Positions 1 through 41,576 of a DNA stretch of 41,576 nt are shown piece by piece. Below the pieces are notes generated by a model, which saw only the letters and a list, made by a program, of their open reading frames with translations, was not told the DNA's origin and did not search any database. Numbering within the stretch: the first letter of the stretch is position 1; each line of letters starts with the position of its first letter. The translations under genes were made by a program, and so were the position numbers. Origin of the DNA: an uncultured Bacteroidota bacterium (GTDB lineage: Bacteria > Bacteroidota > Bacteroidia > Chitinophagales > Saprospiraceae); contig CAIVGO010000473.1 of NCBI GenBank assembly GCA_903905445.1, forward strand, positions 1 to 41,576. The letters are read 5' to 3'.

Positions 1-1164
1 ACCGTGCGGGCTTTTTCGGGTGGCTTGGCGGCGGCAGTGGAAGGTGGAATTTGGGTATTTGTGAATAAAAAGGGTGTTACGGTATTTAAGACCAGTTTGC
101 CAGCGGTGCGTGCCAATGGGAAATGGAACACGCCCACCTTGGGCAACTTCAGCAATGGCCGCTGTCGGTTCAAAAATGATAGCTGGTGGGGATATTACGG
201 GCCAACGGGCGATATCGCCCTTCCGTTGGGGTACCAGGTTGCCTCCGATTTTCAGCGCGGGGTGGCCTCCGTGCAGTCGCGTGGAAAATATGGCCTCATT
301 GATACCAGTGCCGCCTGGATTTTGGAGCCGCTTCGATTTGAAGAAATACAGCCGTTTAATGCGGATGGTTTGGCCATTGCGCGCGAAAAAAAGGACGGTT
401 TGTATGGGTTAATCAATACCAAAGGCGTTTTGGTGACGCCGTTGAAGTATCAGCGCATCGAAAAATTTGTAAAAGGGTATGCGGTAGTCAAGGAGGCAAA
501 AGGTTATGGATTGATTAATAATTTGGGCAAAGAAGTGATTCCTGCGCAGTACAGCAAGTTGGGGCCCTTGTCGGAAGGCATTGTAGCCGCACAATTACCA
601 GGCGCCGATGGCCGCTGGATTTATATAGACACCTTGCGGCAGCAGCTTGGCAAGCAATCGTTCAAAACCGCCACCCCGTTTAGTCGGGATTTCGCCTTGG
701 CAGACGGTAACCTGGTCATTGGGCGCGACGGCGCGGTGCAACGGGGGAGTGGTGGTAAAAACCTGTTTTTCTCGGAAGGGATTTTTGGTTTTGAATTGGG
801 TAAAAAGCAAATTTATGCGGATGCGAGTGGAGAAAACCTGTTTGGCCGCAGTTTTTCGGAAATTCAGGCCTATGTAAATGGCATTGGGCGTTTTCGGAAA
901 GCGGGTAAATTGGGCGCTCTTAATCGCCGGGGTGTGTGCGTGATACAGCCCAAGTTCAACTTTGTACACATTCAGCCTGATGGCAATTTGATCGTTCGAC
1001 CGCAACAATTGTATGGATTGGCCGACAAAAAAGGTAAAATCATCATTGATCCGCAATATGATCGCTTGGATCGTTTTCGGGGCAATGTGTTTCGGTTGGA
1101 ATTAGGGGAAAAAGTGGGGTATGTGAAGCCGGATGGGAAGTGGATTTGGGGGTTGGGGAAGTGA
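1..1164 (+). CDS. WG-repeat (KWG-like) protein, truncated at the window start
   Basis: Frame is open through position 1. Repeated motifs such as 'GLINTKGVLVTPLKYQRIEKF', 'YGLINNLGKEVIPAQYSKL' and 'YGLADKKGKIIIDPQYDRL' are typical WG repeats. Confidence 0.85.
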   Translation, partial: TVRAFSGGLAAAVEGGIWVFVNKKGVTVFKTSLPAVRANGKWNTPTLGNFSNGRCRFKNDSWWGYYGPTGDIALPLGYQVASDFQRGVASVQSRGKYGLIDTSAAWILEPLRFEEIQPFNADGLAIAREKKDGLYGLINTKGVLVTPLKYQRIEKFVKGYAVVKEAKGYGLINNLGKEVIPAQYSKLGPLSEGIVAAQLPGADGRWIYIDTLRQQLGKQSFKTATPFSRDFALADGNLVIGRDGAVQRGSGGKNLFFSEGIFGFELGKKQIYADASGENLFGRSFSEIQAYVNGIGRFRKAGKLGALNRRGVCVIQPKFNFVHIQPDGNLIVRPQQLYGLADKKGKIIIDPQYDRLDRFRGNVFRLELGEKVGYVKPDGKWIWGLGK

Positions 1165-1173
1165 GTTTGTTGT

Positions 1174-1440
1174 TTATTTGTCTCCATAATGCCCGTAGCA
1201 GGACGCTATTTCTAAATTATTGTCCCTTATTCTGTAAACCAATCTATGTTCTTGTGTTATTCTTCGCGACCAGAAGCCTTGAAGATCATTTTTCAATGCT
1301 TCTGGTTCCCCTAAACCGTCAAACGGATTAGTCATAATATCAAGAATCAAATCCCACAACTTAGCACCATATTTTGCATTTTCTTTGCGCAGTTTAGGGA
1401 TATCTTTTATCGCTTTTCTTGATAAAACAATCGGATACAT
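1174..1440 (-). CDS. YoeB/Txe-family mRNA interferase toxin
   Basis: 88 aa, 'LSRKAIKDIPKL...KLWDLILDIMTNPFDGLGEPEALKNDLQGFWSRRITQEHRLVYRI...IASCYGHYGDK', characteristic of YoeB. Confidence 0.88.
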   Translation of the reverse strand: MYPIVLSRKAIKDIPKLRKENAKYGAKLWDLILDIMTNPFDGLGEPEALKNDLQGFWSRRITQEHRLVYRIRDNNLEIASCYGHYGDK

Positions 1441-1455
1441 CTGTTTTTTGCGGCT

Positions 1456-2238
1456 TTAATTGTGGATTAAATGATACACGGCATCTTTTGAGGCCTTTTG
1501 ATAAATATTATGATCTAATTCTATGGTAGCCGCAAAAATTTCCATTTTATTAAAACGATCCGATGTATTACCATCTGTAGGTTGCCAAAATTCTGTAAAA
1601 ATGGAATATGCTCCGAAATGAATCAAAGTGGTATCCAGGAATTCAATCAGGTTCGTAATTTTTTGCTCAGAGAGCACGATTTGTTCCGTTAATAAAAGTT
1701 CTGCCACCAAAAAACCAAATTCTAGTTTTAACGAAGCGTCGACCCACCTTTTCATATATTGCATTTGCGGGGAAGGGTGTAATTGCAAAAGCGCTATTGT
1801 CTTATAGTTGGGTTTGTTGACTTCATCATGATCTGTAATGAAGTCTCTCAGAACATGCGCATCAACTTTATCTAAAATAGGGTTTATGATTTGACTATAT
1901 GTATCTAAAACAGATGCTAATATTTTGGCTAAATTAGAATATGGGCTGAGTTGTATTTTCAGGGCAATTTCTTGATTGAGTTTTTCTTGTAGTTCCGTTA
2001 AAATATTTTTATCATCATTGTTTGTATAGAACCATTCAAATATTTCAAATCTCAATTCAAAAAATTTTTCAAATACACTTTCTGCAACTGTATCAAGTTC
2101 TTTATTTTGAATTCTAAACGAAATGATATCAATTAAATCATCTATTCTATGTTCAATAGAAGATTTTTGCACAATATGCTTGTTGTTGTGCGCTACTACT
2201 ATGAATCTGCTTATTGGTTCTTTTAACGCAATCATCAC
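1456..2238 (-). CDS. Hypothetical protein, predicted mostly helical, directly upstream of the YoeB-like gene
   Basis: 260-aa ORF, same strand as yoeB-like gene, 15-nt gap. No family recognised. Confidence 0.7.
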   Translation of the reverse strand: MMIALKEPISRFIVVAHNNKHIVQKSSIEHRIDDLIDIISFRIQNKELDTVAESVFEKFFELRFEIFEWFYTNNDDKNILTELQEKLNQEIALKIQLSPYSNLAKILASVLDTYSQIINPILDKVDAHVLRDFITDHDEVNKPNYKTIALLQLHPSPQMQYMKRWVDASLKLEFGFLVAELLLTEQIVLSEQKITNLIEFLDTTLIHFGAYSIFTEFWQPTDGNTSDRFNKMEIFAATIELDHNIYQKASKDAVYHLIHN

Positions 2239-2336
2239 GCTTTTTTTGCAAAAGTAACGCTTTTTTGGGTCATTTAGTTCACTTTTCGCATCATAAATCC
2301 CCGCTTGGCGCTTTATCTTTCTGGAACATGGTTCTA

Positions 2337-2972
2337 CTATCTACGGACACAGCGACAAGCTAAGGGGGTTTCTTTACTGTCGAAACTCTGATAGCCGTCA
2401 TCAAAGTAAAGATACCAGGCAGCGTTTTCGTTGAATTCCGTAGAACTCCAATATTTTCCAGTCAGTAATTGGCCAGTGCCGCCCTTTTTGGTCGGGCCGA
2501 GTTTTTTGTAAATTTCTGTAAGTTCGCCAGCGGATGGCAGGTACCAGTCATCAAAGCCATACGCGACGAGGTCGGCACAAAGTTTTGCTGCATAGGCCTC
2601 CTCCTTGTTCTTGCTCAATTTGGCAACAATGGCAATCGTATTGACCTTGCCGTTGAGATCCTCGTTGCGGGAAGAATCTACCTCGAAATTGGCCAATTCA
2701 GTAATGTCTTTTCCATAGCCACCCCATTGAATAAAATCAGGGCCATTATTATCCACCGGACTCACGTAAATCACAATGCCATTGGTCATTGTTACTTTTA
2801 ATAAACTGTCTGTGGTGCTGGACACACTGTGCCATTTAGAAAAGCCCTTGAATGGGTGATTGGCATGCTCCGTGGCGTTGCATGTTACGGCTTGATGTGC
2901 GAATGCCTGTGCCATACATGAAAAAAGCAACAGGGCGAACATTGAAAGTGTAGCGCGTTTAATGTTTTTCAT
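2337..2972 (-). CDS. Secreted DUF1566/Lcl-C-terminal-like protein
   Basis: Signal peptide 'MKNIKRATLSMFALLLFSCMAQAFA'; 'DWYLPSAGELTEIYKKLG...YWSSTEFNENAAWYLYFDDGYQ...RCVRR' is the usual Lcl/DUF1566 pattern. Confidence 0.75.
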   Translation of the reverse strand: MKNIKRATLSMFALLLFSCMAQAFAHQAVTCNATEHANHPFKGFSKWHSVSSTTDSLLKVTMTNGIVIYVSPVDNNGPDFIQWGGYGKDITELANFEVDSSRNEDLNGKVNTIAIVAKLSKNKEEAYAAKLCADLVAYGFDDWYLPSAGELTEIYKKLGPTKKGGTGQLLTGKYWSSTEFNENAAWYLYFDDGYQSFDSKETPLACRCVRR

Positions 2973-2995
2973 GGGTAATGAATTGAGGTGTGTCT

Positions 2996-3838
2996 TTATT
3001 TATTTAGATGGCTATCAATGATTTGCTGAACTCTTTCGACAGGTATTTTTAAAATTTTTGCTATTCTTTCGATGGGTAACTCATCATGAAACATTTCAAG
3101 TACTATTTCCTCTTTGCCTTCATCTTTTCCATCTTGCTTGGCTTTATCTAATCGGGCTCTATCGTCTTCTTCACGCATAAATGCATACTCGTATGCATCC
3201 AATTCTTCCTGCGTCCATGTTTGTACGTTTGCTTCCTCGTATGCGGATTTCAAGCCTTCATCATGAATATTTTCAGGTACGACTTCGAGGCTTTCTGCGT
3301 TTTTTATAAAGTAAACCCATTTTTCAGTCAGGGTTTTGAGTTCATGCGGTTCTAATTTGAATTTTGGCAACTCAATGAAGGTGAACTCCATGTCCTTTAT
3401 CGTCTGCTCTCCTGTATCGATGTCTCGTACTTGACTGCGGCTTATATATTTTTTATTTTCTGTATGCACGAAGTTAAGAATGCCAATAAAAATCACAGGG
3501 CGCAGTTTTCGGTAGAAATCTGCCCGCTTGATTTGGTCTGAGTAGCTTTTCGAGGAATAGAAAAGTACCCGCTTCTCAAAGCCGTCTATATCTCCGACTT
3601 GCATCTCAATGATGTAGGTTCGGCCTACTTGGTCGGTTGCCTTGACGTCAATGATGGTTACCTTTCCGCCTTTTAGTTTAGGAAGTTGATACGGGTTGAG
3701 GATGGTTACCTGCGTGATACGCTGGTCGCCGTGAAAGTCCAGTACAGCGTTTAGAAAAGAAATGAGCGTTTCCTTTCGGTTTTCATTGCCGAAAATCTTG
3801 CGAAAAGCAACGTCGTTTTTTACATCTACGAACTGCAT
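2996..3838 (-). CDS. Rpn-family recombination-promoting nuclease / putative transposase (PDDEXK_2)
   Basis: 'MQFVDVKNDVAFRKIFGNENRKETLISFLNAVL...VTIIDVKATDQVGRTYIIEMQ' matches the family; helical C-terminus 'ELPIERIAKILKIPVERVQQII'. Confidence 0.88.
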   Translation of the reverse strand: MQFVDVKNDVAFRKIFGNENRKETLISFLNAVLDFHGDQRITQVTILNPYQLPKLKGGKVTIIDVKATDQVGRTYIIEMQVGDIDGFEKRVLFYSSKSYSDQIKRADFYRKLRPVIFIGILNFVHTENKKYISRSQVRDIDTGEQTIKDMEFTFIELPKFKLEPHELKTLTEKWVYFIKNAESLEVVPENIHDEGLKSAYEEANVQTWTQEELDAYEYAFMREEDDRARLDKAKQDGKDEGKEEIVLEMFHDELPIERIAKILKIPVERVQQIIDSHLNK

Positions 3839-4012
3839 GCATCCAATTTTAGAACAAATTTACGGCAGGATGTTTAGATAGGCAAGCGTTAACACAAAAA
3901 GTTTTATATTTTTTGTTGGGGGATGGTTATCATGCATGTTTTTGGCTGTTTCCTTTATTTTCTCGACTAAAAGTTCTGTTATCTGTGTTACTGTTTCAAA
4001 TGACCATCTTAT

Positions 4013-4705
4013 TTATTGTTGTTTTAATTTATTAAGCTGACTTATAAGCATGTATAATTTAGTATTTGGATTGTGTGTAGAAAAACGAAAGTCTACATAT
4101 TGGTTATCCAGTGATTTTGCCCATTCGATAGCCTGTTCTTCATTTCCATATTTTTGTAAAATATCGTACATGTCGGCACGATTTTTTGCATATTTGAATG
4201 GTAGACCAGTTCGTTCGGTAAGCCAGTGCTCAATTCTCGGCTTGTAGTCCTCCCGTGTCATTGGTACATTTACATACTCTAAATGCAGCAAGTACCATAA
4301 TTCAAATGCTTCATTAGACCAGGCACAGTTTATCTTGCGTCGTTGCTGTTCACCCTTATTTATTGCATTGTCAAAATTCGTTTCTGGGAAACTGTCTCTA
4401 TCAAAAACAGCCCATGTGTGGTCAAATTTTCTACCATTCATGCCTTTTTCTTTGCGCGCTCTTATTTTATCTGCTTCTTCTATCAAAGTCAGCGTATTTT
4501 TACCTTCACCTTCTATCACTAAGTAGTCTACAATACCAATTGGTAGTTTTTCTTTTAAAGATTTGAAATAGTTAGGCTCGGTTTTTTCGCCTTCGCAAAC
4601 GATCAGATAGTATTCCCGTAGAGGAGTTCCACCTACCTTCCGTTTTTGATTTTCCCGTGCAAATCTTTTTAATAGAGCGTTATCTATTTTTATTTTTCGT
4701 GCCAT
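4013..4705 (-). CDS. RloB-family (Toprim-like) protein, AbiLii-like
   Basis: 'YYLIVCEGEKTEPNYFKSLKEKL' and 'HTWAVFDRDSFPETNFDNAI...CAWSNEAFELWYLLHLEY' are RloB signatures. Start codon overlaps the upstream stop (TAATG). Confidence 0.88.
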   Translation of the reverse strand: MARKIKIDNALLKRFARENQKRKVGGTPLREYYLIVCEGEKTEPNYFKSLKEKLPIGIVDYLVIEGEGKNTLTLIEEADKIRARKEKGMNGRKFDHTWAVFDRDSFPETNFDNAINKGEQQRRKINCAWSNEAFELWYLLHLEYVNVPMTREDYKPRIEHWLTERTGLPFKYAKNRADMYDILQKYGNEEQAIEWAKSLDNQYVDFRFSTHNPNTKLYMLISQLNKLKQQ

Positions 4706-5979
4706 TAAACCGATAGTTTATTGAAGTCTCCAAAGAACGGGATTGCACCATAACGCCCATTGATATAATCTTTCTCGAACGACCGATCTTTTCTGACTTT
4801 ACCATCTTTATTATATTCTACAAGAGAATATAAATCTGATGCGCCAATTCTGTTTTTTTCGACAAAATAGATTTGATCTCGTCTTAAATTACAGATGCTT
4901 AATATATTGGTATCGTGTGTAGCAAAGATCAATTGTGCTCCATTTTTATTAATCTCTTGACTTTGAAAGAGTCTAATAATTGATAGTGTCAAAAGCGGAT
5001 GAAGTTTAGCATCCAATTCATCCACTATAAGTACTCCACCATCTTTAAGCGTATCAAAAATAGGCCCAGATAGGTCAATGATTTTATTTGTACCAGCACT
5101 TTCTTGTCTACGAGCATCAAAGTCAATTTCTTTGATGAAATTTTGATTATCATCAAATACTTTGTGGACTGTATGAAGGCTCACCTGGTTTTTCCCTTCT
5201 AAGTCAGAGATAAGTTGCTTGAGTATATCCTCTGGAACATCCGTAGGCAGTTCATTTGGATTAAATTCTTTCCTTTCGAGTTTGATATTGTCAAAACCCA
5301 AGTCTATGTCAATAAAAAAATTAGTCAATAATTCATTTAACGCAGGCTTATCGAGCATAGCAAACGTTATACTCCGATAGTTGTCATGGCTCAGCCCTGA
5401 AATTATATTAAAATTACGAAACCATTTCATTATTATTGATGCAGTGTGACCGTTAAACTGATCTACTACAGTTAAAAAGAGCGCATTATCTCTCGTTTTT
5501 TCTTCCAAATTTTTGCCTTCAGGAAAGTTTCGCATTACTTCGATTCCTTCCGGGACTCTTAAAAAGAGGGGTTTTTCCGATTTTTTCTTCTCCGTGGCAA
5601 AAAGCCATTCTGAATGAATTGAAGTTCTATCCGCCTCGAATCCATATCGATATTTAATATTTTCTATCCAAAAAACAACTTCATAAAAGGTAGGCTCATG
5701 TGAGGTTCTCGTGTTTAGCAAGAATGGATCGTAAGGGATTTCACTCACTGAGCGCTTGTCAAAGTTTTCTACCACAATCCTTTTCATGGTATTCACTCCT
5801 CTAAGCAAATTGGATTTGCCAGAGGAATTAGCGCCATAAATAACAGCAGCAGAGAGGAAACTATATTGATCCCTTTTAATTATATTTTGCGGGTGGTCAG
5901 AGATGGATGCGGGCTCCATACTAAGCGTTTTGCGCTCGGAAAACGATCTGAAATTGCCGATTGTGAAGTTTAAAAGCAT
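4705..5979 (-). CDS. AAA-family (AAA_21/RloA-like) ATPase, AbiLi-like
   Basis: Walker A 'YGANSSGKSNLLRG', Walker B 'GGVLIVDELDAKLHPLL', 'LIFATHDTNIL'. Translationally coupled to the RloB gene. Confidence 0.88.
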   Translation of the reverse strand: MLLNFTIGNFRSFSERKTLSMEPASISDHPQNIIKRDQYSFLSAAVIYGANSSGKSNLLRGVNTMKRIVVENFDKRSVSEIPYDPFLLNTRTSHEPTFYEVVFWIENIKYRYGFEADRTSIHSEWLFATEKKKSEKPLFLRVPEGIEVMRNFPEGKNLEEKTRDNALFLTVVDQFNGHTASIIMKWFRNFNIISGLSHDNYRSITFAMLDKPALNELLTNFFIDIDLGFDNIKLERKEFNPNELPTDVPEDILKQLISDLEGKNQVSLHTVHKVFDDNQNFIKEIDFDARRQESAGTNKIIDLSGPIFDTLKDGGVLIVDELDAKLHPLLTLSIIRLFQSQEINKNGAQLIFATHDTNILSICNLRRDQIYFVEKNRIGASDLYSLVEYNKDGKVRKDRSFEKDYINGRYGAIPFFGDFNKLSV

Positions 5980-5983
5980 GGAA

Positions 5984-6002
5984 TTTGAGAAATTTTCTCA
6001 AA
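5984..6002. promoter_or_regulatory. Dyad operator candidate, copy A: TTTGAGAAATTTTCTCAAA
   Basis: Perfect 9-bp arms around one base, 5 nt upstream of the ATPase ATG. Confidence 0.6.
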
Positions 6003-6033
6003 GGTATGGCCTTTATTTTAAAATTCTGTTTTT

Positions 6034-6050
6034 TTGAGAAATTTTCTCAA
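6034..6050. promoter_or_regulatory. Dyad operator candidate, copy B: TTGAGAAATTTTCTCAA
   Basis: Identical 17-mer to the core of copy A, centre-to-centre spacing 49 bp. Confidence 0.6.
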
Positions 6051-6165
6051 TATTTTACTTTTTTGCAGCGCGCACGGGCTTTGCCGTTACCCCCCTATAA
6101 AACCCCTCTTGCGTGAAAGCCCATTTGTTCCAAACCACTACATTGTGTCAGGCAAGCCACAAAAC

Positions 6166-6202
6166 CAAAAACAACCCCTACCACGAAATATCGCAGTAGG
6201 GG
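6166..6202 (-). terminator. Possible intrinsic terminator for the HYR/T9SS gene
   Basis: On the minus strand: CCCCTAC - 14-nt loop - GTAGGGG followed by TTGTTTTTGG, about 40 nt past the stop. Confidence 0.5.
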
Positions 6203-6244
6203 CCGCCTTTATCATTACATCATTATCGCTTTCGCCGTACCGTA

Positions 6245-9200
6245 CTATTTCAGGATAATTTTCCCCGTAAAGTCCAGGATTCTAAAGAAATACACACCGG
6301 ATGGCAATTGTTTGCGCTCAAAACGGTAGCGGTTTCCAATAAAGGTTTCCTCGTTTACTTTTCTGCCTAAGGCATCGGTTAGGACAAAATTTCCTTGGGT
6401 GACTTCGGTGGGCAATTCAAAAAACAATTCCGTGGAGGCTGGGTTGGGATACACTTTCAGGTTTTTACCCAAGGCGTTGGCCTCGTCTGTTTCTACCGAT
6501 ATGAATTTACTGCCGATGGTATGCAAGGTCGTGTTGGTCAAAACAGGGGCATTATTATCGAAGTAAATGGCTGCGGTATTCAAAATTTTGCTGCCCTCGG
6601 GGTTGTTGGGCAATTGATTGATTTCGTATTTTACAAAACCCTGTGATGCCGCTGGATTGGAGGTGCTGTCGGGCAGGTTAATCCGGTCGAAACGGAAACG
6701 CAACACATTTCCATCGATGATATCCACATCATAAGGGTGCGATGCAGCGCCAGGCGCGATGCTTCTAACATCCAAATAGGCGGATAAAGTGTCCAACAGA
6801 ACCACGGTGTAGGCCGTATCGGTTCCGGTGTTTTGGAAGCGGATATTGTATTGGATGGGCGTGTTCTTTTCAATGAAATGTTCTGTCGCGTACCCAGTCG
6901 GAACTGCCTGCTTGTCGTTGGGATCAAAGGAAGAAACGTTGACCATACAATCGGTGGAAACGAAGGAGTTGGTCGTGGAAAGGGAGAACATGAGCGGCAA
7001 ACCTGGCTGGCTATAGCCACCGCAACCTTCCACAAAGGCAGCTACAATGCCGGATGGAACTTGCTCGGACTGAATGCGGTAGGTCGCGCCATTGGCAAGG
7101 GTGGCAACGGATGTAATCTCGCCCGGGCCTAACTGGAATGGGGTGCTCATGTACATAATCAAGTCCTCCACGATGACAAATTCATGGGCAGTGGCCATTT
7201 CCGCGTTGCCAATGTTTTTCAACGACAACCGAACGGAGTCGCCATCACAAACGGCGGAGGCTTGCAGCAATGCGCCTGATCCACCGGGATTCGTAATGCA
7301 ACCGGCATCCGGGAGAATATGGGCCTCAGAACAATGGGTAATTCCAACGGGTGTGTTACAATCCGTGGTGTAATTAATCTGGAAAGCACCACAATCGCCC
7401 GGCGCAAGGGTACCTAAAACGAAGTCGAAGGTGTTTCCACTTACAAATGTTCCGGGGATACTGGCGCCATTGAACAATAAATAGGGATCCAGTTCCACTG
7501 TTACATGCACATCCGAAACACTTTGCGTGCTCAAATTGCAATACTGCACCTGATATTTATCGGCGAAACAAGGCCGAATGCGCTGAGTGGACAAATCAAC
7601 GGATAATAGCGGACATGCGGCCTCCAATTGTACCGGAATGTTTTGAGAACCGGTGTTATTGCTGCCGATCGTTTTAATATAAGTGGTCGGACAAGTCGTG
7701 TTATATACAAACGGAACATCCAAGCTCAGTTCAACCGAGGTGTCGCCCTGACAAACATCAATATTATAATACCCATTTGCATCGGTTATGCCTGTGTAAA
7801 CCGTACCGCTTACTAAACCGACCACCTTTACTTTCCAGAATCCCAAGCGTTGTTCACCTGTATTTAGGTTACAATCCAGCGTTGAATCCAAAAATACATT
7901 TCCAGACACATAATAGGGGTCCATATCCAGGTTATTGTAACGAATATGCTGTATATAGTGATATAAAGCCACCTTTGGCGCTAATGCCAGCGTTAATTGG
8001 CCGTTGTTAACCAACCAAAGGCTGTCACCATAGAATACCACATCATAAGGATCGCCCAATTGTCCGTCATTGTCGAGGTCTAAGGCCGGCAGGACAAAAA
8101 CAGGTGCATCGGGATTTGGATCTAACCAGTTGATGATGGTCTGGATTCTTTCGATGCGGACTTTTTCGCCATTGCAAGGCGCAATGAACACTTGGTCACT
8201 GTTCGAGGCCGCTAAAAAAATGTCGTTGGAAGAAGTTGTTTCGATACTGTCTATGACAAGATCACCGGGATAGAACCAGGCTGGGACATGAAAACCGGCG
8301 GTACTGGGCAGTATATTGACTACCTGGGTACCAGTTGCTGTATTTCCGGCGCCGTCGATGGCCAAAAAGGAACGCGTGATTTCTTTAGGCGAACCATCCG
8401 GGTACGTAACAACGGAATAAGCACTAAATATGGAAGCATTTCCATTGGAACAATTGTCCCAAACGTTCACGGCGCCGAAAGCAGCAACCATCTGAAGCGA
8501 ATCCGTTAGGGTTAGATTCAGGGATTCATAATAATCATGGGTAATTGTCAGGTTGGGCGGTGCAATGCACGTGGGCGGCGTTAGATCCGGTGTGCATTTC
8601 GGTGCGGCGCTGGTCACCGTAACGAGGCATCTGTTCCAGTTGTTGGCAGCATCCCCTACCCACAAGGCGACATCCTGCGTGCCTATTCCGACAATCGGAA
8701 GGGCCGCGCTGGAAAGGGGTGGGGTGGTTGCGCTTACATCGAGGGTAGCCCGGTACATTAATGCGGAACATGCATCAAAACTGCCATTGTCTAGTACTTG
8801 GGGGGCCAAAAGGGTCGTATTTGGCCCATTTAGGTTGGATTGAATGGTCAAAGCATTGACGCAAACGGCAGTAGGCGGCGTAACGTCCGGACTGCATGCA
8901 TTTCCCGTGATGGTCACATTGCCCCAACATTTGTTGAATCCGCCTCCAGGCAGTGCAACACAGGCCGATATCAGGAAGGTTCCCGTGCCTGCAATGGAGA
9001 TGGATGGCAAACAGGTTCCATTTACGCCTTGGGCAATGGATGTTTGTACACAATTATAGGGGCCACCTTCCAGGATGTCATCGGGGACCAGGGTGGTGAT
9101 TCCGCTTGGATGTGCTGGAATGGTTATTAAGTCATTGCAAACGAGGGTATAAATAAATCCTCCAGACACAGTTACCGTTGTTTGACAAGTGGCGGTGTTG

Positions 9201-9514
9201 CCCGCGGCATCGGTTGCCGTGAAGACAACCGGGGTAGTACCTAAAGGATATACCGAGTTGGATGGTGCGGTTGAAGTCAAGGTAACGGGATCGGGGCAAT
9301 TGTCGTTGACGATTGGAGCCGTTAAAATAACGGTGGTAGAGCAGATGCCAGGTGCCACCGTGACGGTTAAATTGGCTGGGCATTGGATGCTTGGCGCAAG
9401 GATATCCGGGCTGCATTGAGCCGACATATTCAATTGTTGCAGGAGCAGCAAGGTGAGCAAAAGCAGTCCTTTACTAAAAGGAAGCTGCCAATTTTGGTAG
9501 CATTGATTTTTCAT
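6245..9514 (-). CDS. Large secreted HYR-domain protein with T9SS C-terminal sorting domain
   Basis: 'PSIQCPANLTVTVAPGICSTTVILTAPIVNDNCPDPVTLTSTAPS...VFTATDAAGNTATC' (HYR), DUF11-like repeats, C-terminal 'LKVYPNPASTELFFELP...GVYFFRILDFTGKIILK' (T9SS type A). Confidence 0.92.
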   Translation of the reverse strand: MKNQCYQNWQLPFSKGLLLLTLLLLQQLNMSAQCSPDILAPSIQCPANLTVTVAPGICSTTVILTAPIVNDNCPDPVTLTSTAPSNSVYPLGTTPVVFTATDAAGNTATCQTTVTVSGGFIYTLVCNDLITIPAHPSGITTLVPDDILEGGPYNCVQTSIAQGVNGTCLPSISIAGTGTFLISACVALPGGGFNKCWGNVTITGNACSPDVTPPTAVCVNALTIQSNLNGPNTTLLAPQVLDNGSFDACSALMYRATLDVSATTPPLSSAALPIVGIGTQDVALWVGDAANNWNRCLVTVTSAAPKCTPDLTPPTCIAPPNLTITHDYYESLNLTLTDSLQMVAAFGAVNVWDNCSNGNASIFSAYSVVTYPDGSPKEITRSFLAIDGAGNTATGTQVVNILPSTAGFHVPAWFYPGDLVIDSIETTSSNDIFLAASNSDQVFIAPCNGEKVRIERIQTIINWLDPNPDAPVFVLPALDLDNDGQLGDPYDVVFYGDSLWLVNNGQLTLALAPKVALYHYIQHIRYNNLDMDPYYVSGNVFLDSTLDCNLNTGEQRLGFWKVKVVGLVSGTVYTGITDANGYYNIDVCQGDTSVELSLDVPFVYNTTCPTTYIKTIGSNNTGSQNIPVQLEAACPLLSVDLSTQRIRPCFADKYQVQYCNLSTQSVSDVHVTVELDPYLLFNGASIPGTFVSGNTFDFVLGTLAPGDCGAFQINYTTDCNTPVGITHCSEAHILPDAGCITNPGGSGALLQASAVCDGDSVRLSLKNIGNAEMATAHEFVIVEDLIMYMSTPFQLGPGEITSVATLANGATYRIQSEQVPSGIVAAFVEGCGGYSQPGLPLMFSLSTTNSFVSTDCMVNVSSFDPNDKQAVPTGYATEHFIEKNTPIQYNIRFQNTGTDTAYTVVLLDTLSAYLDVRSIAPGAASHPYDVDIIDGNVLRFRFDRINLPDSTSNPAASQGFVKYEINQLPNNPEGSKILNTAAIYFDNNAPVLTNTTLHTIGSKFISVETDEANALGKNLKVYPNPASTELFFELPTEVTQGNFVLTDALGRKVNEETFIGNRYRFERKQLPSGVYFFRILDFTGKIILK

Positions 9515-9783
9515 AGGACGATCATAACTGAGTTAAACAAAGGATGAAGATTTTGTTGCGCATAAATCACGATACAAAGGTGCAACCTAAGCGCAGGCCA
9601 AGCAAAATCAAAAAAAAGCAAATAATGAGCCTAAAAAGCAAATAAACTTCACAATAACTTGATAATCAATAAAATGTAGAGAAAATATTGAATTTATAAT
9701 TTAAGATTCCTATTTTTGTGGCATTGTTTTTTCTAAAAAAGCACCAGAACTGGTCGTTCATTTTGTTTTTCAATGCGCAAAAA

Positions 9784-11169
9784 ATGCAAAATAGTCAGCT
9801 TGCCCAATTAATTCAATCCTTTTCCGGCCTGGAAAAACGAGCGGTCCTGAAGTTTCTGCGGTCACCTTACTTTAATGTTCGGGAAGATGTGATCCAATTG
9901 TTTGAATGGTTTTGCGCCCAGAAAACACTTGATAAAACGAAGGCCAAAGAACAGTTATTTGGCGCAGATCCGCTCCCTGACCAGGCCTTACAATTGCGCA
10001 TGACCTACCTGATGCGTTTGTTGGAGCAGTACCTTGCCCAAAAAGAATTTGATGGAAATGTAATCCAGCAGAACCTATTGGTGGCTATTTCTTTGCGGAA
10101 ACGGGGCTTGTCGGTGCCTTTTGGCCGACAAAAAAAATGGTTGCACAAAACCTTGGAAAGTCAGCCATTACGGGATGTTGCCTACTACGAAGCCCGGTTT
10201 CGGCTGCATTGGGAAACCCACCAATCGGGATCGATTGTCGAGCCAACCAACACCGAACACCTGCAAGCGGCTTCTTCGGCGGCTGATATCGTGTATGTTG
10301 CTCAAAAACTCCGACTTATTTGTTTAAATGCTGTGCAACAAGCCGTTTATCGGGCTGATTTCCAGAGTTCCTGGGAAAGCGAGGTGGTACAATTTGCGGA
10401 GAAAAACTTTGCAGCGGACATACCGGTGATTGCCATTTACCTGCATTGTTATCGGATGCTGCGTTCCCCGGAAGACGAGCAACATTTTCAGGAATTTAAA
10501 AAGATGCTGTTAAACAGTCTGGATTTGTTTTCGCCGGACGAGAACAGAAGCCTGTTTATTTGGGCCATCAACTATTGTGTCCGTCGGCTCAACCTGGGCG
10601 AAAAACGCTTTTTCCAGGAGGTCACCGATTTATACAAACCCGGCATTGAGCAAGGCATTTTGCTCGAAAACGAAGAGATTTCACCTTACACCTATTACAA
10701 CATTGTGGCGGCTGGTTTGCAGACGGGTGATTTGGAATGGGTGCAATTTTTCATTTTTCAGTATAAAAACGCGCTCAAAAAGCAGTACCGGGAAAGCGCA
10801 TTTAGTTTTAACCTGGCGCGCCTCGAATATGCGCAAAAGCACTTCGATGCCGTTTTGGAATTGTTGCAACAAGTGAATTACCGCGATACCTTGGTCAATC
10901 TGGCTGCAAAAACGCTGTTGCTCAAAACCTGGTACGAACTGGGTGAAATGGAAACCTTACAATCGCACCTCGATGCGATGCGCAACTACATCCATCGAAA
11001 AAGGGTGTTGGGGTATCATCGGAACAACAGTTTGAACATCATTAAATACACAGATAAGTTATTGAATATCAATTGGCACGAAAAAAATGAAGTGGAAAAA
11101 TTGCGCGAGGCGATATTGAAGGAAGAGCATTTGACCGAGCGGGAGTGGTTGTTGGAGAAGATGGGGTAG
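9784..11169 (+). CDS. Conserved hypothetical protein, helical
   Basis: The ORF track starts at 9718 (GTG), but a TATTTTTG promoter-like motif at 9711-9718 makes ATG 9784 (MQNSQLAQLIQSFSGLEKR) the more likely start. Confidence 0.7.
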   Translation: MQNSQLAQLIQSFSGLEKRAVLKFLRSPYFNVREDVIQLFEWFCAQKTLDKTKAKEQLFGADPLPDQALQLRMTYLMRLLEQYLAQKEFDGNVIQQNLLVAISLRKRGLSVPFGRQKKWLHKTLESQPLRDVAYYEARFRLHWETHQSGSIVEPTNTEHLQAASSAADIVYVAQKLRLICLNAVQQAVYRADFQSSWESEVVQFAEKNFAADIPVIAIYLHCYRMLRSPEDEQHFQEFKKMLLNSLDLFSPDENRSLFIWAINYCVRRLNLGEKRFFQEVTDLYKPGIEQGILLENEEISPYTYYNIVAAGLQTGDLEWVQFFIFQYKNALKKQYRESAFSFNLARLEYAQKHFDAVLELLQQVNYRDTLVNLAAKTLLLKTWYELGEMETLQSHLDAMRNYIHRKRVLGYHRNNSLNIIKYTDKLLNINWHEKNEVEKLREAILKEEHLTEREWLLEKMG

Positions 11170-11307
11170 GAGTGATGAGTGATGAGTGATGAGTGTGGAC
11201 GATCGTCCATAATGGGTTTTCTTAACCCAAGTCAATGAGCCGCGCCGGGCAACACCCGCACATTTGCAGTATCAAATTTTTGTTCCATCAAAAAAAACAA
11301 CTGCAAC

Positions 11308-12000
11308 ATGAAACAACTTTTTATTGTCTTTTCTGTCCTGCTTGCGCTTTTGTCCGCATACAACATGTCGGCACAATCGCTTTGGGATGTATCGGTCGGT
11401 AGTTCCACGCAAGACCGTGTTTCGGCCAATGTGGCCTACCGATACCAGCTCAACGACCGGTTTCGGATTGGATTGGAGGCGCAATATGGTGCGCCCCGTT
11501 ATCGGTTTGTGGATGCCAAACCTATTCGGGAAGGCTTTTCGACCACTTTTTCTGTGCCTTTGACCTACCGTTTGTATGAAAAAGATCAAATTCGACTGGA
11601 TTTTTTCGCTCGAACGGGACTGCGCGTCCAGGGCAAAATTGATCCCGATCAAAACGACGAACGGGACAGCATCCTTTCTGCCAATGCGGTATTGTTTGAG
11701 CCGGGCCTGCTCGTGACCATTCCTGCAACCGAAAAAGTCCATTTTCAGGGCGGGATCACTTTTCCAATGGGGTTTCAGGTTAGCCCGTCTTCGTTGTTTG
11801 AATTTGCCCATGTACCGCTGATTTATGCGGGTTTGAACATCAAAACCTCCGAAAGACGCCATGTTTTTCTCAAAGCCGCGACTGGTGCTGCGTTCGGTGG
11901 CAACGGCGATACGTACAAATTCAGTTGGTCTTTGCAGGCCGGGATGCGCTTTGCCTTTGGTCGCCGTACTGCTGCACCCTTGGTTGAACCTACTTTCTAA
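11308..12000 (+). CDS. Outer-membrane beta-barrel-like protein
   Basis: Signal peptide 'MKQLFIVFSVLLALLSAYNMSAQ', alternating aromatic/polar strands. Confidence 0.65.
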   Translation: MKQLFIVFSVLLALLSAYNMSAQSLWDVSVGSSTQDRVSANVAYRYQLNDRFRIGLEAQYGAPRYRFVDAKPIREGFSTTFSVPLTYRLYEKDQIRLDFFARTGLRVQGKIDPDQNDERDSILSANAVLFEPGLLVTIPATEKVHFQGGITFPMGFQVSPSSLFEFAHVPLIYAGLNIKTSERRHVFLKAATGAAFGGNGDTYKFSWSLQAGMRFAFGRRTAAPLVEPTF

Positions 12001-12021
12001 CAACTCAAAAATTACACTTCC

Positions 12022-12687
12022 ATGAAAAAGATACTTATCGCAAGCTGCCTGTTGGTTTGGGCCACTTTTTTGACTGCACAGGAATCAAAACCCGCTAAAA
12101 TTGGCTGGTTTATTACACCCGAGGTCGGGGTAATGTTTCTCGAAAACCACGTTGGTAAAACCATTGGCGCCTCCTTTGGCGTGAAACTCTGGAAAGATCG
12201 CCTCAAAGTGGGCGTCATCAGTTATGGTCGTCCGGGGCCGATCAATTCCTACACCGTTGATACGAAATTAGCTGAAAATCAGACCTATTTGGGCAAAAGT
12301 TCGGTCAAACTTCGAGCCGATTGGGGTGTTGTGGGTGCGTTTGTTGCCCCTACTTTTAAATTTAAAAAGTTTGAATTGGATCTTCCGATCGGTTACGGTG
12401 TTGGTACGGGCGGCTTTTACCTGCACGGCGACGACCGCAAAACACCCGATGGTGTGCGGGTCAGTGTGTGGGAAGACAAACTGTTCAAAGGCGAAGATGC
12501 AGCGGCGGGCGGCTGGACGGAATTTGGTGCCCGGGTGTTTTTTCCCAGCAAAATAAAAGGTATGAGTTTTGGTGGGGGCGTGCATTACACCCTCATTAGC
12601 GGCTGGAAAACGTTTGCGGATCCGTCGGGTGAGTTCTATAACCAACGATTGCGGGTCAACTTGTTTGTGAATTTTGGGTCGCATTAA
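12022..12687 (+). CDS. Secreted hypothetical protein, likely beta-barrel
   Basis: Signal peptide 'MKKILIASCLLVWATFLTAQ', terminal 'LRVNLFVNFGSH'; 21 nt after the previous gene. Confidence 0.65.
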   Translation: MKKILIASCLLVWATFLTAQESKPAKIGWFITPEVGVMFLENHVGKTIGASFGVKLWKDRLKVGVISYGRPGPINSYTVDTKLAENQTYLGKSSVKLRADWGVVGAFVAPTFKFKKFELDLPIGYGVGTGGFYLHGDDRKTPDGVRVSVWEDKLFKGEDAAAGGWTEFGARVFFPSKIKGMSFGGGVHYTLISGWKTFADPSGEFYNQRLRVNLFVNFGSH

Positions 12688-12745
12688 TATTAAATTATTA
12701 GTCTACAAATTTGGTAGGATAAAAGACGTCACGTACCTTTACGGC

Positions 12746-12850
12746 ATGAAGTACACTTTGTCATACAAACCATGTTGTTGTTGTTGTTCAATTCGATCCA
12801 CCGAAGCGGCTCCAACACGTATATTGTTTGACAGGATTTTAATTCCATAA
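12746..12850 (+). CDS. Candidate poly-cysteine leader peptide (34 aa): MKYTLSYKPCCCCCSIRSTEAAPTRILFDRILIP
   Basis: Read directly: ATG 12746, five TGT codons 12773-12787, TAA 12848-12850. Followed by a terminator and a TonB-dependent receptor. Below the ORF-track length cutoff. Confidence 0.65.
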   Translation: MKYTLSYKPCCCCCSIRSTEAAPTRILFDRILIP

Positions 12851-12890
12851 GTTCGTACAATTTCGTTTTGTCTTAAAAAAGCCCTTCGGT
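12800..12890 (+). promoter_or_regulatory. Candidate antiterminator pairing: 12800-12810 (ACCGAAGCGGC) with 12881-12890 (GCCCTTCGGT)
   Basis: 7 bp plus 3 bp with a one-base bulge; mutually exclusive with the terminator stem because both use 12881-12890. Confidence 0.5.
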
Positions 12891-12911
12891 CACTTACCGA
12901 GGGGCTTTTTT
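12875..12911 (+). terminator. Intrinsic terminator / attenuator hairpin between leader ORF and TonB-dependent receptor
   Basis: AAAAAAGCCCTTCGGT-CACTT-ACCGAGGGGCTTTTTT, one G:U-type mismatch, T-tract. Confidence 0.85.
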
Positions 12912-12949
12912 AATTTATGCACTCATTGATCAACTACAAACATTTTAAA

Positions 12950-15496
12950 ATGAAGCAAAAATTAACACGCATCCTGGCCCTGCTGTTCTGGGCTAATTTG
13001 TCATTCGGTCAAAGCGAGGTTCAGGGCCTAATACAGGATGGCGCGGGTTATCCGCTTGTTGGTTCATCCATCGTCCTGAAAGGTTCGAGCACTTATACGA
13101 TTGCCGACACGCTTGGTAAATTCAGCCTCACTACTCGAAAAACCCCGCCTTTCATCTTAGTCATTAGTGCGGTGGGCTATACTACCCAGGAAATTACGCT
13201 TACAGAAATTCCAAAAACACCGCTGACGATTACGCTGGTAGAGGATAGTCAGCTTTCCGAGGTGGTCATTACCTCCAGGCGCCGGCAAGAGACGGCCCAG
13301 AATGTACCCATCCCCATTTCTGTCATAGGCGGGAAGTTGATCGAAGAATCGGGTGCATTCAATGTAAACCGCCTGAAAGAACTAGTGCCGACCGTACAAC
13401 TCTATTCCTCCAATCCGCGCAATACCACCCTGAATATTCGAGGCTTGGGCTCTACTTTTGGATTGACCAATGATGGTATTGACCCAGGTGTAGGGTTTTA
13501 TGTAGATGGTGTGTACTACGCGCGCCCGGCTGCGACTACCCTCGATTTTATTGATATTGAACAAGTTGAGGTGTTGCGTGGACCACAGGGCACCCTTTTT
13601 GGCAAAAACACCACTGCGGGGGCCTTTAACATCACCACCCGTGCGCCAAGTTTTAAACCTGGCGCAAGTTTTGAGCTGAGTTATGGCAACTACGGATTTA
13701 TCCAGGCGAAAACTTCCATCACTGGTCCGTTGGGTAAAAAATTTGCCGGAAGGCTTTCTTTCTCGGGTACACAACGGGATGGTCTGCTGTATAATATTAG
13801 AACCGAAAAACCGGTGAACGACCTCAATAACCTGGGGGTTCGCGGACAACTCTTGTTTACCCCAACTGATCGGGTGAAAATTACGCTGGCTGGTGATATA
13901 TCAGAACAGCATCCAGGTGGTTACGCACAGGTTGTCGCTGGTGTGGTGACCACCCAACGTGCGGGTTACCGGCAATTCAATCAGATCATTTCTGATCTTG
14001 GGTATTCGTTACCTACCCAAAATCCGTTTGACCGGATCGTCGACCATGACACCCCTTGGCGTTCAGGGAATGAATTGGGGGGCGCTTCGCTCAATATTGA
14101 TGTAAAACTTGGTAGCGGTACGCTTACTTCGACGACTGCCTGGCGTTATTGGAACTGGGATCCGTCGAATGACCGGGACTTTACGGGTTTGTCGGTATTG
14201 TCGAAGTCGGCGGCCACTTCAAGGCATGAACAATGGACCCAGGAAATTCGGTATGCCGGGAATTTATTACCCAGCGTAAGTGGTGTAATTGGACTTTTTG
14301 CCATTGGTCAGGACTTGACGACCGATCCGGTGCACACGGAAGAATCTGGTTCGGCACAATGGCGTTTCTCTCAAAGTTCGACCAGCAATTTATGGAAAAC
14401 GCCAGGTCTGTTGGATGGTTATGGCATCAAAACCACCTCCCGGCTTCAAACTTTTAGTGGCGCGGTGTTTGCCCAGGTTGACTGGGGTATTACCAAGCGT
14501 TTGCACCTGTTGCCGGGCATTCGTTACAACAACGACCAAAAAGACGTGGTGTATGACCGCAAAACGTATGGCGGCTTAGAAACAACAGATCCGGCACTGA
14601 TTGCCCTCAAGCGGCTGGTTTACACGGATCAGGCATTTTCAACCAATGTAAATGAAAGCAATCTTTCGGGTCAGTTAACGCTTTCCTTCAAAGCTTCCAA
14701 CCGCATCAATACGTTTGCCACCTATTCAACCAGTTTCAAGCCAGTTGGTGTTAATTTGGGGGGCTTGCCCACGGCAAATGGCGAAATTTTGATTGATTTG
14801 GCGCGGGTTAAGCCCGAATCGGTCACGCATTTCGAATTGGGTATAAAAACGAGCCCAACCAGCAATTCCACCTTGAACCTGGTATTTCACAACACCGACA
14901 TCAAAGATTACCAAACCCAGGTTCAAACGGCTGAGGTGGGTGTAAACCGCGGATACCTCGCCAATGCGGAAGAAGTGCGCGTATTGGGCGTTGAATTGGA
15001 TGGTAATGTCCGGTTTGGTAAACATCTTTCCTTGTACGGCGCGTTCGCTTATACCGAGGGCAAATACGTGTCCTTCACCAATGCGCCGGTTCCCTTGGAA
15101 GAAACGGGTGGCGCAACCGCATTTAAGGATATTTCAGGCAGCCGATTGCCGGGTATTTCCAAATGGGCCGGTTCTTTAGGGGGCGAATTGACCACTTCCG
15201 GCAAATTACTCAGTGAAAGCGGCAAGTATTTTCTGGCGTTTGATACCTATTCCCGCTCCGAGTTTTCTTCGAGTGGATCACCCTCTGCTTATTTGAATAT
15301 TGAAGGTTACGCCTTGCTGAATGGCCGATTGGGTTTCCGCGCCAGCAATGGATTGTCGGTCTTTGTCTGGGCGCGCAATTTGCTGGACAAAGATTATTTC
15401 GAACAGTTGTTGCCCGCAGCGGGCAATGCAGGACATTATGCTGGAGTATTGGGCGATCCAAGAACCTATGGCATAACTTTGCGGTACACTTATTAA
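12950..15496 (+). CDS. TonB-dependent receptor with carboxypeptidase-regulatory-like N-terminal domain
   Basis: 'VQGLIQDGAGYPLVGSSIVLKGSST...', plug 'RQETAQNVPIPISVIGGKLIEE...GFYVDGVYYARP...VEVLRGPQGTLFGKNTTAGAFNI', C-terminal aromatic 'YGITLRYTY'. Start chosen at MKQKLTRILALLFW. Confidence 0.92.
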   Translation: MKQKLTRILALLFWANLSFGQSEVQGLIQDGAGYPLVGSSIVLKGSSTYTIADTLGKFSLTTRKTPPFILVISAVGYTTQEITLTEIPKTPLTITLVEDSQLSEVVITSRRRQETAQNVPIPISVIGGKLIEESGAFNVNRLKELVPTVQLYSSNPRNTTLNIRGLGSTFGLTNDGIDPGVGFYVDGVYYARPAATTLDFIDIEQVEVLRGPQGTLFGKNTTAGAFNITTRAPSFKPGASFELSYGNYGFIQAKTSITGPLGKKFAGRLSFSGTQRDGLLYNIRTEKPVNDLNNLGVRGQLLFTPTDRVKITLAGDISEQHPGGYAQVVAGVVTTQRAGYRQFNQIISDLGYSLPTQNPFDRIVDHDTPWRSGNELGGASLNIDVKLGSGTLTSTTAWRYWNWDPSNDRDFTGLSVLSKSAATSRHEQWTQEIRYAGNLLPSVSGVIGLFAIGQDLTTDPVHTEESGSAQWRFSQSSTSNLWKTPGLLDGYGIKTTSRLQTFSGAVFAQVDWGITKRLHLLPGIRYNNDQKDVVYDRKTYGGLETTDPALIALKRLVYTDQAFSTNVNESNLSGQLTLSFKASNRINTFATYSTSFKPVGVNLGGLPTANGEILIDLARVKPESVTHFELGIKTSPTSNSTLNLVFHNTDIKDYQTQVQTAEVGVNRGYLANAEEVRVLGVELDGNVRFGKHLSLYGAFAYTEGKYVSFTNAPVPLEETGGATAFKDISGSRLPGISKWAGSLGGELTTSGKLLSESGKYFLAFDTYSRSEFSSSGSPSAYLNIEGYALLNGRLGFRASNGLSVFVWARNLLDKDYFEQLLPAAGNAGHYAGVLGDPRTYGITLRYTY

Positions 15497-15508
15497 GCGT
15501 ATTGGAAT

Positions 15509-15546
15509 GGGGTTGTTTCGTAAGTCTTTATGAAACAACCTCTTTT
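15509..15546 (+). terminator. Intrinsic terminator after the TonB-dependent receptor
   Basis: GGTTGTTTC-12 nt-GAAACAACC followed by TCTTTT. Confidence 0.75.
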
Positions 15547-15709
15547 CAATTTAAAAGCATCGGTCAATATGGCATTGAATAGGTGGTATTTGTGTTCATA
15601 ATTAGTTTGACGCTGGGCAACTCACAACCCGAACTGTTCGCGCCCGGACATTCGATTTCCCAAGCACCCTTTACTTTTGCAGCAACAAGTAACAAAATCA
15701 ATTATACAC

Positions 15710-16168
15710 ATGAAATCATTGCTGATTTTTTCCATTTCCATATTATTTGCCACGGTTGCTTTTTCTCAAACAGGCACACGTACCAAACAATTTAACTTAT
15801 CGGGTGGACTCGCAATTCAGGGATATGACCCGGTTGCTTATTTTACCCAAAACAAAGCCGTAAAAGGAAGTGCTCAGCATGCGGCAACTGTAGAAGGGGT
15901 TACATACTATTTTGCTTCTGCCGCCAACAAAGACCTTTTTTACAAAAACACCAAAAAGTACGAACCACAATATGGCGGTTGGTGTGCGTATGCCATGGGC
16001 GCTACAAATTCCAAAGTGGAAATTGACCCCGCTACTTTTAAAATTGTAGATGGTAAATTATATTTGTTCTTTCACACCTGGTACAACAATACGCTGACCA
16101 AGTGGAACGCAGACGAAGGCGCACTGAAATCAAAAGCGGATAATTATTGGCAATCAATTTTCAAATAA
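15710..16168 (+). CDS. Secreted YHS-domain protein
   Basis: 'LAIQGYDPVAYFTQNKAVKGSAQHAATVEGVTYYFASAANKDLFYKNTKKYEPQYGGWCAYAM'. Start chosen at MKSLLIFSISILFATVAFSQ. Confidence 0.9.
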   Translation: MKSLLIFSISILFATVAFSQTGTRTKQFNLSGGLAIQGYDPVAYFTQNKAVKGSAQHAATVEGVTYYFASAANKDLFYKNTKKYEPQYGGWCAYAMGATNSKVEIDPATFKIVDGKLYLFFHTWYNNTLTKWNADEGALKSKADNYWQSIFK

Positions 16169-16190
16169 AGCCGACCGTGGACCGCGCAAA

Positions 16191-17255
16191 ATGCCGAACA
16201 TACATACATCAATGCTGAAGCGCAGATTAAGAATACTGTATATCAAAACTTCCAGTTGGGAGTATTGGCCAATGTGGCTGGTGTATCTGCCAGCCACATT
16301 TTATTTTATCTATTTGTCGATCAAGGCCCGCTCCTTGTTCTTTTTTTCGGCGTCTAATCCTTCCATTGAAACGGGTGGAATGTTTTTTGAAAGCAAATGG
16401 CAAATTTTCAAACTAATTCCCAAAGCCTATTACCCCAGTACCCTTTACATCTCGGAACAGACAATGCTTTCTTGCATACTGGAAAACATGTTATCTGCTG
16501 GAATTGATTTTCCAATTATCGCCAAACCTGATCGGGGCGAACGCGGCTGGTGTGTAAAAAAATTGCACTCCCCGGCCGAATTGGAAGCCTATAACGCACA
16601 GATTCCATTTCCATTTTTAATACAATCTTACGTTGATTATCCCCTGGAATTTAGTATTTTGTATTCCAGAAATCCCAATTGCACTCAAGGAGAAATCGTT
16701 TCCGTGACCTTGAAAAAACTACTCAGCATTACGGGCGACGGCTTATCCAGCATGGATGAATTAATCCTGCGCAACAACCGTGCAATATTGCAATACGCTA
16801 AATTGAAACACGATAAAAATTTAAATTTATGCCATGTATTGCAGCCTGGGGAAGAAAGACTGCTCGTGCCTTATGGAAATCACGCCTTGGGGGCGATGTT
16901 TTTGAATTACAATCATATTATTGATGCATCCCTGCTGGCTGTTTTTGACAACATCAGTAAACATATTGAAGGTTTTTACTATGGTCGTTTTGATTTACGT
17001 TGCAGCAGTATTGAAGACCTGAAAAAAGGACAGAATATTAGTATCCTGGAATTGAACGGCGCAGGCGCGGAGCCTTCCCATATTTACGATCCACAATTCC
17101 GATTTTGGGATGGACAAAAAGTTATCCTACAGCACTTTAACAGGATATATCAGGCAGCGATTGAAAACAGGAAAAAAGGCATTGGTTTTATGTCGCTTTG
17201 GGATTTTATGAAAATATGGAAGTTGAAAAGAGCGTACAAAAAAATAGCAATATAA
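16191..17255 (+). CDS. ATP-grasp-like protein with N-terminal membrane segment
   Basis: 'PIIAKPDRGERGWCVKKL', 'FLIQSYVDYPLEFSILY', 'FYYGRFDLRCSS...ISILELNGAGAEPSHIYDP' resemble ATP-grasp nucleotide- and metal-binding motifs. Confidence 0.7.
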   Translation: MPNIHTSMLKRRLRILYIKTSSWEYWPMWLVYLPATFYFIYLSIKARSLFFFSASNPSIETGGMFFESKWQIFKLIPKAYYPSTLYISEQTMLSCILENMLSAGIDFPIIAKPDRGERGWCVKKLHSPAELEAYNAQIPFPFLIQSYVDYPLEFSILYSRNPNCTQGEIVSVTLKKLLSITGDGLSSMDELILRNNRAILQYAKLKHDKNLNLCHVLQPGEERLLVPYGNHALGAMFLNYNHIIDASLLAVFDNISKHIEGFYYGRFDLRCSSIEDLKKGQNISILELNGAGAEPSHIYDPQFRFWDGQKVILQHFNRIYQAAIENRKKGIGFMSLWDFMKIWKLKRAYKKIAI

Positions 17256-17302
17256 TGCTTGTGTGTTAAAGGATTGGCCCTTGTTGGATTAATACAGCGG
17301 GT

Positions 17303-18277
17303 TTATACCTTAGTTTCTTCCGTGGAAAGTACCAATTCCTTCACTACAACTTCCTTTTGTTCCACAAAAACGGCGGATGAACTGGGACGGATTTTCCCGC
17401 CATATTGATTGGCATAAACCTTGGTGAATTCCGCGCCCCAATAAAGGATGATCGCGGAATAATAGACCCATAAAATGATCAGCACCACGGCCCCTGCTGC
17501 GCCATAAGCCGTAACAGTGCTCGAATGGCTGAGGTACAGGTTGATCAGGTATTTGCCGATCAAAAACAGGAAGGCAGTAAAAAATGCACCGATCATTACA
17601 TCGCGCCATTTTAATTCAGCATCGGGCAATACTTTGAAAATTACGGCAAAAAGGATCATCACAATACCTGTGGATATCAAATTACTCATGATATAGGCCA
17701 GCCATGCGAAGGAATTCAAATAGTCATTCAGCCACCCGTCCAACATACTCAGTATTGCACTCAACACAAGCGAAACCATCAAAAGGAAACCGATGCCGAC
17801 CACCAAGGAGAAAGAAACCATACGCGTGATGAGAAAACGCACCCAGCCTTTTTTAGGCTTTACTTTGATCGACCAAATTGTATTGATAGAATCCTGGATT
17901 TCAATAAAAACGCCGGTTGCCCCGAGAAAAAAAGTGGCCACACCCAATGCCGTCACCCAGGGCGTGTCGCCGGAAATTCGGACATTGTTGATCATTTCCT
18001 GCAATTGCAAAGCCCCCAATTTTCCAATAAGCCCTTCAAATTGCAAATAAAGATAACCCGCCGCCGCTTCCTTACCCAGCCAAATACTGCCAATCGCGAT
18101 CACGATGATCAGCATAGGCGCCATAGAAAAGAGTGTGTAATACGAAAGCGAGGCACTTAACTTGAGCCCGTTGTTTTCATTGAATTCTTCGGCTGACAAG
18201 CGAATCAAACGCCATAGCGCGATAAATCTGAGCCAAAGTTTATGCATGGAAAGGCCGGAAAGTAAGGGGATGTTCAT
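17303..18277 (-). CDS. YihY/BrkB-family membrane protein
   Basis: 'LSASLSYYTLFSMAPMLIIVIAI...GATGVFIEIQDSINTIWSIKVKPKKGW...AYGAAGAVVLIILWVYYSAIILYWGAEFTKVYA'. Confidence 0.92.
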   Translation of the reverse strand: MNIPLLSGLSMHKLWLRFIALWRLIRLSAEEFNENNGLKLSASLSYYTLFSMAPMLIIVIAIGSIWLGKEAAAGYLYLQFEGLIGKLGALQLQEMINNVRISGDTPWVTALGVATFFLGATGVFIEIQDSINTIWSIKVKPKKGWVRFLITRMVSFSLVVGIGFLLMVSLVLSAILSMLDGWLNDYLNSFAWLAYIMSNLISTGIVMILFAVIFKVLPDAELKWRDVMIGAFFTAFLFLIGKYLINLYLSHSSTVTAYGAAGAVVLIILWVYYSAIILYWGAEFTKVYANQYGGKIRPSSSAVFVEQKEVVVKELVLSTEETKV

Positions 18278-18289
18278 GTTTTTGAATAC

Positions 18290-18409
18290 CTAGTTACACT
18301 GCCCTAATGCAACCCAGATAATAATAAATATTACAACGGTGCTAATACAGCCCCCTCCAAATTTCATGGCGCCTGCACCGGATAGTATTCCTCTGAAAAA
18401 ATTATTCAT
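18290..18409 (-). CDS. Putative 39-aa small membrane protein MNNFFRGILSGAGAMKFGGGCISTVVIFIIIWVALGQCN
   Basis: Read from the minus strand; Gly-rich stretch plus one hydrophobic segment ending LGQCN; 12 nt upstream of yihY-like gene. Not in the ORF track. Confidence 0.6.
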   Translation of the reverse strand: MNNFFRGILSGAGAMKFGGGCISTVVIFIIIWVALGQCN

Positions 18410-18539
18410 GTATTGCTTTGGTTGATAAAATAGCCACAGGCTAGATTGTCACAAAGATGCGGGCGCTGGTTTTTCATGCTGTTACACAATGCTATCAATT
18501 TGTTACATTATTCACAGACCCGGTGGCATGCAGTTATTT

Positions 18540-19376
18540 TTACGCCATTACAGCCACAATACTTAATACGCGTTTTGCCAAAATAATATCCCCCGTCATG
18601 ATTACTTTGTCTTCCACCTGTTCCGGTTTCCAACTTTTTGAAAACAATTTCCATGCGGTATCAGGGTCCATCACAACTTTAGCATGCGGATGGAGATGTT
18701 GACTTTTGTCTAAAATCCAGCCTTTATCGGTCTTTTCGATACTCCAAATTCCACCAATATCTGTACGGACTTCCATAGAAACGATGGTGCCATTTTCTGC
18801 TGAAACAGTACGAAATGTGTGCGGGAAAGCGACCATAAACGTATCAAGAAATGGGTAAAACAATTCTTTTGTCATAATGCCTTGTTTGCCGACTGCGTCC
18901 CTAATTTGTTGTTGGTGCAAAAACTTTTCGGTGTATTCCCGTGCTATATGAAACCAGTTTGGTGAAACTGCTTGTCCCGCCCAGGCCACTGAAAAAATAG
19001 CAGGATCAAACGGCTTAAGTGTTTGTAAATGTTCGATATATGCTTTCCCCGTAATTTCTAAAAGTTCCGTGATTACTTTTGGGCTTAGCCTTTTGGTGGC
19101 GCTTGTCCAAGCCATATTCAAATGATTTAGATAGCCCACAAGGTCTTGATAGGTATCTATGTTTTCAGGGCTTTCTCCAAAATAATGATCTCTTGACATG
19201 GACAAGGTTCTTAAATTTCCGTCCAGTAAATGAGATGCTACATCCTTCACGTTCCAACGTTTAGCCACCGTTGGAAGATCCCATTCTGCTGCAGTTAGCC
19301 CGTTTAAAAGATCGATCAGTTTCCTATCCAAGGATGGAAATAAATGGAGCGTTTCTATTTTGATTTCGCTGTTCAT
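18540..19376 (-). CDS. Maleylpyruvate isomerase N-terminal / DinB-like fold protein
   Basis: 'LLNGLTAAEWDLPTVAKRWNVKDVASHLLDGNLRTLSMSRD' and C-terminal SCP2-like segment. TAATG overlap with the upstream GH30 gene. Confidence 0.78.
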   Translation of the reverse strand: MNSEIKIETLHLFPSLDRKLIDLLNGLTAAEWDLPTVAKRWNVKDVASHLLDGNLRTLSMSRDHYFGESPENIDTYQDLVGYLNHLNMAWTSATKRLSPKVITELLEITGKAYIEHLQTLKPFDPAIFSVAWAGQAVSPNWFHIAREYTEKFLHQQQIRDAVGKQGIMTKELFYPFLDTFMVAFPHTFRTVSAENGTIVSMEVRTDIGGIWSIEKTDKGWILDKSQHLHPHAKVVMDPDTAWKLFSKSWKPEQVEDKVIMTGDIILAKRVLSIVAVMA

Positions 19377-21406
19377 TACCGCCCAACCAACATTTTATAC
19401 GACACATTTGCAGTGCCACATTGCATGTTTACCCAATAAATGCCTGGGCGAAGTGGGGCGGTATCCAACGCAAGGCTGTGTTCGCCCGCTTGCTGGGGCC
19501 CTTCCAACACGGGCAACACCATGCGCCCATTTACATCGGCAATATGAATACGGACCAACGCGTCGACGCCAACGGAATAATGCAACATCGTTTGCGTCTG
19601 TGCAGGATTGGGCACTACTTTGATGCTGCAAATCCCTTCGATTGCCGTTGGTGCAGATACGGAAGTCGTACTGACATTGGTTCCATAAAGGGTAACTACG
19701 CCATAGCCTGGCACGTTCACCGCTGTCGCATGGTTGTTGATCGGTTCCAGGCTTTGTTGCCAATAGGAATTATTGGAGGAGGTAAACGCCGCAAAAGTGG
19801 CAGGCAATCCTTGTGTTCCTTGCAAATCAATGGCCGTTGTCTGTGTGGTTGGGCTGGTGTTTACCAATACGATGGTCAAGGTGTTATCCAATTCATGAAC
19901 GTATGCACTGGCCAACAAACTGTTGTTGCTGTTGGCGACTTCAACCCGCTCCGCGTTGGGGCGGATGTATTTAAAAAAATGTTTAGCCGCCACGTATTTG
20001 GGCGCGTTTTCTTTTTGGGCTTCATTGCTCAAAGCGAAAGTGGATACCTGACCATTGTCCTCCCCGGTAAAAGTCCAATAAATCCATGCGCTCTCTTGGC
20101 CGGTCGTAAGGGCCTGGTGAATTTTTGCGGCGATACTCCAGCCACCATTGTTGGGAAACCCTGCAGCGGGTTCCAGCCAATCAGCCGCTTCCCCTGAAGT
20201 TTCGGTCATCCAGGATTTTTTCCCAAATTCCGTAAACCCTTTCACATTGGCAGGGATGCCCGGCGCGGGGCTATTGACCCAACCATTGGCCCACCAATCC
20301 CACAAAACAGCGTTTGCGCCGCCTGCACTGACCCCATCGGGCGCATAGCCGTGGATGCAGAAAAAATCCAGGGATTGAAGCGCCGCAGGGTCCGCACCAA
20401 TATTTTTGAGGTATTGCAGGTTTTTGTGCACCGGGCCGCCATATTCCCACATACCGTATGGATCGCCCCCGAGCAGGTCTTCAGGGCCCATAATTTTGAT
20501 GCCTTTCAGATCGGTGTGTTGGTCAAATTCGGCACGCACCGCCTTTAACGCCGATATATACTGGCTCGACAACGGGTAGGTGGCACTGTTATAAAATTGC
20601 TCGAAATTGAGCTCGTTCTGGATACTGATGGCATAAAACTGGATGCCATGAAAGTCTTGGTACCCTTTAATATAGGCTGCGGTGCTGCGGGCAAATTGTT
20701 GCAGGGCGGTTGTTGGGCCTGTCCCATCATTGAACACCTCCAAGGGCGTATTGGATACATCCAGCCTGCCACCCGCAAAATTGCCGCCCCAAATAAAGGG
20801 CCATGGGCTGCCCGCAACCGGGCCGGGCCACCAGTCCTGACCGTACGTGTTACCAGAAGCAACTTTCACCCAGGGCACGGGCGACCAAATAGAACCGATC
20901 AATTTAAAATCGCCTAAGGCCGCTTTTTTGGCCTTGCCCGCAGTGATTGCACCGTCGGGAGCGTAGGTAAACTTGTTGACATTGGCCGAAATATCCGTCC
21001 CCATCACTGCAATCGGCGCGTTTTGTCCACCAAAGGAGCGGGAATAATCATTAGGCCCCGTGTAGGTACGCACCCGGTTGTTTTCTGGCCCATTAGGGTT
21101 GGCAGGATCTTCCAAGTTAAATATGCTGACTGTACTGCTTCCCATAAACCAGGGCGAATAATAGGTCAGGTTGGAATAGGGCGTTTTCAGTTTTGGGGTC
21201 AAATCAACCCGGTAAATCGAAGCCCCCAAATCATCAAAATAGAGTGCTTGCCACCATGCCTGGTTCACGGCATGATCGCCTTGGTGTGCACCAAAACCAT
21301 CCATCACCTGTTTTCGTTGATTGCAAAGCACTTGGATGGAGGTTGTTTGTGCAAAAGCGTGTGTAGCAAGATAAAAGAAAAGCGAAAAGAAGAAAAAGTG
21401 TTTCAT
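19376..21406 (-). CDS. GH30-like glycoside hydrolase with T9SS sorting domain
   Basis: 'QRKQVMDGFGAHQGDHAVNQAWWQALYFDDLGASIYRVDLTP', 'AISIQNELNFEQFY', 'KSWMTETSGEAADW', C-terminal 'IKVVPNPAQTQTMLHYSV...GIYWVNMQ'. Confidence 0.82.
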   Translation of the reverse strand: MKHFFFFSLFFYLATHAFAQTTSIQVLCNQRKQVMDGFGAHQGDHAVNQAWWQALYFDDLGASIYRVDLTPKLKTPYSNLTYYSPWFMGSSTVSIFNLEDPANPNGPENNRVRTYTGPNDYSRSFGGQNAPIAVMGTDISANVNKFTYAPDGAITAGKAKKAALGDFKLIGSIWSPVPWVKVASGNTYGQDWWPGPVAGSPWPFIWGGNFAGGRLDVSNTPLEVFNDGTGPTTALQQFARSTAAYIKGYQDFHGIQFYAISIQNELNFEQFYNSATYPLSSQYISALKAVRAEFDQHTDLKGIKIMGPEDLLGGDPYGMWEYGGPVHKNLQYLKNIGADPAALQSLDFFCIHGYAPDGVSAGGANAVLWDWWANGWVNSPAPGIPANVKGFTEFGKKSWMTETSGEAADWLEPAAGFPNNGGWSIAAKIHQALTTGQESAWIYWTFTGEDNGQVSTFALSNEAQKENAPKYVAAKHFFKYIRPNAERVEVANSNNSLLASAYVHELDNTLTIVLVNTSPTTQTTAIDLQGTQGLPATFAAFTSSNNSYWQQSLEPINNHATAVNVPGYGVVTLYGTNVSTTSVSAPTAIEGICSIKVVPNPAQTQTMLHYSVGVDALVRIHIADVNGRMVLPVLEGPQQAGEHSLALDTAPLRPGIYWVNMQCGTANVSYKMLVGR

Positions 21407-21459
21407 CCTGGTAAAAAGTATTTTTTGTGTAAGCGTGCTACTGACAAATTACCTCCAGT

Positions 21460-21807
21460 TTAGATATTCTCCTTTATCCCGAAGTAATCGTTGTAAAGTT
21501 GGCGCTTTTCCGGCGATTTCTGCCATGCGGGCTTGTTAAAATAAAAGTCGGGCAACCCTGCTGCTTCCAGGCGGGGTTCGCAGGGTTCGTAAAAGTCTTT
21601 TTCGCCGCGCTGGTGTTCATTCCGGGCGCATTGTCCATATTGAAACCCGCAATGTGCTTCCGTGACCAGCACCATTTGGTTCATGGCTTTTTCCACGTTT
21701 TCGTGCATTCCTTTGGATATATAATCCCCGATTCCGTTCCAAAAGAAACAAAAATATTGGGGGCAGGTGGTTAAGTCGGGTTGTGGAGGGTGGTTTTCGT
21801 TTTTCAT
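21460..21807 (-). CDS. Hypothetical protein (115 aa)
   Basis: Complete ORF with several Cys residues; no family recognised. Confidence 0.55.
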   Translation of the reverse strand: MKNENHPPQPDLTTCPQYFCFFWNGIGDYISKGMHENVEKAMNQMVLVTEAHCGFQYGQCARNEHQRGEKDFYEPCEPRLEAAGLPDFYFNKPAWQKSPEKRQLYNDYFGIKENI

Positions 21808-21843
21808 AAAAAAGTTTATTTGTAAAGGTGTTAGCCTTTATTT

Positions 21844-22055
21844 TTAAGCCATTACTGCAACGATACTGAGTACGCGTTCCGCCAAAGTAATATCCCCAAA
21901 CAGGCTTACTTTGTCTTTTACTTGTTCCGGTAAAACAATTTCCACGCGGTTGGACGATCCCATTCTGCTGCAGTGTGCCCGTTTAAAAGGTCGATCAGTT
22001 TCCTTTCCAAGATAGGAAATAAATGGCGTGTTTCTATTTGGATTTCGCTGGTCAT
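21844..22055 (-). pseudogene. Internally deleted remnant of a paralogue of the 18540..19376 gene
   Basis: 21963-22055 matches 19284-19376, and 21848-21946 matches 18543-18656; about 0.6 kb of the middle is missing and a 13-nt deletion lies in the 3' part. Confidence 0.85.
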
Positions 22056-22160
22056 ATTCTGGTCGTTTTAGAAGGTAACGTTTAACGGGAGTATTAAAGT
22101 TCGGTGCATCTTGACCCAAATAATGTCAACGCACTGTGGTTATGAAAATGGTTGTACCTT

Positions 22161-22216
22161 ATTCCTTTGAAAATCAATTTTTATCCATCCATCCTTCAAA
22201 TCCATTTAAATCTGGG
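22161..22216 (+). repeat. Dispersed repeat family 1, copy 1
   Basis: attcctttgaaaatcaatttttatccatccatccttcaaatccatttaaatctgggt; near-identical to copies 2 and 3. Confidence 0.85.
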
Positions 22217-22376
22217 TATAATGTGTGAAGGATGTAATTTTTTTTATTTTTTGTGTAAGACCTTAGGTATTAACAGGTAGGACCTTTGTGTCGGGAGGTA
22301 TGGGTGTACATGGGTCTTGATCAATCTCTTTCTGTCTTTATGAAGATTGTTTGGAAATAGACGAAACAGTTAAGAC

Positions 22377-22808
22377 ATGACAAATACAGAATTTACAATT
22401 CGCTTAATGGCCGCCCTGCTTGCTGGTTTATTGATCGGCTTTGAAAGGCAATGGAACCATAAGTCCGCAGGTTTGCGAACCAATACGTTGGTTTCGGTTG
22501 GTGCGGCCATTTTTGTATTGATTTCCATAATGGTTACAGAAAAGGGAAACGGCGATGTAACCAGAATAATAGGACAAGTGGTTACTGGTATTGGCTTTTT
22601 ATGTGCTGGGATCATTTTTAAAGAAGGTATTAGTGTGCATGGATTGACAACAGCAGTTACCGTTTGGTGCTGCTCGGCAGTTGGCTGTTTAGCAGCAGCA
22701 GGGTATTTCAAAGAGACGTTTATTGCAACATTCTTCATTATTGCGGTAAATATATTGTTAAAACCAATAGACGAATGGTTGACAAATAGACGGAAAGATG
22801 TCGTCTAA
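22377..22808 (+). CDS. MgtC/SapB-family membrane protein
   Basis: 'RLMAALLAGLLIGFERQWNHKSAGLRTNTLVSVGAAIFVLIS...GQVVTGIGFLCAGIIFKEGISVHGLTTAVTVWCCSAVGCLAAAGYF'. Confidence 0.94.
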   Translation: MTNTEFTIRLMAALLAGLLIGFERQWNHKSAGLRTNTLVSVGAAIFVLISIMVTEKGNGDVTRIIGQVVTGIGFLCAGIIFKEGISVHGLTTAVTVWCCSAVGCLAAAGYFKETFIATFFIIAVNILLKPIDEWLTNRRKDVV

Positions 22809-22864
22809 TCCTTTGAAAATCAAATTTTTATCAATCCATCCTTTAAATCCATTTAAATCCTGGG
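22806..22864 (+). repeat. Dispersed repeat family 1, copy 2
   Basis: taatcctttgaaaatcaaatttttatcaatccatcctttaaatccatttaaatcctggg. Confidence 0.85.
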
Positions 22865-22866
22865 TC

Positions 22867-22926
22867 TAATCCATTGAAAATCAATGTTTTTTATCCATCA
22901 ATCCTTTAAATCCATTTAAATCCTGG
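22867..22926 (+). repeat. Dispersed repeat family 1, copy 3, tandem with copy 2
   Basis: taatccattgaaaatcaatgttttttatccatcaatcctttaaatccatttaaatcctgg. Confidence 0.85.
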
Positions 22927-22935
22927 TTTAAAATA

Positions 22936-23658
22936 ATGACCTTAACAGAAGTAATAAATTACAGACGTTCCGTAAGAAATTACAAAGATATCTCGATTGA
23001 TACGGAGAAAGTGAAACATTGTATTGCACTGGCAACCTTAGCACCGAACAGTTCAAACATGCAACTTTGGGAGTTTTACCATATCACCACCCCAGAAATT
23101 TTAAAGCAGCTTGCTGTAGCCTGTTTAAGTCAAGCATCAGCAACAACGGCGCAGCAAATGGTCATTTTTGTAACCAGGCAAGATTTTTACAAAAAAAGGG
23201 CTAAAGAAATGATGCACTTAGAAATGCAAAATGTGCAAAAAAACAGTCCAAAAGAGAAACAGGCTAAAAGAATTAAAAACTGGAAAATGTATTATGGACG
23301 GGTAATGCCTTTTTTGTATGCACGGTTCTTTGGATTTTTTGGCTTGGTTCGGAAAATAGCAGTGAGCATCGTAGGACTTTTCAGACCAATCGTTTACCAG
23401 GTATCTGAAAATGATATGCGCGTGGTGGTGCATAAAACTTGTGCTTTGGCTGCACAAACCTTTATGCTGGCAATGGCTGATGAAAAATATGACACTTGCC
23501 CCATGGAAGGATTTGACAGCAGAAAAGTAAAACGTATTTTAAAATTACCTTATGGTGCTGAGGTGAATATGATTATTTCTTGCGGAATACGCGAAGAAAA
23601 TGGTGTTTGGGGCGACAGGATGAGAATTCCCTTTGATGAAGTATATCAAGAAATTTAA
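22936..23658 (+). CDS. Nitroreductase-family protein
   Basis: 'EVINYRRSVRNYKD...CIALATLAPNSSNMQLWEFYHITTPE...AAQTFMLAMADEKYDTCPMEGFDSRKVKRILKLP...EVNMIISCGIREE'. Confidence 0.9.
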   Translation: MTLTEVINYRRSVRNYKDISIDTEKVKHCIALATLAPNSSNMQLWEFYHITTPEILKQLAVACLSQASATTAQQMVIFVTRQDFYKKRAKEMMHLEMQNVQKNSPKEKQAKRIKNWKMYYGRVMPFLYARFFGFFGLVRKIAVSIVGLFRPIVYQVSENDMRVVVHKTCALAAQTFMLAMADEKYDTCPMEGFDSRKVKRILKLPYGAEVNMIISCGIREENGVWGDRMRIPFDEVYQEI

Positions 23659-23745
23659 CCGCGGCGCATCGGTTGTAAAAAAAACAAAGATTGAGCGTTG
23701 CAAGATATTAGGCGTTGTAAAAGCGTAGACCACGCGCGGCGGAAA
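23654..23745 (+). repeat. Dispersed repeat family 2 (GC-rich inverted termini), copy R1
   Basis: About 92 bp, ends in CGCGCGGCGGAAA; interior near-identical to R2; overlaps the nitroreductase stop codon. Confidence 0.85.
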
Positions 23746-23801
23746 TATCAGGAAAATAAAAGAATTCTTGAAGCATAAATCACTTTCTAAAATCTAAACA
23801 T

Positions 23802-24449
23802 ATGTGTTTCTCTGCAAGCGCCAGTTTTGGAGCCGGTGCTGTTCTTACAGTTATTGGTGTTGTATCTATCAAAAAAACGCATCGTGCTTCACAATTGCTA
23901 TTTGCTAGTATTCCATTTGTTTTTGGAGTGCAGCAAATAGCAGAAGGCGTACTGTGGCGAACACTTCCAAACCCTGATTATCTGAATACTCAAAAAATAT
24001 TCACGTATGTTTTTTTGTTTTTCGCACAAGTTCTGTGGCCCTTGTGGGTTCCAATCGCAATTTTACTACTGGAGAAAAATGCAACAAGAAAAATCATTCA
24101 AAAGGTTTGGGTTGTGGCAGGACTAATTGTAGGTTTATATTTGGCATACTGCCTAATGGCATTTCATGTAGAGGCAAAAATAGTAGGACATCATATTGCT
24201 TATTTACAGGACTACCCAGATTCACTTAGGAAATATGTCATCATATTATATGCTTTTGCTACGATAGTTCCTCCATTCTTTTCACACATCAGACGGATGT
24301 GGATGTTGGGCATATCCATTTTAATTGCTTACGTCGTTACAGCAGTATTTTACAACCATTACATTCTTTCGGTTTGGTGCTTTTTTTCCTCTATCATTAG
24401 TTTGTCCGTTTACGCCATCATGGTAGAAATTTCAAACAAAAGGCTATAG
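23802..24449 (+). CDS. DUF6629-like multipass membrane protein
   Basis: N-terminus 'MCFSASASFGAGAVLTVIGVVSI', several TM segments. Confidence 0.75.
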   Translation: MCFSASASFGAGAVLTVIGVVSIKKTHRASQLLFASIPFVFGVQQIAEGVLWRTLPNPDYLNTQKIFTYVFLFFAQVLWPLWVPIAILLLEKNATRKIIQKVWVVAGLIVGLYLAYCLMAFHVEAKIVGHHIAYLQDYPDSLRKYVIILYAFATIVPPFFSHIRRMWMLGISILIAYVVTAVFYNHYILSVWCFFSSIISLSVYAIMVEISNKRL

Positions 24450-24459
24450 AATGATCATT

Positions 24460-24550
24460 TTTTCCGCCGCGCGTTGGTTATAAAAAAACAAAGATTGAGC
24501 GTTGCGAGATATTATGCGTTGTAAAAGTGAAGACCACGCGCGGCGGAAAA
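24460..24550 (+). repeat. Dispersed repeat family 2, copy R2
   Basis: TTTTCCGCCGCGCGTTGGT ... ACCACGCGCGGCGGAAAA; termini are inverted repeats; direct repeat of R1, start-to-start distance about 806 bp. Confidence 0.88.
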
Positions 24551-24559
24551 GGTTGAGAA

Positions 24560-24591
24560 GTTGAGAAGTCGTGCGGTATGGACTTCTCAAC
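24560..24591 (-). terminator. Hairpin downstream of the 88-aa coiled-coil gene
   Basis: GTTGAGAAGTC - 10-nt loop - GACTTCTCAAC, perfect 11-bp stem with a second possible register. Confidence 0.45.
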
Positions 24592-24610
24592 CTCTGAACT
24601 TCTCAATTAA

Positions 24611-24877
24611 TTAAAACCAATCATTAAACCGCTCCTTCAAAGAATTGAGGGCAGTTTCGGCTTTTGCCTTGAGTTCCTGAAATTCTTCGCTGGTTTCTTC
24701 GCCCAGTTTTTCAAAGTCTTCACCAAAGTCGATGCTCTTCAGGTACGTGAGCTGTTCCTGAATTTCTTCTTTCGCTTCAGCAACACCTTCCTTGGCTAGC
24801 TCAGTCAGGTGGGCGATTTTTTCTTGAACTTTGGCTTTAGTTTCGGCCAGTTGTTCTTTCAATTGTTCCTTGTCCAT
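24611..24877 (-). CDS. Small charged coiled-coil protein
   Basis: 'MDKEQLKEQLAETKAKVQEKIAHLTELAKEGVAEAKEEIQEQL', amphipathic heptads. Confidence 0.7.
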   Translation of the reverse strand: MDKEQLKEQLAETKAKVQEKIAHLTELAKEGVAEAKEEIQEQLTYLKSIDFGEDFEKLGEETSEEFQELKAKAETALNSLKERFNDWF

Positions 24878-25014
24878 TTTGATTGATTTAAAATTAAAAA
24901 ATAACTAAGTAGTAGGGCAAAAATAAGTGTTAATTTTTCCTGAGCCAAAGAATTAGATGAGGCACTTGGAATGAACCGCTTATTTATCTTATCCTTTGTC
25001 AAAATGAACACTTA

Positions 25015-25045
25015 TTTTCCGCCGCGCGTGATCTTTACGCTTGAT
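25015..25045 (-). repeat. Dispersed repeat family 2, inverted half-copy R3
   Basis: TTTTCCGCCGCGCGTGATCTTTACGCTT matches the reverse complement of the right end of R1/R2 (TTTTCCGCCGCGCGTGGTCTTCAC..TT). Confidence 0.65.
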
Positions 25046-25116
25046 GCGCTCGATGCTTCATCGTGGAGCGTGATATTAGATGGAGTGTTTTTTATTGGTG
25101 GGGTTGAGCCTTGCGT

Positions 25117-25496
25117 CTTAGTAAATACTTCGCCTTTTTTGTATTGATTGAGCCTTGCCCCCGGCTAGATCCTTCGCCTTTTTTATATGCCATAGCAATT
25201 GGATTTGCCCGTATTGGTAATTTTCACAAAACTAATTGCGTCGGCATATTCTTCCCCTTATTTATTCGTGGTTATTTAGACCTCAACGGGGGAAGTAAAA
25301 AGACTCAGGATGACAACTCACGTTAAAATAAGGTCTGATCTTTAGTTTGATAAAGATATGGAAGTTAAAAACAACGTGAGCTGTCATCCTGAGGGCCGTT
25401 TCTTTCCCTTTCGGATCATTAATTACCCAAAATGGTAAGGGGGAAAGAAACGGACGGAAGGATCTGGCCAGGCGCTACCTTGCAGTATTTGCTAAG
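25117..25496. repeat. About 380-bp nested imperfect palindrome containing GTCATCCTGAG arms
   Basis: 25117-25129/25484-25496, 25163-25174/25458-25469 and 25304-25324/25373-25393 are nested inverted repeats, each with one mismatch. Extra hairpin 25396-25408/25441-25453 is perfect. Confidence 0.85.
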
Positions 25497-25634
25497 GGTG
25501 TATTTATTGTTTTTTATTGATCCGAATGATTGAATCACTCCTCCTCATCTGTTAACTTTTCAGTCGTCGTAAACAGTCCATTCTTGCATTCAAATCGCAC
25601 TTTTCGGGCTAAAAATACCATCTATTGGCGGTTT

Positions 25635-25772
25635 TTACGCTTCCTCCTGTTCATTTAATTCAATACTTTCCTGAATTTCAACCAGCCCACCAACAAAGGC
25701 TTCAACGCACAAATCCCCATCACAAAATATTTTCCAATCTCCTTTAGCCCCTATTAATAAAGATGAATCTGA
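25635..25772 (-). pseudogene. Internally deleted remnant of a paralogue of the 29964..30545 gene
   Basis: Minus-strand translation SDSSLLIGAKGDWKIFCDGDLCVEAFVG-G-LVEIQESIELNEQEEA* aligns to residues about 45-71 and 178-193 of the intact protein. Confidence 0.85.
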
Positions 25773-25800
25773 CTGGGAAGGCGCCAGCAGGGCGAACAAA

Positions 25801-27375
25801 CTAAATCACAACCAATTTTTTAGAAATAACCGCCCCATTCACCCGAATACGATAGAAATAAGTCCCTACAGGCAGGTCTTTCTTTCTATAAGTCACCGCG
25901 TGTTTACCCGCAGGATAGTTCCCTTCCAAAACCGTGTGCCTTACTTTGCCATGAATATCGGTAATCTGTATCAATACAGCACCTCCCTCTGAAGTGAACG
26001 TAAAAGTGGTCTCCTCCACAAACGGATTTGGATCGTTCTGGATGGCAATTTTTGAACGCACCGGCTGTTCGACGCCAACACTCGGCGCCTTGAAAATGGG
26101 CAAGATCGGGTAGTCATGGCCCAGTGCCGTCTCAGGATCAGGCAAGCCAAACCAATCTTTTAAAGCACTGGCATAAACAGACCTGAAATCATGTTCCATG
26201 GGGATGTCTTCGGAGGGGCCAACTTCCTCCGGAATCATTGGATTGTCCCCAATGATGCCAGGTATTACATTTTTGCCAAATACAAACATGGGCGCACCCG
26301 CACCATGGTCCGTACCAATGCTGCCATTGGAAGCGATGGTGCGTCCAAACTCGGAAAACGTCATGCCGGCTACCCGATCATCCACATCCAACAGTTGGAG
26401 ATCATCCTGAAAAGCGCCGATCGCCACGGAAACCTTGCGCAAAAGGTCTGCGTGTTTACCATAGATGGTTCCTTCCGTTTCATTTACCTGCGCGCTGTGT
26501 GTATCAAAACCATCGAGCGATACCACATAAATGGGGGTGCGCAAGCCACCGCTGATCAATTGGGCTACGATCCGCAATTGATCGGCCAAATTGTTTTCGC
26601 CCAGCACAGGGTATAGGGTAGACAGGTTTTTACCAACATCGGCGGCATTTTTGATGGATGCGTAATAAGTCTGTGCTTGTTGGGAGACCAACCTCAAGAA
26701 GGAGAGTTCTTGTCCGTAAGGCGTATTGGGCGTCGGCTCTGTTTGATCATTGACAAATTGATAATAGTACTGCGGGTCGGAAATAGCGACACCCATGGGA
26801 AGCCGATTGCCCATCAAAGCCAAAGAAACGACGGAACCAATTTGAACCGCCAAGGGATCGGGATGCTCAGGGTTGGGATAACCGTCCGGGAAGTCGGGAT
26901 GCAAATTTTGCAAATATCGGCCAGCCCATCCGGTCCCTAAATATTCATTTGCATCAGAACCAGACATCCATATATCGGTCGAACGGAAATGCGAATAGTC
27001 CTGATTGGGGTATCCTACGTTTTGTACAATGCTTACTTTGCCTTCATTATAAAGGTTTTTGACTGCACTAAAAGCAGGATGAACCGTGTTGAGGCTGGTA
27101 CCATCCAGGCTTAACACCTTGCTTTCAGGAATAAGGATATTTTGGCGCACGGTCGCCAATTGATCGTATTGATCCATTGGAATCAGGGTATTGAGGCCAT
27201 CATTTCCGCCGGTTAACTGGATCAACACCAGGACGCGGTTATGTTCATTGTTCAATCCCGCCAAGGACTTGAACATGGGCGCATGCGAGATAGGATTCAG
27301 CGCAAATCCCTTGTATTTGAATCCAGACCAGGCAGCAGCAGCACCCGCATACTGGAGAAAATGTCTTCTTTTCAT
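25801..27375 (-). CDS. DUF1501-family protein with T9SS sorting domain
   Basis: 'MKRRHFLQYAGAAAAWSGFKY', 'VLVLIQLTGGNDGLNTLIPMDQYDQLA', 'VAGMTFSEFGRTIASNGSIGTDHGAGAPMFVFG', C-terminal 'GTYFYRIRVNGAVISKKLVVI'. Confidence 0.93.
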   Translation of the reverse strand: MKRRHFLQYAGAAAAWSGFKYKGFALNPISHAPMFKSLAGLNNEHNRVLVLIQLTGGNDGLNTLIPMDQYDQLATVRQNILIPESKVLSLDGTSLNTVHPAFSAVKNLYNEGKVSIVQNVGYPNQDYSHFRSTDIWMSGSDANEYLGTGWAGRYLQNLHPDFPDGYPNPEHPDPLAVQIGSVVSLALMGNRLPMGVAISDPQYYYQFVNDQTEPTPNTPYGQELSFLRLVSQQAQTYYASIKNAADVGKNLSTLYPVLGENNLADQLRIVAQLISGGLRTPIYVVSLDGFDTHSAQVNETEGTIYGKHADLLRKVSVAIGAFQDDLQLLDVDDRVAGMTFSEFGRTIASNGSIGTDHGAGAPMFVFGKNVIPGIIGDNPMIPEEVGPSEDIPMEHDFRSVYASALKDWFGLPDPETALGHDYPILPIFKAPSVGVEQPVRSKIAIQNDPNPFVEETTFTFTSEGGAVLIQITDIHGKVRHTVLEGNYPAGKHAVTYRKKDLPVGTYFYRIRVNGAVISKKLVVI

Positions 27376-27401
27376 GATCGATCGTGTTGCATCGGGTGCG
27401 C

Positions 27402-29099
27402 TTAAATGAGTTGATATTCGGCGAGGTTCATGATGTATTTGTGCAGGAACATAAGCCGGGACTGCACGGTTTCCAACGCCATTGGATCGTTTGGATTGGC
27501 AAGGTAGGCGTTCCAGGCATCGGTCCAGTAATGGTCTTCGGCCTGCCCGGAAAGCAGAATACCTTTCATGATTAATTTTTTTTGTACCGGTATGTCCATC
27601 GGTAGCAGGATGCTCAGCAGTTCGTCAATCAACACACTTGGTTCGCCCGGATCCGTGCATTGGGCAGCCGTGGCGATGTGGTTTATTTTGATGGAGGCAT
27701 TGTTTCCGTTGTAGGCATACAAGGCCATGATATCCGTGAATACATTCCGGTTGCGCATGGTCGCCCCAGAAATCCAGTTTCGATGGTACCCCGGTGCCTG
27801 GCGGAAGGGCGGCCATCCCGCTACATTGGGCGGTTGTCCGAGCAGCATCTGAAGTTCGTTGTTGTAATAATTCAGGTACAACATAATCACCCATTCGTCA
27901 TAAGGTTCAGGATATACCGCGTCCAGGACAAAATTCCGCATCATGCCCATCGTGAGGTCGAGCGGTGTTTTAATGTAACATCCTTTGTTGTAAGCGTCGA
28001 AAAAATGCGCGCTGAGCAAGAGGGTCCGCATCACCGGTTGGATGTCGTAGTTTTGGTCCCGGAATAGTTGAGCAAGCGGCGCAATGATTTCATTTTCAAC
28101 CGTTTGGTCTATTTTATAATAGACGAAAAAACGATAAATTTTTCTACAAATATGGGTCGCAATTTCTTCTTTTTGGAAGATCATGTTCAGCAAGGCATCC
28201 AATTCTGCTGCCCCGTCCGCCTGCCCCGCGATCACGGTGTTGTTGTAAAAGGAAGAAAACTGTTTGTTTGCTTTGTCGTGGCTGGGTTCATCAAAAAAAG
28301 AGGCGCCGATCATTGAATTGACCTTCCAACCGGTGAGCACCCTGGCTGCTGCGCGCACGTCATCTTCGGTATAGGTATCGGTGGATTCTTTGCCGATGGT
28401 AAACAACTCTTGTAATTCACGGGCAAAGTTTTCGTCCGGCGCGTCTACTTCATTCAAATATCCATTCAGGAAATAAAGCATGGCCGGATCAATCGTCACG
28501 AGCTTGACCAATTCCTTAAAATTGCCCAATGCGTTGGATCGCAGCAGGTGGTTGTAGCGATACAAAGCCCTTCCTTCAAAAACAATATCCGCTTGAATCG
28601 GGAAGTGGTTGTACCAAAACAGGGTCATTTTCTCGCGAATGTCCCCACCGGACTCAACGGCCTGTTTAAGCCACCAGCCACGCCACGATTCTATTCGGTA
28701 TCCTTCGTTGTCGGGCAGGGGTTTTGCATCTACCCAGGTTGCTCCCAAGGGAATAAAGGGATCTGTAAAATCAGGGTTGTTGTAATTGTTTACAGGCGGG
28801 TCGGGTAGCGGGGGAGGGGAGAGGATGGCATCTACGGCTTCCGCTGCATTGCTGAACGCGGTAAACTGATCGAGGTGCTCCTTTTTTATGCCAAAAGTAG
28901 CGCGTCGCAATAAATGGGCAGCGTGCGCCTTGGTCCATGGACCTGCATACGGCGTCAATCCACCGGACAAGGTAAATTCCGTTTCCGGAAAATCCTTTCG
29001 TGCATCATCTGCTTCTGAAGGGGGCACCAGTGTAACCAGTGGGTGTGTGCCACGAAGTTTTTGAAAGAATGCGCTGCGGGGGTAGGAGGGTTTTGGCAT
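27402..29099 (-). CDS. DUF1800-family protein
   Basis: 'AHAAHLLRRATFGIKKEHLDQF', 'REKMTLFWYNHFPIQADIV', 'DENFARELQELFTIG...TYTEDDVRAAARVLTGWKV'; paired with DUF1501. Confidence 0.93.
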   Translation of the reverse strand: MPKPSYPRSAFFQKLRGTHPLVTLVPPSEADDARKDFPETEFTLSGGLTPYAGPWTKAHAAHLLRRATFGIKKEHLDQFTAFSNAAEAVDAILSPPPLPDPPVNNYNNPDFTDPFIPLGATWVDAKPLPDNEGYRIESWRGWWLKQAVESGGDIREKMTLFWYNHFPIQADIVFEGRALYRYNHLLRSNALGNFKELVKLVTIDPAMLYFLNGYLNEVDAPDENFARELQELFTIGKESTDTYTEDDVRAAARVLTGWKVNSMIGASFFDEPSHDKANKQFSSFYNNTVIAGQADGAAELDALLNMIFQKEEIATHICRKIYRFFVYYKIDQTVENEIIAPLAQLFRDQNYDIQPVMRTLLLSAHFFDAYNKGCYIKTPLDLTMGMMRNFVLDAVYPEPYDEWVIMLYLNYYNNELQMLLGQPPNVAGWPPFRQAPGYHRNWISGATMRNRNVFTDIMALYAYNGNNASIKINHIATAAQCTDPGEPSVLIDELLSILLPMDIPVQKKLIMKGILLSGQAEDHYWTDAWNAYLANPNDPMALETVQSRLMFLHKYIMNLAEYQLI

Positions 29100-29130
29100 A
29101 GGTCAAAGCAGCGTTATAGCGGTTTTTTTA

Positions 29131-29922
29131 TTAATATGATGTAACAGAATACCAGATATTTGGGAACCCCTTTTCATCAATTGCCTTAACCCAACCGATT
29201 CCATTACTAAACTCCTTATATGGACAATCATCTTCTCCTGAATGTCCTACCTGCCAACGTAAAGTTATCACCTCCACCTTTGCCCAGTTTCCATCATGCT
29301 CCAAAATCTTCAAATGGTTGGCTCCAGTTTCGGAAATTTCTCCATCATTACCAGGAATACACTTAATTTTATCAGCTTTGACATTATTCGCCATCCCCAA
29401 ATTCAAACAATTCTTGGTTAGATTTACTCCAATACTTGCCCATTTCTTGTTTTCAGTAATTTTTTTAGGCATGTCTTGTTTGAAAAGATAATCCCAATAG
29501 GTATAATACGCAGCGCCTTGTTTCTTAAGGTCGGCTTTTTTGGCAAAGACTCCTCCTTTCTTGTATTTCCATAAAACACAAACAAATTCAGGGTTCTCAC
29601 ACTTCTTTGCCATTAATAATTCTAAACTAGAATGCGCAATCCATTCTTTGAAATGACAACCATAATAATCTGGGAGGTCCTTTCCATTTTGATCTACCAA
29701 TCGCATATTTTCGCGGGAAGCCACTTTCCTTAAAAAGCCATAAGTCTCTTTTTCAGTTAAGCTTTTGTAAAGTGGTATATTGAAATCATCCGGCATGTAA
29801 TATGCCCCTTCCCCCCAATCTTCATCTTCTCCTCTTGGATACATTATGCCACATGGGTTTTCAATTTCAGTGAAAGTAGACCCTGATAAGAAAAGAAATG
29901 GTATTAAAAATAGAGCTTTCAT
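29131..29922 (-). CDS. Secreted hypothetical protein
   Basis: Signal peptide 'MKALFLIPFLFLSGSTF', complete 263-aa ORF. Confidence 0.65.
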   Translation of the reverse strand: MKALFLIPFLFLSGSTFTEIENPCGIMYPRGEDEDWGEGAYYMPDDFNIPLYKSLTEKETYGFLRKVASRENMRLVDQNGKDLPDYYGCHFKEWIAHSSLELLMAKKCENPEFVCVLWKYKKGGVFAKKADLKKQGAAYYTYWDYLFKQDMPKKITENKKWASIGVNLTKNCLNLGMANNVKADKIKCIPGNDGEISETGANHLKILEHDGNWAKVEVITLRWQVGHSGEDDCPYKEFSNGIGWVKAIDEKGFPNIWYSVTSY

Positions 29923-29963
29923 TTTTTTTATTGGCTATAAGGTTTGGATGTACGAATGTGATT

Positions 29964-30545
29964 TTATACCTCTTCATATTCGTATAATTCAATACTTTCT
30001 TGAATTTCGACCAGTTTAGCACCCAAGTAGCGCTTCACGATTCTGTTGGTCGCCCTGCAAATTATTTCAGATTTAATTGTCTTTTCAAGCCCTTCTTGGC
30101 CTTCCCTTTCAAGGATTTCTTCTATTTCTTCAGGTTCAAACAACGAATCGTTCGCAAGATCTATCTCTTCTTGGATGGGTTGTCCGTAATCGTATGATAC
30201 ATCCCCGTCACTTACCATTACTTTTCGCTCGATCTTTCCGTTTTTAATCAAACAGAAACCATAATTATCGGCGGTCTCATTCCAAATGATGGCGGCAATT
30301 TCGCAGTCTTTTAGGCGCAACAACCTGCTTTCACCTACAAATGCTTCATAGCACAAATCCCCATCACACAGTATTTTACAATCTCCTTTAGATCCTATAA
30401 ATACAGTATCTTGATCTTTATTGGTAGTATAGAAATCAACTACTTTCCCTTTGATAAGTCCTGTTAATCCTACTGCTTCCAGTAGTTCTTCATTAGAAAC
30501 GGAAGCTTGATTGGTAATGAAAATTGGAGTTAGTCTGAAACCCAT
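29964..30545 (-). CDS. Hypothetical protein (193 aa), intact relative of the 25635..25772 remnant
   Basis: Complete ORF with a recognisable degraded paralogue nearby. Confidence 0.65.
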   Translation of the reverse strand: MGFRLTPIFITNQASVSNEELLEAVGLTGLIKGKVVDFYTTNKDQDTVFIGSKGDCKILCDGDLCYEAFVGESRLLRLKDCEIAAIIWNETADNYGFCLIKNGKIERKVMVSDGDVSYDYGQPIQEEIDLANDSLFEPEEIEEILEREGQEGLEKTIKSEIICRATNRIVKRYLGAKLVEIQESIELYEYEEV

Positions 30546-30562
30546 GGGTTTAGTTTTTTTAT

Positions 30563-30970
30563 TTAAATGGAAGGTGGGCGTTTGAATACATCTATATTCC
30601 GTACATTAACATCTACATCAATATTCACAAAATCATCCCAATCATCTGTAAGTAAATCTGCGCCTAAGTATTTCGCAGTTGCTAATATGATAGCATCGGG
30701 GAGTTTGATCTTTCGTCTTTTGGAAGTTTTGTAAACTATTACGTTTTGAGCAATGGATAGGTTTACATCTACAACTTCAACCAATTCAAAGAAGGCATCT
30801 ATTATGTCTTTTTCATCTGAGTTATTAAATTCATATCCATATGTTTCCATGTATGTAATAATCGAAACATAAAATTCATCATAGCTTGCAAGTAATGAAT
30901 CAACGTCAATTCTCTGTTTGGAAAGTAGAATGATTAAATTGGTGTCCAATAAAGCCTTAGTCCCACTCAT
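30563..30970 (-). CDS. PIN-domain (VapC-like) toxin
   Basis: 'KALLDTNLIILLSKQ...SIITYMETYGYEF...KLPDAIILATAKYLGADLLTDDWDDF' gives the PIN acidic residues. Start chosen at MSGTKALL. Confidence 0.85.
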   Translation of the reverse strand: MSGTKALLDTNLIILLSKQRIDVDSLLASYDEFYVSIITYMETYGYEFNNSDEKDIIDAFFELVEVVDVNLSIAQNVIVYKTSKRRKIKLPDAIILATAKYLGADLLTDDWDDFVNIDVDVNVRNIDVFKRPPSI

Positions 30971-31196
30971 TTCTAATCTCCTTTTGCCATGCAACGCCGT
31001 CGGTTATTTTACTAAAAATATTTTTTTCCCCCATTTCCAACATCACCGCTTTTAATCGTTCTTTCTTGGATAGAAGATTTATTGGCTTCTCAGTAAGTAT
31101 AATGATACGGGCATATATATTACGATACGCCACAAACTCTTCGGGAAGTCGAATTACGCCTTCTTCTATTTGCGCACTGAACTCTAATGCTTCCAT
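30957..31196 (-). CDS. Putative antitoxin partner of the PIN toxin
   Basis: 79 aa, 'MEALEFSAQIEEGVIRLPEEFVAYRNIYARIIILTEK', AbrB/DUF2281-like N-terminus; 3' end overlaps the toxin start. Confidence 0.75.
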   Translation of the reverse strand: MEALEFSAQIEEGVIRLPEEFVAYRNIYARIIILTEKPINLLSKKERLKAVMLEMGEKNIFSKITDGVAWQKEIRNEWD

Positions 31197-31283
31197 CTTC
31201 GTATTTTTTTGGTTAAGTATGCTTACAAAGATAATTACAATAAAACAAAACCTCAAAATTTTGTTTAAAAACAACCCAACCTC

Positions 31284-33905
31284 CTACCTCCCCGGATACC
31301 CCACCTCTCCCTTCACCGAAAACCAAATCACCCGATTCATCAAATCATCATTACCCGTGTCAATGCCTTGCGCGGTGTTTTCGGCCGATTTTTGGGCGTA
31401 ATACAAGGCCTTTCCTTCCAAACCCGACAAACTCGGGTTCATTTCATCCAATTTGATGCGGTTGGGCAGGAATTGATAATTCCCCGCTTGGGGTTCGTTT
31501 TTAAAACAATCGAACATCGGCAAGGCGGTTGCGTCGATCGTGGTCATAGGGGGCAGGCCCAGAATTTGCTCGATGGTGCGCAACATAGAGGTTTGGTTGT
31601 ATGCGGTGTGTACCATGCCCACGCCCTGGCTGTACGCGCTCACCACCATCGCGCCGCTGCGGTAGGCGGAAATATGGTCCCAGCCGCCCTGGGAATCGTC
31701 TTCGGTGATAAAAATGACGGTATTGGCCCAAAAACGGCTTTTGGATACGGCTTCTATGATGCGGCCCAAGGCCAGGTCATTGTCGGCCACCATGGCGCGG
31801 GTGGTGGGGAAACCCGGACTGGTGCCGGCCGTGTGGTCGTTGGGCAGCGACATCACCATGAGGGCGGGCATACTGTCGCCGGGCTGGGCTTCCCAGGCTT
31901 TTAATTCGGCAATAAATGCGTCGGCCCGCAACTGGTCGTTGATGCGCGGATTGTCGTAGCCCGGAAAGTTTTGCGACAAAATGGGCCGCACCCTGGAGAT
32001 GGTGGAGGTGTTTTTAAACACAAAGGGCTCGTTTTTGCGGTACAAATGGTAAATATCGCTCCAACTCAGTTTTTCATCAAATTCGGTATAACAGGCCTCA
32101 CCATAGATGCGCGCGCTTTTGCCATGGTCCAGGGCGTGGTTCCAGATAAAGCCTTCCTGGGTGTACACCATCGCATCGTACTGCCGGTGCGGGTAACTGC
32201 GGAACCAGGCGCGCACGTTTTTTTGCACATAATCGGATACAATGCCCGCGTCGGTCCATTGGTGCCCTTCGGCGGAGGATTTGCCGGAAACCTGGTAATT
32301 GTCGAGCAAATTGTACTGCAAGGCCAATTTATGCTGGTTGGGCGTCACGGAATCGCCAAATACACACATGGATTTCAGGCCGCGGCCAACGGGCAAATCG
32401 CCATACACCTGGTCGTAGGTGCGGTTTTCTTTGATGATGTACAACACGTGTTGGAACACCGAGGGCTCGCCAATGCGCTCGGGCACGGGGCGCGGGGCTA
32501 CATTGGGGCGGGGGAGGAGGGTGCTTAATTCGGCCCGCACGACCTGACCGAGTTTTTTGACCGAACGGGTATATTTGGCCAAACGTTTGGCATTGGGCAC
32601 GTTAATGATCGACAAAGAGGCGTACTGCTCATGGGCATTTTGGGCGCCTTTGAATTTTTTGCCTAAGCCCGGAAATTCTTTGTACATCCGGGCGGTGGTG
32701 TTGCGGGTGCCTGCGCCCCGGGCCTCTAAATTGGCTACATACAAGGTGTTGTTGTTGCACAACAGGCCGGAAGGGTAGGCTTCGGTGGGAATAAAACCCA
32801 ACAACAAAGGTGTGTCACCCAGCTGTACGACCGCCACGGCGTGGTCCAAACCATTGGATACATACAAGGTTTGGCCCAGACTATCCAGCGCCAGGCCATT
32901 GGGGCTGCTGCCGATCCAGCCGCCTTGTGCCTGAAAGAGTCCAACGGGAATGGTGTGCAGCACTTTATCTTTGGCTACGATGATTTCTGAAATAAAATCG
33001 CTGTTGCCGTTGGCGACATATATTTTTTGTTGGTCGGGACTGACAACCAGCGCATTCGGGTGCAATCCGACCTGAATTTCGGTGATGGCATTGCCGGTGG
33101 TCACGTCAAAAACCGATACGGTGCCTTGCGCGGTTGCGCCCGTACGTGGGACGGTGTACGCAGATCCCCACGGCACACCGGCTGTTTCCAGGGCTGGATC
33201 GGTGGGTTTGGGTCCGCCCCAGTTGCTTACATAGACTTTATTTTGGGCAATTTTCACCCCAAACGGCGCGACGCCGGTATCAACCGTCCACATCACTTTT
33301 CGGTCGGAAAAGCGGATTTTGGTCAATTGGTCGTTGCCGTTGAGCACCACATACAGGTATAAAACGCCGTTTTCGGTCTGTACTTCTACTTCATTGGGCA
33401 AGGAATTGGGGGCGGGGGCTTTTTTCGGGATGTTGAGCATGTCCACCTGTTCAATTTTGCCGGCATTCCATTGCGCAATCATCACGCCGGAGGGTTCGCG
33501 TTCGCGGCAGGCGGCGCCCCACACGATGTAGGTTTTGCCTTGGTCCACAAAGGATTTGATGCCGGAAAAAGTGCTCATGCAATCGCGGTAAGCGGGCACA
33601 TCGCTGAAGGTCCAGCGGGCAATTAGTCGGTTTTTGGTGCGATCCAATACGGCGATGCCATAACGGTCTTCGAGCACCAAATAACGTGCATCGGGCATCA
33701 GCGCTACATCTAAGGTGTGGTTTTCTAAGCGTGGGTCGCCAAACGTGATCACTTTTCCGGCGGAGTACACAGCCCGGTTGTAGGGCATGGTGATGGGTTT
33801 GCCTTGTGCTGCTTTGGGTAAATCATCGGCATCCACTTGGGCTTGGATCACAAGGGTGGAGCAGGAACATACAAGCAGGAGCAAAAAGGAGCGCAAATAC
33901 ATCAT
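31284..33905 (-). CDS. YVTN beta-propeller plus phosphoesterase/alkaline-phosphatase-family protein
   Basis: 'VGLHPNALVVSPDQQKIYVANGNSDFISEI', 'HVLYIIKENRTYDQVYGDLPVGRG', 'VIFITEDDSQGGWDHISAYRSGAMVVSAYS'. Confidence 0.88.
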   Translation of the reverse strand: MMYLRSFLLLLVCSCSTLVIQAQVDADDLPKAAQGKPITMPYNRAVYSAGKVITFGDPRLENHTLDVALMPDARYLVLEDRYGIAVLDRTKNRLIARWTFSDVPAYRDCMSTFSGIKSFVDQGKTYIVWGAACREREPSGVMIAQWNAGKIEQVDMLNIPKKAPAPNSLPNEVEVQTENGVLYLYVVLNGNDQLTKIRFSDRKVMWTVDTGVAPFGVKIAQNKVYVSNWGGPKPTDPALETAGVPWGSAYTVPRTGATAQGTVSVFDVTTGNAITEIQVGLHPNALVVSPDQQKIYVANGNSDFISEIIVAKDKVLHTIPVGLFQAQGGWIGSSPNGLALDSLGQTLYVSNGLDHAVAVVQLGDTPLLLGFIPTEAYPSGLLCNNNTLYVANLEARGAGTRNTTARMYKEFPGLGKKFKGAQNAHEQYASLSIINVPNAKRLAKYTRSVKKLGQVVRAELSTLLPRPNVAPRPVPERIGEPSVFQHVLYIIKENRTYDQVYGDLPVGRGLKSMCVFGDSVTPNQHKLALQYNLLDNYQVSGKSSAEGHQWTDAGIVSDYVQKNVRAWFRSYPHRQYDAMVYTQEGFIWNHALDHGKSARIYGEACYTEFDEKLSWSDIYHLYRKNEPFVFKNTSTISRVRPILSQNFPGYDNPRINDQLRADAFIAELKAWEAQPGDSMPALMVMSLPNDHTAGTSPGFPTTRAMVADNDLALGRIIEAVSKSRFWANTVIFITEDDSQGGWDHISAYRSGAMVVSAYSQGVGMVHTAYNQTSMLRTIEQILGLPPMTTIDATALPMFDCFKNEPQAGNYQFLPNRIKLDEMNPSLSGLEGKALYYAQKSAENTAQGIDTGNDDLMNRVIWFSVKGEVGYPGR

Positions 33906-33988
33906 GTACAACAACTTAAGGTGAAATGCAAAGATATTCTGATTGAACGGTTGTTTTAGGAAAGGAATGGTTAAGTTTATACTGAAAA

Positions 33989-34037
33989 AGCCATATTTCA
34001 AATGGAATTGCTAGGCAAATCTAGATGAAATATGGCT
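33989..34037. repeat. 12-bp perfect inverted repeat upstream of the phosphoesterase gene
   Basis: AGCCATATTTCA (33989-34000) / TGAAATATGGCT (34026-34037). Confidence 0.6.
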
Positions 34038-34060
34038 GTACGCGTACTCGGAGTGTTTTT

Positions 34061-34340
34061 CGCACAGATGCTACATAGATTGGGTTTCGCACAGATGCTA
34101 CACAGATTTGTTTTCGCAGATGTTACACAGATTGGGTTTCGCACAGATGCTACATAGATTGGGTTTCGCACAGATGCTACACAGATTTGTTTTCGCAGAT
34201 GTTACGCAGATTGGGTTTCGCACAGATGCTACATAGATTGGGTTTCGCACAGATGCTACACAGATTTGTTTTCGCAGATGTTACACAGATTGGGTTTCGC
34301 ACAGATGCTACACAGATTTCTTTCGCAGATGTTACACAGA
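34061..34340. repeat. Higher-order tandem repeat, 79-bp period built from three related subunits of about 26 bp
   Basis: CGCACAGATGCTACATAGAT recurs at 34061, 34140 and 34219 (exact 79-bp spacing); related subunits CGCACAGATGCTACACAGATTTG and CGCAGATGTTACACAGATTGGG in between. Confidence 0.92.
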
Positions 34341-34359
34341 TTTTCTGTGTAACATCTGC
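34325..34359. repeat. Perfect 16-bp-stem hairpin at the end of the tandem array
   Basis: GCAGATGTTACACAGA-TTT-TCTGTGTAACATCTGC. Confidence 0.9.
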
Positions 34360-34432
34360 ACTTTTTTCTGTGTAGCATCTGCGCGAAATAAAAATGTCCA
34401 ATAATCTGGATGCTAAGAATTATTCAGACAAA

Positions 34433-36121
34433 TTAGTATCCCTTATTCTGCACCAAATACCCCGGGATATTAGAAGCGCCATCAATCGCAGTTTGCGGGA
34501 TCGGGAAAATACGCTTCAACGGATCTGCATTGGTTTTTTCCGTCCAGGTGCCTTCGTATTTACCGAAACGCACCATGTCGGAACGGCGCAACATTTCCCA
34601 GTAGAATTCGAAACCGCGCTCGCGGAACAACAAATCCAGGCTCATGCTGGTCAGTGCAGGTGGCGGGGTAGAACTGATGCGGCTTGCGCGCACGGTGTTC
34701 ACATCGGCCAAAGCGCTGGCAGCATCGTTGCTTTTGCGCAATTTTGCTTCTGCACGCATCATATACACATCGGCCAAACGCACGATGATGATGTCCGCAT
34801 CACCGAAGTTACGGCCGCTGGCAGATTTTTTGCTGAATTGGTACTTTTCTACGCGGTAACCGGTGCTGTAGTTGCTGCCGGCTACAGTGAAGTCTACTTG
34901 CTCGGTGAAATTAACGGGCAAATCAGGCTTGCTGCGGGTAACGTTGAACAATTTACCAACTTTCATTTTGCCGTCCGGACATTTTTCGAAGGCGCCATTT
35001 TTGCGGATCAAACCGTATTGCTGGCCTCTCAAAATACCGCGGTTGATGTTGAACTCAGCCGCATCCACGCAAGAGTCGCCTGGATTGCTGTAAATAGACA
35101 GGTTTTGCTTGTAAAAACGTGGATCTACGGAAGGGTCTTGTGCGCCATAAGCGGCTACCCAAGACTGGTAAAAATCAGGCGTGATGGCTGGACCGTCGGT
35201 GCCGTTTGCATTTGGGAATGCAGGCAAGGGGAACATATCGCCCGACAAAGAGAAATAAGCCATCCGGTTGTGGCCGTTCAATTCAGCGCGTTGGTCTACC
35301 GCAAATACGATTTCTTTGTTCGAGTTGTTGTCGTCGTTGAAGATCGAGAAGTAATCGCTCGACAACAGGTGTTGGCCAGAAGCGATGATTTTATCGCAAT
35401 ATTCAATTACTTTATCCATGTCGCTCGCCTGGAAATTGAAGGAAGTCGCATAACGGTCGCGGTACACCGCAGCGTTCAAGTGCAAACGTGCCAACAAGCC
35501 ATAAACGCCGTTTTTCGTCAAACGACCAGGACCCACGTTGGTTTCCAAGTTAGGCTCCGCAGCATTGAATTCGCTGATGATGTAGTTCAAAGCCTCTTCT
35601 CCGCGCAAAATGGTCGAAATTGCGTTCAAATCTTCTTTTACAAACACCACACCGAACAGATCAAACACCATCATATTATAGAAAGCGCGCATGCCGCGTG
35701 CTTCTGCTAAGTATGTTTTCGCCGAAGGATCGTTGTTGTTCGGCAACTCATTGATCGCAGTTACTGAACGCGAAATACCGGTCAACAACAGGTTCCAGGT
35801 ATTGCGCAGGTTTGGATCGGTCGTGAAGTAGTTGTGCTGGTGCATGGAGATGTAAATCCCGTTATCACCCCAATCGGTACCGCCGCGGTAAGGCAAAATG
35901 GCCTCATCCGTAGAAATTTCCTGGATGGCAAAATAGGTGGTGTGTTGGAAAATGCTCGGCAAAAGGGCATAAACCGGTGCGATAATGCCGTCAGCCGCTT
36001 GTTTTTCGGACAGGCCGGTAGCAGATGTTTCGTCCAGTACCTCTTCTTTCAAATCGGTACAGCTGTTGGTTGCAAGCAAAGTGCAAAACAGGGTAAGTAG
36101 TAAAATGGTAATTTTTTGCAT
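34433..36121 (-). CDS. SusD/RagB-family nutrient-binding lipoprotein
   Basis: 'LLTLFCTLLATNSCTDLKEEV', 'LAEARGMRAFYNMMVFDLFGVVFV', 'ADIIIVRLADVYMMRAEAKLRKSN', 'LLFRERGFEFYWEMLRRSDMVRFGKY'. Confidence 0.95.
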   Translation of the reverse strand: MQKITILLLTLFCTLLATNSCTDLKEEVLDETSATGLSEKQAADGIIAPVYALLPSIFQHTTYFAIQEISTDEAILPYRGGTDWGDNGIYISMHQHNYFTTDPNLRNTWNLLLTGISRSVTAINELPNNNDPSAKTYLAEARGMRAFYNMMVFDLFGVVFVKEDLNAISTILRGEEALNYIISEFNAAEPNLETNVGPGRLTKNGVYGLLARLHLNAAVYRDRYATSFNFQASDMDKVIEYCDKIIASGQHLLSSDYFSIFNDDNNSNKEIVFAVDQRAELNGHNRMAYFSLSGDMFPLPAFPNANGTDGPAITPDFYQSWVAAYGAQDPSVDPRFYKQNLSIYSNPGDSCVDAAEFNINRGILRGQQYGLIRKNGAFEKCPDGKMKVGKLFNVTRSKPDLPVNFTEQVDFTVAGSNYSTGYRVEKYQFSKKSASGRNFGDADIIIVRLADVYMMRAEAKLRKSNDAASALADVNTVRASRISSTPPPALTSMSLDLLFRERGFEFYWEMLRRSDMVRFGKYEGTWTEKTNADPLKRIFPIPQTAIDGASNIPGYLVQNKGY

Positions 36122-36133
36122 GTTTCTTTATGT

Positions 36134-39100
36134 TTAGAAATTAACATTTAAGCCAAAAATGAAGGATTTAGCCCGTGGGTAGCTCAGGTAGTCGATACCG
36201 TAAGAAGAAATACCGTTGATGGTTGCATCGGTGTTTACTTCCGGGTCGTAACCGTCGTACTTGGTGATCACAAACAGGTTTTGTGCGGTGATCGACAAGC
36301 GCAAGCCTTTAACCCATTTGTTCAGGCCAATACGTTTGGTATCGAGGTTGTAGTCCAAAGAAAGGTTGTTCAAACGCAAAAACGCGCCGTCTTTCAAGTA
36401 GCGGGTAGAAACGGGCGCTGCGTTGTTGATCGATTCGTTTGATTCAGCAATCGCCTCGCGGGTGGTGTTGATGCCTTTCGACAAACGCAATTTGTAGAAA
36501 TTCGAGTTGGCCGTGTTGTCGTAAATTTTGTTGCCGCTTACACCATTGAAGTTGGCGCGCAATTCAAAACCTTTGAAACCGATGCCGGTGTTGAAACCGA
36601 ACAAACGGTTTGGCAAGGCAGTACCAGCCGCAATCCGGTCGTTGTCGGCGATCAAGCCGTCGCCATTGTTGTCTTTAAATTTGCTCAAACCATTTTCGTC
36701 GATGCCGATCCATTCTTTCAAATAGAACGTACCAATCGGCTGGTCGTTTACATAACCGTTGATGGTCGCAGAAGTCAAGCCAGAACCCGATGCGCTACCA
36801 GAAGGAATTACGCTATAAGGGGAGTTCTTTACTTTGTTGTTGATAAAGGTCAGGTTACCGCCAATGTCCAATTTGAAGCCTTTTTCGGTCATCAAGTGGT
36901 AGTTCAATTCGAGTTCCAGGCCTTTGTTCGTGATGGTCATGTTTTTCACGTTCGTCCAGAAGCTGTTGGCTGGCTGAACCGGGTCGGCAGGAATTACTTC
37001 CAACAGGATGTTATCCGATACTTTGTTGAAAAAATCCACGGTACCAGAAAGGGCGCCGTTGAACAAACCGAAGTCCAAACCAATGTCCGTTTGCGAAGAA
37101 ACCTCCCACTGAATGTCGGGGTTGGCCAAACGCGCATAAGATGTACCAGCAGGGAACGGACCGCTTGGGGTGAGCGGGTAGCTCGAAGTAGAAGAAACGG
37201 TAGAAGTAAACAGCGACTGGGTAATTTTAGAAGGAATTTCCTGGTTGCCCGTAAGACCCCAACCACCGCGCAGTTTCAACTCGCTGAAGGGGGTGTTTTG
37301 CATGAATGCTTCTTCCGTAATGCGCCAGCCCAAAGAGAACGATGGGAAAATACCGTATTTGTTGTTGTCACCGAATTTGGAAGAACCGTCGGCACGTACC
37401 GTTGCGGTCAACAGGTACTTGTCGTGTAATTGCAAATTCACCCGCGAGAAGAAAGACTGCAATTCATTTACGACGGCCGAACCGCTTGGTTTGTTGTTTG
37501 CCAAGGTAAGATCCTGGCCCAAACCGGGGTTGTATTGTGGCTCCAGGTCAGAAACCGGGAACTTGTTGATGCTGTTGGAGCGGCTTTGTACGAAAATCTT
37601 CTGGTAAGAATGGCCCGCAAGCACGGTCACATTGTACCGATCGCTGCTGCGGTTGTACGTTACATAGTTCTCAATCAATTTATTGGTGTTGGTCACATAA
37701 CGTGTTTCCAAACGGCCATCCTGTTTTGGCAAGTTGCTTCCGCGGGATTGGAATTCCTGGGTAGAAGTCGAATTATCGAGACCAAAGTTCACCTTGTACA
37801 CAAATCCTTTGAACAAAGTCAAGGAAGGTGAAATATTCCCGATTACGCGGTTGGTCGTGGTAATATCCTGTTCCAGTTCAAGGTATTTCAGCGGGCTGGT
37901 GTAGTTTTGTTCTACCAGGGCCTTGCCTTCACTGTCGTATGGGTTGTAGGTTGGATTCGAAGTGATAGCGCTGCCGATCAGGTACCCGATTGGAGGGCGT
38001 TCGTTCTTGGTGTTGGTTGCATTCAGGTTAAAATCGATCGACAAGTGATCGTCCCAAAATTTCTGGGTAGCATTCAAGCGGCCCGTAATGCGGTTCAATT
38101 GGTTGTCTTTGATGATGCCTTCCTGGTTTTGCAAGCCAAAAGAAGCATAATAAGACAATTTGCCAGCGCCGCCACCCATCGAAATGTTGTGGTTGTGCGT
38201 CAAGGCAGAACGGGTGATTTCTTTTTGCCAGTCGGTATTTGCACCGCGGTCGTCCAAAGTACCGCCCAATGCCACTACTTCACGACGGTATTCGTCGGCC
38301 GTAAATACGTCCAGCGCGTTGGTCAGGTTAGAAATACCCAGGCTGGCGTTATAATTAAAGGTAGAAACACCTGCTTTGCCTTTTTTGGTGGTGATCAGGA
38401 TCACGCCGTTCGCGCCGCGCGCACCATAAATAGCGGTAGCAGAAGCGTCTTTCAATACGTCGATGGATTCGATGTCTTGTGGGTTCAGGAAAGAAAGCGG
38501 GTTGGTAGCGCCACCGGTGGTAGAGTTATCCAGGGCCAATCCGTCCAACACAAACAAAGGCGTACTGCCGGTACGCACGCCGCCAGGACCGCGTACGGTG
38601 ATGGATTGTGCACGACCAGGTTCGCCGCTGGTGCTGGTTACATTGATACCGGCCACTTTACCTTGCAACAATTGCTCGGGGGAGTTGATGATACCTTTGT
38701 TAAAATCAGCGTTTTTCAAAGATTTTGCAGAACCGGTGAGGTCTTTTTTAGCAGTGCTGCCATAACCTACTACCAATACTTGAGCGATTTCAAGACCGCT
38801 TGTGCTCAACATTACTTCAACATTCGCGCGACCAGCAACGGCAACTTCTTGTTTTGCAAAGCCGATGTATTCAAAAATAAGCACAGCACTTGCGTCTGCA
38901 ACCGTGATGGTAAAGTTGCCATTTACATCGGTGGTTGTGCCCTGTGTGGTGCCTTTCACCTTTACAGTACAGCCAATAACGGGTTCGTTGGTGGTTGCAT
39001 CCAAAACACGGCCGGTTACGACCATTTCAGCGGATGGAGTGCCTTTTTTTTCAAAGGAAAGAAACGTGTTGATGTTGTTTTCTTTTGCTGAAACAGCGTT

Positions 39101-39181
39101 CGTGTTAAAGAACATTGCGATCATTAAAGAAAACACCAACATTGATTTTGCCGAAGCGGCAAGTTGTAAACAGTGCTTCAT
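36134..39181 (-). CDS. SusC/RagA-family TonB-linked outer membrane protein
   Basis: 'VTGRVLDATTNEPVIGCTVKVKGTTQGTTTDVNGNFTI', 'VLVVGYGSTAKKDLTGS', 'DIESIDVLKDASATAIYGARGANGVILITTKKGK'. Confidence 0.96.
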   Translation of the reverse strand: MKHCLQLAASAKSMLVFSLMIAMFFNTNAVSAKENNINTFLSFEKKGTPSAEMVVTGRVLDATTNEPVIGCTVKVKGTTQGTTTDVNGNFTITVADASAVLIFEYIGFAKQEVAVAGRANVEVMLSTSGLEIAQVLVVGYGSTAKKDLTGSAKSLKNADFNKGIINSPEQLLQGKVAGINVTSTSGEPGRAQSITVRGPGGVRTGSTPLFVLDGLALDNSTTGGATNPLSFLNPQDIESIDVLKDASATAIYGARGANGVILITTKKGKAGVSTFNYNASLGISNLTNALDVFTADEYRREVVALGGTLDDRGANTDWQKEITRSALTHNHNISMGGGAGKLSYYASFGLQNQEGIIKDNQLNRITGRLNATQKFWDDHLSIDFNLNATNTKNERPPIGYLIGSAITSNPTYNPYDSEGKALVEQNYTSPLKYLELEQDITTTNRVIGNISPSLTLFKGFVYKVNFGLDNSTSTQEFQSRGSNLPKQDGRLETRYVTNTNKLIENYVTYNRSSDRYNVTVLAGHSYQKIFVQSRSNSINKFPVSDLEPQYNPGLGQDLTLANNKPSGSAVVNELQSFFSRVNLQLHDKYLLTATVRADGSSKFGDNNKYGIFPSFSLGWRITEEAFMQNTPFSELKLRGGWGLTGNQEIPSKITQSLFTSTVSSTSSYPLTPSGPFPAGTSYARLANPDIQWEVSSQTDIGLDFGLFNGALSGTVDFFNKVSDNILLEVIPADPVQPANSFWTNVKNMTITNKGLELELNYHLMTEKGFKLDIGGNLTFINNKVKNSPYSVIPSGSASGSGLTSATINGYVNDQPIGTFYLKEWIGIDENGLSKFKDNNGDGLIADNDRIAAGTALPNRLFGFNTGIGFKGFELRANFNGVSGNKIYDNTANSNFYKLRLSKGINTTREAIAESNESINNAAPVSTRYLKDGAFLRLNNLSLDYNLDTKRIGLNKWVKGLRLSITAQNLFVITKYDGYDPEVNTDATINGISSYGIDYLSYPRAKSFIFGLNVNF

Positions 39182-39384
39182 GTGTATTTGTGTAAGTGAA
39201 AAATCAAAACAAACACAAACCTATACAATGGCACTTTTTTTACTTGTGCTCGAATGCAAACTTAAAGAACAGATAACTTAAAAAGGTCTAATGTTTCGTT
39301 ATGGTTATTTTGTTGTTATTTTTAGCGATAAAGTTTCTTTTAAGGAAAGTTTAGGTAAGGGAAATGATGTGACCGTTATACCCC

Positions 39385-39402
39385 GATTTAAATGGATTTA
39401 AG
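39385..39402 (-). repeat. Short fragment of dispersed repeat family 1
   Basis: gatttaaatggatttaag is the reverse complement of cttaaatccatttaaatc. Confidence 0.5.
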
Positions 39403-39430
39403 GGAGGGTATATTATAAAATCTCCTATTT

Positions 39431-39560
39431 GCTACCATAGTTTCGGTCCTATGGACCTTTGGTAACACGTTTGATCTTTACCCAATGCTCGCACCGCGCG
39501 TTTATCAATTAAATATCAAGGGTGGGAGTAATAGGTCCATAGGACCGAAACTATGGTAGC
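39431..39560. repeat. 130-bp MITE-like element with perfect 27-bp terminal inverted repeats
   Basis: GCTACCATAGTTTCGGTCCTATGGACC (39431-39457) and GGTCCATAGGACCGAAACTATGGTAGC (39534-39560). Confidence 0.88.
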
Positions 39561-39646
39561 CTATAAGCGCGCTCGAAGCCAAACATCCAGTTTGGCCAAA
39601 ATTCTACATTTGCCGACAATTTAATATTGCAGTTTCCCGAATGCTA

Positions 39647-40486
39647 TTATCCATGAAACACAATTAATTCCCGCGCCAACATCCACCTCAATTCCGCCTC
39701 AAACACCGCTTCCTGCTCCTGCTCATTGTGGATTTCATGGTACAAGCCCGGCCATTCCTGAAAGGTAACATCCCCCGTCACCCGCGCGGCAAATTCCCGG
39801 GTAGCGGGTAAAGAAGTAAGCCGATCCGCACCACCATGCATCAACAGTGCAGGAATGGGCATTGGGCCGCTGTATTGATTGAGCCAGCCAGCGCCTTCCA
39901 ACAAGGCAATGCCACCCGCCGCGCTCACGCGGGAATGTACGAGGGGATCGCTTACGTATTTTTTTACGACTTCCGGGTCGCGGGATACAAATTTGGCGTG
40001 TACCCCATTAGGCAAGGTCAAATTGGGCATAAAACGCTTGAGCAAATAACCGGCCGCAACTTTCAAGGCAGGTGCTTCGAAGGCCAAGCGTATCCAGGGA
40101 CTTGTGGTGATAATGCCTTTTAAATCGGGTTTACGGCGCAATACATAGTTCAAGGCTACATTGCCGCCCATCGAATGTCCGTATAGAAAAACAGGCAAAC
40201 CAGGGTATAAAGCCCGCGTTTTTTCTAAAAACAGACCCAAGTCGTCCATCAAAACCTCGATGCTTGCCGCATGACCACGGGTGCCTTCGCTTTGTCCGTG
40301 CCCCTGCTGGTCATACAAGGTTACCGCAAATCCGTGGGCATTGAACCAGTGCGCCACATGATCATACCGGCCTAAGTGCTCGCCTTGCCCGTGTACAAGC
40401 GCGATCACGGCTTTCGGCAGATCCACCGGCCAGTTGCGGGCAAAAATTTGTAGTCCTTCGGCGTTTTTCCAGTGTAAGTCTTGCAT
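39647..40486 (-). CDS. Alpha/beta hydrolase (monoacylglycerol-lipase-like)
   Basis: 'AVIALVHGQGEHLGRYDHVAHWFNAHGFAVTLYDQQGHGQSEGTRGHAASIEVLMDDL', 'VFLYGHSMGGNVALNYVL'. Start chosen at MQDLHWKN. Confidence 0.9.
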   Translation of the reverse strand: MQDLHWKNAEGLQIFARNWPVDLPKAVIALVHGQGEHLGRYDHVAHWFNAHGFAVTLYDQQGHGQSEGTRGHAASIEVLMDDLGLFLEKTRALYPGLPVFLYGHSMGGNVALNYVLRRKPDLKGIITTSPWIRLAFEAPALKVAAGYLLKRFMPNLTLPNGVHAKFVSRDPEVVKKYVSDPLVHSRVSAAGGIALLEGAGWLNQYSGPMPIPALLMHGGADRLTSLPATREFAARVTGDVTFQEWPGLYHEIHNEQEQEAVFEAELRWMLARELIVFHG

Positions 40487-40487
40487 A

Positions 40488-41576
40488 TTAAGGTTGATAA
40501 GTTTTGCCTTTGCGCGAAAAAAGCACCAATCGCGCATCTTTGTGGGCAGGTTTTACTTTTTCGGTGAAATAAGCGCTTGCTTTTTGCGCCACCCCGATGT
40601 TGCAAAGAAAATAACAGAATTTGCCGTCGGCATCTTTTTGCCAAAAAATATTTTGATAACCCCGCAAAGCAGGATGGTCGGCAGGCGCTTCTTTTTCCGA
40701 TCGCAGTAATTCTATGGCATATCCGCTGTACGTACCCGGCAGCGCAGCAATTTTCGGCAGGGCTTTTAACTGGGTTTCTGCATATTGCAAGGGATCCACC
40801 GGTGCGCCTTTTTCTTCGATACCGGCACCTTTTATTTTCGCATTAGGGTCGGGTTTGTTCACTTTTTGATCCATTTTTTCCTTTTTTGCCTGCTCTTTTT
40901 CCTTTTTTGCCTGTTCTTCTGCCAAAACAATTTGCGCTAAGGAAGGCCAGGTCATGGATTCCAGCGCTTCGCCCGAAACGCCGGTGATTTTCAACTCTGT
41001 CCGCCGATTTTGCTGATGGGCTTCTTCGGCACATTCTACGCCATTTTTGCAACGGTTGACTAATTCCGTTTCTCCGTAACCTTTGGAGGTAATGCGGGCA
41101 CTGTCTACGCCTTCACTAACAATATAGGCTACAGCGGCGGCGGCCCGCCGTTCCGACAATTGCAGGTTGTACGCATCATCGCCCCGGCTGTCGGTGTGCG
41201 AACCCAGTTCGACCCGCAGCCCCGGATTGTCTTTCATCAAGGTTACTACTTTATCCAATTGTTCTACGGCGTCTGGACGAATATCCCATTTATCAAAATC
41301 ATAATAGATGTTGTTGACCCTGATGCGTTTATTTATTTTTGCTTTATCTAATTCGATGTTGGTAACGAGGGTACCCATCGTATTGTTGGCCGTCAGGTTG
41401 TCGGTCACGCCTGGCGTCATGGATTTTACGCCATCCACGCACAGGATACAACCTTTGATGTTGACGTATGTTTCTATACGTTTGGCAAGGTATCCGGGTT
41501 TGCGAATCAGCATGGTATAATGGTTGCCCGGCTCAAAGGTGTGCTGAAAAAATGCTTCCGGATGATTTTTGAGTAC
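40488..41576 (-). CDS. OmpA-family protein, truncated at the window end
   Basis: 'NIYYDFDKWDIRPDAVEQLDKVVTLMKDNPGLRVELGSHTDSRGDDAYNLQLSERRAAAAVAYIVSEGVDSARITSKGYGETEL'. Frame stays open to 41576 (VLKNHPEAFFQHTFEPGNHYT before the ORF-track Met). Confidence 0.92.
   Translation of the reverse strand, partial: VLKNHPEAFFQHTFEPGNHYTMLIRKPGYLAKRIETYVNIKGCILCVDGVKSMTPGVTDNLTANNTMGTLVTNIELDKAKINKRIRVNNIYYDFDKWDIRPDAVEQLDKVVTLMKDNPGLRVELGSHTDSRGDDAYNLQLSERRAAAAVAYIVSEGVDSARITSKGYGETELVNRCKNGVECAEEAHQQNRRTELKITGVSGEALESMTWPSLAQIVLAEEQAKKEKEQAKKEKMDQKVNKPDPNAKIKGAGIEEKGAPVDPLQYAETQLKALPKIAALPGTYSGYAIELLRSEKEAPADHPALRGYQNIFWQKDADGKFCYFLCNIGVAQKASAYFTEKVKPAHKDARLVLFSRKGKTYQP

Follow-up and report, generated by a model that had tools for sequence, protein, structure and literature searches.

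In the trp, his, and leu attenuators, a leader ORF carries a run of codons for the regulated residue, an antiterminator (E2:E3) competes with a terminator (E3:E4), a hairpin between E1 and E2 may form, and the genes under control act in the pathway of the same amino acid. Mycobacterial leaderless ORFs with consecutive Cys codons, located upstream of cysteine and sulfur genes, are cysteine-responsive attenuators of downstream genes (Canestrari 2020, cited in PMC9094748, PMC9031893, and PMC13236596); the latter two sources describe the attenuation as translational. Actinobacterial cys leaders are without conserved terminator hairpins (PMC1262725). The uORFC-8-2 motif, which precedes cysS in Rhodobacterales (Alphaproteobacteria), combines a predicted uORF, whose two Cys codons lie in the first stem, with an intrinsic terminator, and ribosome-mediated attenuation by charged tRNA-Cys was proposed for it (PMC8632094). 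In Bacteroidota, leader-peptide attenuation is suspected in general terms (PMC9723704 and PMC7366714). In the case of structured 5′ regions of Flavobacterium psychrophilum, attenuation of amino-acid operons was suspected, and cysteine leaders are not mentioned in the accessible part of that report (PMC9723704). We found no report of a poly-Cys attenuator system in Bacteroidota in an open-access collection of papers.

Here, we analyzed a poly-Cys leader upstream of a TonB-dependent receptor gene in a 41,576-nucleotide stretch of Saprospiraceae DNA (below, the window). The leader shares with the trp, his, and leu attenuators the properties listed above, the E1:E2 hairpin as a possible one, and differs from them in the residue (cysteine), the probably leaderless ORF, the presence of many loci per lineage, often in tandem, and the phylum. 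The mycobacterial leaders are similar in their consecutive Cys codons and their position upstream of cysteine and sulfur genes, while the leaderless start is only predicted here; unlike mycobacterial and Actinobacterial leaders (PMC1262725 and PMC9031893), leaders of the window type have an intrinsic terminator and a covarying antiterminator. Since mycobacteria belong to an unrelated phylum, the likeness is probably convergent. The uORFC-8-2 motif likewise combines Cys codons of a uORF with an intrinsic terminator after it, but it is limited to two such codons and to cysS, whereas window-type leaders contain 4–9 Cys codons, serve a whole sulfur regulon, are probably leaderless, and are often tandem. 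The mechanism itself is a known one; what is new is the combination of residue and lineage, the likely leaderless start, and the frequent tandem copies.

Leader, terminator, and antiterminator of the window

The features of the locus, all on the plus strand, are listed below.

12710–12713, + strand: predicted −33 promoter element TTTG, 20 nt before the −7 box
12734–12741, + strand: −7 promoter element TACCTTTA, matching 7 of 8 positions of TAnnTTTG and ending 4 nt before the ATG
12746–12850, + strand: leader peptide ORF (ATG at 12746, stop at 12848–12850, 34 aa, MKYTLSYKPCCCCCSIRSTEAAPTRILFDRILIP), with counterparts in other leaders
12773–12787, + strand: run of five TGT (Cys) codons, the putative control codons, which also contribute to the 5′ arm (E1) of a possible hairpin sequestering the E2 region
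12800–12810, + strand: E2, antiterminator 5′ arm (ACCGAAGCGGC), beginning 12 nt past the last Cys codon
12876–12890, + strand: E3, terminator 5′ arm, of which 12884–12890 alternatively pairs with E2
12891–12895, + strand: terminator loop, from folding
12896–12911, + strand: E4, terminator 3′ arm (12896–12910) and U-run, the latter within and after the arm
12950–15496, + strand: TonB-dependent receptor, 848 aa (Pfam PF00593, PF07715, PF13715)

The 34-aa ORF with its five TGT codons, claimed in the original prediction, was confirmed at these positions, as was the order of terminator and receptor gene: a hairpin at 12876–12910 with a U-run is followed by a plausible receptor start at 12950, an in-frame ATG being also present upstream, at 12917.

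The promoter elements of the window match the Bacteroidota type, TTTG...TAnnTTTG. A box of this type so close to an ATG would place the transcript start at, or next to, that ATG. With only 4 nt between the −7 box and its ATG, the leader ORF is predicted to be leaderless, and transcription probably starts at or next to its first codon. The full TAnnTTTG box was present near the ATG in 30 of 56 leaders, nearly all of these 30 also had a TTG element at a spacing of 20–21 nt, and a gap of 4 nt between TTTG and ATG was the mode across leaders. A consensus scan of the window revealed no σ70 promoter, the sole flag being a minus-strand hairpin; this result was set aside, since the window promoter is of the Bacteroidota type. 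No riboswitch or leader family was matched at gathering score in an Rfam scan of the window.

The leader fold of the window had a z-score of −6.0 relative to shuffled sequences. The claimed complementarity of 12800–12810 to 12881–12890 stood in its core: ACCGAAG (12800–12806) and CTTCGGT (12884–12890) form seven contiguous base pairs, but the extension, in which GGC (12808–12810) pairs with GCC (12881–12883), requires a 1-nt bulge at 12807. The leader was next folded stepwise, with a ribosome masking it at various places and with varied 3′ ends. When a stalled ribosome masked the leader up to the Cys run and the RNA ended at 12890 or 12897, E2:E3 was the best structure. In the absence of the ribosome, E2 was held in a hairpin with the Cys codons (1:2 hairpin) and the terminator formed; the terminator also formed with the ribosome over E2 or at the stop codon. 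E2:E3 never appeared in these cases. At full length, the terminator was thermodynamically favored over the antiterminator in every case, including that of the stalled ribosome. The switch must, therefore, be kinetic, and control by the trp leader is generally held to be kinetic as well. In the 1:2 hairpin, the Cys codons can pair with the downstream half of E2 (e.g., GUUGC with GCAAC); its stability exceeded that of shuffled controls in 31 of 38 leaders (mean z −0.88), a moderate excess.

Recurrence and covariation of poly-Cys leaders

Five consecutive TGY codons occur 16 times in the genome of the window, mostly inside genes in other frames, and the single window could thus be due to chance. 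Whether poly-Cys leaders recur at sulfur-uptake genes, a question raised in the original prediction, was examined in a pattern survey, i.e., with fixed DNA patterns in a sample of genomes. Loci were chosen by an in-frame Cys run, or by a Cys run and the E2 motif, and not by gene; a leader was kept if an ORF of 60 codons or less contained at least four consecutive Cys codons and was accompanied by a strong terminator. The survey produced 81 leaders from 60 loci, nearly all from Saprospiraceae, with 4–9 Cys codons per leader. Of the 81, 78 precede a cysteine- or sulfur-related gene or a receptor of the window type. The genes behind them are cysH, CysH-like, cysteine synthase, sulfite reductase, serine acetyltransferase-like, and metY genes, as well as genes of a 1-Cys peroxiredoxin, a DUF4395 protein, a RimK-like ATP-grasp protein, and the receptor. 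The labels come from reference proteins of the same loci, and Pfam names these genes independently. The other three leaders had no gene match within reach, two of them being located where the examined stretch ends. Chance is ruled out, because the whole design recurs ahead of sulfur genes.

Two such leaders were found in the same genome beyond the window. A scan for five Cys codons revealed leader MKINFANINPCTFGNAVAIMCICCCCCSVSGRPQGYLHDDGIF, followed by a terminator and a gene whose MetY-like product belongs to the Cys/Met metabolism PLP family (C324, L136), and a second scan revealed leader MMQNKQNKIACCCCQIQVTEAEAQRFYFETTIL, followed by a terminator and the PAPS reductase gene, cysH (C728, L135). 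The E2 plus E3 pattern alone occurs at eight places in this genome, with leaders only at the window and at cysH. Within the genus to which the window belongs, at least 27 of 42 genomes carry in-frame poly-Cys leaders, and such leaders also occur in about 12 other Saprospiraceae genera. As a control, 20 loci from other genera were picked solely by an in-frame Cys run after TTTG-ATG. Eleven of them had a terminator, and these were the same 11 that had cysteine- or sulfur-related genes; the remaining nine had neither and were dropped. A scan for four TGY codons followed by CCGAAGCGGC returned 93 stretches, of which those outside Bacteroidota (in Xanthomonas, Pseudomonas, Actinobacteria, and others) did not combine an ORF with a terminator in this way and were discarded as chance matches.

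Among other families of the class, one of five in-frame picks was kept (L302, leader MIYSNFCNHTCCCC..., followed by a terminator and a cysteine synthase gene), and two of eight picks were kept in a sample of the phylum (L342 and L343, from another family, with leaders MNSGTSKTFTTCCCCC... and MNSGTSKNFTTNCCCC..., each followed by a terminator and a DUF4395 gene). Since arm pairing is weaker or different in these three, we treat them only as leads. At many loci, two complete leaders, each with its own terminator and mostly with a matching antiterminator arm, are arranged in series before one gene or cluster (L103, L108, L111, L112, L127, L137, L139, L270, L272–L274, and L276–L279).

Several proteins encoded behind poly-Cys leaders merit separate mention. 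The sulfite reductase behind tandem leaders at L137, L139, L274, L276, and L279 is about 711–742 aa long, and that of L137 has a C-terminal match to the HEPN domain. The position of the RimK-like ATP-grasp protein (Pfam, on L271) behind the leaders of L271 and L280 suggests a ligase tied to cysteine supply. The DUF4395 membrane protein is encoded repeatedly behind poly-Cys leaders (L247:1973–3238, L103, L342, L343), a distant family included, and its gene in L247 adjoins that of a PIG-L-family deacetylase resembling bacillithiol BshB1. A role of DUF4395 in sulfur or thiol metabolism is possible.

To score covariation, the 45 nt after the Cys run were compared with the 5′ arm of the leader's own terminator and with the arms of other leaders. 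Mean E2:E3 complementarity was 19.49 with the leader's own arm, a value that none of 5000 permutations reached, and 15.50 ± 0.31 (sd) with swapped partners. For eight leaders whose E3 arms share no 6-mer, the values were 20.25, again reached in 0 of 5000 permutations, and 13.65 ± 1.27 (sd). E2:E4 complementarity was only 13.1. The same result had been obtained with an earlier leader set, 18 leaders without CTTCGG included. The E2/E3 pairs included CCGAAG/CTTCGG at cysH, CCGGAG/CTCCGG at a peroxiredoxin gene, GGAAAGGG/CCCTTTCC and AATTTCGGGA/TTCCGAAATT at cysK, and TGACATCAGGAGG/CTTCTTGATGTCA and TTACTTCAATAGG/CTGATTGAAGTGA at sulfite reductase genes. Because own pairing beats permuted partners, the arms change together while the design stays. 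Pairing was weak in a few leaders (L129, L271, L302, and L326). The claim that antiterminator and terminator exclude each other agrees both with the alternative folds in the window and with the covariation between leaders.

The antiterminator mostly starts about 8–15 nt past the Cys run, and the CGAAG core, where present, lies 14–15 nt past it in most leaders. A ribosome stalled on the last Cys codon would leave the core just outside its footprint. Codon 11 is the most frequent position of the first Cys. TGT accounts for 240 of the 303 Cys codons in leaders, and the synonymous mixing of TGT and TGC indicates that the amino acid is conserved, not a triplet repeat. Outside the Cys run, the peptides of different loci show no conservation and no shared CxxxC motif.

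The receptor and its orthologs

The receptor consists of a carboxypeptidase-regulatory-like domain, a plug, and a barrel. A PDB search revealed no close solved relative, only generic siderophore and metal receptors, and gave no hint of sulfur. Ten further genomes of the same genus contain receptor orthologs. In four of these (G034, G027, G005, and G021; L247–L250), the receptor gene lies on the same strand as, and downstream of, cysH, cysD, cysN, cobA-like, and cysJ-like genes, and a poly-Cys leader precedes cysH. On the 3′ side of the receptors in these clusters is a DUF2490 gene, in some cases with a sulfite reductase or a chromate-transporter-family gene. The sulfur link that had been claimed for the receptor is supported by this synteny, and the receptor probably imports a sulfur source or a sulfur-containing compound.

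The G012 ortholog (L253, 73% identity), located outside the cluster, is preceded by a leader of its own, MLTYSFQMTMCCCCTARFTEAATSTFGKR, accompanied by CCGAAGCGGC and a matching terminator; thus, a receptor gene that has departed from the cluster can have a separate leader, which is also the arrangement in the window. G012 is the only other genome in which a receptor ortholog with readable upstream sequence has its own poly-Cys leader. The remaining orthologs would rely on the leader ahead of the clustered cysH, or have none nearby; the latter is the case in G003, where the gene next to that of the receptor is similar to those of Rrf2-type regulators.

A different mini-ORF (MKTYTLFLRPYCR, MKTHRLFLRPYCQMRL, MKSIKLFLRPYCW, or MKTHPLFLRPYC) was observed roughly 70–150 nt ahead of receptor orthologs without a poly-Cys leader in G027, G034, G006, and G016 (L346, L347, L348, and L349), with a second copy in G016:C331 (L350). 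LFLRPYC is kept despite many synonymous changes, and the mini-ORF peptide itself is, therefore, probably under selection. Genes of Rrf2-family regulators adjoin the sulfur cluster or the receptor at L247:317–754 (by Pfam) and L255:2160–2603 (by sequence resemblance) and may provide a second layer of control. Downstream of the window receptor, at 15677–17255, are a YHS-domain (seleno)protein-family gene (NF041384) and the gene of a 354-aa protein, for which no Pfam or NCBIfam match was found.

Proposed mechanism and alternatives

Four of the features by which an attenuator is recognized are found here: a short leader ORF in which codons for the regulated residue cluster, an intrinsic terminator between the leader and the gene, a covarying antiterminator mutually exclusive with the terminator, and regulated genes in the pathway of the sensed amino acid. 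The cysteine attenuation layout put forward in the original prediction is strongly supported by recurrence at sulfur genes, arm covariation, and regular spacing; the probable leaderless start, the possible 1:2 sequestering hairpin, and the family-wide, often tandem, regulon go beyond it. Our best reading, to which we assign a probability of about 0.88, is ribosome-mediated transcription attenuation that senses charged tRNA-Cys and controls a sulfur-assimilation regulon, often through tandem leaders. RNA polymerase is predicted to start at or next to the leader ATG and to be followed by a ribosome that translates the leader peptide. Under a shortage of Cys-tRNA, this ribosome would stall on the Cys run and disrupt the pairing of the Cys codons with E2, and the freed E2 (12800–12806) would pair with the emerging E3 (12884–12890), so that the E3:E4 terminator would not form and the receptor gene would be transcribed. 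When cysteine is ample, E2 would be covered by the advancing ribosome or sequestered in the Cys-codon hairpin, E3 would pair with E4, and transcription would end before the receptor gene. The response would, in other words, be induction by cysteine limitation. The same switch would control cysH, cysK, sulfite reductase, serine acetyltransferase-like, metY, peroxiredoxin, and other genes in Saprospiraceae, which would place the receptor in a cysteine/sulfur-starvation regulon.

The mycobacterial precedent raises the question of whether the poly-Cys ORF acts on translation, with slow ribosomes altering access to the downstream gene start and the hairpin being an ordinary terminator. The leaders described here also look leaderless, as in mycobacteria, yet an intrinsic terminator separates leader and gene in 81 of 81 cases. 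A terminator was a condition of collection, but in the 20 in-frame picks from other genera it was present in just the 11 with cysteine- or sulfur-related genes. Moreover, E2 and the 5′ arm of the terminator covary, and the regulated gene begins only after the terminator. We consider action on translation improbable.

The Cys-rich peptide could instead sense metal or redox state, in the manner of the copper-responsive CruR/CutF type, and not cysteine supply. Metal binding by Cys runs, the known case of a copper-responsive leader ahead of a TonB-dependent receptor, and the presence of a peroxiredoxin among the controlled genes speak for this reading. Leaders of the CruR/CutF type are defined by a CxxxC-type motif and by metal-homeostasis genes downstream. 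Poly-Cys leader peptides are without such a motif, and the genes behind them are those of sulfate reduction and cysteine synthesis; furthermore, the lack of peptide conservation between loci argues against a peptide function, without which RNA complementarity and spacing suffice. We regard metal or redox sensing as slightly less probable still than an effect on translation. The pure (TGT)5 of the window and the 16 TGY runs in the genome would fit a chance arrangement, in which an untranslated leader contains TGT as a simple triplet repeat and the hairpin is an ordinary terminator. This explanation, which we give almost no weight, is refuted by comparative data: the 81 leaders have their runs in frame and at a regular position, mix TGT with TGC, have a promoter adjoining the ATG and matched arms, and precede sulfur genes.

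A wider extension of the attenuation reading is tentative, and we hold it at somewhat less than even odds. Leaderless, frequently tandem poly-Cys attenuators may be a widespread means of controlling sulfur assimilation in Bacteroidota, of an origin independent of the mycobacterial leaders, in which initiation at a 5′-terminal AUG would couple the first ribosome tightly to RNA polymerase and tandem copies would steepen the response. The leaders outside Saprospiraceae, those of L302 (cysteine synthase) and L342/L343 (DUF4395), would then belong to a Bacteroidota-wide system.

The findings provide a model of how cysteine and sulfate assimilation is regulated across a large group of Bacteroidota for which we found no such system described, and placement in a likely cysteine-starvation regulon provides functional hints for the TonB-dependent receptor, DUF4395, and the RimK-like ATP-grasp protein. 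Leaderless mRNAs are rare in Bacteroides, with about 3.7% of 5′ UTRs shorter than 10 nt (PMC7366714), and in Flavobacterium, with a value of 5.5% (PMC9723704). A regulon that seemingly favors leaderless leader ORFs is, therefore, a natural test case for leaderless translation and transcription-translation coupling in Bacteroidota.

Follow-up and report, generated by a model that had tools for sequence, protein, structure and literature searches.

We analysed a window of 41,576 nucleotides (contig CAIVGO010000473.1) from an uncultured Saprospiraceae bacterium, in which a DUF6629 gene is enclosed by two direct repeats, R1 and R2. The features of the locus are listed here, with the modules A and B1 defined further below.

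22936..23658, + strand: nitroreductase gene, 5' of R1 (PF00881, E 1.2e-30)
about 23656..23745, + strand: R1, a solo B1 module; its left end has diverged and abuts the nitroreductase stop codon, its right end GACCACGCGCGGCGGAAA is intact
23802..24449, + strand: DUF6629 gene, 215 aa, enclosed by R1 and R2 (PF20334, E 2.5e-28)
24460..24550, + strand: R2, a solo B1 module; left and right ends intact
24460..24478, + strand: left terminal inverted repeat of R2, TTTTCCGCCGCGCGTTGGT, with one bulged T
24533..24550, + strand: right terminal inverted repeat of R2, ACCACGCGCGGCGGAAAA
25017..25079, + strand: truncated module A, represented by its left part (positions 2-64 of 83; nhmmer E 1e-9; BLAST to the R2 terminus)

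The direct-repeat stretches at 23678-23745 and 24482-24549 (68 nt) are 94% identical, and a BLAST search of the organism's own genome aligned R1 with R2 at 90% identity (E 5e-26). R1 starts at or just past the nitroreductase stop codon, with an MgtC gene standing 5' of the nitroreductase gene; R2 lies 10 bp 3' of the DUF6629 stop codon, and beyond it is a convergent ORF. The GC-rich termini of R2 are near-perfect inverted repeats, and as single-stranded DNA R2 folds at -22.2 kcal/mol, compared with -11.7 ± 2.0 for shuffled sequences (z -5.2), while R1 folds no better than its shuffles (z 0.19) because its left end has diverged. The earlier note had described direct repeats with a near-identical interior flanking a DUF6629-like gene, inverted termini on R2, and a diverged R1 left end touching the nitroreductase stop codon, and all of this description holds. 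The lone truncated A half at 25017-25079 is a third family member in the window, on the same strand as R1 and R2.

Copy counts derive from searches, which for the organism's own genome covered 5.86 Mb in 840 contigs. BLAST returned nine good-quality matches, R1 and R2 included, and a profile search returned 16, corresponding to about 14 elements. In the sister species (the MAG Saprospiraceae bacterium E1_MAG_00004, hereafter G008), a profile search gave 23 matches, or about 20 elements; the counting and alignment of copies proposed in the earlier note thus yielded a family of this size in each genome. The same profile search, run under stricter filters at which some weak matches are lost, gave zero matches in 40 other congeneric genomes. 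The copies are composite. Module B1 (~90 bp) forms the right-hand half of the longer element A-B1 (~170 bp), whose consensus ends in inverted repeats of ~23 bp (TTTCCGCCGCGCGTGGTCTTCAC / GTGAAGACCACGCGCGGCGGAAA); the 170-bp seed was assembled by eye from family copies, and four copies match it across almost its whole length. A palindromic module of about 125 bp with inverted ends of its own, B2, is optional between A and B1, where we found it on C521 of the own genome and C77 of G008; it occurs together with A on C46 and C760. The forms seen are A-B1, A-B2-B1, B2-B1, A-B2, and solo modules, and R1 and R2 appear to be derivatives of the longer element that lack A.

The family is short, non-coding, multi-copy, and dispersed over many contigs in both genomes, and it has terminal inverted repeats (the R2 ends and the A-B1 consensus ends), as MITEs do. 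These repeats are degraded in many single copies, and conservation is higher in the internal core than at the termini, an unusual pattern for a plain MITE. ERIC/RU-1 (127 bp), RU-2 (168 bp), and Correia elements are MITEs (PMC2759123, PMC3049150, PMC10969869) that resemble the family in being short, non-coding, and intergenic, with terminal inverted repeats and no transposase gene; the family differs from them in that neither a target duplication nor a parent transposase was found, that its core is better preserved than its ends, and that its clusters are strand-uniform. The arrangement of two outer modules around an optional middle module is also that of the BOX elements of Streptococcus pneumoniae, composite boxA-boxB-boxC repeats (PMC3049150) that are likewise intergenic and occur in solo and partial forms. 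This likeness is one of build and implies no membership by sequence: sequence and host are different, B2 occurs once per element rather than in a tandem array, and the family has about 14-20 copies.

The earlier note had read the locus as a single-gene cassette between folded repeats, a proposal that does not survive the comparison of copies. Most copies are single and stand among unrelated genes of any orientation (3' of genes, 5' of genes, and between divergent genes), while clustered copies have a variable number of ORFs between them (one, two, or more), of mixed orientation, rather than bracketing one gene each in a fixed orientation as the cassette proposal would have it. DUF6629 homologues 72-77% identical to the one in the window occur in three other Bacteroidota (Lacihabitans, L083; a Chitinophagales MAG, L084; and L085), and we found no repeat beside any of them. 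The note had named single, randomly oriented copies and repeat-free DUF6629 genes in relatives as observations that would count against it; copies are indeed mostly single and DUF6629 is repeat-free elsewhere, but neighbouring copies are not randomly oriented and always share a strand.

Integron gene cassettes are bounded by the core GTTRRRY (PMC3053210). A pattern check found no such core in R2 and one minus-strand match in the R1 stretch, in agreement with the note's own remark that the core was not recognisable. Over 19 copies, 70.3% of cells in the terminal stem were paired, compared with 71.4% after shuffling, so pairing is not maintained in single copies, and the stem appears to be left over from the ancestral element. 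An integron attC (PMC3053210) resembles the repeat in being an imperfect palindrome of similar length 3' of a gene; the repeat lacks its RYYYAAC/GTTRRRY boundary cores, its structure conserved despite sequence change, and its array with one gene per site. We also considered whether R1 and R2 could be attC-type sites for a tyrosine recombinase in a merely integron-like cassette, as the palindrome, its length, its position just 3' of the gene, and the common strand of neighbouring copies would allow. However, the missing core in R2 already refutes the integron family, the stem shows no covariation, most copies are single with flanking genes in any orientation, and a scan of ten proteins of the window recognised no recombinase. 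With cores, covariation, and array logic all missing, we reject an integron attC and regard the integron-like cassette as extremely improbable.

The strong hairpin that R2 can form, and its position between the DUF6629 stop codon and a convergent ORF, could suggest a functional RNA or a transcription terminator common to the downstream ends of genes. Rfam gave no match to the repeat, the copies share no meaningful consensus structure and no covariation, copies also lie 5' of genes and between divergent genes, and R1 lacks the fold; we therefore reject a structured RNA (no Rfam match, no consensus fold) and hold an RNA or terminator function to be highly improbable. A plasmid or phage origin was rejected as well, no match having been found; matches of viral contigs to a 17-mer spanned the core only and look like chance.

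Copies neighbouring within 3 kb are far commoner than expected under random placement, and within clusters all pairs (13/13) lie on a common strand. Clustered copies are also more alike, with a distance of 0.182 within clusters versus 0.298 between contigs (permutation p 0.0002, from pairs that are not all independent). For the pair in the window, the distance between R1 and R2 is 0.094, and the distances to the G008 orthologues are 0.07 for R2 and 0.13 for R1. The simplest reading is that local direct duplication or gene conversion accounts for neighbours that are alike and on the same strand. A replication-linked strand preference is suggestive only as a cause: element strand agrees with AT skew in 8 of the 11 contigs, an agreement that is not significant, and with GC skew in 7 of 11. 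These same-strand, more-alike clusters are the part of the data that is not fully explained.

Strand-uniform neighbours and the fit to AT skew in 8/11 contigs would be expected of a REP/BIME-type element that a Y1 (RAYT-like) transposase inserts preferentially into one replication strand, and Y1 transposase genes are present in both the own genome and G008. Four congeners without the repeat have Y1 genes as well, however, and across six genomes no A, B1, or B2 module lies within ~1.5 kb of any of the 22 Y1 matches; moreover, a REP is shorter than these elements, and the skew agreement is not significant. We rejected a REP of a resident RAYT because the modules are absent near Y1 genes, and we think a REP/BIME-type element quite unlikely overall. 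Of the paired MITE or REP-like alternatives that the earlier note had offered, the MITE part, as a MITE-like or BOX-like composite, fits best, and the REP part is weakened by the distance from Y1 genes. It is very unlikely, in our view, that direct same-strand copies of this lineage-specific repeat serve as exchange points at which single genes, DUF6629 among them, are assembled and swapped by a not-yet-recognised dedicated recombinase or strand-biased transposase, that is, in cassette-like shuffling outside integrons.

No transposase gene was recognised beside the copies examined or between matching ends, among the part of the ORFs scanned in an assembly of 840 contigs, so the linked integrase or transposase with matching ends that the earlier note had suggested seeking did not appear. 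Nor was a convincing target site duplication seen among ten copies with recognisable ends, which is weak evidence because the copies are old and diverged; no duplication is shared between the flanks outside the R1 left end and the R2 right end. G008 keeps the order nitroreductase-R1-DUF6629-R2 at 91% DNA identity, so the arrangement is older than the split of the two species. Nitroreductase orthologues in three further genomes (G003, G017, and G028) sit in a different gene context or lie near a contig end, and none of these loci offers a precise empty site for R1-DUF6629-R2; precise gain or loss of the unit, another expectation of the cassette proposal, was thus not seen, and G008 has the unit.

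These results bear on whether R1 and R2 once formed the ends of a composite, transposon-like, non-autonomous unit that brought in DUF6629. Just one gene lies between the two direct copies, an arrangement known for TIME-COMP2 (PMC4133298), and each of the two genes has other neighbours elsewhere: DUF6629 has different neighbours in L084 and L085, where by our reading of the sequence it comes after a short SHOCT-like gene, and nitroreductase has different neighbours in G003, G017, and G028. TIME-COMP also comprises two miniature elements, possibly direct, around a gene-bearing core (PMC4133298). TIMEs, however, have 38-bp Tn3-type ends and duplications of 5-6 bp, and their transposition has been shown (PMC4133298); Tn3-type ends, duplications, and transposition are all unseen for the R1/R2 family. 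The R1-R2 unit has no flanking duplication, we found no empty site for it, and it has no known transposase; the gene content of other clusters varies (one, two, or more), with mixed orientations. A composite unit is the main rival reading, and we consider it unlikely.

Comparison with G008 further revealed element sites that differ between the two species. The element on C444 lies within a ~255-bp insert, larger than the element itself, that the orthologous site on G008 C32 lacks, and the A-B2 element on C46 is absent from the orthologous site on G008 C19, which holds ~37 bp of unrelated filler. Neither absence is perfectly clean, but with two A-containing copies missing from G008 the family is dynamic. 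A long hairpin, ATTGACGGGGTGACTGAAAAAGTCGCCCCGTCAAT, recurs beside A-containing elements (approximately L136:13440-13530, L118:4340-4420, and L137:5580-5660) and remains at the G008 site without A-B2. Synteny breaks coincide with elements on C212, on C806, and in the window. On C212, one copy lies at the join of genes that G008 C78 has ~10 kb apart, and a second lies at the join to a gene that G008 has on C67. The window matches G008 C36 on its left and C55 on its right, with the switch between R2 and 25769. A reciprocal exchange between the G008 C36 and C55 elements was considered as the source of this junction; the left C55 gene has no match in the own genome. Two paralogous genes with coiled-coil-like C-termini (L134:1397-2308 and L140:107-487) each have an element ~20 bp 3' of them; the longer has no Pfam match, and the G008 homologue, on C67, has no element there.

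Taken together, we think it likely that R1 and R2 are solo B1 copies from a small, lineage-specific family of non-coding interspersed repeats, MITE-like or BOX-like in character and passive at rearrangements. The elements may first have spread as non-autonomous MITE-like elements, mobilised in trans by a transposase that is now lost, diverged, or not found, and this spread would fall in the ancestor of the two species; R1-DUF6629-R2 has been inherited since their split. The left end of R2 appears to resemble the outer A end fused to the B1 body, and solo B1 copies such as R2 could have arisen by deletion of A between two CCGCCGCGCG direct repeats ~83 bp apart. Later, local duplication, conversion, and rearrangement would have used the copies as passive stretches of homology; MITEs have been reviewed as hot spots of homologous recombination, and MITE-flanked stretches can be moved (PMC10969869). 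Recombination at copies would have put DUF6629 between two direct copies, and dedicated cassette machinery would be unneeded. The MITE-like account needs local duplication or conversion as an added step for the same-strand clustering, and we call the family MITE-like without claiming MITE membership, which is unproven.

R1 and R2 are thus a real but ordinary feature, small composite interspersed repeats of a new, lineage-specific family. A limited literature search found no description of it, and it is apparently an undescribed composite repeat family in Saprospiraceae; in two close species, copies lie at the joins between rearranged genes. As a caution, two folded repeats around one gene are no evidence of a cassette if they are dispersed, degenerate, and inherited. 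Neighbours that share a strand and are more alike offer a testable sign of local duplication or strand-biased insertion.

The window holds further repeats and a candidate defence locus. A second, AT-rich intergenic repeat family (containing ATCCTTTAAATCCATTTAAATCC) occurs at 22158-22212, 22805-22859, and 22868-22922, with an inverted copy at 39376-39419, and flanks the MgtC gene as B1 flanks DUF6629. Another dispersed intergenic repeat, beginning GGGGAAAGAAACGGACGGAAGGATCTGGCCAGGCG, lies at 25436-25474, with copies on C21, C487, and C583 and also in G008. Between two genes at 34058-34343, a 79-bp unit with a 27-bp sub-period is repeated in tandem (3.7 copies, 95% matches). On the - strand at 4013-5979, an RloB-like gene (PF13707) adjoins an AAA_21 ATPase gene; PADLOC matches the two to AbiLii and AbiLi, making them a candidate AbiL-type anti-phage pair.
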